From a virus, in the IMG/VR virus record IMGVR_UViG_3300031162_000807, positions 1-42,422 of that record: DNA of 42,422 nucleotides. One strand, written 5' to 3'. Of this stretch, positions 1 through 42,422 are shown piece by piece. A program made the position numbers and the translations under genes. The number at the start of each line of letters is the position of its first letter. Positions within the stretch are counted from its first letter, which is position 1. A model generated the notes under the pieces. It worked only from the letters and a program-made list of their open reading frames with translations. It had not been told where the DNA came from and did not search any database.

Positions 1-114
1 AAAGTTGTTCAGGATGCCGGAATCACTCTCAAGTTTGGAGATGTTGAAGAGGTAGAAGAGGTAATTACTGCTGAAAATATCTACGACTACTTGTTAAAGC
101 GTGGTATAGAATGA
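1..114 (+). CDS. C-terminal 37 residues of an unknown phage protein (partial)
   Basis: Frame 1 is open from the first base and stops at TGA 112-114. The visible tail is acidic (GDVEEVEEV) and ends LLKRGIE. The stop overlaps the next start as ATGA (111-114), a translational-coupling arrangement used throughout this genome. Its place two genes upstream of the sheath is where myoviruses usually carry head-completion, neck or tail-terminator proteins, but too little is present to assign a function. Confidence 0.6.
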   Translation, partial: KVVQDAGITLKFGDVEEVEEVITAENIYDYLLKRGIE

Positions 115-341
115 CGAAAATGAAAGTTATTGCAAAACGAGGCACCGAAACAGTAGCATTAGCTGCACAAGATGCAGACCCTTCGGACCAGCGTCTTCAA
201 GTTATGCTCCAAGACACTGAAACGGGCAAAAAGACTGGGCCTTTCTTGTGGTACAGTCTGCTGGCTCGTGGCTATTGGGAACCCGTTGTTGATACTAATT
301 TGTTGAGCGACCCCGCTGCAACTTTAGATGAGATAGACTAG
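111..341 (+). CDS. Small hypothetical protein upstream of the tail sheath
   Basis: A 76-residue protein that I do not recognise. It starts at ATG 111, overlapping the upstream stop by four bases; a second ATG at 120 would give MKVIAKRG and is an equally possible start. The sequence is mixed polar with aromatics in the middle (FLWYSLLARGYWEP) and an acidic end, without a signal peptide or membrane segment. Its position between a probable neck gene and the sheath suggests a minor structural or assembly protein of the head-tail junction. That is inference from synteny only. Confidence 0.6.
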   Translation: MTKMKVIAKRGTETVALAAQDADPSDQRLQVMLQDTETGKKTGPFLWYSLLARGYWEPVVDTNLLSDPAATLDEID

Positions 342-345
342 TGAT

Positions 346-579
346 ATGAGTTCACTCGAAAACGAAACTAATTACGATCCTTTTGAAGAAGATATGTACG
401 TGTCGGGTACGGAGCCGCCAACTATTGACGATTTCCGTGAATATCAAACGCAGCTGCTTAGCCGTTATGCCGAAGTAGTGAAGCGGGCAGGGCTTCCCTT
501 AAACGAACGTGGCACAGTCGACTGGAAAGCTGTCGTTGCAGAAGAACGTGCAAAGCTGGAAAAAGAAGCTGATTCTTGA
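346..579 (+). CDS. Small acidic hypothetical protein upstream of the tail sheath
   Basis: A 77-residue protein starting four bases after the previous stop. It is acidic at the N-terminus (YDPFEEDMYV) and has a predicted helical, charged C-terminal half (VAEERAKLEKEADS). No membrane segment, cysteine pair or known motif is visible and I cannot name a family. It is the last gene before a 131-base leader that contains a probable promoter for the sheath, so it likely closes the head/neck transcription unit. Confidence 0.6.
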   Translation: MSSLENETNYDPFEEDMYVSGTEPPTIDDFREYQTQLLSRYAEVVKRAGLPLNERGTVDWKAVVAEERAKLEKEADS

Positions 580-617
580 TACTACCCACGTAGTTACACT
601 AGTTTTTGTTGTTGGCA

Positions 618-626
618 TGGTAAAAT
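618..626 (+). promoter_or_regulatory. Probable extended -10 promoter for the sheath operon
   Basis: TGG followed by TAAAAT reads as an extended -10 element, about 85 bases upstream of the sheath start, in the only sizeable gap of this region. No good -35 hexamer lies at 16-18 bases. The same TGG-TAnAAT form recurs at 18484, 23666 and 39609, which raises confidence. Confidence 0.45.
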
Positions 627-710
627 AAAATTTGATAGAGCGTACGCTTTGCGTATCCCGCAGGGCTTGTTCAATACTAGTATTGTAACTACAAGAATAT
701 GGAGGCAATT

Positions 711-2255
711 ATGCCGGGAGTTAATGTCACCACTGCAGTACGCACGGGTCCTGTGGGCACCGGCACTAATGTGGCTGGTCAAGCTTTTTTGGTGGGTACT
801 GCTGAGCGGGGGTCAACGACTGAGCCTACGCTTCTTCGTAGTTTTAGAGACTACACGACTTACTATGGCAAGTATCAGTCGGGCAATTTATATTCGCATG
901 TGAAAACGTTTTTCGATGAAGGCGGTTCTCGTTGCTACGTTTTCCGGGCCATTAATTATACGACTGCGGATCAGGTTGCTGCGGCGGTTACTTTGAACCA
1001 GAGCGCTTCGGCTACCCTGACGTTGACTGCCGCTAATGTTGGCACTTGGGGCAACGGTTTGACAGCAACGATTCAGACGATTGCTGAAGATCCCAACATT
1101 TTGGCAGGATATTTCCGTGTTAAGATTGCGTTAGATGGTGAAACGTTGCTGTCGACGCGTGATTTGGCTGACAAGTCAGACGCTATTAGCTTTATCAACA
1201 CTTCTGTTGTCAAGCATCTGGTTGTCGCATCGGACGCTGATCCTCTTGCAGGCAATCCTACTGCGATTGCGGATGAGCCTTTTGCTGGCGGTTCTGATGG
1301 AACTGCTCCGCTTACTGACCATATCGAAGACGCTTTGGATGGTTCGTTTGATGCTGATCCAGATGTGGAAAGTTGTTTTAGCGCTACGTTAGCAACTGGG
1401 GCTGTGGCAGCGCCGGGATACACTGGCTCGCAGATTTGGAATGCGCTACGCAATCATGCTGCGGCTAATAACCGGATTGCTGTGTGTGCTTTTACTTTGG
1501 GCGATTCTTCGGCGGGGGCTAAGACGGCGGCATCAGCGTACTATGCTGACAATGAAGGAAAGTCGATGGCATTCTACTGGCCGCACATTAAGGTTCCTGC
1601 TCCGAACACCAACGAGTTGGCGACGGGTCAGTCTACAGTAACGACTGCCACGATTAATCTTTCACCGGAAGCCTATGCTGCGGCAGCGCGTGCAAAGGCT
1701 GTGGAGGCGGCAGGCGGTCCTTGGCGTGCTGGTGCGGGTCAGATTTCTCAGGCGGTTAATATCACTGATTTGTATCAGGATGTGACTCCGGCTACGGCAG
1801 ACACGTTGGATAAGGCGCGTGTTAACGCTATCCGTAAGGTTAATGACACGATTCGGGTGTATGGCGCTCGTTCGGTTTCTAGCGATGAAGTGAATTGGCG
1901 GTACATTACGCAGCAGGACACGATTAATTACATTAAGAACGGTGTTGAGGAGCGCATGGAGCGTTTCTTGTTTGAGGTGATTGATGGTAATGGTATACTG
2001 TTTGGGCGAATCCGTGCGTCGATTACTGCGTTGTTAAAGCCTATCGCTAAGCTCAATGGGTTGTACGCTGCTTTTGATGCCAACGGCAAGCAGATTGACC
2101 CTGGGTTTACGGTTGATGTTTCTGCTGACAATAACCCGACTGCTCAGCTGGCTGAAGGCGAAGTCACCGCCACGATCGGTGTTCGCGTGTCGGGTGTGGC
2201 AGATTTAATTAATGTTGTTATCACCAAGAGTAATCTTGTTGATCCTCTAGTGTAA
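711..2255 (+). CDS. Contractile tail sheath protein
   Basis: This 514-residue protein forms the contractile outer tube of the tail, stacking as hexamers around the inner tube and contracting at infection. The N-terminus (PGVNVTTAVRTGPV), the following GQAFLVGTAERG segment and the FFDEGGSRCYVFRA segment are typical of sheath proteins of the gp18/XkdK class. The C-terminal half contains the usual INAIRK-like and RRYI-like regions (ARVNAIRKVNDTIRVYG, NWRYITQQD) used for subunit linkage. I place the start at ATG 711 rather than 699 because GGAGG at 701-705 lies five bases before 711; translation from 699 would place the Shine-Dalgarno inside the gene. It is followed after 14 bases by the tube gene. 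The length is shorter than T4 gp18 (659) but in the normal range. Confidence 0.93.
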   Translation: MPGVNVTTAVRTGPVGTGTNVAGQAFLVGTAERGSTTEPTLLRSFRDYTTYYGKYQSGNLYSHVKTFFDEGGSRCYVFRAINYTTADQVAAAVTLNQSASATLTLTAANVGTWGNGLTATIQTIAEDPNILAGYFRVKIALDGETLLSTRDLADKSDAISFINTSVVKHLVVASDADPLAGNPTAIADEPFAGGSDGTAPLTDHIEDALDGSFDADPDVESCFSATLATGAVAAPGYTGSQIWNALRNHAAANNRIAVCAFTLGDSSAGAKTAASAYYADNEGKSMAFYWPHIKVPAPNTNELATGQSTVTTATINLSPEAYAAAARAKAVEAAGGPWRAGAGQISQAVNITDLYQDVTPATADTLDKARVNAIRKVNDTIRVYGARSVSSDEVNWRYITQQDTINYIKNGVEERMERFLFEVIDGNGILFGRIRASITALLKPIAKLNGLYAAFDANGKQIDPGFTVDVSADNNPTAQLAEGEVTATIGVRVSGVADLINVVITKSNLVDPLV

Positions 2256-2269
2256 GGAGAGAATAAGCT

Positions 2270-2731
2270 ATGGCATTAGCAAAGGCAACTCAAAGGCAGA
2301 TTGTGGCTGAGATTAGCCCCTTGAATAAGGCGGGTGTTAATCCGCCTGATTTGCAGGGCAGCGATGTTGGCCCGTACTTTACGACCGTTAGTGGTGGGGA
2401 GATTAGTGCTGCAGTTGAGAAGGTGTATGATGGTGGCGCTCCGTTCCCTGTAACGTTGTGTGCTCCGTCGGAAATTGGTGATATCACTGTTAGTCGTTTT
2501 GTTACGACTAATTCTGGTGAGTACACTGATATCAAGAGCCTTCGGCAGCTGGTTGGCAAGGCACACTATGATGTGACTGTGTATACCCTTAACTGCGATC
2601 TTAAGGAGCCTGGGTCTGAGCGTGTTTATCCGGAGGCACTGCTGGTGGGGCTTACTGAGCCTGATGGCGACGCATCTTCGGGCGCTCCGGCGACGTTTTC
2701 TTTAACGTTTGCTATTTCGGAAGTTGAGTAA
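2270..2731 (+). CDS. Tail tube protein
   Basis: A 153-residue protein directly downstream of the sheath, the universal place of the myovirus inner tube gene. It should polymerise as hexameric rings forming the DNA channel inside the sheath. Size and beta-rich character fit the gp19/XkdM class (SEIGDITVSRFVTTNSGEY, DVTVYTLNCDLKE, ATFSLTFAISEVE). A strong Shine-Dalgarno AAGGAGAG overlaps the stop codon of the sheath gene, which suggests coupled, high-level synthesis. A rho-independent terminator follows 38 bases after the stop, so sheath and tube make a discrete high-expression unit. Confidence 0.88.
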   Translation: MALAKATQRQIVAEISPLNKAGVNPPDLQGSDVGPYFTTVSGGEISAAVEKVYDGGAPFPVTLCAPSEIGDITVSRFVTTNSGEYTDIKSLRQLVGKAHYDVTVYTLNCDLKEPGSERVYPEALLVGLTEPDGDASSGAPATFSLTFAISEVE

Positions 2732-2769
2732 TTTTTACTTAGTTTATTAGTCTTTACACTATTTTAGAG

Positions 2770-2802
2770 AAAGCGTCACTTTCGGGTGACGCTTTTTCTT
2801 TT
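2770..2802 (+). terminator. Rho-independent terminator after the tube gene
   Basis: A perfect 10-bp stem (2770-2779 with 2786-2795, GCGTCAC/GTGACGC core) with a six-base loop is followed by a T-rich tract to 2802. It ends the sheath-tube transcript. Confidence 0.92.
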
Positions 2803-2810
2803 GTAGTGCC

Positions 2811-2839
2811 TTGACATGGGGTTTTGATTTTAATAGCCT
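2811..2839 (+). promoter_or_regulatory. Sigma-70 promoter for the chaperone/tape-measure operon
   Basis: A consensus -35 TTGACA (2811-2816) is separated by 17 bases from TAGCCT (2834-2839), which keeps the key first, second and last -10 bases. It sits just after the terminator and before the chaperone gene, so it would start a new transcription unit. Confidence 0.6.
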
Positions 2840-2874
2840 ATCTAGGAAGCTGTTTGTCTATGAAAGGATTTGGA

Positions 2875-3396
2875 ATGGCCGACGATATTGTTGAGGTTGA
2901 GGGAGCATCTCCCACTAAGAAGGCAGATGATGCTTTTGGTTCCACCAGTAGGAGCGTGTCTGTGTTGGACATGTTGAAAGAGGAGATCTCTCGTGAGGTT
3001 ACTCGTCCGGAAGTGGAGATGAATGTGCCGGAGCGTTCTGGGGTTACTGTTCGGTTCTCGCCTAATATTACGAATGATCAGTTGAAGGCTTGGCGACGGA
3101 ATTCCACGAATCGGAAGACTGATGAGCTGGATTCAATCAAGTTTTCGTGTTATGTGATTGGTAATACGGTTACTGGTATTTATATGAAGGACGAGTTGGT
3201 GTTGGATGATAATGGTAATGCGGTTACGTTTGCGTCTCCGGTGATGATGGAGATGACGGGTACGCAGCGTCCGTTGCCTGATGCTATTCGTGCGTTTTAT
3301 GGGGTTGATCCTCATTTGGAGAATGTGGCGTTGAAGATTTTGGATTATGCTGGGTATGGGGATGATGTTGATGCTGAGGACCCTATGCAGGGCTAG
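2875..3396 (+). CDS. Tail assembly chaperone, short (zero-frame) form
   Basis: A 173-residue protein between tube and tape measure, where tailed phages carry a pair of chaperones made from overlapping frames (the lambda gpG/gpGT arrangement). It is thought to coat the tape measure during tail assembly and is absent from the finished virion. The start is ATG 2875, with AAAGGA seven bases upstream (2863-2868), rather than the upstream in-frame ATG at 2860. The N-terminus is acidic and flexible. A folded core follows (GVTVRFSPNITNDQLKAW...), resembling chaperones of other phages. The end (DDVDAEDPMQG) enters a programmed frameshift region. I see no catalytic motif; the call rests on position, size and the frameshift. 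Confidence 0.82.
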   Translation: MADDIVEVEGASPTKKADDAFGSTSRSVSVLDMLKEEISREVTRPEVEMNVPERSGVTVRFSPNITNDQLKAWRRNSTNRKTDELDSIKFSCYVIGNTVTGIYMKDELVLDDNGNAVTFASPVMMEMTGTQRPLPDAIRAFYGVDPHLENVALKILDYAGYGDDVDAEDPMQG

Positions 3397-3411
3397 TTGA
3401 TGAGCTAGCCC
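3378..3411 (+). promoter_or_regulatory. Programmed -1 frameshift signal
   Basis: The zero frame ends at TAG 3394-3396. The -1 frame is open from 3378 onward, so slippage must happen within 3378-3396. A perfect 7-bp hairpin (GGGCTAG 3390-3396 with CTAGCCC 3405-3411) begins five bases after GGACCCT (3378-3384). This is the usual spacing between slip site and stimulator. GGACCCT is not a canonical X-XXY-YYZ heptamer; CCT-to-CCC re-pairing in the A site works but the P site re-pairs poorly. The slip site itself is therefore tentative. Confidence 0.6.
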
Positions 3412-3587
3412 TTGATCCTCGGATTAAGTCTGTTGCGCGGCTTGCTGAGGCGTTTCATTGTGATCCGATTCAGTTGTTGAATTGTGATTTGGATGAGTGG
3501 TTGATTCGTATGGCTGCGGCTAAGGCTTTGTCTGCGGATCATGAGCGTAGAGAAAAAGAAAGAAAGGGTAGTCATGGTGGCTACTGA
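3378..3587 (+). CDS. Tail assembly chaperone, -1 frame extension
   Basis: This 69-codon open frame has no plausible start of its own and is read by a -1 shift from the upstream chaperone. The fusion product would be about 237 residues. The extension (LDPRIKSVARLAEAFHCDPI, LDEWLIRMAAAKALSADHER) is helical and has the layout of the T domain of other phages, which recruits the tape measure while the upstream G domain recruits tube protein. It ends at TGA 3585-3587, immediately before a hairpin and the tape measure gene. Without frameshifting the frame would be untranslated, so its conserved-looking coding character supports the mechanism. Confidence 0.8.
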   Translation, partial: GPYAGLVDELALDPRIKSVARLAEAFHCDPIQLLNCDLDEWLIRMAAAKALSADHERREKERKGSHGGY

Positions 3588-3588
3588 T

Positions 3589-3632
3589 AACCGGGAATTT
3601 CTATAGAATAATAGAAGTTCCCGGTTTTCTTT
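3589..3632 (+). terminator. Terminator-like long hairpin between chaperone and tape measure
   Basis: AACCGGGAA (3589-3597) pairs with TTCCCGGTT (3618-3626), and an inner TTCTAT/ATAGAA stem extends the structure; TTTTCTTT follows. It has the form of a rho-independent terminator, yet no promoter fits in the 19 bases before the next Shine-Dalgarno. It probably works as a partial attenuator or RNA-processing site that lowers tape measure expression. Confidence 0.7.
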
Positions 3633-3651
3633 GTTTGGGGGAGGTGTTTGT

Positions 3652-6600
3652 ATGGCGGCACAAGACAAGGTCGTAATTCAGGTTGATGTTGATTTAGGTA
3701 GTAGTCTGGCACAGTTTACTGCTTTAAAGCAAGTAATGGATGATTTAGATAAGCGGACTAAGCGTTATGCTGATCATCTCAAGAATACAAATAAGCACAC
3801 ACAAAAAGCGTCAGCTAATTACGATAAAATTGAGCAGTCGATTAAAAGAACGAATGATCGATTAGATCAGACGGTTACAAACTTCAACAAGGTAGCTGGA
3901 AGCACTGCCAATGTGAACAAAGCGTTGGATAAGCATGACCGCAAGATGGATAAAGTCGATCGCAAGCATCGTAGACTGGGCAACACCATACGAGGATTGA
4001 CTAAAGTATTTCAAAAGTTTATTACCACTTTAGGAAAGTTTACAATCTTTGCATTAGTTGGGCAACTCGGGCTATTTACTTTAGGTTTACTTTCAATTAA
4101 ACTGGCTTTAATTACAGGGCGTGCTGCCGTGTCGCTCTATGATATAGCATTAAAAGGCTTATCGGTTACTGCGGCGGGAGCGGCAACTGCGCTTTCTGTA
4201 GCCGCTGCAGCTATGCGCCAATTTCAAGAAGCGATGCTTATTCCTACTATGGGCGGGGCCATGAATAAACAGGGCGCTCAAAATGCGGCTCTGCTTAGTC
4301 GTAGTTTAGGTTCACGCAGTTCAGGATTGTTGGGCGGCGAAGCAAGTCAAGCTCTAATTACAGCATTTGCTAGATCAGGCGTGCGGCCTTCGCAGTCAGC
4401 AGGTTTGGCTCGCCAGATGATTAACTTATCAGGCGGCGATCCGGCGGCGGTCCAACAAATGGCGCAGGCTATTGCATCGGGAGACCTGACAGCGGCTACG
4501 GCGTCAGTGTCGGGTGCTCGGGGCTTTAAAAAAGATTCGTTGGAAGGTGTATCTACGGTAGCTGAACTTATGGCAGCGATAGGTTCTGGGCGTGTGGTGT
4601 CTGACAATTTTCGTGGAGTTAGTGCAGGCTTAGCCGGAACGTTTATTGGCACGGGAAAAACAGAATTTGCTGGGTTAAAAAACATGTTTGCAGATATGGG
4701 TCAGGGTTTATTAGGTCCTTTCCGTGACGCCATGTTAGATATCGGTCGAATTATGCGCCAAAACTTTGTAGGTATGGCGGCGCTGATTCAACGGTTTGGG
4801 GGGGAGTCTTTTGCGCCCACGCTGGTAACAATGGTCGATAAGACTATGGATTTTATTCGAAGTAATATTTTTGACCATTTAGATAATATTACTCAAATGG
4901 GAGAAAGTTTTGTTGGCTTCTTTAGGTCTATTCGGAATTTCTTTAGAGGGGTGGGAGATTTTCTAGGAGAGTTTGAGCCAGCGGCTAATGTGTTGATTGA
5001 TATGTTTGGGGCTATGCGCTCTACTGGTGGCGGGCGTAGTTTGTTTAGACGGTTTTCTGATTCGATTGTTGAAAACGCTAGTGCGTTTAAACAGTTTGGT
5101 TCTTCGGTGGGTAATGTTATTGGGGCATTGTTTGATGTTTTAGGAGCTGGTCAGGATAGCTTTTTTGATAGGTTGCCGTTTTTTGCTGAAATTTTAGACA
5201 AAATTGCTTTTAAAATAATTCCTAGTTTGACGCGCATTTTTAATGCTTTCCTTCCGTTGATGCAGCAGCTTCCGGGGGCGCTGGATGGCTTAGCGGTTGT
5301 TTTGAACGTTCTGGCCCCGATTATTGAGGGTCTCGTCAGTGTTGTTTCCACGTTAATTGGGGTGCTCTCCATGATCCCTGTCCCTGGGGGAGATGGCGCC
5401 AACTTAGGCAATATCGCTATGATCATGGGCGGCGCTATGTTGTTCAAGGGCCGAAACTTACGTAAAGCTAATAGCCTGCGGGCTTCTGCGGGATTACCGT
5501 TGTTGGGGGGCGGCGGTCGTTTCGGTAGTAATACGTTAAATTTAGCTAGAGCGCAGAGAGGCATGTTGCCTCAGTATGTGTCTGGATCGTTTATGAATTC
5601 GTGGAGAACCGGTGCTCGTATGCAGTTTAAAACAATGGGTGGCGTGACTATGCCGCCACGGGCTTTGGCTATGAGCGTGAGTTCAGGTCGCTATTTGAAC
5701 AATATGGCTGCCGCTTCGGGAGCATCTAGAGGATTCGGTGGTTTAAGTGCGCTGGGTAAGGCAAATGTCCTTGCAGGTATCGGGTTGGGCGGCTATGAAA
5801 TGTTTAATTCTACTACAAACGCTTATAAAACTGGGCGTATGGGTGCAGGCGGTGCATTAGGAGGTGCTTCGGTTGGGGCAAGTATTGGCACAATGATTAT
5901 GCCTGGTATTCCGACTGTAGTGGGAGCGTTAATTGGGGCTGCTGTGGGGCTCACGGTAGAAGGAATTGCCGCTGCCGTAGGAAATAGCCGATTAAAGACT
6001 AAAGCGAAAAAAGCTGCGGCTGATGTTATGAAGCAGGCTAGGGGTTTGAGTTTGGCGGGGGCAGGCGGGAATGCGTTTACTCGGACGGAGCAGGAGCTTA
6101 GTTTGTTGACGGCGGCTATGGAGGCTGCATTTGATCCAAAAACTGGTGAGTTTAAGCCCGATGGAGATACTCGGGCATTCAGGGATTATCTTCATTTTAT
6201 GGGCATCGATCCGAACGCTGTGCATCGGGATGAGATGTTCAATGAGCTTATAGGTGGGGATCTTAAGGGGGAGTTGGAAGGTGAACTAAATGAAGCTAAT
6301 CGGTTTGCGTCGGAGCAGATTTCAGATTTTGCTAGCATGTTAGATCTGGAGACTGATGTAGTTGGGGCGGCTTTAGAGCGTTTGGGTTTAGATATTTATA
6401 AGACTTTAGATCAGACAGGCGCTGCTTTGCTTATTTTGGCTCAAGTTTTACCACTGATAGAGCGCAATGAAACGTTCCTTCCAGATTTGAGTACTTCAGC
6501 GATGGGGCAAGCCGAGTTGAAGGCGACAGCTAATGCGGCGTTTACAACGTTAGCGAATGCTACTGGTGATGATTTTACGACAGATTTAATTTCTGATGCG

Positions 6601-7296
6601 ATTCAAGCTTTTGCTGTGTTTGAAGTAGCGTCTGGCCTGTCGCCGGATATTGCGGGATTTTCTGCTTTGCGTGAGATACGTGAGAAGTTACTTACTCCTG
6701 GGCTGCTGGATCCTGATCGGGCAGGTTTGTTGGAGGAGGCGATGGTTACGGCTTCTAATGACATGGTTGCGCAGATGGAAGCGAAGTACGGTTTCAAGCC
6801 CGGAACTTTCGCTCAGTTTGGCGGCGAAAACGGTATTGTTGGCGACGAACCTGGCGAGCTAGGCGACATGGATAACTTTTTAACCAAGCAAGCTAAGTTA
6901 CGTAACGCTTTGAATCTTACTTCTGGTTTGACCGGCGCAGCTCGGATACAGGCTTTGAAAGCTGCTGGCGTGTCTTTCTTGCCTGGCACTAAAGACGTTA
7001 TTGGAAAGGCTTTCAGAAATGAACTTGGGGCGGCGGGCGATCGCTTTTCTTCTAATGCTTCGTTAGAGCAGCTAGCTGCGGAGGTTGACAAAGCGGGCGG
7101 AGATTCTACCGGCGTGCTACTTAGAACATTGGGAGAACAGGGCATGCTTGGCGAAAATGATGCTTTGGCGCTTCTGCGAACTAATGCTTTAGACCAGATC
7201 CAGATATCAAACGCTGAGATTTTAGAAGTGCTAAGATCAATTCATAACAGTGGCAACGATCCTGAACGAGTTGGCCGTGCTCTTACGGTCATCTAG
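3652..7296 (+). CDS. Tail tape measure protein
   Basis: A 1214-residue protein, the longest of the core tail genes, directly after the frameshifting chaperones. It sets tail length and travels with DNA at infection. The first 120 residues are charged, helical and coiled-coil-like (DDLDKRTKRYADHLK, KALDKHDRKMDKVDRKHRR). A hydrophobic stretch follows (FTIFALVGQLGLFTLGLLS), then Ala/Gly-rich helices. A second Gly-rich hydrophobic segment (GGASVGASIGTMIMPGIP) lies near residue 750. Both are typical membrane-active parts of tape measures. The start is ATG 3652, seven bases after GGAGG (3640-3644); an in-frame upstream ATG at 3631 lies in the hairpin tail. With about 0.15 nm per residue the tail would be near 180 nm. 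No lytic domain is visible. Confidence 0.92.
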   Translation: MAAQDKVVIQVDVDLGSSLAQFTALKQVMDDLDKRTKRYADHLKNTNKHTQKASANYDKIEQSIKRTNDRLDQTVTNFNKVAGSTANVNKALDKHDRKMDKVDRKHRRLGNTIRGLTKVFQKFITTLGKFTIFALVGQLGLFTLGLLSIKLALITGRAAVSLYDIALKGLSVTAAGAATALSVAAAAMRQFQEAMLIPTMGGAMNKQGAQNAALLSRSLGSRSSGLLGGEASQALITAFARSGVRPSQSAGLARQMINLSGGDPAAVQQMAQAIASGDLTAATASVSGARGFKKDSLEGVSTVAELMAAIGSGRVVSDNFRGVSAGLAGTFIGTGKTEFAGLKNMFADMGQGLLGPFRDAMLDIGRIMRQNFVGMAALIQRFGGESFAPTLVTMVDKTMDFIRSNIFDHLDNITQMGESFVGFFRSIRNFFRGVGDFLGEFEPAANVLIDMFGAMRSTGGGRSLFRRFSDSIVENASAFKQFGSSVGNVIGALFDVLGAGQDSFFDRLPFFAEILDKIAFKIIPSLTRIFNAFLPLMQQLPGALDGLAVVLNVLAPIIEGLVSVVSTLIGVLSMIPVPGGDGANLGNIAMIMGGAMLFKGRNLRKANSLRASAGLPLLGGGGRFGSNTLNLARAQRGMLPQYVSGSFMNSWRTGARMQFKTMGGVTMPPRALAMSVSSGRYLNNMAAASGASRGFGGLSALGKANVLAGIGLGGYEMFNSTTNAYKTGRMGAGGALGGASVGASIGTMIMPGIPTVVGALIGAAVGLTVEGIAAAVGNSRLKTKAKKAAADVMKQARGLSLAGAGGNAFTRTEQELSLLTAAMEAAFDPKTGEFKPDGDTRAFRDYLHFMGIDPNAVHRDEMFNELIGGDLKGELEGELNEANRFASEQISDFASMLDLETDVVGAALERLGLDIYKTLDQTGAALLILAQVLPLIERNETFLPDLSTSAMGQAELKATANAAFTTLANATGDDFTTDLISDAIQAFAVFEVASGLSPDIAGFSALREIREKLLTPGLLDPDRAGLLEEAMVTASNDMVAQMEAKYGFKPGTFAQFGGENGIVGDEPGELGDMDNFLTKQAKLRNALNLTSGLTGAARIQALKAAGVSFLPGTKDVIGKAFRNELGAAGDRFSSNASLEQLAAEVDKAGGDSTGVLLRTLGEQGMLGENDALALLRTNALDQIQISNAEILEVLRSIHNSGNDPERVGRALTVI

Positions 7297-7317
7297 CTTT
7301 AAATTTGAAAGATAAGT

Positions 7318-8043
7318 ATGACAATTCTACAACAACAAATAGTGACACTTAACAATGAAATTGATATCTTTGTTGATTATGTTGGTGCCGAGCCTAATCG
7401 TGTGCTCTTAAAACCGTTTCAGCCTAACAAAGCTTCGTCAAGCTCTTCTAGTTCGGCAGAGCCTGTTGGACCTTATCTGTATCAGCTGCCCGATAATAAG
7501 TCATGGTCAGACTTTCAAGTAGAATTTCCGTTTGGTCCTCAAGATGTTGAGTTTGAAGACTATGTGGCTACAACGAAACAGCTTCCGCGTCCTGGCAAAT
7601 CTCCTTTGCTTGTGTTTGAAAATCCGAGTTTACGGACTATTACTTTTAAGGGCATGATTGCAGATAAAGTGTCGCATGGCTGCGATCCGGTTTCTGTTGT
7701 TGAAGTTTTAGATCGTTTGGAGTTGATTGCAAGTAACGCTATTCCGTGTAAGTTTATTTATGGAGTATCTGCGGTTCCGTACGCTGTAACTATCACAAAG
7801 TTTGGGTTTACTGTTAAGCGTCGAAATGTGCAAGGCAACCCTACTCAGGTTGAGTTTAATATTCAGTTGACTGAGACTCCACGTTATGATCAAAAAGTTG
7901 TTTTGTTGGCTGGCGTGACTTTTGATGGAGGGACTACAGGCAGTGATGTCACAGCGGATCCCCCCGACGACACCGTTACTGATATTACAGTTGTTGTTGA
8001 TTCTAATGTGCTGGCGAATTTACTGGACAACGCCCTATCGTAG
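7318..8043 (+). CDS. Baseplate/tail-tube initiator-like protein
   Basis: A 241-residue protein between tape measure and hub. In myoviruses this position holds the protein that joins tube to hub (XkdP or gp53/LysM class, contractile-injection tube-initiator families). The middle has the beta-strand pattern of that group: ENPSLRTITFKGMI, then TITKFGFTVKRR and EFNIQLTETPRY. An N-terminal serine run (about residues 40-46) is a flexible linker, and the C-terminus is Asp/Val-rich. I do not see a clear LysM repeat. The stop TAG overlaps the Shine-Dalgarno (TAGGAG) of the hub gene, which suggests matched expression of the two. The function follows from position and pattern. Confidence 0.6.
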   Translation: MTILQQQIVTLNNEIDIFVDYVGAEPNRVLLKPFQPNKASSSSSSSAEPVGPYLYQLPDNKSWSDFQVEFPFGPQDVEFEDYVATTKQLPRPGKSPLLVFENPSLRTITFKGMIADKVSHGCDPVSVVEVLDRLELIASNAIPCKFIYGVSAVPYAVTITKFGFTVKRRNVQGNPTQVEFNIQLTETPRYDQKVVLLAGVTFDGGTTGSDVTADPPDDTVTDITVVVDSNVLANLLDNALS

Positions 8044-8052
8044 GAGTGTAGA

Positions 8053-9273
8053 ATGAGTATTTCAGACGCTTTTACCAATAACGATTATTTATTTATCGGT
8101 GAAATCGGTGACGAAAACGTATTAGTGCGGGAGTCTATTCTTAGTCTTCAATTTGATTTGGCTGCTACGATGGTCAGTGAAATACAGTTTGAAGTTTATG
8201 ACCCTGGGTTTAAAATGCTAAATAGCAACTTCTTTATGATAGGCCGCAGAGTCGCTTTTGTTTTACCCGAAACAATTACTTTGCAGGAGTCTGACGGAGA
8301 GGATGTTACAGTATCTATTCAGACTGTAGAGTTTGAAATAGCTGCCATCGCTGCCTCACATGGAACTTCCGACACAGTAACGGTCACTGCACGTAGCAGG
8401 CCGATGCAGCAAATGCGGCGTGAAAAAGGACAAAGATCATACGGTCGCATATCACCCACGGCGTTTGCATCCGCCGCTGCAGCACGATTTGGTTTAAAAT
8501 TTTTTGGAGAAAGTACCCCTGTCGATGGTAACATTATCCGAGAACAACACGAACAAAAAGACGAATCAACGTTTGATGTTTTGAGCCGGTTAGCCCGTGA
8601 AGCAGAATTTATGTTTTTTGAAGCAAACGGCATAATGTACTTTGCTTCAGAAGAGTTCATTATAGCCCGCCAGCCTTCTATGGAAATTAATGTACCGTCT
8701 GCTAATACTGATCCGTTTTTTGCGTCTAGTCTAACTGTTCGTAGGTCCACGGATAGTCGCAATTCGGCGGCTACGCTGCAAGCTAGCTTAATTAAAAACA
8801 CGTCTTCGATTACTGTTTTTCCCGGTGTTGGAGTTACTATTAAAGGTTTAGATAATTTTGACAAAAAGTTTATGGTAGATCGGGTTAGTTTTGACACTAC
8901 CAAGACTGGGTTTGTGGCTATTTCCGGCACATGCCCGGAAGACTCTGACGACATGGGGTGTGATCAAAAAGTGTTTGCTATAGGGTCTACCGGTAAGTGT
9001 GTAGAGCGTATTCAGAAAGCGATTGCATCGAGCTACAGTAAACGTCAAGTCACCGTTAAATTGACTCCAGCAGAAATTGCTCAACTCCAGAAGGCCGGAA
9101 TTAATTTGATTAACACTTCGTATGTTACCACAATTAATTATGCTTTACCGATTGATGGTAGGTTTGGGCAAGTTACTGAAGATGCTGTTAAGAATTTCCA
9201 AAAGTTAAATAATTTGCCTGTTGATGGTATAGTAGATGAAGACGATTGGGCAATTATTAAGGCAGCAATATGA
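8053..9273 (+). CDS. Baseplate hub (gpD-like) fused to a peptidoglycan-binding domain
   Basis: A 406-residue protein. Residues 1 to about 300 resemble phage late-control D / gp27-type hub proteins, which form a trimer continuing the tube and holding the spike. Typical parts are VTARSRPMQQMRREKGQRSY, REQHEQKDESTFDVLSRLAR and the aromatic strand EAEFMFFEANGIMYF. From about residue 310 there is a second domain of the PG_binding_1 type (GSTGKCVERIQKAIASS, then PIDGRFGQVTEDAVKNFQKL and LPVDGIVDEDDWAII), a three-helix peptidoglycan-binding fold. A hub carrying its own wall-binding module would bring the spike to the cell wall. The following spike gene overlaps by ATGA at 9270-9273. Confidence 0.8.
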   Translation: MSISDAFTNNDYLFIGEIGDENVLVRESILSLQFDLAATMVSEIQFEVYDPGFKMLNSNFFMIGRRVAFVLPETITLQESDGEDVTVSIQTVEFEIAAIAASHGTSDTVTVTARSRPMQQMRREKGQRSYGRISPTAFASAAAARFGLKFFGESTPVDGNIIREQHEQKDESTFDVLSRLAREAEFMFFEANGIMYFASEEFIIARQPSMEINVPSANTDPFFASSLTVRRSTDSRNSAATLQASLIKNTSSITVFPGVGVTIKGLDNFDKKFMVDRVSFDTTKTGFVAISGTCPEDSDDMGCDQKVFAIGSTGKCVERIQKAIASSYSKRQVTVKLTPAEIAQLQKAGINLINTSYVTTINYALPIDGRFGQVTEDAVKNFQKLNNLPVDGIVDEDDWAIIKAAI

Positions 9274-12200
9274 GGCGTTCTGACTTTAATACATCAGCAA
9301 GTGGAGGTGCGGCGCTCACTGGCATTTTTCAGGCTAGGGTCGTTGCTGTCGATGAAGACTCCACTCTACGTATAAAGATACCTAAGATAGGGTTAGATAA
9401 TATTTATGAAGGGGTTCTGTTTTCTGGACCCGAACCCGACGTTGGCGATTTAGTTTATGTAGGTTTTTTAGAAGGAAAAGCAGGGTCTTTTGTAGCGTTT
9501 ACCGGAGGAGAAGGTACAGCTATTGAGTTGTCGGATAATCCTCCGCCCGATCCCGATATCGGTGATTTGTGGTTTGAAACAGCCACTGGTAAGACTTTTC
9601 TGTATTATGACTCTTACTGGGTTGAAGTTGGGTCGTCAATTAAAGCATTTGGGATACTGTCGGATACGGATAGTGACACTTCTATCAATGTTGAACAATT
9701 TGCGGATGATGACACGATTCGTTTTAAGACAGCGGGCACAGAACGGCTGACAATTAATAGCTCTGGGCATCTGCTTCCAAGCGCCAACGAAACGTATGAT
9801 CTAGGCTCAGCTTTGTACAGGTTTCGGGATTTGTATCTGTCAGGCACCAGTATTAATTTAGGCGGAGCCTCAATAACGTCGAATGGTACTAATATTACCG
9901 TGTCAGGGACGTTTGAAGGGCGAGACTTGGCAAGCGACGGAACTAAGCTAGATGGAATTACTGCTGGGGCGAATGTGACCGACGCTGCAACGGTTGAGGC
10001 CGCTATCGAATCTATTCTGCTTACTTCTGTTGCAGGGGATACTGGCGATGAGCTTTTAATTGTTGATGCCACGGACGGTGGACTAAAAGCTGTTCTGTGG
10101 GAAACCCTGCCCGGTGTTGGGGCAGGGCTTAACAATGTTGTAGAAGACACTACCCCGCAGCTGGGGGGTGCGTTAGACGTTAATGGTCAAGAGATTACGG
10201 GTGCGATTGATTTGCATTCTACTGGTGACGTAATCACTGAACTAGGGGATGCTGCAGGCGTCAATAAGCTGTCTGTTCGTGACTCTGCGGCAATTGAAGT
10301 TGCATCGATTGACTCCGACGGAAATTTGGCTCTGTCTGGCAGCGTTGACGGGCGCGACATAGCTGCCGATGGTTCAAAACTTGATGGGATCGAAACAGGC
10401 GCTGATGTCACAGATGCTACCAATGTTGAAACGGCAATCGAAGCGATTACTCTTACTTCTGTTTCTGGAGCCACGGGAGACGAGATCCTTGTAGTGGATG
10501 CGACTGATGGTGGTTTGAAAGCTGTTCTTTGGGAAAATTTGCCTGCAGCGCCTGTTGATTCTGTCAACAGCCAAACTGGTGCTGTTGTGCTCGACGCCGA
10601 TGACATTTCGGATGCCGTTACAACCAACAAGTTTACGACCGCAGCTGAAATCACAAAACTTGCTGGGATCGAAACCGGCGCTGACGTTACCGACGCAACA
10701 AACGTCGAAACAGCGATTGAGGCAATCACACTGACTTCTGTCTCCGGAGCCACAGGAGACGAGATCCTCGTAGTAGATGCAACCGACGGCGGTTTGAAAG
10801 CGGTTTTTTGGGAAAACCTGCCGTCGGCGCCTGTTGACTCAGTCAACAGTCAAACGGGTGCTGTTGTTCTTGATGCTGACGACATCTCTGATACTTCAAC
10901 GACAAACAAGTTTACGACAGCGGCTAACCTCACCAAACTGGGTCACATAACCGTTACTCAGGCAGTCGACCTTGACGCCATCGAAACTAGAGTTAATCAA
11001 CTAGACGCTGTGGTTGTGTTGCAAGGATCTTGGGATGCGTCTGCAGGTTCGTTCCCTGGTTCTGGTTCTGCTCAAGCTGGCGATAGCTACATTGTTTCGG
11101 TGGCTGGCACGGTCGACAGCGTGGCGTTCTCTGTAAACGACAGGTTGTTAGCGATTGTAGATAATGCTTCTACTTCGACGTATGCGTCTAACTGGTTGAA
11201 GCTGGATTACACCGATCAGGTGTTGAGTGTCAACACGCAAACTGGGGCGGTTGTTCTAGATGCGGATGATATCTCGGATACGTCTACGACGAACAAGTTT
11301 ACAACAGCTGCCGATATTTCAAAACTTGCCGGTATCGAGACTGGGGCTACTGCTGATCAGACGGCTGCTGACATTAGAAGTCTTGGTTTTTTTGACACGA
11401 CGAATGATGGCACTGGTTCTGGACTTGATGCGGATTTGTTAGACGGAAACCATGCGACTGCGTTTGCGACTGCATCTCAAGGTTCTACTGCTGATTCTGC
11501 GCTTCAGAACGTTGTAGAAGACACCACTCCGCAGCTTGGCGGTGCGTTGGATGTCAACGGGCAGGAGATCACGGGCGCTATTGATCTGCATTCGACGGGT
11601 GACGTGATTACTGAACTTGGAGATGCTGCGGGCGTCAACAAGTTGTCGGTGCGGGATTCTGCCGCTGCTGAGGTTGCTGCGTTTGATTCGGATGGCAACT
11701 TGACGTTGGCTGGGACTGTCGACGGTCGCGATGTAGCGGCCGACGGAACGAAACTGGACGGGATCGAATCGGGAGCCGAGGTCAACGCTGTTGACTCGGT
11801 GAACTCGCAGACTGGCGTTGTTGTTTTGGATGCCGATGACATCTCGGACGCTTCTACAACGAACAAATTCACCACAGCCGCAGACATTACAAAACTAGCC
11901 GGGATTGAGACTGGGGCAACTGCAGACCAGACTGCAGCAGATATCCGAGGCTTGGGATTTTTTGACACAAGTAATGATGGTACGGGTTCCGGTCTTGATG
12001 CCGACCTTCTTGATGGCAACCATGCGACTGCATTCGCTACTGCTGCGCAAGGTTCTACCGCTGATTCTGCGTTGCAAAACGTTGTCGAAGACACCACTCC
12101 GCAGCTGGGTGGCGCTCTCGATGTAAACGGCCAGGAAATTACTGGCGCCATCGATCTCCACTCAACTGGTGACATCATCACAGAGTTGGGTGATGCTGCT

Positions 12201-14219
12201 GGCGCGAACAAGCTGTCTATCCGAGATTCTGCTGCAGTCGAAGTTGCTGCATTTGATTCGGATGGCAACTTGACGTTGTCTGGAACTGTGGACGGCCGGG
12301 ATGTAGCGACCGACGGAACGAAGCTGGACGGGATTGCTGCTGGGGCTGAGGTCAATGCTGTTGACTCGGTGAACTCGCAGACTGGCGTTGTTGTTTTGGA
12401 TGCCGATGATATTTCGGATGCTGCCACAACCAACAAGTTTACGACCGCTGCCGATATTACGAAGCTGGCTGGGATCGAAACGGGTGCTGACGTTACTGAC
12501 GCAGCGAATGTTGAAACGTCTATTGAAGCGATCACGTTGACTTCTGTTGCGGGCGCTACAGGCGACGAGCTTCTTATTGTTGACGCCACCGACGGAGGAT
12601 TGAAAGCCGTTCTCTGGGAGAATCTTCCTGGCAGCGGTGGAGGCATTAGCAATGTTGTAGAAGACACTACACCTCAGTTGGGCGGTGCTCTTGACGTAAA
12701 CGGGCAGGAAATTACTGGTGCGATTGATCTTCACTCAACGGGTGACATCATCAATGAGCTTGGAGATGCTGCGGGCGCAAATAAGCTGGCTATCCGAGAT
12801 TCTGCTGCTGTTGAGGTCGCTGCGTTTGATTCGGACGGAAACCTGACGCTGTCTGGCACTGTCGACGGTCGCGATGTAGCTGCTGACGGCACGAAGCTGG
12901 ATGGGATTGCGGCTGGCGCTGAGGTTAACGCTGTTGATTCGGTCAACAGTCAAACTGGCGCCGTTGTTCTTGACGCTGACGATATTTCGGACGCTGCTAC
13001 GACCAACAAGTTCACAACTGCAGCTAATCTCACTAAGCTGGGTCACATAACTGTTACTCAGGCTGTTGATCTTGACACGATTGAAAGCAGGGTCAACCAG
13101 TTGGATGCAGCGGTTGTGCTGCAAGGATCTTGGGATGCGTCTGGAGGGTCGTTCCCTGGTTCGGGATCTGCTCAAGCTGGTGACAGCTACATTGTTTCAG
13201 TAGCTGGCACTGTCGACAGCGTGGCTTTCTCTGTCAACGACAGGCTGTTGGCAATCGTAGATAATGCTTCTACTACAACGTATGCGTCTAACTGGTTAAA
13301 GCTGGATTACACCGATCAGGTGTTGAGTGTCAACACGCAAACTGGAGCGGTTGTTCTAGATGCTGACGACATTTCTGATACGTCCACGACGAACAAGTTT
13401 ACGACTGCGGCCGATATTACGAAACTGGCTGGAATCGAAACGGGTGCTGACGTTACCGACGCAGCAAATGTTGAAACATCTATTGAGGCGATCACTCTTA
13501 CTGCTGTTGCTGGTGCGACTGGCGACGAAGTGCTGATTGTTGACGCTACTGACGGCGGCTTGAAGGCGGTGTTGTGGGAGAATCTCCCTGGTGGTGGGGG
13601 CATTAGTAATGTTGTGGAAGACACGACTCCTCAGCTTGGTGGGGCGCTTGATGTCAATGGTCAAGAGATCACTGGGGCTATTGATCTTCACTCAACAGGC
13701 GATGTGATCATTGAGCTTGGCGATGCCGCTGGCACAAACAAGTTGTCTATCAGGGATTCTGGAGCGGTTGAACAGTTCTTGGTTGACTCTGACGGCAACG
13801 TCGGTGTCGGCAAGACACCCAACGCTGGTTCTAGGTTGGACGTAAACGGCAGGATTGAGGCGTATCAGAACACGCTGCAAACCAATAACGATGACTATGC
13901 GTTCATTACTTCTGGAAACTTTGGTGGCGGCTACGGTTTCTATGAGGGAACTAACCGTGCAGTGATCGTCGCTCCTGGCGGCAATCAAATGGAGTTCTTT
14001 GTCGGTGGGTCGCCTACGTCGTGGGGGACGATGGCGATCGACATTGATGCTTCTGGCAATGTGAAGTTCCCTGTATCTATCCAAGATAGCACGGGCCGAG
14101 ACATTTCAGATGCTGTTACTAGCACTGATGTGACTGATATTGTTGAGATTAGCCAAGCGTCGTATACTGCTTTGGGCGCTGGTCGTCCCGCTAATCGTCT
14201 TTACCTGATTACGAGCTAA
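9270..14219 (+). CDS. Baseplate spike with long fibre-type repeats
   Basis: A 1649-residue protein starting inside the hub stop codon. Residues about 15-85 form a gp5/gpV-like OB-fold (FQARVVAVDEDSTLRIKIPK, EPDVGDLVYVGFLEG), the domain that plugs onto the hub. Then comes a module shared with tail fibres (PPDPDIGDLWFETATGKTF). From about residue 190 to 1510 it is built of repeats such as VEDTTPQLGGALDVNGQEIT, VDGRDVAADGTKLDGI and NSQTGAVVLDADDIS, seen in many environmental phage fibres. The C-terminus (from about 1510) is a unique beta-rich tip starting KTPNAGSRLDVNGRIEAY. OB-fold plus a fibre of this length in one chain is unusual: normally spike and fibre are separate. It may be a trimeric, very long central fibre. 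Frame integrity through 5 kb of repeats suggests it is functional. Confidence 0.78.
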   Translation: MRRSDFNTSASGGAALTGIFQARVVAVDEDSTLRIKIPKIGLDNIYEGVLFSGPEPDVGDLVYVGFLEGKAGSFVAFTGGEGTAIELSDNPPPDPDIGDLWFETATGKTFLYYDSYWVEVGSSIKAFGILSDTDSDTSINVEQFADDDTIRFKTAGTERLTINSSGHLLPSANETYDLGSALYRFRDLYLSGTSINLGGASITSNGTNITVSGTFEGRDLASDGTKLDGITAGANVTDAATVEAAIESILLTSVAGDTGDELLIVDATDGGLKAVLWETLPGVGAGLNNVVEDTTPQLGGALDVNGQEITGAIDLHSTGDVITELGDAAGVNKLSVRDSAAIEVASIDSDGNLALSGSVDGRDIAADGSKLDGIETGADVTDATNVETAIEAITLTSVSGATGDEILVVDATDGGLKAVLWENLPAAPVDSVNSQTGAVVLDADDISDAVTTNKFTTAAEITKLAGIETGADVTDATNVETAIEAITLTSVSGATGDEILVVDATDGGLKAVFWENLPSAPVDSVNSQTGAVVLDADDISDTSTTNKFTTAANLTKLGHITVTQAVDLDAIETRVNQLDAVVVLQGSWDASAGSFPGSGSAQAGDSYIVSVAGTVDSVAFSVNDRLLAIVDNASTSTYASNWLKLDYTDQVLSVNTQTGAVVLDADDISDTSTTNKFTTAADISKLAGIETGATADQTAADIRSLGFFDTTNDGTGSGLDADLLDGNHATAFATASQGSTADSALQNVVEDTTPQLGGALDVNGQEITGAIDLHSTGDVITELGDAAGVNKLSVRDSAAAEVAAFDSDGNLTLAGTVDGRDVAADGTKLDGIESGAEVNAVDSVNSQTGVVVLDADDISDASTTNKFTTAADITKLAGIETGATADQTAADIRGLGFFDTSNDGTGSGLDADLLDGNHATAFATAAQGSTADSALQNVVEDTTPQLGGALDVNGQEITGAIDLHSTGDIITELGDAAGANKLSIRDSAAVEVAAFDSDGNLTLSGTVDGRDVATDGTKLDGIAAGAEVNAVDSVNSQTGVVVLDADDISDAATTNKFTTAADITKLAGIETGADVTDAANVETSIEAITLTSVAGATGDELLIVDATDGGLKAVLWENLPGSGGGISNVVEDTTPQLGGALDVNGQEITGAIDLHSTGDIINELGDAAGANKLAIRDSAAVEVAAFDSDGNLTLSGTVDGRDVAADGTKLDGIAAGAEVNAVDSVNSQTGAVVLDADDISDAATTNKFTTAANLTKLGHITVTQAVDLDTIESRVNQLDAAVVLQGSWDASGGSFPGSGSAQAGDSYIVSVAGTVDSVAFSVNDRLLAIVDNASTTTYASNWLKLDYTDQVLSVNTQTGAVVLDADDISDTSTTNKFTTAADITKLAGIETGADVTDAANVETSIEAITLTAVAGATGDEVLIVDATDGGLKAVLWENLPGGGGISNVVEDTTPQLGGALDVNGQEITGAIDLHSTGDVIIELGDAAGTNKLSIRDSGAVEQFLVDSDGNVGVGKTPNAGSRLDVNGRIEAYQNTLQTNNDDYAFITSGNFGGGYGFYEGTNRAVIVAPGGNQMEFFVGGSPTSWGTMAIDIDASGNVKFPVSIQDSTGRDISDAVTSTDVTDIVEISQASYTALGAGRPANRLYLITS
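10130..13730 (+). repeat. Tandem coding repeats inside the spike/fibre gene
   Basis: Five copies of the DTTPQLGG cassette begin near 10140, 11512, 12083, 12657 and 13615. At least seven copies of SQTG(A/V)VVLDADDIS are interleaved with them. A block of about 410 bp at 10921-11330 recurs at 13021-13430, offset by exactly 2100 bp (700 codons). The stretch at about 11788-11840 recurs nearly base-for-base at 12358-12410 (offset 570 bp, 190 codons). All offsets keep the frame. This points to duplication or gene conversion under selection for length. Confidence 0.9.
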
Positions 14220-14221
14220 TA

Positions 14222-15025
14222 ATGGCTGCTCCTGTACTTGAGTCGTTCAACTCGAACACCGGCGACGACAACGGGTTCACGGTCACGAAACCGTCGAGCG
14301 TAGCGACCGGCGATCTGCTGTTGCTGTTCGTCACGTTGGAGAACACCAAAGGCACGAATGATCTGACGGCGCCGAGCGGGTTCACACTCCTTCAGTGGAT
14401 TGGTAACAACATTCAAGACGCTCATGCGTGGGTGTTCTACCGTATTGCTGACGGCACTGAGGGGTCGTCGGTAACGATCTCACCACCGAGGCGTGCTGAG
14501 GGCGCAGCGTGGTATCTGCGCGTCTCTGGGGCCGATACGACGACGCCGTTCGGCGCTGACGTAAATACCGCTGCGAACACGACGAGCGTTCTCCCCATCG
14601 ACCAGCTTACTCGTGACGACCAGAGCGAGGACCAGCTTGCGTTCTCGTTGTGCTCGTTTGACGGCGGCGACTCCGACATGGGCATCATCAGCACGTCGGG
14701 TTGGGACAACTACAACACCAATCGTGCTACGTCGAACTCGGCGCTCATTTCGGCTGGCCGCTACCTTGAGTCAGGGTCAGCAGGCGGTGATAGCTCGGGT
14801 GCGTGGGATACCCAAACCAAGACGGGCACAGGCACGGTTGGCACTTCAAGGTGGAGTTTCGCTGTCAGTGACGGCGCAGTCGGCATCGCATTCACCGTCA
14901 ACCCTGGTGCAGGCGGCACGGAGTCGTTTCAGGGCAAGTTGGGCGATCTGACGGTGTCAAAGATGTATCTGGGGGATACGGAAGTTACTGGTGGGTATCT
15001 TGGAGATATCAACCTGTGGGCGTAA
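14222..15025 (+). CDS. GC-rich beta-sandwich tail appendage protein
   Basis: A 267-residue protein starting two bases after the spike stop. The first 230 residues look like a secreted-type jelly-roll/beta-sandwich unit found in phage appendages (TAPSGFTLLQWIGNN, AHAWVFYRIADGTEGSSVTI). The end (KMYLGDTEVTGGYLGDINLW) is the short Leu-Gly-Asp repeat common at C-termini of phage structural proteins. It probably binds a surface sugar or decorates the spike, by context. The base composition is clearly different from its neighbours: many GCG, GAC and ACG codons and higher GC up to about 14930, after which the usual T-rich style returns. This suggests recent acquisition of the domain by recombination. 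Confidence 0.6.
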   Translation: MAAPVLESFNSNTGDDNGFTVTKPSSVATGDLLLLFVTLENTKGTNDLTAPSGFTLLQWIGNNIQDAHAWVFYRIADGTEGSSVTISPPRRAEGAAWYLRVSGADTTTPFGADVNTAANTTSVLPIDQLTRDDQSEDQLAFSLCSFDGGDSDMGIISTSGWDNYNTNRATSNSALISAGRYLESGSAGGDSSGAWDTQTKTGTGTVGTSRWSFAVSDGAVGIAFTVNPGAGGTESFQGKLGDLTVSKMYLGDTEVTGGYLGDINLWA

Positions 15026-15051
15026 AATAATATACAGGTAGATACGCTACG

Positions 15052-15078
15052 TTGCTATTCTACATCTATTCGTATAAT
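15052..15078 (+). promoter_or_regulatory. Probable promoter for the first propeller gene
   Basis: A perfect -10 TATAAT (15073-15078) lies 21 bases before the start codon. The best -35 is TTGCTA (15052-15057) with a short 15-base spacer. It lies in a 74-base AT-rich gap between appendage genes. Confidence 0.5.
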
Positions 15079-15099
15079 AAAGTGTAAAAGGATTATGAG

Positions 15100-17676
15100 A
15101 TGGCTATTGATTTTCCAAATTCACCTAATGTCAACGATGAGTTTACTGTTGGCGACCGCACATGGCGGTGGGACGGCACAGTATGGTCCTTTGTTCCGAG
15201 CATCACTGAGATAAACGTAGACGTAGCTTCAGAGCTGCTCCCTATAGTGGTGACTCCTAACCCTCCTCGGGTTGATATTGTAGGCACTGCGCCCGTTTTA
15301 GGCTTCAACGACGACGGGCGGGAGTTTGTTGCCTCCGGTGATAGGCATGTACTTGTTTTCGATAACGATTCTTTAGGTGACCGTGGATTTGATACTCAGC
15401 TTAGTACGGTTGCTGATAGTTTTGATATGGGGCCAGCGACGTTTGATGCGGTTGCTTCAGCGGAAAGCTGGGGGCTGGTAGGCGGCCAATTGACCGGTCG
15501 GTATCCGTTTCATTTTAACAAGGATGAGGAGTTTGGTCGGAGTGTAGCTATGGCTGGTGATGGCACGCGGGTCGTTGTTGGCGGCATCTACATGTATTAT
15601 GATGATGGCTCGCAGTTCGTGTACTCTGGCGGTTTTCGGGTGTATGAGCAGGTTGGAACTGATTGGTCGCAGATGGGGAGTGATATTTATGGGACTGTTG
15701 ACGACGATTGGTTTGGCGGAGGAGCGATTGCTATTTCTAGGGATGGTACTCGTGTGGCTGCGGCAGCAACGTCTGCCTCCCCTGACTATGTGCGCGTTTT
15801 CGAGTATGATACGAATACTTCAGATTGGGTTCAGATGGGGAGTGATATTGACTGGTCTGATCTGGCCATTACCGAGATAAGTGAGATAGCGTTGTCTTCA
15901 GACGGTTCTCGTTTAATTGTTTCGTCCGCAAACAGTTCGAATACAACTTATGTTAGGGCATACGATTGGAATGGAACGGCGTGGGTGAAACTTTCGGCGG
16001 ATATTACTGGTGTTGCTGGCGGGGGTTGGATAAGGGTTGTGCAAGTTTCGGATAACGGTAACCGAGTAATTTTAGGAGCACCCAGTTACGACGGGGTGGG
16101 AAGTGATTTTGGGCGTGCTCAGGTTTTTGATTGGACTGGGTCAGCGTGGAGTCAGGTTGGCCCTGACATTAATGGTTCCGCTGCCTCGGATGATCTGGGA
16201 TATGCGGTTGATATTTCTGCTGATGGTAGCAGGATTGTTGTTTCTGCCCCGCAGGGTTTCACCGGAAGCAATGGTTACATACAAGTGTATGATTGGAGTG
16301 GGTCGGCGTGGGTTCAGGTAGGGGCAGATATAGTTGGAACCGTAGCTAATGAAGAATTTGGCTACGAGACGCGTATATCGGGTGATGGGTCTAGGATTGT
16401 TCAGTCGACCTTGCGCGCATCACCACAGTATGTTAGTGTATTTGAGTATAATGGGTCGGCGTGGGTGCAGCTGGGTTCAAATATAATTGGCGATACTATT
16501 GGCGATTATAAAGATGATTTTGGTTTTAAGGTGGACATATCGACCGATGGGTCTCGTATAATAGGCACTGATCTTTTCGCATATAACGGGGGCCACGCGT
16601 TAGTGTATGAGTATAAATTGTACAACAATTTGTGGACAGATAGCCATTACGGTCCTTCGTATCCTTATCATGACCTCGTAATAGGTCAGCAAATACAATT
16701 TACTGTTGCAAGTGGATCGACTGGATACGACACTACTACAACTTATTATGTTGCGGCGACTCCTGGGCCGAATACTTTCCAGTTGAGTACTAGCCCTGAC
16801 AGTACAACAATTGTTACAGGAACAGGCGACTCCACGGGAGATTGGTATTACAATGTTGGGGAACCTTCCGGTTTTGCTATTAAGACCGGTATACCAGATG
16901 TGGATGGCAGCGTTTATCGCATGTATATTGGCGGGGGCAAGTGGCACAATCGTTGGGGAAAACCACCGGGCATTAGTTTGGGGGAGGCTACTAACAATCC
17001 CTTTACTACGGTGCATATCCGCGGAGGTTCGTCTGGACGCACGTTTGCTGATAAAGCGCACACGTTAGTGGTTGAGAATCACAATAATGGTGGTATAGGC
17101 GTCTATACACCACGCAACGCGCAGGGGTATATGCAGTTTGGTGATAACGATAATGCCTATATTGGGGGGTTCCGTTATCGGCATGGCTCGGACTATATGT
17201 ACATGCGGACGGGTGGTGTTGATCATTTGACGTTGACTAATGTGGGGAATTTGGAAGGCAATGGGATATCGTGGAGTCCAACGTTTTCAAACCTAACAAC
17301 TATTGGCACGAGTACGGTGACTGCGTTTTATCATCAGGTTGGGGGGTATGTGCATTGGACTATGAAGTTGGTGTTTGGTTCAGGGTTTAGTTGGAGTAGC
17401 GGCACAATGGTTTTGGGTAATTTTCCTGTGAGTGCGGCCGATTCGTATGAGATCTCTGGAACTCTTAGAGGGTACGCCGACGACGTTAGTATCCAACGGT
17501 ATTGGAAGGTGTTTGCTAGACCTGATACGACTACCAGTGTTTCGCTACGCCACGTGTACACCACCCTCACATATTTGGACTCCGCATCATCACAGAGTTG
17601 GATTGATATTAATGATCCTTTTAGTTGGGTTTCAGGCGATATTTTGTTTGTGTCAGGAACCTATCGGGCAGCGTAG
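15100..17676 (+). CDS. Beta-propeller tail fibre / receptor-binding candidate 1
   Basis: An 858-residue protein. The N-terminus (FPNSPNVNDEFTVGDRTWRW) is a module widespread in phage appendages. Residues about 120-510 contain at least six repeats of about 50 residues with the pattern GxRVxVF-D-W-GSAWVQxGxDIxG...FG..xxISxDGSRIV (for example DYVRVFEYDTNTSDWVQMGS), as in FG-GAP/kelch-like beta-propellers. A middle part of about 200 residues (GGGKWHNRWGKPPG...) and a C-terminal beta-sandwich (VGGYVHWTMKLVFGSGFSW) follow. The likely role is adhesion to a host surface. The start ATG 15100 has AAGGA seven bases upstream; an out-of-frame ATG at 15095 is not used. A related propeller gene sits at 33300. 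Confidence 0.7.
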   Translation: MAIDFPNSPNVNDEFTVGDRTWRWDGTVWSFVPSITEINVDVASELLPIVVTPNPPRVDIVGTAPVLGFNDDGREFVASGDRHVLVFDNDSLGDRGFDTQLSTVADSFDMGPATFDAVASAESWGLVGGQLTGRYPFHFNKDEEFGRSVAMAGDGTRVVVGGIYMYYDDGSQFVYSGGFRVYEQVGTDWSQMGSDIYGTVDDDWFGGGAIAISRDGTRVAAAATSASPDYVRVFEYDTNTSDWVQMGSDIDWSDLAITEISEIALSSDGSRLIVSSANSSNTTYVRAYDWNGTAWVKLSADITGVAGGGWIRVVQVSDNGNRVILGAPSYDGVGSDFGRAQVFDWTGSAWSQVGPDINGSAASDDLGYAVDISADGSRIVVSAPQGFTGSNGYIQVYDWSGSAWVQVGADIVGTVANEEFGYETRISGDGSRIVQSTLRASPQYVSVFEYNGSAWVQLGSNIIGDTIGDYKDDFGFKVDISTDGSRIIGTDLFAYNGGHALVYEYKLYNNLWTDSHYGPSYPYHDLVIGQQIQFTVASGSTGYDTTTTYYVAATPGPNTFQLSTSPDSTTIVTGTGDSTGDWYYNVGEPSGFAIKTGIPDVDGSVYRMYIGGGKWHNRWGKPPGISLGEATNNPFTTVHIRGGSSGRTFADKAHTLVVENHNNGGIGVYTPRNAQGYMQFGDNDNAYIGGFRYRHGSDYMYMRTGGVDHLTLTNVGNLEGNGISWSPTFSNLTTIGTSTVTAFYHQVGGYVHWTMKLVFGSGFSWSSGTMVLGNFPVSAADSYEISGTLRGYADDVSIQRYWKVFARPDTTTSVSLRHVYTTLTYLDSASSQSWIDINDPFSWVSGDILFVSGTYRAA

Positions 17677-17701
17677 GATTCTTAAGTTTCTTGAAACCCG
17701 G

Positions 17702-17730
17702 TTGTAATAGTTGTGCCTTCACAGTACAAT
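17702..17730 (+). promoter_or_regulatory. Sigma-70 promoter for the transglycosylase gene
   Basis: TTGTAA (17702-17707), a 17-base spacer and TACAAT (17725-17730) lie in the 79-base gap after the propeller gene. A strong Shine-Dalgarno AAAGGAG (17745-17751) follows. Confidence 0.65.
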
Positions 17731-17755
17731 AAACGGAGATATCTAAAGGAGCGAT

Positions 17756-18481
17756 ATGTTCGTCTTGCGAAACACATTTGTAATCTTGCTGGCTGGTTGC
17801 CTACTAGCTGCGGCGTGTAAACAACCCAGTAGCAGTGCGCACACAGATAATCCCGAATTGAATGTTTCAGTAGTGGCTAGTGTGTCTAAGCCGGAACCTG
17901 TTAGCCAGGTGCGTATTTCAGTACCACCCCGAGAACCTGTACCTATTGTAGATGTCAGCGTGTTAATGGAATACTATTCTTGGCTTGAACGTAGCGATCG
18001 TGTTAGGAAGTTGCAAGAGTTTGTTAACGTGGACGTTGACGGCGTGTATGGTAGAGACACTCAAGCAGCACATTTGAACTATCTAGCGATGTACGAGTTG
18101 ACTGACCATCATGTTCCGCTGGCTCGGGGGCATTCTGGAAGAGTTCGTGTAAATGCGCCTATTACACCAAAGTGTAAAGAGTGGTGGCCTGTAGCGTTGC
18201 AAGCTGGGTGGACTGAGAAGGACTTAACAAAGCTAGGTCACATTATTTTTAAAGAATCTACTTGTCAGCCGGATGCTATTAGTCCTACGAAAGATTATGG
18301 GTTGATGCAGATTAATTGGGCGGCGCATGGGAGACGATTGTCGGCTGCGGGGATTACTCGGCAGGATTTATTAGACCCACTAACAAATCTAATTCAAGCT
18401 AAAGTTATTGCTGATTCTGCGTTAAGCTTGTCTGGATGCAAGTGGCAGCCGTGGTATATGAGCGGGACTTGGTGTGGGTGA
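17756..18481 (+). CDS. Lipoprotein lytic transglycosylase with degenerate peptidoglycan-binding segment
   Basis: A 241-residue protein with a signal peptide and lipobox (FVILLAGCLLAAAC, Cys about 21), so it is predicted to be exported and lipid-anchored. Residues about 85-105 resemble part of a peptidoglycan-binding domain (KLQEFVNVDVDGVYGRDTQA). From about residue 150 there is an SLT/goose-lysozyme-like domain: the Glu of the FKEST segment (about residue 166) is the expected catalytic acid, followed by PDAIS and GLMQINW, which is the family signature. It would cut the glycan strands of peptidoglycan. A membrane-anchored lysozyme-like enzyme made by a phage may act in lysis or in superinfection exclusion; the sequence cannot decide. 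It has its own promoter. Confidence 0.8.
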   Translation: MFVLRNTFVILLAGCLLAAACKQPSSSAHTDNPELNVSVVASVSKPEPVSQVRISVPPREPVPIVDVSVLMEYYSWLERSDRVRKLQEFVNVDVDGVYGRDTQAAHLNYLAMYELTDHHVPLARGHSGRVRVNAPITPKCKEWWPVALQAGWTEKDLTKLGHIIFKESTCQPDAISPTKDYGLMQINWAAHGRRLSAAGITRQDLLDPLTNLIQAKVIADSALSLSGCKWQPWYMSGTWCG

Positions 18482-18483
18482 TG

Positions 18484-18492
18484 TGGTATAAT
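18484..18492 (+). promoter_or_regulatory. Extended -10 promoter
   Basis: TGG plus a perfect TATAAT (18487-18492) begins three bases after the transglycosylase stop and 31 bases before the next start. There is no good -35. The form matches other extended -10 sites of this phage. Confidence 0.6.
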
Positions 18493-18523
18493 AGGGTAGT
18501 TGTCTCTTAGTTAGGAGTTGGGT

Positions 18524-18820
18524 ATGGCCCCAAGTAAAAAAGCAGTAAAAAAGACTACAAAAAAGGCTGCAAGTAAACCAACAGTTGATGAAGCTGTCGT
18601 CGTGTCGGCTGTGGTAGAAGTTCCTACTTATCCTGGGCGTGATATTGAAGAAGGCATGAGGTCCGGCCTCGTTGTGCAGGTTCAGTCCGCTTTGGGAATC
18701 AAGTCTGACGGATGGTATGGTCGTAAGACTTTGGAAGCAGTTGCGGCATTTCAAGCTAAGGAAAAATTGTACGTTAGTGGCATTGTGGATAAACTGACTT
18801 GGGCCGCCCTGTTTAAGTAA
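18524..18820 (+). CDS. Small basic peptidoglycan-binding protein
   Basis: A 98-residue protein. The first 20 residues are a Lys/Ala/Thr tract resembling histone H1 tails (PSKKAVKKTTKKAASKPT). The C-terminal 55 residues are a PG_binding_1 domain (GLVVQVQSALGIKSDGWYGR, then KTLEAVAAFQAKEKLYVSGI, VDKLTWAALF). There is no signal peptide or catalytic domain, so it may be a wall-binding accessory protein or a virion protein delivered with the tail; the basic tail might bind DNA or teichoic acid. The start is ATG 18524, with AGGAG six bases upstream, rather than the in-frame TTG at 18518. A promoter lies directly upstream. Confidence 0.72.
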   Translation: MAPSKKAVKKTTKKAASKPTVDEAVVVSAVVEVPTYPGRDIEEGMRSGLVVQVQSALGIKSDGWYGRKTLEAVAAFQAKEKLYVSGIVDKLTWAALFK

Positions 18821-18825
18821 TGGTC

Positions 18826-18854
18826 TTGACACTATTCAGGCGTTGGTGTAGAAT
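18826..18854 (+). promoter_or_regulatory. Near-consensus sigma-70 promoter giving a leaderless transcript
   Basis: A perfect TTGACA (18826-18831), 17-base spacer and TAGAAT (18849-18854). Only six bases (ACAAAA) separate the -10 from ATG 18861, so the expected start of transcription coincides with the start codon. It heads the information-processing operon. Confidence 0.8.
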
Positions 18855-18860
18855 ACAAAA

Positions 18861-19385
18861 ATGAACAAGAAAGTAGTTGAAGCGGGCCGCTATCAGATGT
18901 CTCGGGACAATAGCGAGCAGCTAGCTAGAGTGCTATCGTTATTGATCGCCAGAGACGGTGTTTTGCGGACTGGTGAGCGGCACATCCAGCAGACTTTAGA
19001 GCCGTTGGTATCTTCTGGCGTTGTGAGACAAAACCTCAGCGAGACCACGGCTACTTTTGTGCTTGGGCCTGATTTTGAAAGTTTTTTGTTGGGATGGGTA
19101 GATAGTGTTTCTGTTGAAAAGTACTCTTACCTAATTAAAGAATATAGAGAATATCTTATTCGCATTCAAGAAAAGCACGGACAACATAGTTCTCAGGTGT
19201 TTGACACCTTTACGCATCTCATTGCTAGCGATGACAAGTTTGTGTACCTAGCAAGTATTTTAGGAGAAGTTTCTCAGCAGGTAGAAAGTTTGTTAAAACA
19301 TATGACTGCGTTAGAAGCCCGCATAAACGAGCTAGATTTCGCTATGTCTGTGATAGAAAATGCTGATGAGAGTTCTGACAGTTAA
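18861..19385 (+). CDS. Hypothetical helical protein heading the replication operon
   Basis: A 174-residue protein that I do not recognise. It is mostly helical: an N-terminal part (SEQLARVLSLLIARDGVLRT) could be a helix-turn-helix-like bundle, and the C-terminal part (SILGEVSQQVESLLKHMTAL) a coiled coil. It appears to be translated from a leaderless message, because the promoter ends six bases before the ATG and no Shine-Dalgarno is possible. It overlaps the next winged-helix gene by 26 bases. As first gene of the operon with a DNA-binding neighbour it may be a regulator or replication accessory factor; this is inference. Confidence 0.6.
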   Translation: MNKKVVEAGRYQMSRDNSEQLARVLSLLIARDGVLRTGERHIQQTLEPLVSSGVVRQNLSETTATFVLGPDFESFLLGWVDSVSVEKYSYLIKEYREYLIRIQEKHGQHSSQVFDTFTHLIASDDKFVYLASILGEVSQQVESLLKHMTALEARINELDFAMSVIENADESSDS

Positions 19386-19635
19386 TGCGAAAGTGCTGGT
19401 TGCTGTGTTAGAGAATCCTACCATGACTCAGCAGCAGATAGCCGACATGATTGGTATCCGGTATCAGCATGTTTGGCGTGCTTTAGATCGTCTAGTCAAA
19501 GAAGGTATTTTGGAAAAAGAACGTCGGAATCGTAGAACATATTTTTCTGCGAGTAAAAAATTTTATGAATTAGAAGACATTCAGCGGTTGAAGGCTTGTC
19601 TGGATACCGCTGGTACTGTAAACTTAGGAAAGTAA
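19360..19635 (+). CDS. Winged-helix DNA-binding protein
   Basis: A 91-residue protein overlapping the previous gene by 26 bases (an alternative start is ATG 19366). It has a clear MarR/ArsR-like winged helix: a first helix (KVLVAVLENP), a TMTQQQIADMIGIR turn, the recognition helix (YQHVWRALDRLVKEGILEKE) and a wing (RRNRRTYFSASKKF). It likely binds DNA as a dimer and regulates phage or host genes. Being in one unit with the replication genes, it could control early-to-middle gene expression. No ligand-binding domain is present. Confidence 0.72.
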   Translation: MLMRVLTVNAKVLVAVLENPTMTQQQIADMIGIRYQHVWRALDRLVKEGILEKERRNRRTYFSASKKFYELEDIQRLKACLDTAGTVNLGK

Positions 19636-19640
19636 GAGTT

Positions 19641-20402
19641 ATGGCTAAAATATTGTATTATGACATAGAAACGGCACCTAACCTCAGTTTCGTTTGGGGG
19701 CATTACGAGCAGAATGTTATTGACCATGAACGAGAGTGGTACATTTTGTGTGTTTCGTATAGGTGGGAGCATGAGAAGAAAAGTCATGTGACTTCTCTTG
19801 TAGATTTTCCTGCGGAGTACAAGAAAGATCCAGAAAACGATTTCCACGTTGTTAAGAAGCTGTGGGAGCTGTTTGACGAGGCTGATATTGTTATTGCACA
19901 TAACGGTGATAAGTTTGATATGCGTAAGTCTAATGCCCGTTTTGTGGCGCATGGTTTAGGGCCTGCGTCGCCTGTTAAATCGGTAGATACGTTGAAGGCT
20001 GCGCGTAGATACTTTATGTTTAATAGCAATAAGTTAGATCATTTAGGTAGTCATTTGGGTGTTGGTCGCAAGGTTTCTACTGGCGGGTTTGAAACTTGGG
20101 CTGGTTGTATGCGAGGAGATATGAAATACTGGAAGTTAATGATTAAGTACGCTAAGCAAGACGTTGATCTGTTGCGTGAAATTTATTACAAGCTACGGCC
20201 GTGGATGAAAAATCATCCAAATCTTAATGTGTACGACGGGGGACAGAATTGTCCAACGTGTGGATCGGGCAGCTTGCATAAGCGAGGTCAGCGGTACACG
20301 CAGGTAGCGACATATCAGCAATGGCAATGCAACGACTGCAAATCTTATAGTCGCACTAGATTGTCAGATAGCAGCATTGAACGTCCTGCGGTGGTACCCT
20401 AA
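19641..20402 (+). CDS. DEDD-family 3'-5' exonuclease with C-terminal zinc ribbon
   Basis: A 253-residue RNase H-fold exonuclease. Motif I (LYYDIETAPN, Asp/Glu near residues 7-9), motif II (VIAHNGDKFDMRKSN, near 90) and motif III (YAKQDVDLLREIYYKL, near 173) give the DEDD acidic set of DnaQ-like nucleases. The last 50 residues hold a zinc ribbon (NCPTCGSGSLH, then WQCNDCKSYS), which probably binds DNA or a partner. The role may be proofreading, recombination or host DNA degradation. The start is ATG 19641, giving MAKILYYDIE; the longer upstream extension from a TTG at 19596 would run into the previous gene. The polymerase two genes downstream has its own exonuclease domain, so the function here is likely different. 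Confidence 0.8.
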   Translation: MAKILYYDIETAPNLSFVWGHYEQNVIDHEREWYILCVSYRWEHEKKSHVTSLVDFPAEYKKDPENDFHVVKKLWELFDEADIVIAHNGDKFDMRKSNARFVAHGLGPASPVKSVDTLKAARRYFMFNSNKLDHLGSHLGVGRKVSTGGFETWAGCMRGDMKYWKLMIKYAKQDVDLLREIYYKLRPWMKNHPNLNVYDGGQNCPTCGSGSLHKRGQRYTQVATYQQWQCNDCKSYSRTRLSDSSIERPAVVP

Positions 20403-20408
20403 CAGATT

Positions 20409-20648
20409 ATGCTAATGCCTATTGCACAACAACTGTACCAGATTATTCCTGATCGCCTGTACATGCATTATGGCTGTGAAACTTGGTATGCGTTTTACGA
20501 CTATGACTTGTGTGTTCTTACAAACAGCGAAGGAAAGCTAGAGGCGTTTTGCTATGATACCAAGAGCGAGTATCGTGATGTGCGCCGCCTTATTGTACAA
20601 AATTACGATCTTAAGCAGGTAAAGTTAGATTATGTTGAAGATATCTGA
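20409..20648 (+). CDS. Small aromatic-rich hypothetical protein
   Basis: A 79-residue protein that I do not recognise, rich in Tyr, Asp and Cys (YMHYGCETWYAFYDYDLCVL). It has a beta-strand-like pattern and no membrane segment. It begins seven bases after the exonuclease stop and overlaps the next gene by 17 bases, so it is co-translated within the replication operon. A small protein fixed between exonuclease and nucleotide enzyme could be an accessory factor, but nothing in the sequence shows which. Confidence 0.6.
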   Translation: MLMPIAQQLYQIIPDRLYMHYGCETWYAFYDYDLCVLTNSEGKLEAFCYDTKSEYRDVRRLIVQNYDLKQVKLDYVEDI

Positions 20649-21639
20649 AAAGACAGGACTGTCGTTTGACGACGTGCTCATTGTTCCCAATTTTTCTACT
20701 GTCCGTAGCCGCTCTCATGTTGACTTGTCTGTAAAATTAGGCAACATTCAAATGGATGTGCCTATTATGGCAGCAAACATGGACACTGTCTGTGAGGGGG
20801 CTATGGTTCGGGCTATGGACAAAATGGGAGCTATAGGGGTTGTTCACAGAAATCTGCCATTGAGCGATCGGTTTAAAGTAGCGGCGGCGGCTAGCGCTAC
20901 AAGGGCCGCTGTTGCTTTTGGGGTTAATGAAGATCTAGACAATGTTATTTATGAAGCAGGGGTACATGGTACCCAGATGCTCGTGCTAGATATTGCCCAC
21001 GGCCATAGTGAGCATGCCTTGTCTGCTATCCAGTATTTAAGACGTAAGATTGGTTTGAATGTAACATTGGTTGGTGGCAATGTGGCTACTGCTTCGGGAG
21101 TGATTGATTTAGCGGAAGCAGGCGCCGATGTGGTTAAGGTAGGAATTGGTCCGGGCGGAGCGTGTTCTACTCGTATTGTAACTGGCGTGGGAGTTCCCCA
21201 GCTTATAGCGATTGCGGATTGTGCTGCTGCAGCGGATATGTACGATGTGCAGATTGTCGCTGATGGCGGCTTGCGAACCACTGGTGATATTGCTAAAGCG
21301 TTGGCGGCAGGCGCTGATGCTGTAATGCTTGGCAGTATGTTAGCGGGGACGACTGAGGCTCCAGGGGAGATTGTAAAGATCAATGGGGTTGAAATGAAAA
21401 ACTATCGTGGTATGGCTTCTTCTGAAGCAGGTTCCGAGTATCCTGAGGGAGTTGCGGGTTACGTCGAATATAAAGGTGATGTGGCCCCAATTATTGATAA
21501 AATTGTGCGTGGAGTTTCTTCGACGTGTAGTTACGTAGGTGCAGCGAATTTAGCTGAACTTCCAGTAAATGCGACCTTTATGAAGGTGTCAAATTCGTCG
21601 TTGCGAGAGTCTTCTCCGCACGATATGATGGTGTCATGA
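20632..21639 (+). CDS. GMP reductase / IMP dehydrogenase family enzyme without CBS domains
   Basis: A 335-residue TIM-barrel oxidoreductase. Family marks are GLSFDDVLIVP, PIMAANMDTV, LVGGNVAT, the nucleotide/catalytic loop GIGPGGACSTRIVTGVGVPQ (catalytic Cys near 178), IVADGGLRTTGDIAKALAAG and KNYRGMASSEAG. It lacks the CBS pair of host IMP dehydrogenases. The TGVGVPQL stretch and the STCSYVGAANLAEL end are closer to GMP reductases (GMP to IMP, NADPH). The usual Arg-Tyr flap of IMP dehydrogenase before PEGV is shortened, which also argues against classic IMPDH activity. Either reaction would adjust purine pools for replication. Its stop overlaps the DNA polymerase start by ATGA. The family is certain; the direction of the reaction is not. 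Confidence 0.85.
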   Translation: MLKISEKTGLSFDDVLIVPNFSTVRSRSHVDLSVKLGNIQMDVPIMAANMDTVCEGAMVRAMDKMGAIGVVHRNLPLSDRFKVAAAASATRAAVAFGVNEDLDNVIYEAGVHGTQMLVLDIAHGHSEHALSAIQYLRRKIGLNVTLVGGNVATASGVIDLAEAGADVVKVGIGPGGACSTRIVTGVGVPQLIAIADCAAAADMYDVQIVADGGLRTTGDIAKALAAGADAVMLGSMLAGTTEAPGEIVKINGVEMKNYRGMASSEAGSEYPEGVAGYVEYKGDVAPIIDKIVRGVSSTCSYVGAANLAELPVNATFMKVSNSSLRESSPHDMMVS

Positions 21640-23570
21640 TCGATGATACGTCGTTAACTTTGTTTGATGGGTGGCTTCATGACACCTATGTAGCGGATAG
21701 TTCTATTGGTAATGTGACATTGGTCCGTTCAGACGATGATTTCTATGCGTTCCGTGACTGGTTGTTTAAGCATAAACGTCCACTGGCTTATGACATTGAG
21801 GCTACTGGTCTGGATATTTACTCGACAACGTGGAAAATAAAAAGTATTCAGTGGGGCGATGAGTTTGACGCTTTTGTTTTTATTTGGGGCGATCCGTGGT
21901 TTCAGCGTTCTATAGATATTGTGATGAACGAGACAGATTGCCGCTTACTAGCGCACAACGCTGTTTTTGATGCGTTAGGACTGGATCGACACAATCATGT
22001 GGATGCTATTGATATTCTGGATAGAACGTACGATACTAAGATTCTGTCGCATTTGGCTGATCCTCGTAGCCGAGTGGAAGGCGGGGTTGGTCACGGGCTG
22101 AAGAATTTGGCTGCGCACCATGTCGATAAGTCTGCGCCTGATTCGGATCAGGCGTTGAAAGATTTGTTTAAGCGCCAGAATTGGTCTGTTAAGGAGGGAT
22201 GGCGTAAGATTCCGGCTACTCATCCTACTCTGGTTCATTACGCAGGTACTGATGTTATTTTAACTGCGCGTTTGTTTCCTAAGCTGCGCAAAGAAATTAA
22301 ACGGCAAACAATGGATCATTTGGTTCGGTATGAGCACCAAATTTTAAAGCTAGTTGCTGATATGGAGCGACGAGGTCTGCGTATTGATGTTTCATACTCA
22401 GAGGAGCTGGTGGAGCGTATGACTGAAGAAGAGCAGTCTTACATTGAGGTTGTGCGTTCCTTTGGTGTTGAGAATCATAATGCTACCAGGGACGTGGCTG
22501 AGGGGTTGCGGCGGCTAGGCGTGCGTTTGCATGAGACTACAAATTCCGGAGCTTTGAAAGTCGATAAAACTGTCTTACAGTCTGTTATTGATGATGAGAG
22601 CGCTGGTATAGCCGGTGAGTTAGCTAAAGCTGTTATGGCCGCAAAGAACAGTGCTAAATGGCGTGATACTTATATTATTGCTTCGCTGGCCAGTATGGAT
22701 GAGAATGGTAGAGTTCATCCGAGGATGAATAGCTTGCAAGCCCGTACAGGCCGAATGTCTTTGACTGATCCCCCGCTGCAGCAGTTACCTTCAGGAGGTG
22801 ATGCTATACGTCGGATGTTTTTGGCTGAAGATGGGTGCCGTATGGCGTCTATTGATTTTTCTGGGGTTGAGTTGCGGGTGTTAGCTGCACTGTCGCAGGA
22901 TCAGGTCATGCTGGATGTGTTTAAGCAGGGCGGTGATTTGCATCAAACAACGGCGGACAATACTGGAGTTACTCGGAAGATTGCAAAAACAGTAAACTTC
23001 GGTAAGGTTTATGGTGCTGGACCGCAGACGTTGTCCCGACAATCTGGCTTGTCTGTTGAGGAGGCCCAGAAGGTTTGTGACTTGTTTGATAGTACGTATC
23101 AGGGTGTGACACGTTATGCGCATCAGTTGGCGCATCCAGTCAAAACAGGAAAACGCAGCTATGTTATTACCCATACTGGGCGTAAACTTCCCGTAGATGC
23201 TGAACGTCCGTACGCTGCGCTGAATTACTGTATTCAGTCTACTGCGCGTGATGTGCTGGGACGGGCGATGATTAAAATCCATGAGGCAGGATTATGGGAC
23301 TATGCAGTCTTGCCTATTCATGATGAGATTTTATTTAGTTTTCCAAAAGAAAACGCTGTTGAGCTTTGTAAAGAAGCTGGCGTAACTATGGAGATGATTC
23401 TTAAAGACGTACACATTTCGGCTGAGCCTGATCTGGGTGGTGACTCGTGGGGCACGTTATATACAGCCGGTGAACATGAGGTCGTAGAGCTTACTGACGA
23501 CGATCGTACGAAATATGGTGATGAGTCTTTAAAGAAAGCGTTATTTGGTACAAAGCAATACGAATTTTAG
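21636..23570 (+). CDS. Family A DNA polymerase with 3'-5' exonuclease
   Basis: A 644-residue replicative polymerase. The exonuclease domain has LAYDIEATGLD (Asp53, Glu55), LLAHNAVFDALGLDR and HYAGTDVILTARL. The polymerase domain has QARTGRMSLTDPPLQQLP, motif A (SIDFSGVELRVLAALSQD, near 405), motif B (RKIAKTVNFGKVYG, near 447) and motif C (LPIHDEILFSF, near 559). All catalytic acids and the motif B Lys are present. The residue matching E. coli Pol I Phe762 is Phe. There is no 5' nuclease domain and no obvious T7-type thioredoxin-binding insertion. The start overlaps the GMP reductase homologue stop, tying polymerase synthesis to nucleotide supply. It ends the operon; the sigma factor has its own promoter downstream. 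Confidence 0.95.
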   Translation: MIDDTSLTLFDGWLHDTYVADSSIGNVTLVRSDDDFYAFRDWLFKHKRPLAYDIEATGLDIYSTTWKIKSIQWGDEFDAFVFIWGDPWFQRSIDIVMNETDCRLLAHNAVFDALGLDRHNHVDAIDILDRTYDTKILSHLADPRSRVEGGVGHGLKNLAAHHVDKSAPDSDQALKDLFKRQNWSVKEGWRKIPATHPTLVHYAGTDVILTARLFPKLRKEIKRQTMDHLVRYEHQILKLVADMERRGLRIDVSYSEELVERMTEEEQSYIEVVRSFGVENHNATRDVAEGLRRLGVRLHETTNSGALKVDKTVLQSVIDDESAGIAGELAKAVMAAKNSAKWRDTYIIASLASMDENGRVHPRMNSLQARTGRMSLTDPPLQQLPSGGDAIRRMFLAEDGCRMASIDFSGVELRVLAALSQDQVMLDVFKQGGDLHQTTADNTGVTRKIAKTVNFGKVYGAGPQTLSRQSGLSVEEAQKVCDLFDSTYQGVTRYAHQLAHPVKTGKRSYVITHTGRKLPVDAERPYAALNYCIQSTARDVLGRAMIKIHEAGLWDYAVLPIHDEILFSFPKENAVELCKEAGVTMEMILKDVHISAEPDLGGDSWGTLYTAGEHEVVELTDDDRTKYGDESLKKALFGTKQYEF

Positions 23571-23645
23571 GTGTTAATTACTGACAAAACTGGCCGAGTA
23601 CTAACATTTGTTGGCAATTAAACGCAAAACTTTTTTTAAACGGTG

Positions 23646-23674
23646 TTGCAATAGCTATCGGTGTGTGGTAAAGT
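23646..23674 (+). promoter_or_regulatory. Promoter for the sigma factor gene
   Basis: TTGCAA (23646-23651), a 17-base spacer ending in TGG, and TAAAGT (23669-23674). This gives an extended -10 and a good -35, about 60 bases before ATG 23733. Confidence 0.72.
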
Positions 23675-23732
23675 CTGTGCACCTTTCGCAAACAGCGGAA
23701 AACATCGTATATACCTAGTGAAAGAAGGCTTT

Positions 23733-24656
23733 ATGGCCGGATACAAGAACAGTTCAAAGCACAAGATTCTGACCCGAGAAGAAGAGCAGGTGCTGGGTCG
23801 CGCAATCCAAGAAGGGCTAGAAGCAGACCGCTATTTGAACTACGTCCATATTGAAGGGATCATAATTGACCCTATGGAACGTCGTAGGTTGAATGCTGCT
23901 GTCCGTGAAGGAAAGCGATCGAAAGATATTTTCGTATCGCATAATTTGCGGTTGGCTATGGACACTGCGGCGAAGTATGCTCGCTCGCAGTCCCGTATGG
24001 AATACGACGACTTGATTCAAGAGGCCACGATTGGGTTGATGCGGGCTGCTGATAAGTTTGATCCTGAGCGTGGTTTCAAGTTTTCGACTTATGCTACGTG
24101 GTGGTGTCGTCAGGCGTGTCAGCGGGCGATTGCAAACCAGGGCCGTGCTATACGTCTACCTATGCATGTTGAAGCAGATGTTCGGAAGCTGGCTGCGGTG
24201 GTTGAAGAGTTTGAAGCTTCTCGTAGCTCGTTTTCTACCTATGAGATTGCTGATTATCTTGGGTGGGAAGACGATTATTTGGATGAGATTTGGGCACATA
24301 TGGAGAACACTAAGTTGGAGTCGCTAGATGTTCCGTTGAGTGAGGACAGTGCGGTATCTCATGCTGACACGTTGGTGGATCGTGATCAGGCTGCTGTTGA
24401 AGATGCTGGAATTGAGAGAAGTTTTGCTAACGACGTTGTGCAGGCGTTGTCGATTCTGCCTAACCGGGAGTATGATGTCCTAATCCGGCACCACGGGCTG
24501 GGTGGGACGGGCAGTCCTAAGACTTTGCAGGAGATTGGGAATGAGATGGGTTTGACTCGGGAGCGGGTACGTCAGTTGGAGGCTAAGGCAATTGCTCGGT
24601 TGCGTCATCCGTCGTCGGGTATTGCATGGGCATTTAGTCAAGAAAACGACGACTGA
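23733..24656 (+). CDS. Sigma-70 family RNA polymerase sigma factor
   Basis: A 307-residue sigma factor with regions 1.2 to 4. Region 1.2 is ILTREEEQVLGRAIQ. Region 2 contains NLRLAMDTAAKYARSQ, YDDLIQEATIGLMRA, ADKFDPERGFKFSTYATWW and CRQACQRAIANQGRAIRLP, which cover core binding and -10 recognition. Region 4 is LSILPNREYDVLIRHHGLGG and TLQEIGNEMGLTRERVRQLE, the -35 helix-turn-helix. It resembles primary-type rather than ECF sigma factors. The start is ATG 23733 with GAAGG upstream; the longer open frame from 23661 would start inside the promoter. It likely directs host RNA polymerase to late or phage promoters. It is followed by the tRNA with a separate promoter. Confidence 0.93.
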   Translation: MAGYKNSSKHKILTREEEQVLGRAIQEGLEADRYLNYVHIEGIIIDPMERRRLNAAVREGKRSKDIFVSHNLRLAMDTAAKYARSQSRMEYDDLIQEATIGLMRAADKFDPERGFKFSTYATWWCRQACQRAIANQGRAIRLPMHVEADVRKLAAVVEEFEASRSSFSTYEIADYLGWEDDYLDEIWAHMENTKLESLDVPLSEDSAVSHADTLVDRDQAAVEDAGIERSFANDVVQALSILPNREYDVLIRHHGLGGTGSPKTLQEIGNEMGLTRERVRQLEAKAIARLRHPSSGIAWAFSQENDD

Positions 24657-24658
24657 GG

Positions 24659-24686
24659 TTGTTGTTTGGGAAGTAGGTGCTATACT
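24659..24686 (+). promoter_or_regulatory. Promoter for the tRNA unit
   Basis: TTGTTG (24659-24664), 16-base spacer and TATACT (24681-24686), 11 bases before the first tRNA base, just where a tRNA promoter is expected. Confidence 0.6.
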
Positions 24687-24697
24687 GCTTCTCACTA

Positions 24698-24771
24698 GCC
24701 CCCGTATTCCAATTGGCAGAGAAAGTCGGCTTAAAACCGATACAGTGTGGATTCGAATTCCACCGGGGGTA
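24698..24771 (+). tRNA. tRNA-Leu (anticodon UAA), short variable arm
   Basis: The cloverleaf folds well: acceptor GCCCCCG (24698-24704) with CGGGGGT, a three-bp D stem with TTGG in the loop, anticodon stem GTCGG/CCGAT around the loop CTTAAAA (anticodon TAA), and T stem GTGGA/TCCAC with loop TTCGAAT. No CCA is encoded. The anticodon reads UUA leucine codons, which are frequent here. The variable region is only about five bases, unlike normal class II tRNA-Leu, so charging may be atypical. The next start codon begins three bases after the end (24774). Confidence 0.85.
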
Positions 24772-24773
24772 CT

Positions 24774-25292
24774 ATGAACATATTTGTTGTGGAAACTGAT
24801 CCCGTAGAAGCAGCACAGGCGCTGTGTGATAAGCATGTGCCGAAGATGACTGTTGAGAGCGTGCAAATGCTTGTAGCTGCATTGCGTAGGCACGGGGCTA
24901 CAGATGATGATGTGCCGTTGACAGCTAAAGGAACGCCTCATCGTGGCGGGTATGCAAATCATCCTAGTACTCGTTGGACTGGAGATTCTATTAGTAACTT
25001 TGATTGGCTGTTTCAGCATGCGTATGCGTTGTGTGAAGAGTTTCAATTTCGGTTTAACAAAGAGCACGCCTGTTTTAAGCAGTTAGAGAAAATTGTAGAG
25101 TCTTCGTTTTTGTTACCGGACGGAGATTTGACTGACATTGCTTTGGCTGTCGGAGATAACTTTCATGAACGTCTAGGCTTTAAGCATGCTCCTATTGATC
25201 AAGCAGTTGACATCTATCGGGAGTTTTATAGAATAGACAAAGAATCTTTTGCTGTTTGGCAAAAAAGTAGACCTTCGCCAGATTGGTGGTAG
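24774..25292 (+). CDS. Conserved phage-type protein (MNIFVxxTDPVxAA family), possible DNA repair role
   Basis: A 172-residue protein. The N-terminal pattern NIFVVETDPVEAAQALCDKH and the VQMLVAALRRHG segment recur in a family of phage proteins of unsettled function, some of which I recall as resembling pyrimidine-dimer excision proteins; I cannot verify this here. A conserved-looking middle part follows (HPSTRWTGDSISNFDWLFQH), then helices. There is no membrane segment. The start is ATG 24774; an upstream in-frame GTG at 24747 lies inside the tRNA T arm and is rejected. The G-run of the tRNA acceptor (24765-24769) may act as the ribosome site. Confidence 0.65.
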   Translation: MNIFVVETDPVEAAQALCDKHVPKMTVESVQMLVAALRRHGATDDDVPLTAKGTPHRGGYANHPSTRWTGDSISNFDWLFQHAYALCEEFQFRFNKEHACFKQLEKIVESSFLLPDGDLTDIALAVGDNFHERLGFKHAPIDQAVDIYREFYRIDKESFAVWQKSRPSPDWW

Positions 25293-25308
25293 TAGAAAGA
25301 GAATAAAT

Positions 25309-25509
25309 ATGTCGGAGATTAGTACAGATTCAAATGCGGTGATTAATGATTTGCTGGATCAGATTAAGCAGCTTATCGCAGCTAATACGGTGTTGAGGGT
25401 TAACGTAGCTACAGCCGTGGAGAGAATTGAGATGCTAGAGAAAGAGCTTATCAAAGCTGCTGGGGAGGCAAAGCGGGCGGCAGCTCCTGAAATCCAACAG
25501 AATGATTAA
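25309..25509 (+). CDS. Small coiled-coil protein
   Basis: A 66-residue acidic-to-neutral helical protein with a heptad pattern (LLDQIKQLIAANTVLRVNVA, VERIEMLEKELIKAAGEAKR), probably a coiled-coil dimer. The start is ATG 25309 after AGAAAGAG; the open frame to 25249 overlaps the previous gene and lacks a ribosome site. It overlaps the next gene by eight bases. The function is unknown; such small coiled coils are often assembly or anti-host factors. Confidence 0.6.
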   Translation: MSEISTDSNAVINDLLDQIKQLIAANTVLRVNVATAVERIEMLEKELIKAAGEAKRAAAPEIQQND

Positions 25510-25837
25510 GGAGCTAGAATGGAACGTTGACGGGCATCGCATTCTTTTAAATCTCAATAAAACTAGTTTTGATGTTTCGCCAGGTATTTGCCCTCATGGC
25601 GGGGGTGTAGACGCCCCCTGTTACCATGAGGGAATTTCTGCGTGTGTGGTTAATTATTTTGTAAATATTTTTGGGTTAGAATGTAATGCTGGAACTGTTG
25701 CAGCCGAGCCTAGCTTAGAGATTGCGTGGGTGATTGTGGATGAAAATAAATGGGACATTGACTTGGTAAATTTGTCGTTTATCCCTGTGACCGACCCTTA
25801 TTTCGCTGACTGGTATAAAGAAGTTTCTTCGAGCTAG
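25502..25837 (+). CDS. Hypothetical protein with Cys/His pair
   Basis: A 111-residue protein beginning inside the end of the previous gene. Notable is GICPHGGGVDAPCYHEGISA (Cys, His, Cys, His), which could bind a metal, but the spacing matches no family I know. The C-terminal half has a strand pattern (LEIAWVIVDENKWDIDLVNL). It is the last gene before the baseplate operon promoter. Confidence 0.6.
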   Translation: MIKELEWNVDGHRILLNLNKTSFDVSPGICPHGGGVDAPCYHEGISACVVNYFVNIFGLECNAGTVAAEPSLEIAWVIVDENKWDIDLVNLSFIPVTDPYFADWYKEVSSS

Positions 25838-25843
25838 TACTGT

Positions 25844-25870
25844 TTGTCCACGTCAATTTTTCGGTAGAAT
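25844..25870 (+). promoter_or_regulatory. Probable promoter for the second baseplate operon
   Basis: TAGAAT (25865-25870) preceded by CGG, with TTGTCC (25844-25849) at a short 15-base spacing. It lies in the 60-base gap before the gp25-like gene, which has a strong GGAGG at 25889-25893. Confidence 0.5.
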
Positions 25871-25897
25871 GTATATGAAGGCTTTTATGGAGGAAAC

Positions 25898-26200
25898 ATG
25901 GCTGAGTTTGTTATGTCTTATCCGTTTAGTATGGATCTGGTGAATCGTAGATTGAAAACCGTTAATACCGATACGGACACGTATAAGGCCCAGCAGATTT
26001 CTGCGTTTCTTAAATCACGAAAAGATGAGCGAGTTTTAATGCCTGAGTTTGGTATTAGCGATCCGTTGTTTGACACGTTTGATGCTGCAGGGTTTAGTTC
26101 TGATTTTGTAGATTTTTATCCATCTTCTATAAAGCTCACTAACGTGAATATTTTGAAGCGTGGGGGAGTGGTTTCTGATGTTCGTGTCGAGTTTGATTAG
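25898..26200 (+). CDS. Baseplate wedge protein, gp25-like
   Basis: A 100-residue protein of the T4 gp25 / gpW class, the small lysozyme-fold-like wedge subunit that starts sheath polymerisation. Typical features are QISAFLKSRKDERVLMPEFG followed by ISDPLFDTF, which match the conserved E-R-x-M-x-P-x-F-G core with a phage-specific spacing. It is directly followed by baseplate J, as in most contractile systems. Confidence 0.85.
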   Translation: MAEFVMSYPFSMDLVNRRLKTVNTDTDTYKAQQISAFLKSRKDERVLMPEFGISDPLFDTFDAAGFSSDFVDFYPSSIKLTNVNILKRGGVVSDVRVEFD

Positions 26201-26213
26201 CAAGGGGTAGCCA

Positions 26214-27821
26214 ATGGCGTCATCACCTGATGTAAGTAGCTATGTTGATTTAACCGTTTATGACGAAGACCCTGTCAGCATTTTAAATGATATTTTGTCA
26301 AGCGCTCGGGGGCTGCTACCTGGATGGCAGCCTGAGGCTGGGCAGATTGAAGTAGTATTGGCGGAGGCGTTTGCTAACCGAACTTCTCAGTTGGCGGCGG
26401 CTATTAACCGGCTACCTTCGGCTACTACAGAAGTTCTGCTGCAACTTTTTGGCGTTACGCGCAGCGACGGTGCAAACGCTACTGCGACGCTAGACATCCA
26501 GCTGTTTGCTGATACAACATTGTACGAGGGAACACAGTTTTTGTATTATGATGAGGGCGAGGCGAGGTCGTTTGTTTTTAAGCTGGACGATGATTTAGCT
26601 GGTGTGGCTGGATTAAACTCCGGAGTGGCGGTAACAGCAGATTCTGTGGGTACTGCGTATAACTCTAGCACCGCTGTTGGTCGGGGTTTAGCGCTGTTGA
26701 CCAGTAACGACAGGTTTGAGTCTGCTGTTTTTGCAACGAACCCTACCACTGGGTTAGATGCAGAAACTGATCAAGAGTATTTTACTCGGGGCACCACGTT
26801 GTTGGCTAGTTACACGACTGCGTCTGCTACGGCGTCGCAAATCAAGTTTTATGTTTCTTCCAGCAAAAACTACGTCAACAGAGTAGAGGTGTTTAATCGT
26901 CGGCGCTATCGTGATCGGGATACAACAGCGGCAGGGTATAGCACGCACGATGGAGCGATGCTGATTGCTGTGGCGGATAGAGTCAGTACAGGTGCTTCCG
27001 CTGGGGTTGAAGTTCCTGTGTCTGCAAATAATTTGTCTGATTTGTATACGTCTGTTGTTGAACGTATTCCGTCAGGATTGACGGTTGATGTCATGTCTGC
27101 AGAGTTGGCGTCTGTGGATGTAACGGTGACGGTTGTGAAGAAGTCAGGTACGGTTGCGTCCACGGTGCGTTCTGATATTGAGGCGGCGCTTGCTGCTTAT
27201 TTAGATCCTAACGTTTGGGATTGGTCTCAAAACGTGGTCCGCCAAAATGAACTTATTGCTTTAATTGACGGTGTGTCTGGTGTTGACTATATTCAGTCGT
27301 TGACTTTAGACGGAACTACTGTCATTGGTTCTAATAATATTGGCTATTACACCACATCAGGTGGAACAAAAACTACGGTAAATTTGGATATTTCTGGGGT
27401 GGCTCCAGATTCACCCCCAGGGTATGATGTCGGGCAGTTAAGCTTTTATTATGTGGATGCTGATGAGACTACTCCAGTGCTGTACGAGTTCACTAATGCT
27501 GCGTCTGTTGTCATTACAGGAGGGGCCGCTACTAATCAACCGTTTGAAGCGGTAGCTAATGGTTTATTGTACAACGATACTAATAATGGCGGAAAGGTGG
27601 ATCCAGCGGCAACCTACCCCGGTACTGGCTCAGCAGGCGCAGGAAGTCCCGCTACGCTTGGACAAGCTACTCTTAGTTCCGGCAGTGCGTTTACTGGAGG
27701 TAGCGACGATACTAATCAGTTCACTGTGTTGAATGGGACGGGAAGTGTAGACAGCGATGTGACACTCCGCAATTTGGGAACGCTTGTAACATACGGCACT
27801 TTGAACATTACCGTAACGTAG
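26214..27821 (+). CDS. Baseplate J-like wedge protein
   Basis: A 535-residue protein of the baseplate J / T4 gp6 class, which forms the wedge ring around the hub. Diagnostic parts are DILSSARGLLPGWQPEAGQI and EVVLAEAFANRTSQLAAAIN at the N-terminus, the GVTRSDGANATATLDIQLFA strand region and GLDAETDQEYFTRGTTLLAS, followed by VDVTVTVVKKSGTVASTV and LIALIDGVSGVDYIQSL. The last 130 residues (from about 400) are an added Gly/Thr/Asn-rich domain not found in short J proteins, possibly a peripheral attachment site. AAGGGG precedes the start. Confidence 0.9.
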   Translation: MASSPDVSSYVDLTVYDEDPVSILNDILSSARGLLPGWQPEAGQIEVVLAEAFANRTSQLAAAINRLPSATTEVLLQLFGVTRSDGANATATLDIQLFADTTLYEGTQFLYYDEGEARSFVFKLDDDLAGVAGLNSGVAVTADSVGTAYNSSTAVGRGLALLTSNDRFESAVFATNPTTGLDAETDQEYFTRGTTLLASYTTASATASQIKFYVSSSKNYVNRVEVFNRRRYRDRDTTAAGYSTHDGAMLIAVADRVSTGASAGVEVPVSANNLSDLYTSVVERIPSGLTVDVMSAELASVDVTVTVVKKSGTVASTVRSDIEAALAAYLDPNVWDWSQNVVRQNELIALIDGVSGVDYIQSLTLDGTTVIGSNNIGYYTTSGGTKTTVNLDISGVAPDSPPGYDVGQLSFYYVDADETTPVLYEFTNAASVVITGGAATNQPFEAVANGLLYNDTNNGGKVDPAATYPGTGSAGAGSPATLGQATLSSGSAFTGGSDDTNQFTVLNGTGSVDSDVTLRNLGTLVTYGTLNITVT

Positions 27822-27834
27822 TTGAGGTTTTCTT

Positions 27835-30800
27835 ATGGGACATAGGATCTTTAACGCTTTTTCTACACTGCAAGCCGATTTCGGTACTGGCTTTACAGCT
27901 GATTACGGGGGATGGACGTTAACGTCTGGATCTGCGGATCTTCAGTTTTTGGCGAGCCAAGGCTTTTACAACAAATATATTCCTGGCGACGATTACGATT
28001 ATCTTGTTGGCAATTCTTTGTTGGTAAAATCAGCAGCGATCCAATCCGATGTGGTTATCGAGTCTCCATTTGTTGACGGAGTGGAGGGACGAAACTATTT
28101 AATTAGTGTGGCTTTGGGTTCATCTACAGACACAGAAGCAGTTGTGTCAGTTGACTATTATACGTCGTTATCAGACACTGCTCCGGTAGCTAGTACCGAA
28201 AACCAGACGATTACGATGGACGCTGGCAAGTACGGTAGAGTCTATCAAGGCTTTACTGCCGCTGCCAGTATTGATACAGGTAGCCCCATGCTGATGAAAG
28301 TAAAAATTACTTTATCGGGGCAAAGCGCTTCCAACTTGGCTGTGGGCGACACTCTGCTCGTGTACGATCCGATAGTGTGCGAAGATCATTACGCAGGCTA
28401 TGGCAGGCTGTCTTATCTGTTTTATACAGATTTGCCAGCGTTTATGCGGTTGGACGATCAGAATATTGCTGAGATAACTAAGAGCGCTCAGATCCCGTTT
28501 CCTTTGAAACGTTTCGTTGAGTCTATGGCGCAGCCTGCTGATGACCTTACCGATTTGACTGTGTCTTTTCAGTACACTCGTGCGACAGAAGGCACGGAAA
28601 GCAAATCGTCGCTAACTGATCCCGACACGGCAGAGCCTATATATTTGTTTTGGCTAGCATCTATTACCGCCACGACTCTATTGTCGTCTTCCGCAGGTTT
28701 TACGCCGTGGATTGCTTTGGAGGCCAACGATCCGATTAGTCCGCCTAGTCCGGGTGAATGGGAGGACTGGAATGCTTTTGCTGATTGGCTGGAGCTTCAA
28801 AGCCTTAACCCTGACTTTTTTAATACGGTGCAAGGGTTCCGAGATCAAATTAGAACAGGATTTTCTGGTATAAGCGCTGGGCGACTTGATATTATTGAGG
28901 AGTATCTGCGCACGCTGTTAGATTCGTCTGATCCGGCTAATGCGGTTGTAGAGGTTGTTGAAGGCGCAAAAGATAATCCGTTTAGAGTTTCTCTGTTAGT
29001 TGATCCTGCAGTTGATCCTGATCCGGGCGGGACTCTGATTACCGATGCAGCGAATCAAAGTTTGGCTGCAGGTTCGGTTGCTGCTAAAGTTTCTCAAGTC
29101 ATAGATTCTGGCGAGGCTGCGTACGACTTTAGTAAACTAGTGTACCCTGGGACATACTCTACGGCCAGTGCGGGCGGAGTAGTGGTGTATGGGCAGTCGT
29201 TTGTTTCAGATAAATCAAATTTTGCTAGGCATATTTTACTCAACGAAACTGCGGCATCAACAACTATTCCTGAGCTAGGGGGCGGTATAGGGGACGCTCA
29301 TTATAGCGGCGGGTCACAATACTATTACGGCGATACGTCTGCTTCTACCTACGGGTCTATAACGAGTGCGTCTGCCACGATTGTGGACTTAGGCGGATCT
29401 ACCGCAGGGTATGATTTAATTTTTGTGCTGACTGATATTACGACAGTGACTGCTGCGTTAGATACTGCGGGAGATGGGGGCAACACGCCTGCCGACTGGT
29501 TGTACCGCAGGAAGCATTTGTTAGCTTGTGGTACTGACTTGGCTGGAAACGATAACGATTGGGCGGTGTATCTAGTGGCGGGTGAAACACCCGGACCGGA
29601 TCTGGATATTCGGTTGATGCTGATTGACGGGTACGAGGCGGTAGGTGCTACTAATTACGCCGTGTCTGGTCCTATTGATTTTAATAGGATCGGGGCTACA
29701 GGCCAGTATGCGTTAAGGGTGTCTCGCTCAGCTTTAGATACTACTGCTGTAGTTTCGTTTTACGCACAGTCGAGATTGCATGACGATTGGGAGGCTAACT
29801 CTGTCGGCACTGCAGTTATCACACCTACTTCAGCGTCTGCAACTGCCCCCGGTATTCAAATCTTGGGGGAGCTTAACGCTACCGATAACTGGGCGGACGC
29901 CGCCCCAGTGTCTTGTGCCCTTAAACGGGTAATGCTGTTTAACTCTCCTATCGTCTTTAGCGGCACATCCGACACATCTACAACAGATCATGCTTACGTT
30001 GACGGTGGTGCTGTTGATGACTTCGGAATGTATGAATATGTTCCAACATTAGATGTTGATTTATCCGCACTAGCCACTTACACGGGTGAGTTTAATGCTC
30101 CGGCGAGCGACGGCACAACAGTGACTATGACTGTCAATCAGGCAGCCACGAATGATTTCGATGTTCTGGGTATGAGGCAATTGGCTGCTGCGGATGTGTG
30201 GTATTTTGGTGCTGCAGCGTCTGGGGGCGATACGTTGTCTATTGACGGGCTGTCGGCTTCTACGGCGTATAGAGTCATTCCTACTGTTGTAGATACTTCT
30301 GATGGTTCTACATCTACCGCAAGTTTTACTGATTTTACTACTGATGGTTCAGGAGTGTTGACTATCAGTGCGCAGGATGACTATGATGGTGGATCGGCGT
30401 TGTATCAGGGTATTACTGTAACGCAGATTGATGTTCAGCCTAGTGGCGGTGGCGCTAGTGTGGCTACGTTTTTGCCGTCTACTATTCCGTCTAGGGGAAT
30501 TATTGGCGCTGATTCAGTTACTCCTGCTAATACGTGGACTTTGACGAGGAACTATCCGGGGTCGTCTACTATTGCGTATGCTCCGAGTCAGGTTGTTAAT
30601 CGAGATATTTTGCATGCGTATGAGGGTTCTCCGTATATGTATAATGTTCCTAGGGTAGAGACTTACCATCCGTTTTCGGTGTTGTTGCAGGTTAGGCGTT
30701 TTTGGACGACCGGCACTTACGATATTTTTCGCTTAGAGAATGCTGATGGTCAGGGTTTGTGTGTGTTTTATGATGGTCGGTATGTTTCAGCTACGTTTAC

Positions 30801-32490
30801 GGATGGTATCAATACTGAGACTGTGACGTGGCTGGAGGCGCCGTCGTTTGGTGAGTGGCATTTGCTTACTATTCGTCGTGATCTTGTTAATGGTTTGGGG
30901 ATGGTTGTTGATGCTCATGTGAGTACTGAGGTTACTGCGGCAACGTCGGTTGTTTCTACGTTTACTGCGGTTACGGATACGGTGAGTTTTGGGCAGGGAG
31001 TGAATGGCGAGTTTAATGCGCGCTTTGGTTTGTCAGCGTTTGGTTATTTTGATCGTCGTTTATCTGATTCTGAGATTGGGTTGTTGCCGTTGGAGTTGGA
31101 TGTGTATGCGCATGTGCCGTTCTCGCCGCTTGACCTGTCTCCGGTGTTGTGGCTGGATGCGTCTGATACGTCTACTATTTCCGAGACGGCTGGTGCTGTC
31201 GATACTTGGTCAGATAAGTCCGGCAACGGCAACGACGTGACGGAGGCGACAGGTTCGTATCAGCCGACGACGGGCGCAAGCACACTAAACGGGTTGAATG
31301 TTATAGATTTCCCATCTTCATCATTAGGAAACGCTTCGTATGCTGTTTCGCAGCCGTTTACTGTGTTTCTTGTATCTGAACCAGACGGCAATCATAATAG
31401 TAGCTTTTTGTTTGACGAAATTAATTTGACTACAAGGGTCACTATGAATCACATTAGTGGTATTAACACGGTTCGCATAGATGCTGGAACTACTCTAGAT
31501 TCTGGCGTGGTGTTGTCAGCAGCTACGGCGACGTTGTACCGGGCAACGTTCAACTCTACTTCGTCGTCAATCTTTGTTGATGGTTCATCCGTGGCGTCTG
31601 GAGATGCTGGTACGAACGATTTAGATAGTGGGATTCGCATTGGTAGCGGATGGAATAAAAATAATGGTTATCCCGGCGCTATTGCTGAGATCATTTTTGT
31701 AAACGGCACCCTGTCAGCGCAGCAGATCAGCGACACCGAAGCGTATCTGGCTGACAAGTGGGGGCTAACGCCTCCGCCGTTCTCGCCGCTTGACCTCAGC
31801 CCGGCCGTGTGGCTCGACGCGTCCGACACTGGCACGATCACGCTCGCTTCCGGTTCTAGCGTCTCAAATTGGGCAGACAAATCTGGCAACGGTTACGACA
31901 TGGGGCAACTGACGGCGATTAATCAGCCGGATAGCGGAACCCGCACTCTCAATAGCCTGAACGTTCTTGACTTTGATGGCTCTAATCATTTCTTAGATGG
32001 CGGCGACGTCCTCGATCTAGGAACAAACTCTGTTTCAACATTCGCTGTCATACAATTCGACACGACAGGCCAGGGCGCTCCCTACGGCAAACATATCGCC
32101 GGATCTACTGATGGCCGTTACGGTTTGTTGAGAGATTCCGGACTTCTGTCTTCTGTGTATGATCAAGATGTTGGATCTACAGGTACCGCAACCGTCGCCA
32201 ATACGTCAACGGCCGTAATGTTAGTGTCAACGATTGTCGACAGGAATGGTGCTTCTTCAACCAATAAGATTCGGATCGACGGAGCAGAAGTAGCGTCGAA
32301 ATCGTTTACTGATCCTGGTACTTCGTGGGACACGAATGCGCCGTGGCGTGTTGGACGCTATGGGACCAGTACTAGCTGGGATTTCGACGGCGTTGTCGCT
32401 GAAGTGGTGTTGCTTTCTAGAACTGCTACTGCGCAAGAAATTACTGACACCGAAACGTACCTGGCGAACAAGTGGGGAATCACGCTGTAA
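27835..32490 (+). CDS. Large baseplate wedge/appendage protein with two C-terminal lectin-like domains
   Basis: A 1551-residue protein following baseplate J, where gpI (T4 gp7-like) is expected. Near residue 190 the segment LSYLFYTDLPAFMRLDDQ, then PFPLKRFVESMAQPADDLTD, fits the tail-protein-I pattern, so the N-terminal part probably binds the wedge. The rest is beta-rich with several domains, including an extracellular-type segment near residues 1060-1090 (WEAPSFGEWHLL). From residue about 1090 two LamG/concanavalin-like modules occur in tandem (SPVLWLDASDTST...DKSGNGNDV and SPAVWLDASDTGT...DKSGNGYDM), usually glycan-binding. It is a probable host-recognition arm fused to the wedge. The second module is GC-richer than the first. 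Confidence 0.68.
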   Translation: MGHRIFNAFSTLQADFGTGFTADYGGWTLTSGSADLQFLASQGFYNKYIPGDDYDYLVGNSLLVKSAAIQSDVVIESPFVDGVEGRNYLISVALGSSTDTEAVVSVDYYTSLSDTAPVASTENQTITMDAGKYGRVYQGFTAAASIDTGSPMLMKVKITLSGQSASNLAVGDTLLVYDPIVCEDHYAGYGRLSYLFYTDLPAFMRLDDQNIAEITKSAQIPFPLKRFVESMAQPADDLTDLTVSFQYTRATEGTESKSSLTDPDTAEPIYLFWLASITATTLLSSSAGFTPWIALEANDPISPPSPGEWEDWNAFADWLELQSLNPDFFNTVQGFRDQIRTGFSGISAGRLDIIEEYLRTLLDSSDPANAVVEVVEGAKDNPFRVSLLVDPAVDPDPGGTLITDAANQSLAAGSVAAKVSQVIDSGEAAYDFSKLVYPGTYSTASAGGVVVYGQSFVSDKSNFARHILLNETAASTTIPELGGGIGDAHYSGGSQYYYGDTSASTYGSITSASATIVDLGGSTAGYDLIFVLTDITTVTAALDTAGDGGNTPADWLYRRKHLLACGTDLAGNDNDWAVYLVAGETPGPDLDIRLMLIDGYEAVGATNYAVSGPIDFNRIGATGQYALRVSRSALDTTAVVSFYAQSRLHDDWEANSVGTAVITPTSASATAPGIQILGELNATDNWADAAPVSCALKRVMLFNSPIVFSGTSDTSTTDHAYVDGGAVDDFGMYEYVPTLDVDLSALATYTGEFNAPASDGTTVTMTVNQAATNDFDVLGMRQLAAADVWYFGAAASGGDTLSIDGLSASTAYRVIPTVVDTSDGSTSTASFTDFTTDGSGVLTISAQDDYDGGSALYQGITVTQIDVQPSGGGASVATFLPSTIPSRGIIGADSVTPANTWTLTRNYPGSSTIAYAPSQVVNRDILHAYEGSPYMYNVPRVETYHPFSVLLQVRRFWTTGTYDIFRLENADGQGLCVFYDGRYVSATFTDGINTETVTWLEAPSFGEWHLLTIRRDLVNGLGMVVDAHVSTEVTAATSVVSTFTAVTDTVSFGQGVNGEFNARFGLSAFGYFDRRLSDSEIGLLPLELDVYAHVPFSPLDLSPVLWLDASDTSTISETAGAVDTWSDKSGNGNDVTEATGSYQPTTGASTLNGLNVIDFPSSSLGNASYAVSQPFTVFLVSEPDGNHNSSFLFDEINLTTRVTMNHISGINTVRIDAGTTLDSGVVLSAATATLYRATFNSTSSSIFVDGSSVASGDAGTNDLDSGIRIGSGWNKNNGYPGAIAEIIFVNGTLSAQQISDTEAYLADKWGLTPPPFSPLDLSPAVWLDASDTGTITLASGSSVSNWADKSGNGYDMGQLTAINQPDSGTRTLNSLNVLDFDGSNHFLDGGDVLDLGTNSVSTFAVIQFDTTGQGAPYGKHIAGSTDGRYGLLRDSGLLSSVYDQDVGSTGTATVANTSTAVMLVSTIVDRNGASSTNKIRIDGAEVASKSFTDPGTSWDTNAPWRVGRYGTSTSWDFDGVVAEVVLLSRTATAQEITDTETYLANKWGITL
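31116..32490 (+). repeat. Duplicated lectin-module junction (identical 21-bp copies)
   Basis: The same 21-base sequence (GCCGTTCTCGCCGCTTGACC followed by T) occurs at 31116-31136 and 31776-31796, at the start of each LamG-like module. Downstream the modules agree in protein motifs but differ in codon style: the second is GC-rich (GCGTCCGACAC-like codons), the first T-rich. A short identical junction with diverged cargo suggests module exchange by homologous recombination. Confidence 0.75.
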
Positions 32491-32568
32491 ACAACAACCT
32501 AATTACGCTCAACGCTAGCAGACGTAACAGACAATACCTAGTACACTATAGTTGAAGGAGGTTTTAAT

Positions 32569-33303
32569 ATGGCCGTATCACAAACAAATCGTTTTGCGAT
32601 TTACAAGTGGAGTAGTGGAGCTGACCCGCTTACTCGGGAACACATGGATACATCTCATGACAATATTGAGACTCGTGCAGCGGGTTATTCCCAGGCGGTG
32701 ACTCGTCCTGCCGCAAGTACAGCGTATCAAGGGTTTTTTCATTTTTCTGCGACAAATGTTTTGTCGTACTGTGATGGGTCGGCCTGGTATGATTTAGGTA
32801 ATCCGGCTAATACGAGCGGTGAGATTGGTATTATTGACGGGACCGCTTCTGCTGGTTCGCTGGATGCTGTGTCACGGGCAGATCACAAGCACGCTATAGC
32901 ACCTAACACGATTACTCAAGCTATGCTTGCTCCGGGTGTTATTGACACGGCCGAGCTTGCAGATTTGTCGATAACTACATCAAAAATTGCTAACGACCAA
33001 GTAACTTACGCTAAGATGCAGAACGCTGGTTCTAATGTTGTTTTGGGTAATGCTGGGTCTGCGGGTGATCTTGAAGAGATCGCTGCTGCTACTAACACCG
33101 TGTTGCGGCGTGTTGCAGGTGATTTAGGTTTTGGTAAGGTTGAGACAGCCCATATTACTGACGGTGCTGTGACTGATGTTAAAATTACGAGCACGAAGTT
33201 TGCGGATATGTCTGGTTCTGATGATTCAGGCCGAAAAATTAGCGTGTCTGCGAATGCGCCGTCTAATCCGACTGTTGGCGATTTGTGGGTTAATACGGCG
33301 TGA
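32569..33303 (+). CDS. Tail appendage protein (linker fibre)
   Basis: A 244-residue protein with an N-terminal module seen in phage fibres (NRFAIYKWSSGADPLTREH), an SAWYDLG motif, and a middle part built of short TQAMLAPGVIDTAELADLSI-type repeats (I-T-x-x-M-L) typical of slender trimeric fibres. The end (PSNPTVGDLWVNTA) is a common C-terminal DLWV tag. It has a very strong ribosome site, AAGGAGGT (32555-32562). The next gene starts at GTG overlapping its stop, so both products are probably made in similar amounts and form one appendage. Confidence 0.7.
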   Translation: MAVSQTNRFAIYKWSSGADPLTREHMDTSHDNIETRAAGYSQAVTRPAASTAYQGFFHFSATNVLSYCDGSAWYDLGNPANTSGEIGIIDGTASAGSLDAVSRADHKHAIAPNTITQAMLAPGVIDTAELADLSITTSKIANDQVTYAKMQNAGSNVVLGNAGSAGDLEEIAAATNTVLRRVAGDLGFGKVETAHITDGAVTDVKITSTKFADMSGSDDSGRKISVSANAPSNPTVGDLWVNTA

Positions 33304-35903
33304 GCACTCATAAGATTCCATTAGTTCAGCTAGGATCTACCCTTGATGGTGAAGCAGCGAACGACGAGTTTGGTCTCGGCGGTGCGATGTCAGCGGATGG
33401 TTACCGGATTGCTGTCGGCGGGCGCTTTAACGATGCTGGCGGTAATAATGCGGGTCATGTGCGGGTGTTTGAGTGGGACGATAACACTTCAGATTGGGTT
33501 CAGTTAGGGGCGGATCTTGATGGTGACGCTCCGTCGGACGAGTTTGGTTTTGCTGTCACGATGTCTCACGACGGGTCTCGTGTCGCTACCGGCGGGCTGT
33601 ACAACGATACTGTTGCTAATGACGCTGGGCAGTTTAAAGTGTTTGAGTGGAGCGGATCAGCGTGGGTTCAGGTGGGAAATACGATTTATGGTGAGGCGTC
33701 TACTGATCGGTTTGGATCGGAAGTAGAGTTTAGTGCTGACGGTAACCGGATCGCTGTGGGAGCTTATCGTAGTGAGATTTATGGTAGTATCGACACTGGA
33801 TATTTTAAAGTGTTTGATTGGAATGGTACGTCGTGGGAACAGGTGGGTCAGACTGTCGGTGCTAATTATGGTAGTTATGCCTTGTTTGGCTATAAGATGT
33901 CGTTCCAAGACGACGGGCAGCGTATTGCTGTGTCGGCGTATGCGGAAGACACGAATTATGCTGACGGCGGCACTGTACGTACTTTTACGTTAGGTTTGGA
34001 CGAAAACGGCCAGGACGAATGGCAGCAGTACGGTCAAACTTTGACTGGAATAGGGAATTATAATCAGTTTGGTTTAGGTTTGTGTATGTCGGCGGACGGT
34101 AACCGCATGTCTGTGGGCGCCCCAAGGCATAATGCTAATGGCACAGATTCTGGTCGGGTTATCGTTTATGATTGGAATGGGGTTACGTGGCAGCAGGTTG
34201 GGCAAACTTTAGAGGGGCATGCTTCTTATCAGAATTTTGGGTTTAATACGTGGTTGTCTGGTGATGGTTTACGGCTGGCTGTGGGGGCACACGAGGCCGA
34301 TTCTAATGACGGGTATTTCCATGTTTATGATTTTGATGGGGGGCGATGGCGGCAGTATTGGGCGGAGGAGCGAGGCGGCACAAACGATTTCTTTGGACGT
34401 GAGCTGGTTTTATCTAATGACGGGTTGAGGGTGTTGGCGGGTGCGCGCCAGGGTGATACGGCTTCTGGCAGTAATTCTGGTTATGCGAAGGTGTTTGCTG
34501 TTCCTGATTTGGTTTGGCGGCAGCGGGGTATTGATTTGGTTAACCCGGATATACCAGCACCAAATGGACAGATGCAGTTTGGCTCGGCGCTTGGGCTTTC
34601 GTCGGGAGGCGGCATTGTTGCTGTTGGGGTGCCTGGGCCTTATAGCAGCAGCAGTCAGTGGCCGAACTACCCTAAGATATCGACTTTTAGTTGGGATGGG
34701 ACTACTTGGCAGCCATATGGAGAAGCGCCAGCAGAAGGTCCTAGTTCGGGCGACAGCTTTGTTTTTTCTAGGTTTGGGTGGGAGGTCTCGATTTCTGATG
34801 ATGGGTCACGGATAGCGGGTGGTGCTATTGGTGGCGACTTTGCGCGAGTATATGAACGCCAAAATGATAGTTGGGTGCAACTCGGATCAGATCTTACTGG
34901 CCCAACAGGTTCTTTGTTTGGATTACAGGCTAAGTTGTCGGCTGATGGTACTCGTCTGGCTGTGGGTGCTCCCGAGTATTCTGTGACTTCTCCCACGCGT
35001 GGCCTTGTTAGAGTTTTTGAGTGGAGCGGATCTGCTTGGGTCCAGCAAGGGCCTGATCTGGAGGGTAGTGCGTCTTTGGATGAGTTTGGCGGTGGCGTAC
35101 ATATGTCGGCTGATGGTAATCGTCTAGCTGTAGGAGCGCCGCAATGGACGACGGCGGCCGCTGGAACCGGGTATGTTCGCGTTTTTGACTGGAACTCGGG
35201 CACCAGTAGTTGGGACCAAGTGGGATCCGATATTGTCGGTACAGGGGTTGGTGACGAATACGGATGGTCGGTAAGGTTGAATGCGTCAGGTTCTCGTATA
35301 ATTATTGGTGCCGCTGAGAACGATGACGCAGGGAATAATGCCGGTCATGTCGAAGTGTACGATTGGACCGGTTCGGCGTGGGTTCAGGTAGGGACAGATA
35401 TTTATGGTGAAGCCGCTGGTGACTACGCTGGAGGGTACCACCACAATGTAGGGATCTCTGCCGACGGTGGCCGGATTGTGGTTTCTTCTTATGGTTCTGA
35501 CGCTGCCGGTACCGACGTAGGACTGATAAGAGCGTTTAGGTATGATAGTGTTACGTTAGATTGGGTCGAAGAAGGCCGCACATTGTTTGGTGGCCTTAAT
35601 GACATCGAAGAGAACACCAGTACTACCGAATATTATCAGGCTTTTGGGGAAAGCGTAGCTATGTCTGCGGATGGAGCGGTTATAGGGGCTGGCGCCCCCG
35701 ACCTTCAACTCGGTACGGGTCCGGAAGCGGGTAGTGTTCGTATATTTTCTAGAGATGTTGTTTCAGTTAATGTGTACAACGGCTCTGGTTGGGATAAACG
35801 GCCTCTAAAGTATTGGGATGGTACGGCGTGGTTCGAGCCGCTAGACTTGTATGCACGTACAGCGACGGGTAGCTGGGAACCAGTTCAAAGAAATACAAAC
35901 TAA
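33300..35903 (+). CDS. Beta-propeller tail fibre / receptor-binding candidate 2
   Basis: An 867-residue protein beginning at a GTG inside the previous stop (GTGA, 33300-33303). It consists almost entirely of about 12-14 repeats of about 50 residues of the form DEFGxxVxxSxDGxRxAVGA...GxVRVFEWxGSAWVQxGxDLxG, an FG-GAP/kelch-like propeller pattern, enough for one or two propellers. The end has a short tail (VYNGSGWDKRPLKYWDGTAW) as in carbohydrate-contacting fibre tips. It is paralogous to the propeller part of the gene at 15100, with which it shares a TSDWVQ(M/L)G module, also at DNA level (ACTTCAGATTGGGTTCAG at both). It is likely a distal adhesin. Confidence 0.72.
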   Translation: MSTHKIPLVQLGSTLDGEAANDEFGLGGAMSADGYRIAVGGRFNDAGGNNAGHVRVFEWDDNTSDWVQLGADLDGDAPSDEFGFAVTMSHDGSRVATGGLYNDTVANDAGQFKVFEWSGSAWVQVGNTIYGEASTDRFGSEVEFSADGNRIAVGAYRSEIYGSIDTGYFKVFDWNGTSWEQVGQTVGANYGSYALFGYKMSFQDDGQRIAVSAYAEDTNYADGGTVRTFTLGLDENGQDEWQQYGQTLTGIGNYNQFGLGLCMSADGNRMSVGAPRHNANGTDSGRVIVYDWNGVTWQQVGQTLEGHASYQNFGFNTWLSGDGLRLAVGAHEADSNDGYFHVYDFDGGRWRQYWAEERGGTNDFFGRELVLSNDGLRVLAGARQGDTASGSNSGYAKVFAVPDLVWRQRGIDLVNPDIPAPNGQMQFGSALGLSSGGGIVAVGVPGPYSSSSQWPNYPKISTFSWDGTTWQPYGEAPAEGPSSGDSFVFSRFGWEVSISDDGSRIAGGAIGGDFARVYERQNDSWVQLGSDLTGPTGSLFGLQAKLSADGTRLAVGAPEYSVTSPTRGLVRVFEWSGSAWVQQGPDLEGSASLDEFGGGVHMSADGNRLAVGAPQWTTAAAGTGYVRVFDWNSGTSSWDQVGSDIVGTGVGDEYGWSVRLNASGSRIIIGAAENDDAGNNAGHVEVYDWTGSAWVQVGTDIYGEAAGDYAGGYHHNVGISADGGRIVVSSYGSDAAGTDVGLIRAFRYDSVTLDWVEEGRTLFGGLNDIEENTSTTEYYQAFGESVAMSADGAVIGAGAPDLQLGTGPEAGSVRIFSRDVVSVNVYNGSGWDKRPLKYWDGTAWFEPLDLYARTATGSWEPVQRNTN

Positions 35904-35927
35904 TAACCTACCATGAATTGAGGCATA

Positions 35928-36260
35928 ATGTCAGATCAACCGAAACCATTCAGTGAGCGAGACGATGACGAGCGAGTAGACGATCTGTTAGATATGATGG
36001 CTGATGCCTTGAATATGAATGAAGAGACTGTGCCACAGGACGTTGTTAATGATTTAGTGGCTAAAATATTTGAAGAGCGCGGAGATCAAATAGGGATTTT
36101 AGGTAACTTTATTTTCATGGGAGAAATTATAAATGCCGACGGGATTCCCGAATTTATGGTCGTTACTTCTGATAATTTACCTGAATGGGTTGCGCGTGGA
36201 ATGATCATGACAGCAGACGACTATTTAGCTGTTAGCCACATGGGTTTTCCTGAAGAATGA
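35928..36260 (+). CDS. Small acidic hypothetical protein
   Basis: A 110-residue, strongly acidic protein (FSERDDDERVDDLLDMMADA) with a helical first half and a strand-rich second half (FIFMGEIINADGIPEFMVVT). I recognise no family. It follows the appendage genes after 24 bases with a weak ribosome site, and its stop overlaps the start of the Cys-rich mini-protein as ATGA (36257-36260). This coupling suggests that the two work together, for example as partners. The role is unknown. Confidence 0.6.
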   Translation: MSDQPKPFSERDDDERVDDLLDMMADALNMNEETVPQDVVNDLVAKIFEERGDQIGILGNFIFMGEIINADGIPEFMVVTSDNLPEWVARGMIMTADDYLAVSHMGFPEE

Positions 36261-36355
36261 CCTGCAATGGGGAAGGTTTCATTGACGGAGGTCAATGTTT
36301 TAGATGTCACGGCTTAGTCCGTGGCGCTGCGAGTCCAGACGACAGTAGGGGCTAG
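36257..36355 (+). CDS. 32-residue Cys-rich zinc-ribbon-like mini-protein
   Basis: ATG 36257 overlaps the previous stop, and the frame stops at TAG 36353-36355. The peptide TCNGEGFIDGGQCFRCHGLV has Cys3, Cys14, Cys17 and His18 with C-x-G-x-G and CxxCxG features similar to a single DnaJ-type zinc knuckle. It is small but the coupled start supports translation. The role is unknown; zinc mini-proteins of phages often bind nucleic acid or host proteins. Confidence 0.6.
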   Translation: MTCNGEGFIDGGQCFRCHGLVRGAASPDDSRG

Positions 36356-36361
36356 TAGTTA

Positions 36362-36419
36362 CTCCGCCGTGCAAGCGGCGCTTACCCGACGGGAGGCGGG
36401 GCCAGTACTAGACTGGCTC
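36362..36419 (+). ncRNA. Structured RNA candidate between Cys-rich gene and thioredoxin
   Basis: CTCCGCC (36362-36368) pairs with GGCGGGG (36395-36401), enclosing two small hairpins (AAGC/GCTT at 36373-36376 and 36380-36383; CCC/GGG at 36385-36393). An alternative 8-bp hairpin (GGGCCAGT 36399-36406 with ACTGGCTC 36412-36419) shares the 3' strand, so two exclusive folds exist. The element is more GC-rich than its surroundings. There is no T-run, so it is not a plain terminator. It could be an RNA stabiliser, a riboregulator or a small RNA. Confidence 0.4.
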
Positions 36420-36431
36420 CGTCTCTTACGT

Positions 36432-36437
36432 TATAAT
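36432..36437 (+). promoter_or_regulatory. Possible -10 for the thioredoxin gene
   Basis: A perfect TATAAT lies 26 bases before the thioredoxin start with TAAGGAG between. There is no convincing -35 at 16-18 bases upstream, where the structured element lies. Confidence 0.4.
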
Positions 36438-36462
36438 ATGTTTATATAATTAAGGAGTTGGT

Positions 36463-36849
36463 ATGCGACGAAGTGATGGTCCTATAAAGCGAGTGGTTTT
36501 AGCAGAAGGTTATGCGGTACCCCTAGATGAAAAAAGTTTTGATCAATATATAAATACTACCGATAAGCCAGTACTGGTAGATTTTTGGGCAGAATGGTGC
36601 CCCCCGTGTAAAATGCAAAGCCCTATTTTAGATGAGTTTGCTGCAACGTACGCTAACGAAATGAAGGTGGCTAAAGTTGAAGTAGACGAAGCTCCAGCGC
36701 TAATGGACAGGTTTAGTATCAGCAATATTCCCACGTTAGCTGTGTTTGTTGATGGAAAGATGGTTGAAAGTTTTGAGGGGGCACGGCCTATGTCGCAGTT
36801 GCAGAAGGATTTAAGCTCGTATTTGATTATAGAAAACAAAGATTTGTAA
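36463..36849 (+). CDS. Thioredoxin
   Basis: A 128-residue protein with a complete thioredoxin fold: VDFWAEWCPPCKMQSPILDE with the redox pair Cys46/Cys49 in WCPPC, the KVEVDEAP strand, and the cis-proline loop NIPTLAVFVDGKMV. CPPC rather than CGPC is a variant that may shift the redox potential. An N-terminal extension of about 25 residues (MRRSDGPIKRVVLAEGYA) precedes the fold. Possible roles are keeping ribonucleotide reductase reduced, acting as a DNA polymerase processivity factor, or redox control of host enzymes. The phage polymerase shows no clear thioredoxin-binding insertion, so the first or last is more likely. Confidence 0.92.
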   Translation: MRRSDGPIKRVVLAEGYAVPLDEKSFDQYINTTDKPVLVDFWAEWCPPCKMQSPILDEFAATYANEMKVAKVEVDEAPALMDRFSISNIPTLAVFVDGKMVESFEGARPMSQLQKDLSSYLIIENKDL

Positions 36850-36931
36850 TACGATTTGTAATATACTGCTACACAGCTATGCGTTTTCTGTTAATAAACT
36901 ATAGGTAGATCGAACTAGTTAGGAGAGTTGA

Positions 36932-38047
36932 ATGCAATACCCCGGTTATGTTATCAAGCGTGGCTCTAGCAACGTTGAGGCTGTTAATTATGTGCAGATG
37001 AGCGTTTCTGTGACTGTTGATGGAGCGTTTGGGCTTAAGACAGAAGAAGCTGTCAAGAATTATCAAACCTTTTTTGGGTTAGCGGCGGATGGTATGGTTG
37101 GTCCGAAAACTTGGGATACTATGGTTTATATCAATTCTAAGCAAGAATCTGAGAAAGCGCCTGCGCCTGCGCCTGTTGCTGCGCCAGCTCCTAAGGATAA
37201 GGGAGGGCAGGTTATGGCTATGGTTACTGTTGGTCGTAATGAGTGGGACGTTGATGAGCCTGCGCGTGCTGCTAAGCGGTCTTGGGACGATATTACTGGG
37301 GTTGAGGTTCACTATACTGGGGCGTCAGGCCCTAAGAGTTTAGCTTTTGCAGACAAGAAGGCGTGGTGCCTTAATATTGAAAGGTACCATGAAGTAACTA
37401 AAGGCTGGTCCGATATTTTCTATAACATTTTTGTGTTTGCTGATGGAGATGTTTGGCTTGGCCGTACCCCGTTAGTACAGTCGCAGGCTAGCTTATATAA
37501 TTGGCTTACTGTGCATGTGCCGGGTACTGTGGGTATGACTGTAACTGATATTCAGAAGAAAAAGATTGCTAAGATGGCAGATATTGTTGGTGGCAATCTG
37601 CGGGGCCACGGCGAGCGTGCAGCTACGGGGTGCCCTGGGTCGTCTGCTTTAGAGTTTATTCAGTCTTACCGTGATGGTAGTTATGCTGAGATCCTGGCGG
37701 CTGAGGCCGCTGCTAAGGCAGTGGCGGAGGCTGCCCGGTTCGAAGCAGAAAAGGCTGCCATTGCGGAGGCGCAGGCCGCTGAGGAAGCGTTGAAGTCGGC
37801 TGCAGCGGCGGTAAAGTCTGCGGAAGATGCTGCAAAGGAGGCTGCTGTTGCGGAGGCTGCGGCTAAGACGCTGTTGTTGGAGAAGGAGCGTTTGGCGGTG
37901 GAAGCCGAGGCTGCTGTTAAGGAGACTGAGATTCCGGAGAGCACTAGCACTTCGTGCTATAATGCTGCGGATGTGACTGATGGTCAGGTCGGCAGTTTGT
38001 TGCGTGCTTTTATTAATTGGATTGTTAACGTTGTTATTAAGAAGTGA
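36932..38047 (+). CDS. N-acetylmuramoyl-L-alanine amidase endolysin with PG-binding domain and Ala-rich tail
   Basis: A 371-residue lysin. Residues 5-70 are a PG_binding_1 domain (GSSNVEAVNYVQMSVSVTVD, then LAADGMVGPKTWDTM). A Pro/Ala linker follows. Residues about 95-245 are an amidase_2/PGRP domain: His in VEVHYTG (about 127), DIFYNIFVFADGDVWLGRT, and GHGERAATGCPG with the Cys-Pro-Gly end, fitting the zinc ligands His/His/Cys. It cleaves the bond between muramic acid and the stem peptide. The last 110 residues are an Ala/Glu-rich long helix ending in SLLRAFINWIVNVVIKK, a possible amphipathic membrane-contacting end. Such a tail is unusual for endolysins. AGGAGAG precedes the start. A membrane mini-protein follows. 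Confidence 0.88.
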   Translation: MQYPGYVIKRGSSNVEAVNYVQMSVSVTVDGAFGLKTEEAVKNYQTFFGLAADGMVGPKTWDTMVYINSKQESEKAPAPAPVAAPAPKDKGGQVMAMVTVGRNEWDVDEPARAAKRSWDDITGVEVHYTGASGPKSLAFADKKAWCLNIERYHEVTKGWSDIFYNIFVFADGDVWLGRTPLVQSQASLYNWLTVHVPGTVGMTVTDIQKKKIAKMADIVGGNLRGHGERAATGCPGSSALEFIQSYRDGSYAEILAAEAAAKAVAEAARFEAEKAAIAEAQAAEEALKSAAAAVKSAEDAAKEAAVAEAAAKTLLLEKERLAVEAEAAVKETEIPESTSTSCYNAADVTDGQVGSLLRAFINWIVNVVIKK

Positions 38048-38056
38048 GTTAAGGTT

Positions 38057-38209
38057 TTGAGAGAAGTGCTTTGGAATTTGGCCATATTTTGCATAATATT
38101 TAATGTCGCTGCATTGTTTGTGTATCTAACAAGCCTGGCGTTGAACTATTACACGTATCGGCAGCATACGAAAAATGTTTCTGACCGGGTCGATCATGAA
38201 GGGTGGTAA
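38057..38209 (+). CDS. Small membrane protein, holin candidate
   Basis: A 50-residue open frame starting at TTG 38057 with AAGG three bases upstream. It carries one strong membrane segment (VLWNLAIFCIIFNVAALFVY) and a charged C-terminus (RQHTKNVSDRVDHEGW). Location immediately after the endolysin is typical for a holin or anti-holin. Its end overlaps the nuclease start by seven bases. The non-ATG start and single segment leave some doubt; it could also be a membrane partner of the endolysin. Confidence 0.55.
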   Translation: MREVLWNLAIFCIIFNVAALFVYLTSLALNYYTYRQHTKNVSDRVDHEGW

Positions 38210-38604
38210 AGATTGTGTATGAGTATAAATGTAAGGTAGTTAGCGTGTATGATGGTGATTCTATCACTCTAGATGTAGATTTAGGTTTTCACATTACACA
38301 TCAGATCAAAACTCGTTTGTTTGAGATTGACACTCCTGAAATTAAAGGCGAAGAACGAAAAGATGGGCTAGTTGCTAAAGCACATGTTCAGGAGTGGTTT
38401 GAACGCTGGGGGGCGTCGGACGAACCGTGGCCTTTTGTTGTTACTACGCATAAGACAGGCAAGTATGGCCGGTGGCTGGCGGATATTCGACCTGTTGATT
38501 CTACTCCTGCGTACGGGCATAAAGAAGATCCGTTAGAGATCCCGTCACTGGTGGATAGTTTAAAAGCAGCCGGTCACGACACTGAAGATTGGCGTGATTG
38601 GTAA
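38203..38604 (+). CDS. Staphylococcal-nuclease-like (SNase) endonuclease
   Basis: A 133-residue protein with the thermonuclease OB-fold: VYDGDSITLDVDLGF, the Arg-containing TRLFEIDTPEI strand, the basic/acidic helix GEERKDGLVAKAHVQEWF, and KTGKYGRWLADIRP with the second catalytic Arg. The Asp, Asp, Arg, Glu, Arg set expected of SNase is present. It cleaves DNA or RNA with Ca2+; the phage may use it to degrade host DNA or recycle nucleotides. The start is GTG 38203 (an alternative GTG at 38215 gives YEYKCK). No signal peptide. Its last 104 bases lie opposite the 3' end of a minus-strand frame. Confidence 0.85.
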   Translation: MVKIVYEYKCKVVSVYDGDSITLDVDLGFHITHQIKTRLFEIDTPEIKGEERKDGLVAKAHVQEWFERWGASDEPWPFVVTTHKTGKYGRWLADIRPVDSTPAYGHKEDPLEIPSLVDSLKAAGHDTEDWRDW

Positions 38605-38863
38605 TTCCTACAGAACCTGACTCGGCAAGGTGTTCGTAGGAACCACCGTCGTAGTAGTTGGCGAAATACTCGTCGTCGTAGATGTCGTCGGACTTGACGA
38701 AGTCTAGGTGGAAGGAATAGTGGTTGGGGGAAGGCTTGAAGTTATAGATGATGGAACCTCCGTGTAGAATACCGTGTAGTGTGAGATTGCTTTTCCATCG
38801 CAAGAATTTAAGTAATGATCGTATTCGGTGTACCCTCGATAACCTCATTCCGAATCTCGACAT
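38501..38863 (-). CDS. Hypothetical minus-strand protein, overlapping the nuclease end
   Basis: The open frame encodes 120 residues; the central part, rich in Tyr, Asp and Phe (FHLDFVKSDDIYDDEYFANY), has strong coding character with C-ending codons, like the other minus-strand genes. The C-terminal 35 residues are antisense to the SNase gene, so the true end could be earlier if a frameshift exists. The start is uncertain: ATG 38863 or 38848 overlaps the upstream minus gene, and a TTG exists near 38800. I do not recognise a family. Confidence 0.45.
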   Translation of the reverse strand: MSRFGMRLSRVHRIRSLLKFLRWKSNLTLHGILHGGSIIYNFKPSPNHYSFHLDFVKSDDIYDDEYFANYYDGGSYEHLAESGSVGITNHANLQCRDRLLLNYPPVTGSLTDLLYARTQE

Positions 38864-39041
38864 GCTGGCCGCCTAAACATGTCTCGTAGGTGCCCGTAGC
38901 GCCTGCTGCTATGTCGGTGCAAATCACCACAACAGCTAAAGCGAGCACTATGGTCCACACAATCAGAAATGGTAAATCGTCGTGATTTTTAATCTTATTC
39001 CACACTTTAAGACTCAGAGTTAAATTCGATGGCGCCGCCAT
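38808..39041 (-). CDS. Minus-strand small membrane protein
   Basis: A 77-residue protein with one membrane segment (PFLIVWTIVLALAVVVICTD) and a soluble C-terminus with one Cys. It overlaps the upstream minus gene by 35 bases when read from ATG 39041; a GTG near 39003 would remove the overlap. It is co-transcribed from the minus promoter at 39555-39582. The role is unknown; early membrane proteins of phages often block superinfection or alter the envelope. Confidence 0.55.
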   Translation of the reverse strand: MAAPSNLTLSLKVWNKIKNHDDLPFLIVWTIVLALAVVVICTDIAAGATGTYETCLGGQHVEIRNEVIEGTPNTIIT

Positions 39042-39528
39042 TACCGATGTCTGTCACGATCTCAAGCGTCATAACCGCCGCTGTAGAGATATCAGTTGGG
39101 GGTTCCGGTGTGGCAGTGATGTTTGCCACGAGTAGTCCAGCGGCACACACCGCTAAAATGACGCCAGCTACTGAGGAAGTAAAGCGGCTACGGAACTTAC
39201 GCCCTGCTACTTCAACATCGGTTTTATTATCGACTAGCTGCTGTAGCTTAGCTTCGGTGTCTGCTAAGTCAAGTTCAAGCGCAGTCGATAGAACTTCAAG
39301 ATCAAGTTGTCTGAAGCTGATAGGCTCTCCAATTGGCACGTTGCGCAGGTTGTAAATAACTGCTAGGTAACGCGCCAAAATTTCTTCTTCGCTTGAAATA
39401 TCACCGGCTGAGATTTCGGAGTCAGCTATCGTCATCGTCATAAAGTTGTTTTCTAAACCAAGTTTAAAGGGCTGACGGGGAGGTAATGTGCTAGTGGGTG
39501 CGTTCCGTGCGGAGTAGTGTCGTTGCAT
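39007..39528 (-). CDS. Minus-strand membrane-anchored protein
   Basis: A 173-residue protein read from ATG 39528 with AGGAGA just upstream and a promoter 27 bases further upstream, so this is a real gene on the minus strand. The N-terminal 110 residues are soluble and helical (ISSEEEILARYLAVIYNLRN, LDLADTEAKLQQLVDNK). A membrane segment follows (SVAGVILAVCAAGLLVANIT) and a 35-residue exposed end rich in Thr/Ile. The topology is probably N-inside. No catalytic motif is visible. It is the first of three minus-strand genes, an island in a genome otherwise read on the + strand. Confidence 0.68.
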   Translation of the reverse strand: MQRHYSARNAPTSTLPPRQPFKLGLENNFMTMTIADSEISAGDISSEEEILARYLAVIYNLRNVPIGEPISFRQLDLEVLSTALELDLADTEAKLQQLVDNKTDVEVAGRKFRSRFTSSVAGVILAVCAAGLLVANITATPEPPTDISTAAVMTLEIVTDIGNGGAIEFNSES

Positions 39529-39554
39529 GGGTCTCCTATCTCGAAGTCATGCTT

Positions 39555-39582
39555 AGTATACCGTATTCTGCAGATCACGCAA
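39555..39582 (-). promoter_or_regulatory. Minus-strand promoter (divergent pair)
   Basis: On the minus strand TTGCGT, 16 bases, TATACT. The -35 (39577-39582) lies only seven bases from the -35 of the opposing + promoter, so the two may compete or share a regulator. Confidence 0.65.
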
Positions 39583-39589
39583 TAAACCC

Positions 39590-39617
39590 TTGCAAAGGCC
39601 GGAAATACTGGTAGAAT
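39590..39617 (+). promoter_or_regulatory. Plus-strand promoter for the small-gene cluster (divergent pair)
   Basis: TTGCAA (39590-39595), 16 bases ending in TGG, and TAGAAT (39612-39617): a good -35 plus extended -10. It drives the chain of overlapping small genes from 39643. Confidence 0.75.
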
Positions 39618-39642
39618 ATAAAGACACAGAAAGGTGATATAC

Positions 39643-39801
39643 ATGGAACACATATTAGGGCAGCTTCGGCGTTTGTTTAAAGACAAGACAGAAGCGAACG
39701 TATATATGTCGCTGGATTCCCATCATTGGGAGGGGATGCAGGTTGTGAGCCAGCCTGAAGGCGAGTATGTTAAAGTCATAGGAAAGGACCAAAATGCCTG
39801 A
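39643..39801 (+). CDS. Small hypothetical protein, first of the early-type cluster
   Basis: A 52-residue protein (MEHILGQLRRLFKDKTEANV at the start) with a basic helix and an acidic end. AAGG lies seven bases before ATG 39643, in a 25-base leader after the promoter. The stop overlaps the next gene by eight bases. Unknown function. Confidence 0.62.
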   Translation: MEHILGQLRRLFKDKTEANVYMSLDSHHWEGMQVVSQPEGEYVKVIGKDQNA

Positions 39802-39961
39802 TTCACTACCGATTTTAGATGAGTTGATTGCTAAAATTGAAGATATGTTACGTGACGTGTCTGGACACAACGTTGTGTCGGCGGCTGAAATGCAAAACGG
39901 CCTGCTTGATTTGATGCAGATTGCCCGTTCAATGCGTGTAACGCCCGAGGATAGCTTGTAA
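39794..39961 (+). CDS. Small helical hypothetical protein
   Basis: A 55-residue helical protein (LDELIAKIEDMLRDVSGHNV, LLDLMQIARSMR) with a good ribosome site (AAAGGACC) in the end of the previous gene. It overlaps the previous gene by eight bases. It resembles small phage regulators or antitoxin-like helices only in size; no family is recognised. Confidence 0.6.
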   Translation: MPDSLPILDELIAKIEDMLRDVSGHNVVSAAEMQNGLLDLMQIARSMRVTPEDSL

Positions 39962-39964
39962 TGT

Positions 39965-40234
39965 ATGCGACGATTTATGCGTTATTTTTTACGATGGCAG
40001 CTATCCACCCTAGTGTTATTACTGCTACTAGCGTTTATGCCCGGTTCGCTGTGGCTGAAAGTCGTAGTAGCTAACATGGGGGCATTTTTGGTGTATGCTA
40101 TCGCCCGTGCGGGGCGCCGAAAACAGTCGCATAGCGTGTCTCGTAGCTTGCGACACGGTCAAGAGTTTATTCCGTATCGGATGCATGTCTCGCTAATGAA
40201 TAAGCTAAAGTTCTTCAAATTTAATAAAAAGTGA
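39965..40234 (+). CDS. Basic two-helix membrane protein
   Basis: An 89-residue protein with two membrane segments (LSTLVLLLLLAFMPGSLWL and VVVANMGAFLVYAIA) and a strongly basic C-terminus (RAGRRKQSHSVSRSLRHG). A competing short frame from ATG 39961 (37 codons) exists but has no such pattern, so this frame is preferred. Stop and next start overlap (TGATG). A role in the inner membrane is likely; the function is unknown. Confidence 0.55.
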   Translation: MRRFMRYFLRWQLSTLVLLLLLAFMPGSLWLKVVVANMGAFLVYAIARAGRRKQSHSVSRSLRHGQEFIPYRMHVSLMNKLKFFKFNKK

Positions 40235-40389
40235 TGGCGAACAGGTTCAAAAAAACTAACCATGTTTGCAAAGTTCCCGCTGGAACAGAGTGCATAGAAG
40301 GGAAATTGTACGACAATGAACAGCGTAAAGTTCGACCATTGTGCCCATGTGGATGCCATCTGCCGCCAGGAACAAAAGTAACTCGCTGA
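40234..40389 (+). CDS. 51-residue Cys-rich protein, zinc-binding candidate
   Basis: ATG 40234 overlaps the preceding TGA and the frame ends at TGA 40387. It has five cysteines: VCKVPAGTEC, and CPCGC near the end. The CxCxC pattern with a basic body suggests metal binding or a disulfide structure. It is coupled to the membrane protein upstream. No family is recognised. Confidence 0.55.
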   Translation: MANRFKKTNHVCKVPAGTECIEGKLYDNEQRKVRPLCPCGCHLPPGTKVTR

Positions 40390-40402
40390 AAGGAATTGAG
40401 TA

Positions 40403-40648
40403 ATGAAAAAGCTGCCACACGTGTACACTGATAAAGCAGTGTGGGTTAGAGGAACCCCCCAACCAGGACGCGACCCGGCATGGTCTATGGTTCGCAAAGA
40501 ACATATTACCCACCTAGTTAAAGACACCTATAGGGAAGAGGACATCTACGATTTTTACGTTCATTTCACTAGCGGTCACGTGATGCTGGTAGACGGTTTA
40601 GCGTCCAAACTCACCATACAGGACCTATGGACATGGCTAAACACCTAA
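40403..40648 (+). CDS. Small hypothetical protein
   Basis: An 81-residue soluble protein with Trp and His (KAVWVRGTPQPGRDPAWSMV, YDFYVHFTSGHVMLVDGLAS). AAAGGAATTGAG upstream serves as ribosome site. It overlaps the next gene by 16 bases. I know no family. The sequence shows a gradual shift to C-ending codons relative to genes before 40.3 kb. Confidence 0.58.
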   Translation: MKKLPHVYTDKAVWVRGTPQPGRDPAWSMVRKEHITHLVKDTYREEDIYDFYVHFTSGHVMLVDGLASKLTIQDLWTWLNT

Positions 40649-40839
40649 CCCGCACGTTTACAAAACACCCTCATCAAGAAGGTATGACCTACCTGACGCA
40701 CGCTGTATTTGCAACAAAAATAGCTGCAGGGTTGATAATCGCAGCGTGTAAAGGTACAGTACATGCAGTCTTTCCTTTCTGGTTCCAAACCAGCATGAGC
40801 GACCATATTCGTAACGTAGCCACCCAACTGGAGCGCTAA
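40633..40839 (+). CDS. Small membrane protein of the DUF6356 type
   Basis: A 68-residue protein with a pattern I know from DUF6356: HLTRTFTKHPHQEGMTYLTH, then ATKIAAGLIIAACKGTVHAV and FPFWFQTS. It has one hydrophobic helix and a conserved-looking HA-FPF motif. I prefer ATG 40633, nine bases after AGGA, over ATG 40627 (three bases). The function of the family is unknown. It is coupled to the next gene by TAATG. Confidence 0.6.
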   Translation: MAKHLTRTFTKHPHQEGMTYLTHAVFATKIAAGLIIAACKGTVHAVFPFWFQTSMSDHIRNVATQLER

Positions 40840-41009
40840 TGGCAATCAGTCAACCCCTGCTGAAAACAAAGACAACATGGTATGTAGCGGCCGCTGTATT
40901 CCTGATTCTAAGCATCAAACCCACGTATAAAGCCCTACGAAAATGGGGCTACTCCCAAGTGACCGAAACCGCAAATTTCTTCGAAACAATAGGAACACTC
41001 CCCCAATGA
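40839..41009 (+). CDS. 56-residue single-span membrane protein
   Basis: ATG 40839 overlaps the previous stop (TAATG). It has one membrane segment (TWYVAAAVFLILSIKPTY) flanked by basic residues and a soluble tail ending IGTLPQ. Its stop overlaps the next start as ATGA (41006-41009). Codons end mainly in A or C, and T is already falling. Confidence 0.55.
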   Translation: MAISQPLLKTKTTWYVAAAVFLILSIKPTYKALRKWGYSQVTETANFFETIGTLPQ

Positions 41010-41344
41010 TCTACGAATTCACAGCCGGACACAACTACTGGTACATCGATACCGACCAAAAGTACCTCAAAATTACTGATAAAACCGACGAAACAATCAT
41101 CAAAGAAACCGACCAATTAGGGCTGCTAGTCCAAATTGAAGGCAATAGAATAGCCGCCTACGAAAGCACATACGCCCTAATCGGCGTATCAACCCCCATC
41201 GTAGACAACCACTTCTTCCTAGAAGACGGCAACGCTCATATCATTTGGCAAGAAGATCCCAAAGTCATCACCCTCTTCTTCGAAGGATCCAACAAAGCTG
41301 TCCGAGCCTACTGGGACCACAACCTAAACACCCCACCCCAATAA
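41006..41344 (+). CDS. Hypothetical protein, start of the G-poor gene block
   Basis: A 112-residue soluble, strand-rich protein (MIYEFTAGHNYWYIDTDQKY, HIIWQEDPKVITLFFEGS). The true start is ATG 41006 overlapping the previous stop; the longer in-frame extension to 40943 lies across the previous gene and is rejected. Ends NLNTPPQ followed by a stretch repeated after 42101. The coding strand is A/C-rich with very few G, unlike genes before 40 kb. Confidence 0.6.
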   Translation: MIYEFTAGHNYWYIDTDQKYLKITDKTDETIIKETDQLGLLVQIEGNRIAAYESTYALIGVSTPIVDNHFFLEDGNAHIIWQEDPKVITLFFEGSNKAVRAYWDHNLNTPPQ

Positions 41345-41386
41345 ACGACCGCTAAACACTTCCACGATCACAAAAGGAGCAAACCC

Positions 41387-41758
41387 ATGCACGAACAGCA
41401 CACACTACCCCTAGACTACGAACCCGACGCTTACAAACTGGCCCGCTCCACTGACCCAGAAACGTCAAAGACTGCGGCTCAGTCTATTTCGCTAGAACTG
41501 AAAGACAGTCACCGTTGGATTCTCAACTGGCTTATGGTTCACGGCCCAGCAACCGATGACGAGATCGCACTAGCAGCAGTTGACGCTAGTATAACGTCCC
41601 GCACCGAGTCGGCACGCAGGCAAGTCCGGACCCTGCGAGAAAAACACGAACTTATCGTTCCCGCAATCGATGAAACCACAGGAACCCAGCTTACGTCCGT
41701 CAACGCCTCCGGCAGACAAGCTCTCGCCTGGACGGCAAAGGAGCATAACCATGCATGA
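41387..41758 (+). CDS. Winged-helix-like protein with repeated N-terminal tag
   Basis: A 123-residue protein. The N-terminus MHEQHTLPLDYEPDAYK is nearly repeated at the start of the next gene. Residues about 45-95 look like a winged helix (SHRWILNWLMVHGPATDDEI, then TESARRQVRTLREKHELIVP), as in DprA-C-terminal-like or MarR-like proteins. It probably binds DNA. AAAAGGAG upstream. The stop overlaps the next start (ATGCATGA). Confidence 0.6.
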   Translation: MHEQHTLPLDYEPDAYKLARSTDPETSKTAAQSISLELKDSHRWILNWLMVHGPATDDEIALAAVDASITSRTESARRQVRTLREKHELIVPAIDETTGTQLTSVNASGRQALAWTAKEHNHA

Positions 41759-42101
41759 ACCACACTCACTACCCTTCGACTACGAACCCGACAACCCCAT
41801 CGTAACCATCAGCCTTAACCGGGAACAGATGGAAAAGTTCGCCAAAAACGAACTCAACAACAACAGTCCAGACTCCGACGCCTACCACTGGCTACTCACC
41901 GAAGCCGCCCCTGAAGACCGAGAAAAGATCGAAAAACTCGTACAAAACGAAATATGGACCCTCCTCACACAAGGACTATACGACTTAGACGACCTCCTCT
42001 GCGGACTCTACGAAGCCTACGTCCAAGCCTACCAAGCCTCAGGAACCATCCCCTACGGCCTACAACCCATCCGCTTCAACATAGACAACCCACCCCAATA
42101 A
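41751..42101 (+). CDS. Hypothetical protein sharing start tag with its neighbour
   Basis: A 116-residue acidic protein starting MHEPHSLPFDYEPD at ATG 41751 with AAAGGAG upstream; the ORF extension to 41670 overlaps the previous gene and is rejected. The middle is helical (SLNREQMEKFAKNELNNN, EDREKIEKLVQNEIWTLL). It ends NIDNPPQ, similar to the NLNTPPQ end of the gene at 41006. Strong A/C bias. Unknown function. Confidence 0.6.
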   Translation: MHEPHSLPFDYEPDNPIVTISLNREQMEKFAKNELNNNSPDSDAYHWLLTEAAPEDREKIEKLVQNEIWTLLTQGLYDLDDLLCGLYEAYVQAYQASGTIPYGLQPIRFNIDNPPQ

Positions 42102-42422
42102 ACAACCGCCTAATACCACCACGATCCAAAAACCCACCAACACACCAACTACCAAAAACCCCCCTACACCAACATGCAAAACATACTCCACATAGCACCC
42201 CCCACACTAGCCACCCTCACACTAATACTCACAATACTATACATAGACAAACACCACTAGACACGCCCCCAAAAACCACCTACAATAACCCAAAAGGGCC
42301 AAAACACAAACACACACACCCAAAGGCCCAAACCAATGACAAACCCCCTACACAAACTAACCAAAAACCACACAACCAATACACAACCACAACACCCCCA
42401 ACCCCCCCCCCACACCCCCCCC
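42102..42422 (+). other. A/C-rich, G- and T-depleted low-complexity terminus
   Basis: No convincing gene. G almost disappears: bases 42331-42422 contain one G and few T, ending in runs of C. A 28-codon hydrophobic frame at 42174-42260 (MQNILHIAPPTLATLTLILT) has no ribosome site and is weak. A frame from ATG 42336 with AAAGG upstream is open to the end but is mostly Pro/Thr/His from C-runs. GGGCC (42296) and GGCCC (42325) could pair. Either this is the edge of a highly skewed region or a sequencing/assembly artefact at a contig end. Confidence 0.6.

Follow-up and report, generated by a model that had tools for sequence, protein, structure and literature searches.

A sharp strand-composition switch inside whiB of uncultured phages: a candidate site of replication initiation

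Strand-composition gradients in described systems

Mitochondrial DNA carries G to A and T to C gradients that stem from the displaced single strand (PMC8565317); these are graded with single-stranded time and are strongest at third codon positions (PMC8565317, PMC3269015). In uncultured phages, namely the Aquificae virus TOSV (PMC7689252) and huge phages (PMC7162821), a change in the sign of the skew has been read as the start of replication, and in TOSV this switch is intergenic, between divergently transcribed genes (PMC7689252). At the T4 origins oriF and oriG, an upstream promoter provides a transcript that may prime leading-strand DNA, and leading-strand synthesis from the R-loop is limited to ~2.5 kb without the replicative helicase (PMC3016281).

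The locus described here is a switch of the + strand from A/C-rich to G/T-rich inside whiB. It resembles the mitochondrial case in the depletion of one strand, of the G to A and T to C type, and in a graded bias that is strongest at third positions. Unlike the mitochondrial gradient, it decays within 1−2 kb, is two-sided, changes sign abruptly inside a gene and belongs to a dsDNA phage. In contrast to the TOSV switch, it is intragenic and without divergent transcription, and its steep, local bias does not depend on gene direction. The likeness to oriF and oriG lies in a predicted upstream promoter whose transcript may prime leading-strand DNA, whereas the T4 origins have an RNA primer, a DNA unwinding element and a MotA-like factor (PMC3016281). 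The helicase-free limit of ~2.5 kb in T4 is close to the decay scale at whiB, and the two may be linked. In the open literature, skew-based calls of phage origins exist, and a kilobase-scale two-sided gradient like that at whiB was not found.

The A/C-rich end of the window and the switch in its relatives

The DNA analysed (the window) was a 42,422-bp phage fragment, an IMG/VR virus contig. Protein family matches included a tail sheath, a tape measure, a PolA-type polymerase, a sigma factor and an endolysin. The nearer relatives of the sheath were other uncultured contigs (56−83% identity), and those from isolates were Gordonia and Arthrobacter myophages (~30−34% identity), which together with whiB suggests an actinobacterial host. 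No nucleotide relatives of positions 1−25,000 or 35,001−42,422 were present among 50,697 phage records, and no cultured close relative or group member was found in the collections searched. The isolated sheath relative Gordonia phage Gray exhibited neither strong skew nor a step. Separately, two genes of the window (15,600−16,500 and 33,400−35,400) were observed to contain many degenerate ~49-nt repeats (VYDWSGSAWVQVG-like), the repeat being common to both despite the 17 kb between them.

Strand bias was scored on the + strand as (G+T−A−C)/length. An earlier note had described this strand as T/G-rich until about 40.2 kb and then increasingly A/C-rich up to the end, where G almost disappears, and the counts bear this out. 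Cumulative G+T minus A+C reached its maximum at 40,188. The last 1,422 nt scored −0.42, while the full set of equally long stretches in the first 40 kb averaged +0.14 (sd 0.05, minimum about +0.02 to +0.03). In 250-bp bins, the G+T share was.44 at 40,501−40,750 and fell toward the window end. The composition of 42,251−42,422 was A.44, C.48, G.05 and T.04, and the final 92 nt (42,331−42,422) comprised 49 C, 38 A, 4 T and a single G. The features of this region are as follows.

40188, no strand: sign change of the strand bias, at the peak of cumulative G+T minus A+C
40235−42422, + strand: A/C-rich left arm of the skew singularity, rising toward the window end, based on the bins, the 1,422-nt score and the homologous arm in relatives
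40403−40648, + strand: ORF of 81 aa, function unknown, coding strand A/C-rich
41006−41344, + strand: conserved ORF of 112 aa (start inferred) whose homologues in L046, L064 and G017 lie left of the step; third codon position −0.68
41387−41758, + strand: conserved ORF of 123 aa, matching PHROG 1123 (function unknown)
41751−42101, + strand: conserved ORF of 116 aa, function unknown; third codon position −0.79
42102−42335, + strand: non-coding stretch ahead of whiB; G+T minus A+C of −0.71
42258−42286, + strand: promoter-like TAGACA-17-TACAAT, degenerate in the window, aligned with TTGACA-17/18-TAAAAT/TAACAT/TAAACT of the relatives
42336−42422, + strand: 5' end of whiB, 29 codons with a Pro-rich linker, cut at the contig end; the step of the relatives lies further inside whiB

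Two contigs, L046 (3300025828_004278) and L045 (3300007346_000149), matched positions 41,389−42,422 of the window with 78% identity. Of these, L046 continues ~2.4 kb past the window end and identified the last 87 nt of the window as the start of whiB (Pfam Whib). The comparison with related genomes that the earlier note had called for recovered the homologous A/C-rich left arm (L045, L046, G017 and relatives) and the step in several independent assemblies. In L046, L060−L065 and L069, the + strand switched from A/C-rich to G/T-rich 72−180 nt past the start of the whiB match; in L066 a weaker switch was seen at ~170−270 nt. The position of the step differed by ~70−160 nt between lineages.

When seven loci were pooled, the 200 bp left of the step had a composition of A.43, C.36, G.09 and T.12, and the 200 bp to the right A.17, C.17, G.34 and T.32. 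The whole change fell within one 25-bp bin in the 5' part of whiB, and GC skew and TA skew shifted jointly at the step. In the pooled relatives, the decay constant of the bias was ~1.0 kb leftward and ~2.1 kb rightward. L067 and L068 have kept a whiB homologue, and the step is hardly visible in them.

The A/C-rich end of the window is the left side of a genuine and abrupt strand switch, found again inside whiB of uncultured relatives. Judged from these relatives, the step point of the window itself would lie ~0.1−0.2 kb beyond 42,422. An origin, a terminus or long-lived single-stranded DNA had been proposed near 40.5 kb; this placing did not hold, as only the sign change is found there, a mere crossing of the left arm with the background because the step point would sit past the window end.

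Polarity and strand dependence

A/C-to-G/T steps greater than 0.7 were present at 13 loci among 140 sequences, some of them the same phage in different samples, and no reverse step above 0.63 was found in this set. Such a step keeps its kind under strand reversal, and its polarity is therefore meaningful. Where tested, the steps were 6−12 sd beyond the rest of their own genomes. The distant phages L109/G032 (sheath 38% identical) and L119 exhibited the step 0.5−0.9 kb after the whiB start. The G032 assembly closes by an exact 127-bp end overlap and that of G030 is probably closed, its ends recurring ~169 bp inside with a mismatch; in both, the step is internal. In the relatives, the step forms the local minimum of cumulative G+T minus A+C, passing from A/C to G/T as at an origin, and the window holds the left arm only. 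This polarity (A/C left, G/T right) is not that of a terminus. Of the options raised earlier, the terminus was accordingly discarded, and the pattern points to a site of initiation where single-stranded DNA is long-lived.

Far from the step, the third-position excess on the + strand was nearly equal for + and − genes (G026, +0.22/+0.21; G029, +0.24/+0.23), and in a regression the effect of gene strand was at most 0.08. Near the step, + strand genes flank both sides, those on the left being A/C-rich and those on the right G/T-rich. Within 1.2 kb of the step, third codon positions scored −0.56 on the left and +0.84 on the right; the bias was largest at these positions and in non-coding DNA (−0.71). 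Composition thus tracks the DNA strand and not gene direction, as the earlier note had maintained, and the minus-strand genes at 38.6−39.5 kb that it had described as A/C-rich on the coding strand were so weakly (−0.10 and −0.07). The left arm reverses after ~2 kb and, farther left, the + strand stays G/T-rich up to 90 kb away (G017). In this long-range bias, two replichores of opposite sign reaching a distant terminus were not seen.

A probable replication start and other explanations

Based on the observed step, polarity, decay, strand dependence and conservation, we infer that the skew singularity probably marks a site of replication initiation at the 5' part of whiB, shaped by slow lagging-strand synthesis and deamination of single-stranded DNA. 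DNA synthesis would start there in both directions, displacing the − strand on the left and the + strand on the right. The displaced strand would stay single-stranded longest beside the start point owing to late lagging-strand synthesis, and deamination (C to T, A to G) would push the exposed strand to G/T and its partner to A/C. The outcome would be a step at the start point that decays over 1−2 kb. Farther out, forks would move mainly rightward, leaving a mild G/T excess along the whole + strand. The primer may be a transcript from the conserved whiB promoter ~200 bp upstream, held as an R-loop.

The joint change of GC and TA skew is expected if C and A are deaminated on one strand, and it supports exposed single-stranded DNA. 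The one-sign background suggests mainly rightward forks, and the short left arm leaves classical bidirectional forks continuing leftward unsupported. A bolder and rather doubtful possibility is a dsDNA phage lineage with a promoter-primed, mitochondria-like strand-displacement origin inside whiB, replication mainly rightward and a natural gradient of single-strand mutation steep enough for the sequence by itself to give the start site with a precision of tens of bases. If a replication start is the correct reading, assembled contigs alone would suffice to locate the replication starts of uncultured phages by steps of this sharpness. The gradients would be a natural record of the single-stranded time of each strand near the start site. 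The occurrence of strong, weak and absent steps among related phages makes the cause testable via their replication genes.

A T4-type R-loop origin has a promoter upstream that reads into the start site. In most relatives, a sigma-70-like promoter (TTGACA-17/18-TAAAAT/TAACAT/TAAACT) was predicted ~180−265 bp ahead of the step, recognized solely from its consensus and its conserved position. At the whiB step of the window's own group, the search found neither an initiator gene nor an initiator-binding array, be it a cluster of DnaA boxes or a series of iterons, and the hairpins there were not convincing. A search for the DnaB_C helicase gave no match in ten records. G032 contains a dense cluster of DnaA-box-like TTATCCACA/TGTGGATAA with CGAACANNTGTTCG palindromes at 100,300−101,850, which is 17 kb from the skew step and has no skew step of its own. 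The missing initiator array, this step-less cluster, the near-absence of the step in L067 and L068 and its shifting position are counted against an origin. Two ribbon-helix-helix genes are located near the step in both groups (that of the window and that of L109/G032 and L119), in opposite orientations, and their products are candidate step-site binders. The gene to the right of whiB was considered as a small terminase, an idea dropped because of its different label in PHROG 645 and the large distance to terL.

Contigs ending at one fixed nucleotide next to terminase genes, as a cos or pac terminus would give, were not found. If the linear phage DNA did have a favoured physical end at the step (a cos site, a pac cut or a protein-capped terminus), strand-displacing or recombination-primed synthesis from it could turn 5'-ended strands G/T-rich on both sides, and the polarity fits displacement of 5'-ended strands at both ends. 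The window, L045 and G017, three of a set of four closely related contigs, also stop at most ~0.3 kb left of the step; however, each does so at a different nucleotide, within low-complexity DNA made up of A and C only. No fewer than 10 contigs read through, whiB is intact across the step, G032 and probably G030 close elsewhere, and terL is 50−65 kb from the step. Resection by 5'-3' nucleases would moreover yield the opposite polarity. A physical end was therefore considered unlikely.

Even less is to be said for transcription-associated mutation or R-loops alone, with no replication start, where divergent transcription at the whiB promoter region would expose opposite strands on each side. The sigma-70-like promoter does occupy a conserved position ~200 bp upstream of the step, but the step is ~180 nt downstream of the expected transcription start and not at it. 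Genes on both sides are on the + strand, so the left side would need strong antisense transcription, and the far bias is nearly independent of gene direction. We regard this explanation as improbable.

Selection on proteins or codon usage, favouring A/C-rich low-complexity proteins to one side of the step and G/T-rich coding to the other, would draw on the N-terminal linker of whiB, which is Pro-rich and C-rich in all relatives and tolerates C-runs. It is very hard to reconcile with a bias that peaks at third codon positions and in non-coding DNA and that is missing from a relative with the same genes (L068); the almost unbiased whiB of L067 and L068 also argues against a coding need. Least probable of all is a sequencing or assembly artefact of poly-G reads at the contig end. 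It may be responsible for the exact C-run lengths in the last ~30 nt, missing in that form from the relatives, but not for the gradient, which covers 2.2 kb of conserved ORFs, aligns up to 42,422 with an independent contig at 78% identity and reappears across several independent assemblies.

Several other elements were observed around these loci. A palindrome, TACTAGTA, occurs in a conserved AGCCTACTAGTA element right after the whiB promoter (G026:43,879; G029:51,040; L060:7,955; G017:90,235). It precedes the step by ~155−175 bp in cases where the latter is known, and is rare elsewhere in these sequences. Pistol ribozymes (Rfam RF02679) were found in L046 (4776−4842, 73 bits) and L064 (4580−4649, 54 bits), ~2.9−3.5 kb left of the step; in the window none was above threshold. 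In L069 (9,577−9,997) and L066 (9,789−10,145), possible iterons or terminators were seen 1.5−2 kb right of the step, in the form of intergenic units such as AAAAAGTGGTATAGTTTTTTC-TTTTT repeated 50−110 bp apart.

Palindromes were also present near the steps of L084 and L120, and the combination of a palindrome with a repeat array only at a separate step in G021. L120 has five TTATCCACA boxes in ~130 bp (13,618−13,750); the stretch is of low complexity and lies 0.7 kb to the right of a further skew step. The G021 step (~16,280−23,000; L144−L145) shows a G/T excess of +0.63 that decays over 6 kb. It adjoins an array of CGAAC-N4-GTTCG palindromes and ~26-bp CCGACC..GTC repeats, and overlies a minus-strand SNF2-like helicase gene. 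The same SNF2-like helicase was found in G030 at ~88.6−90.5 kb, with a weaker skew peak.
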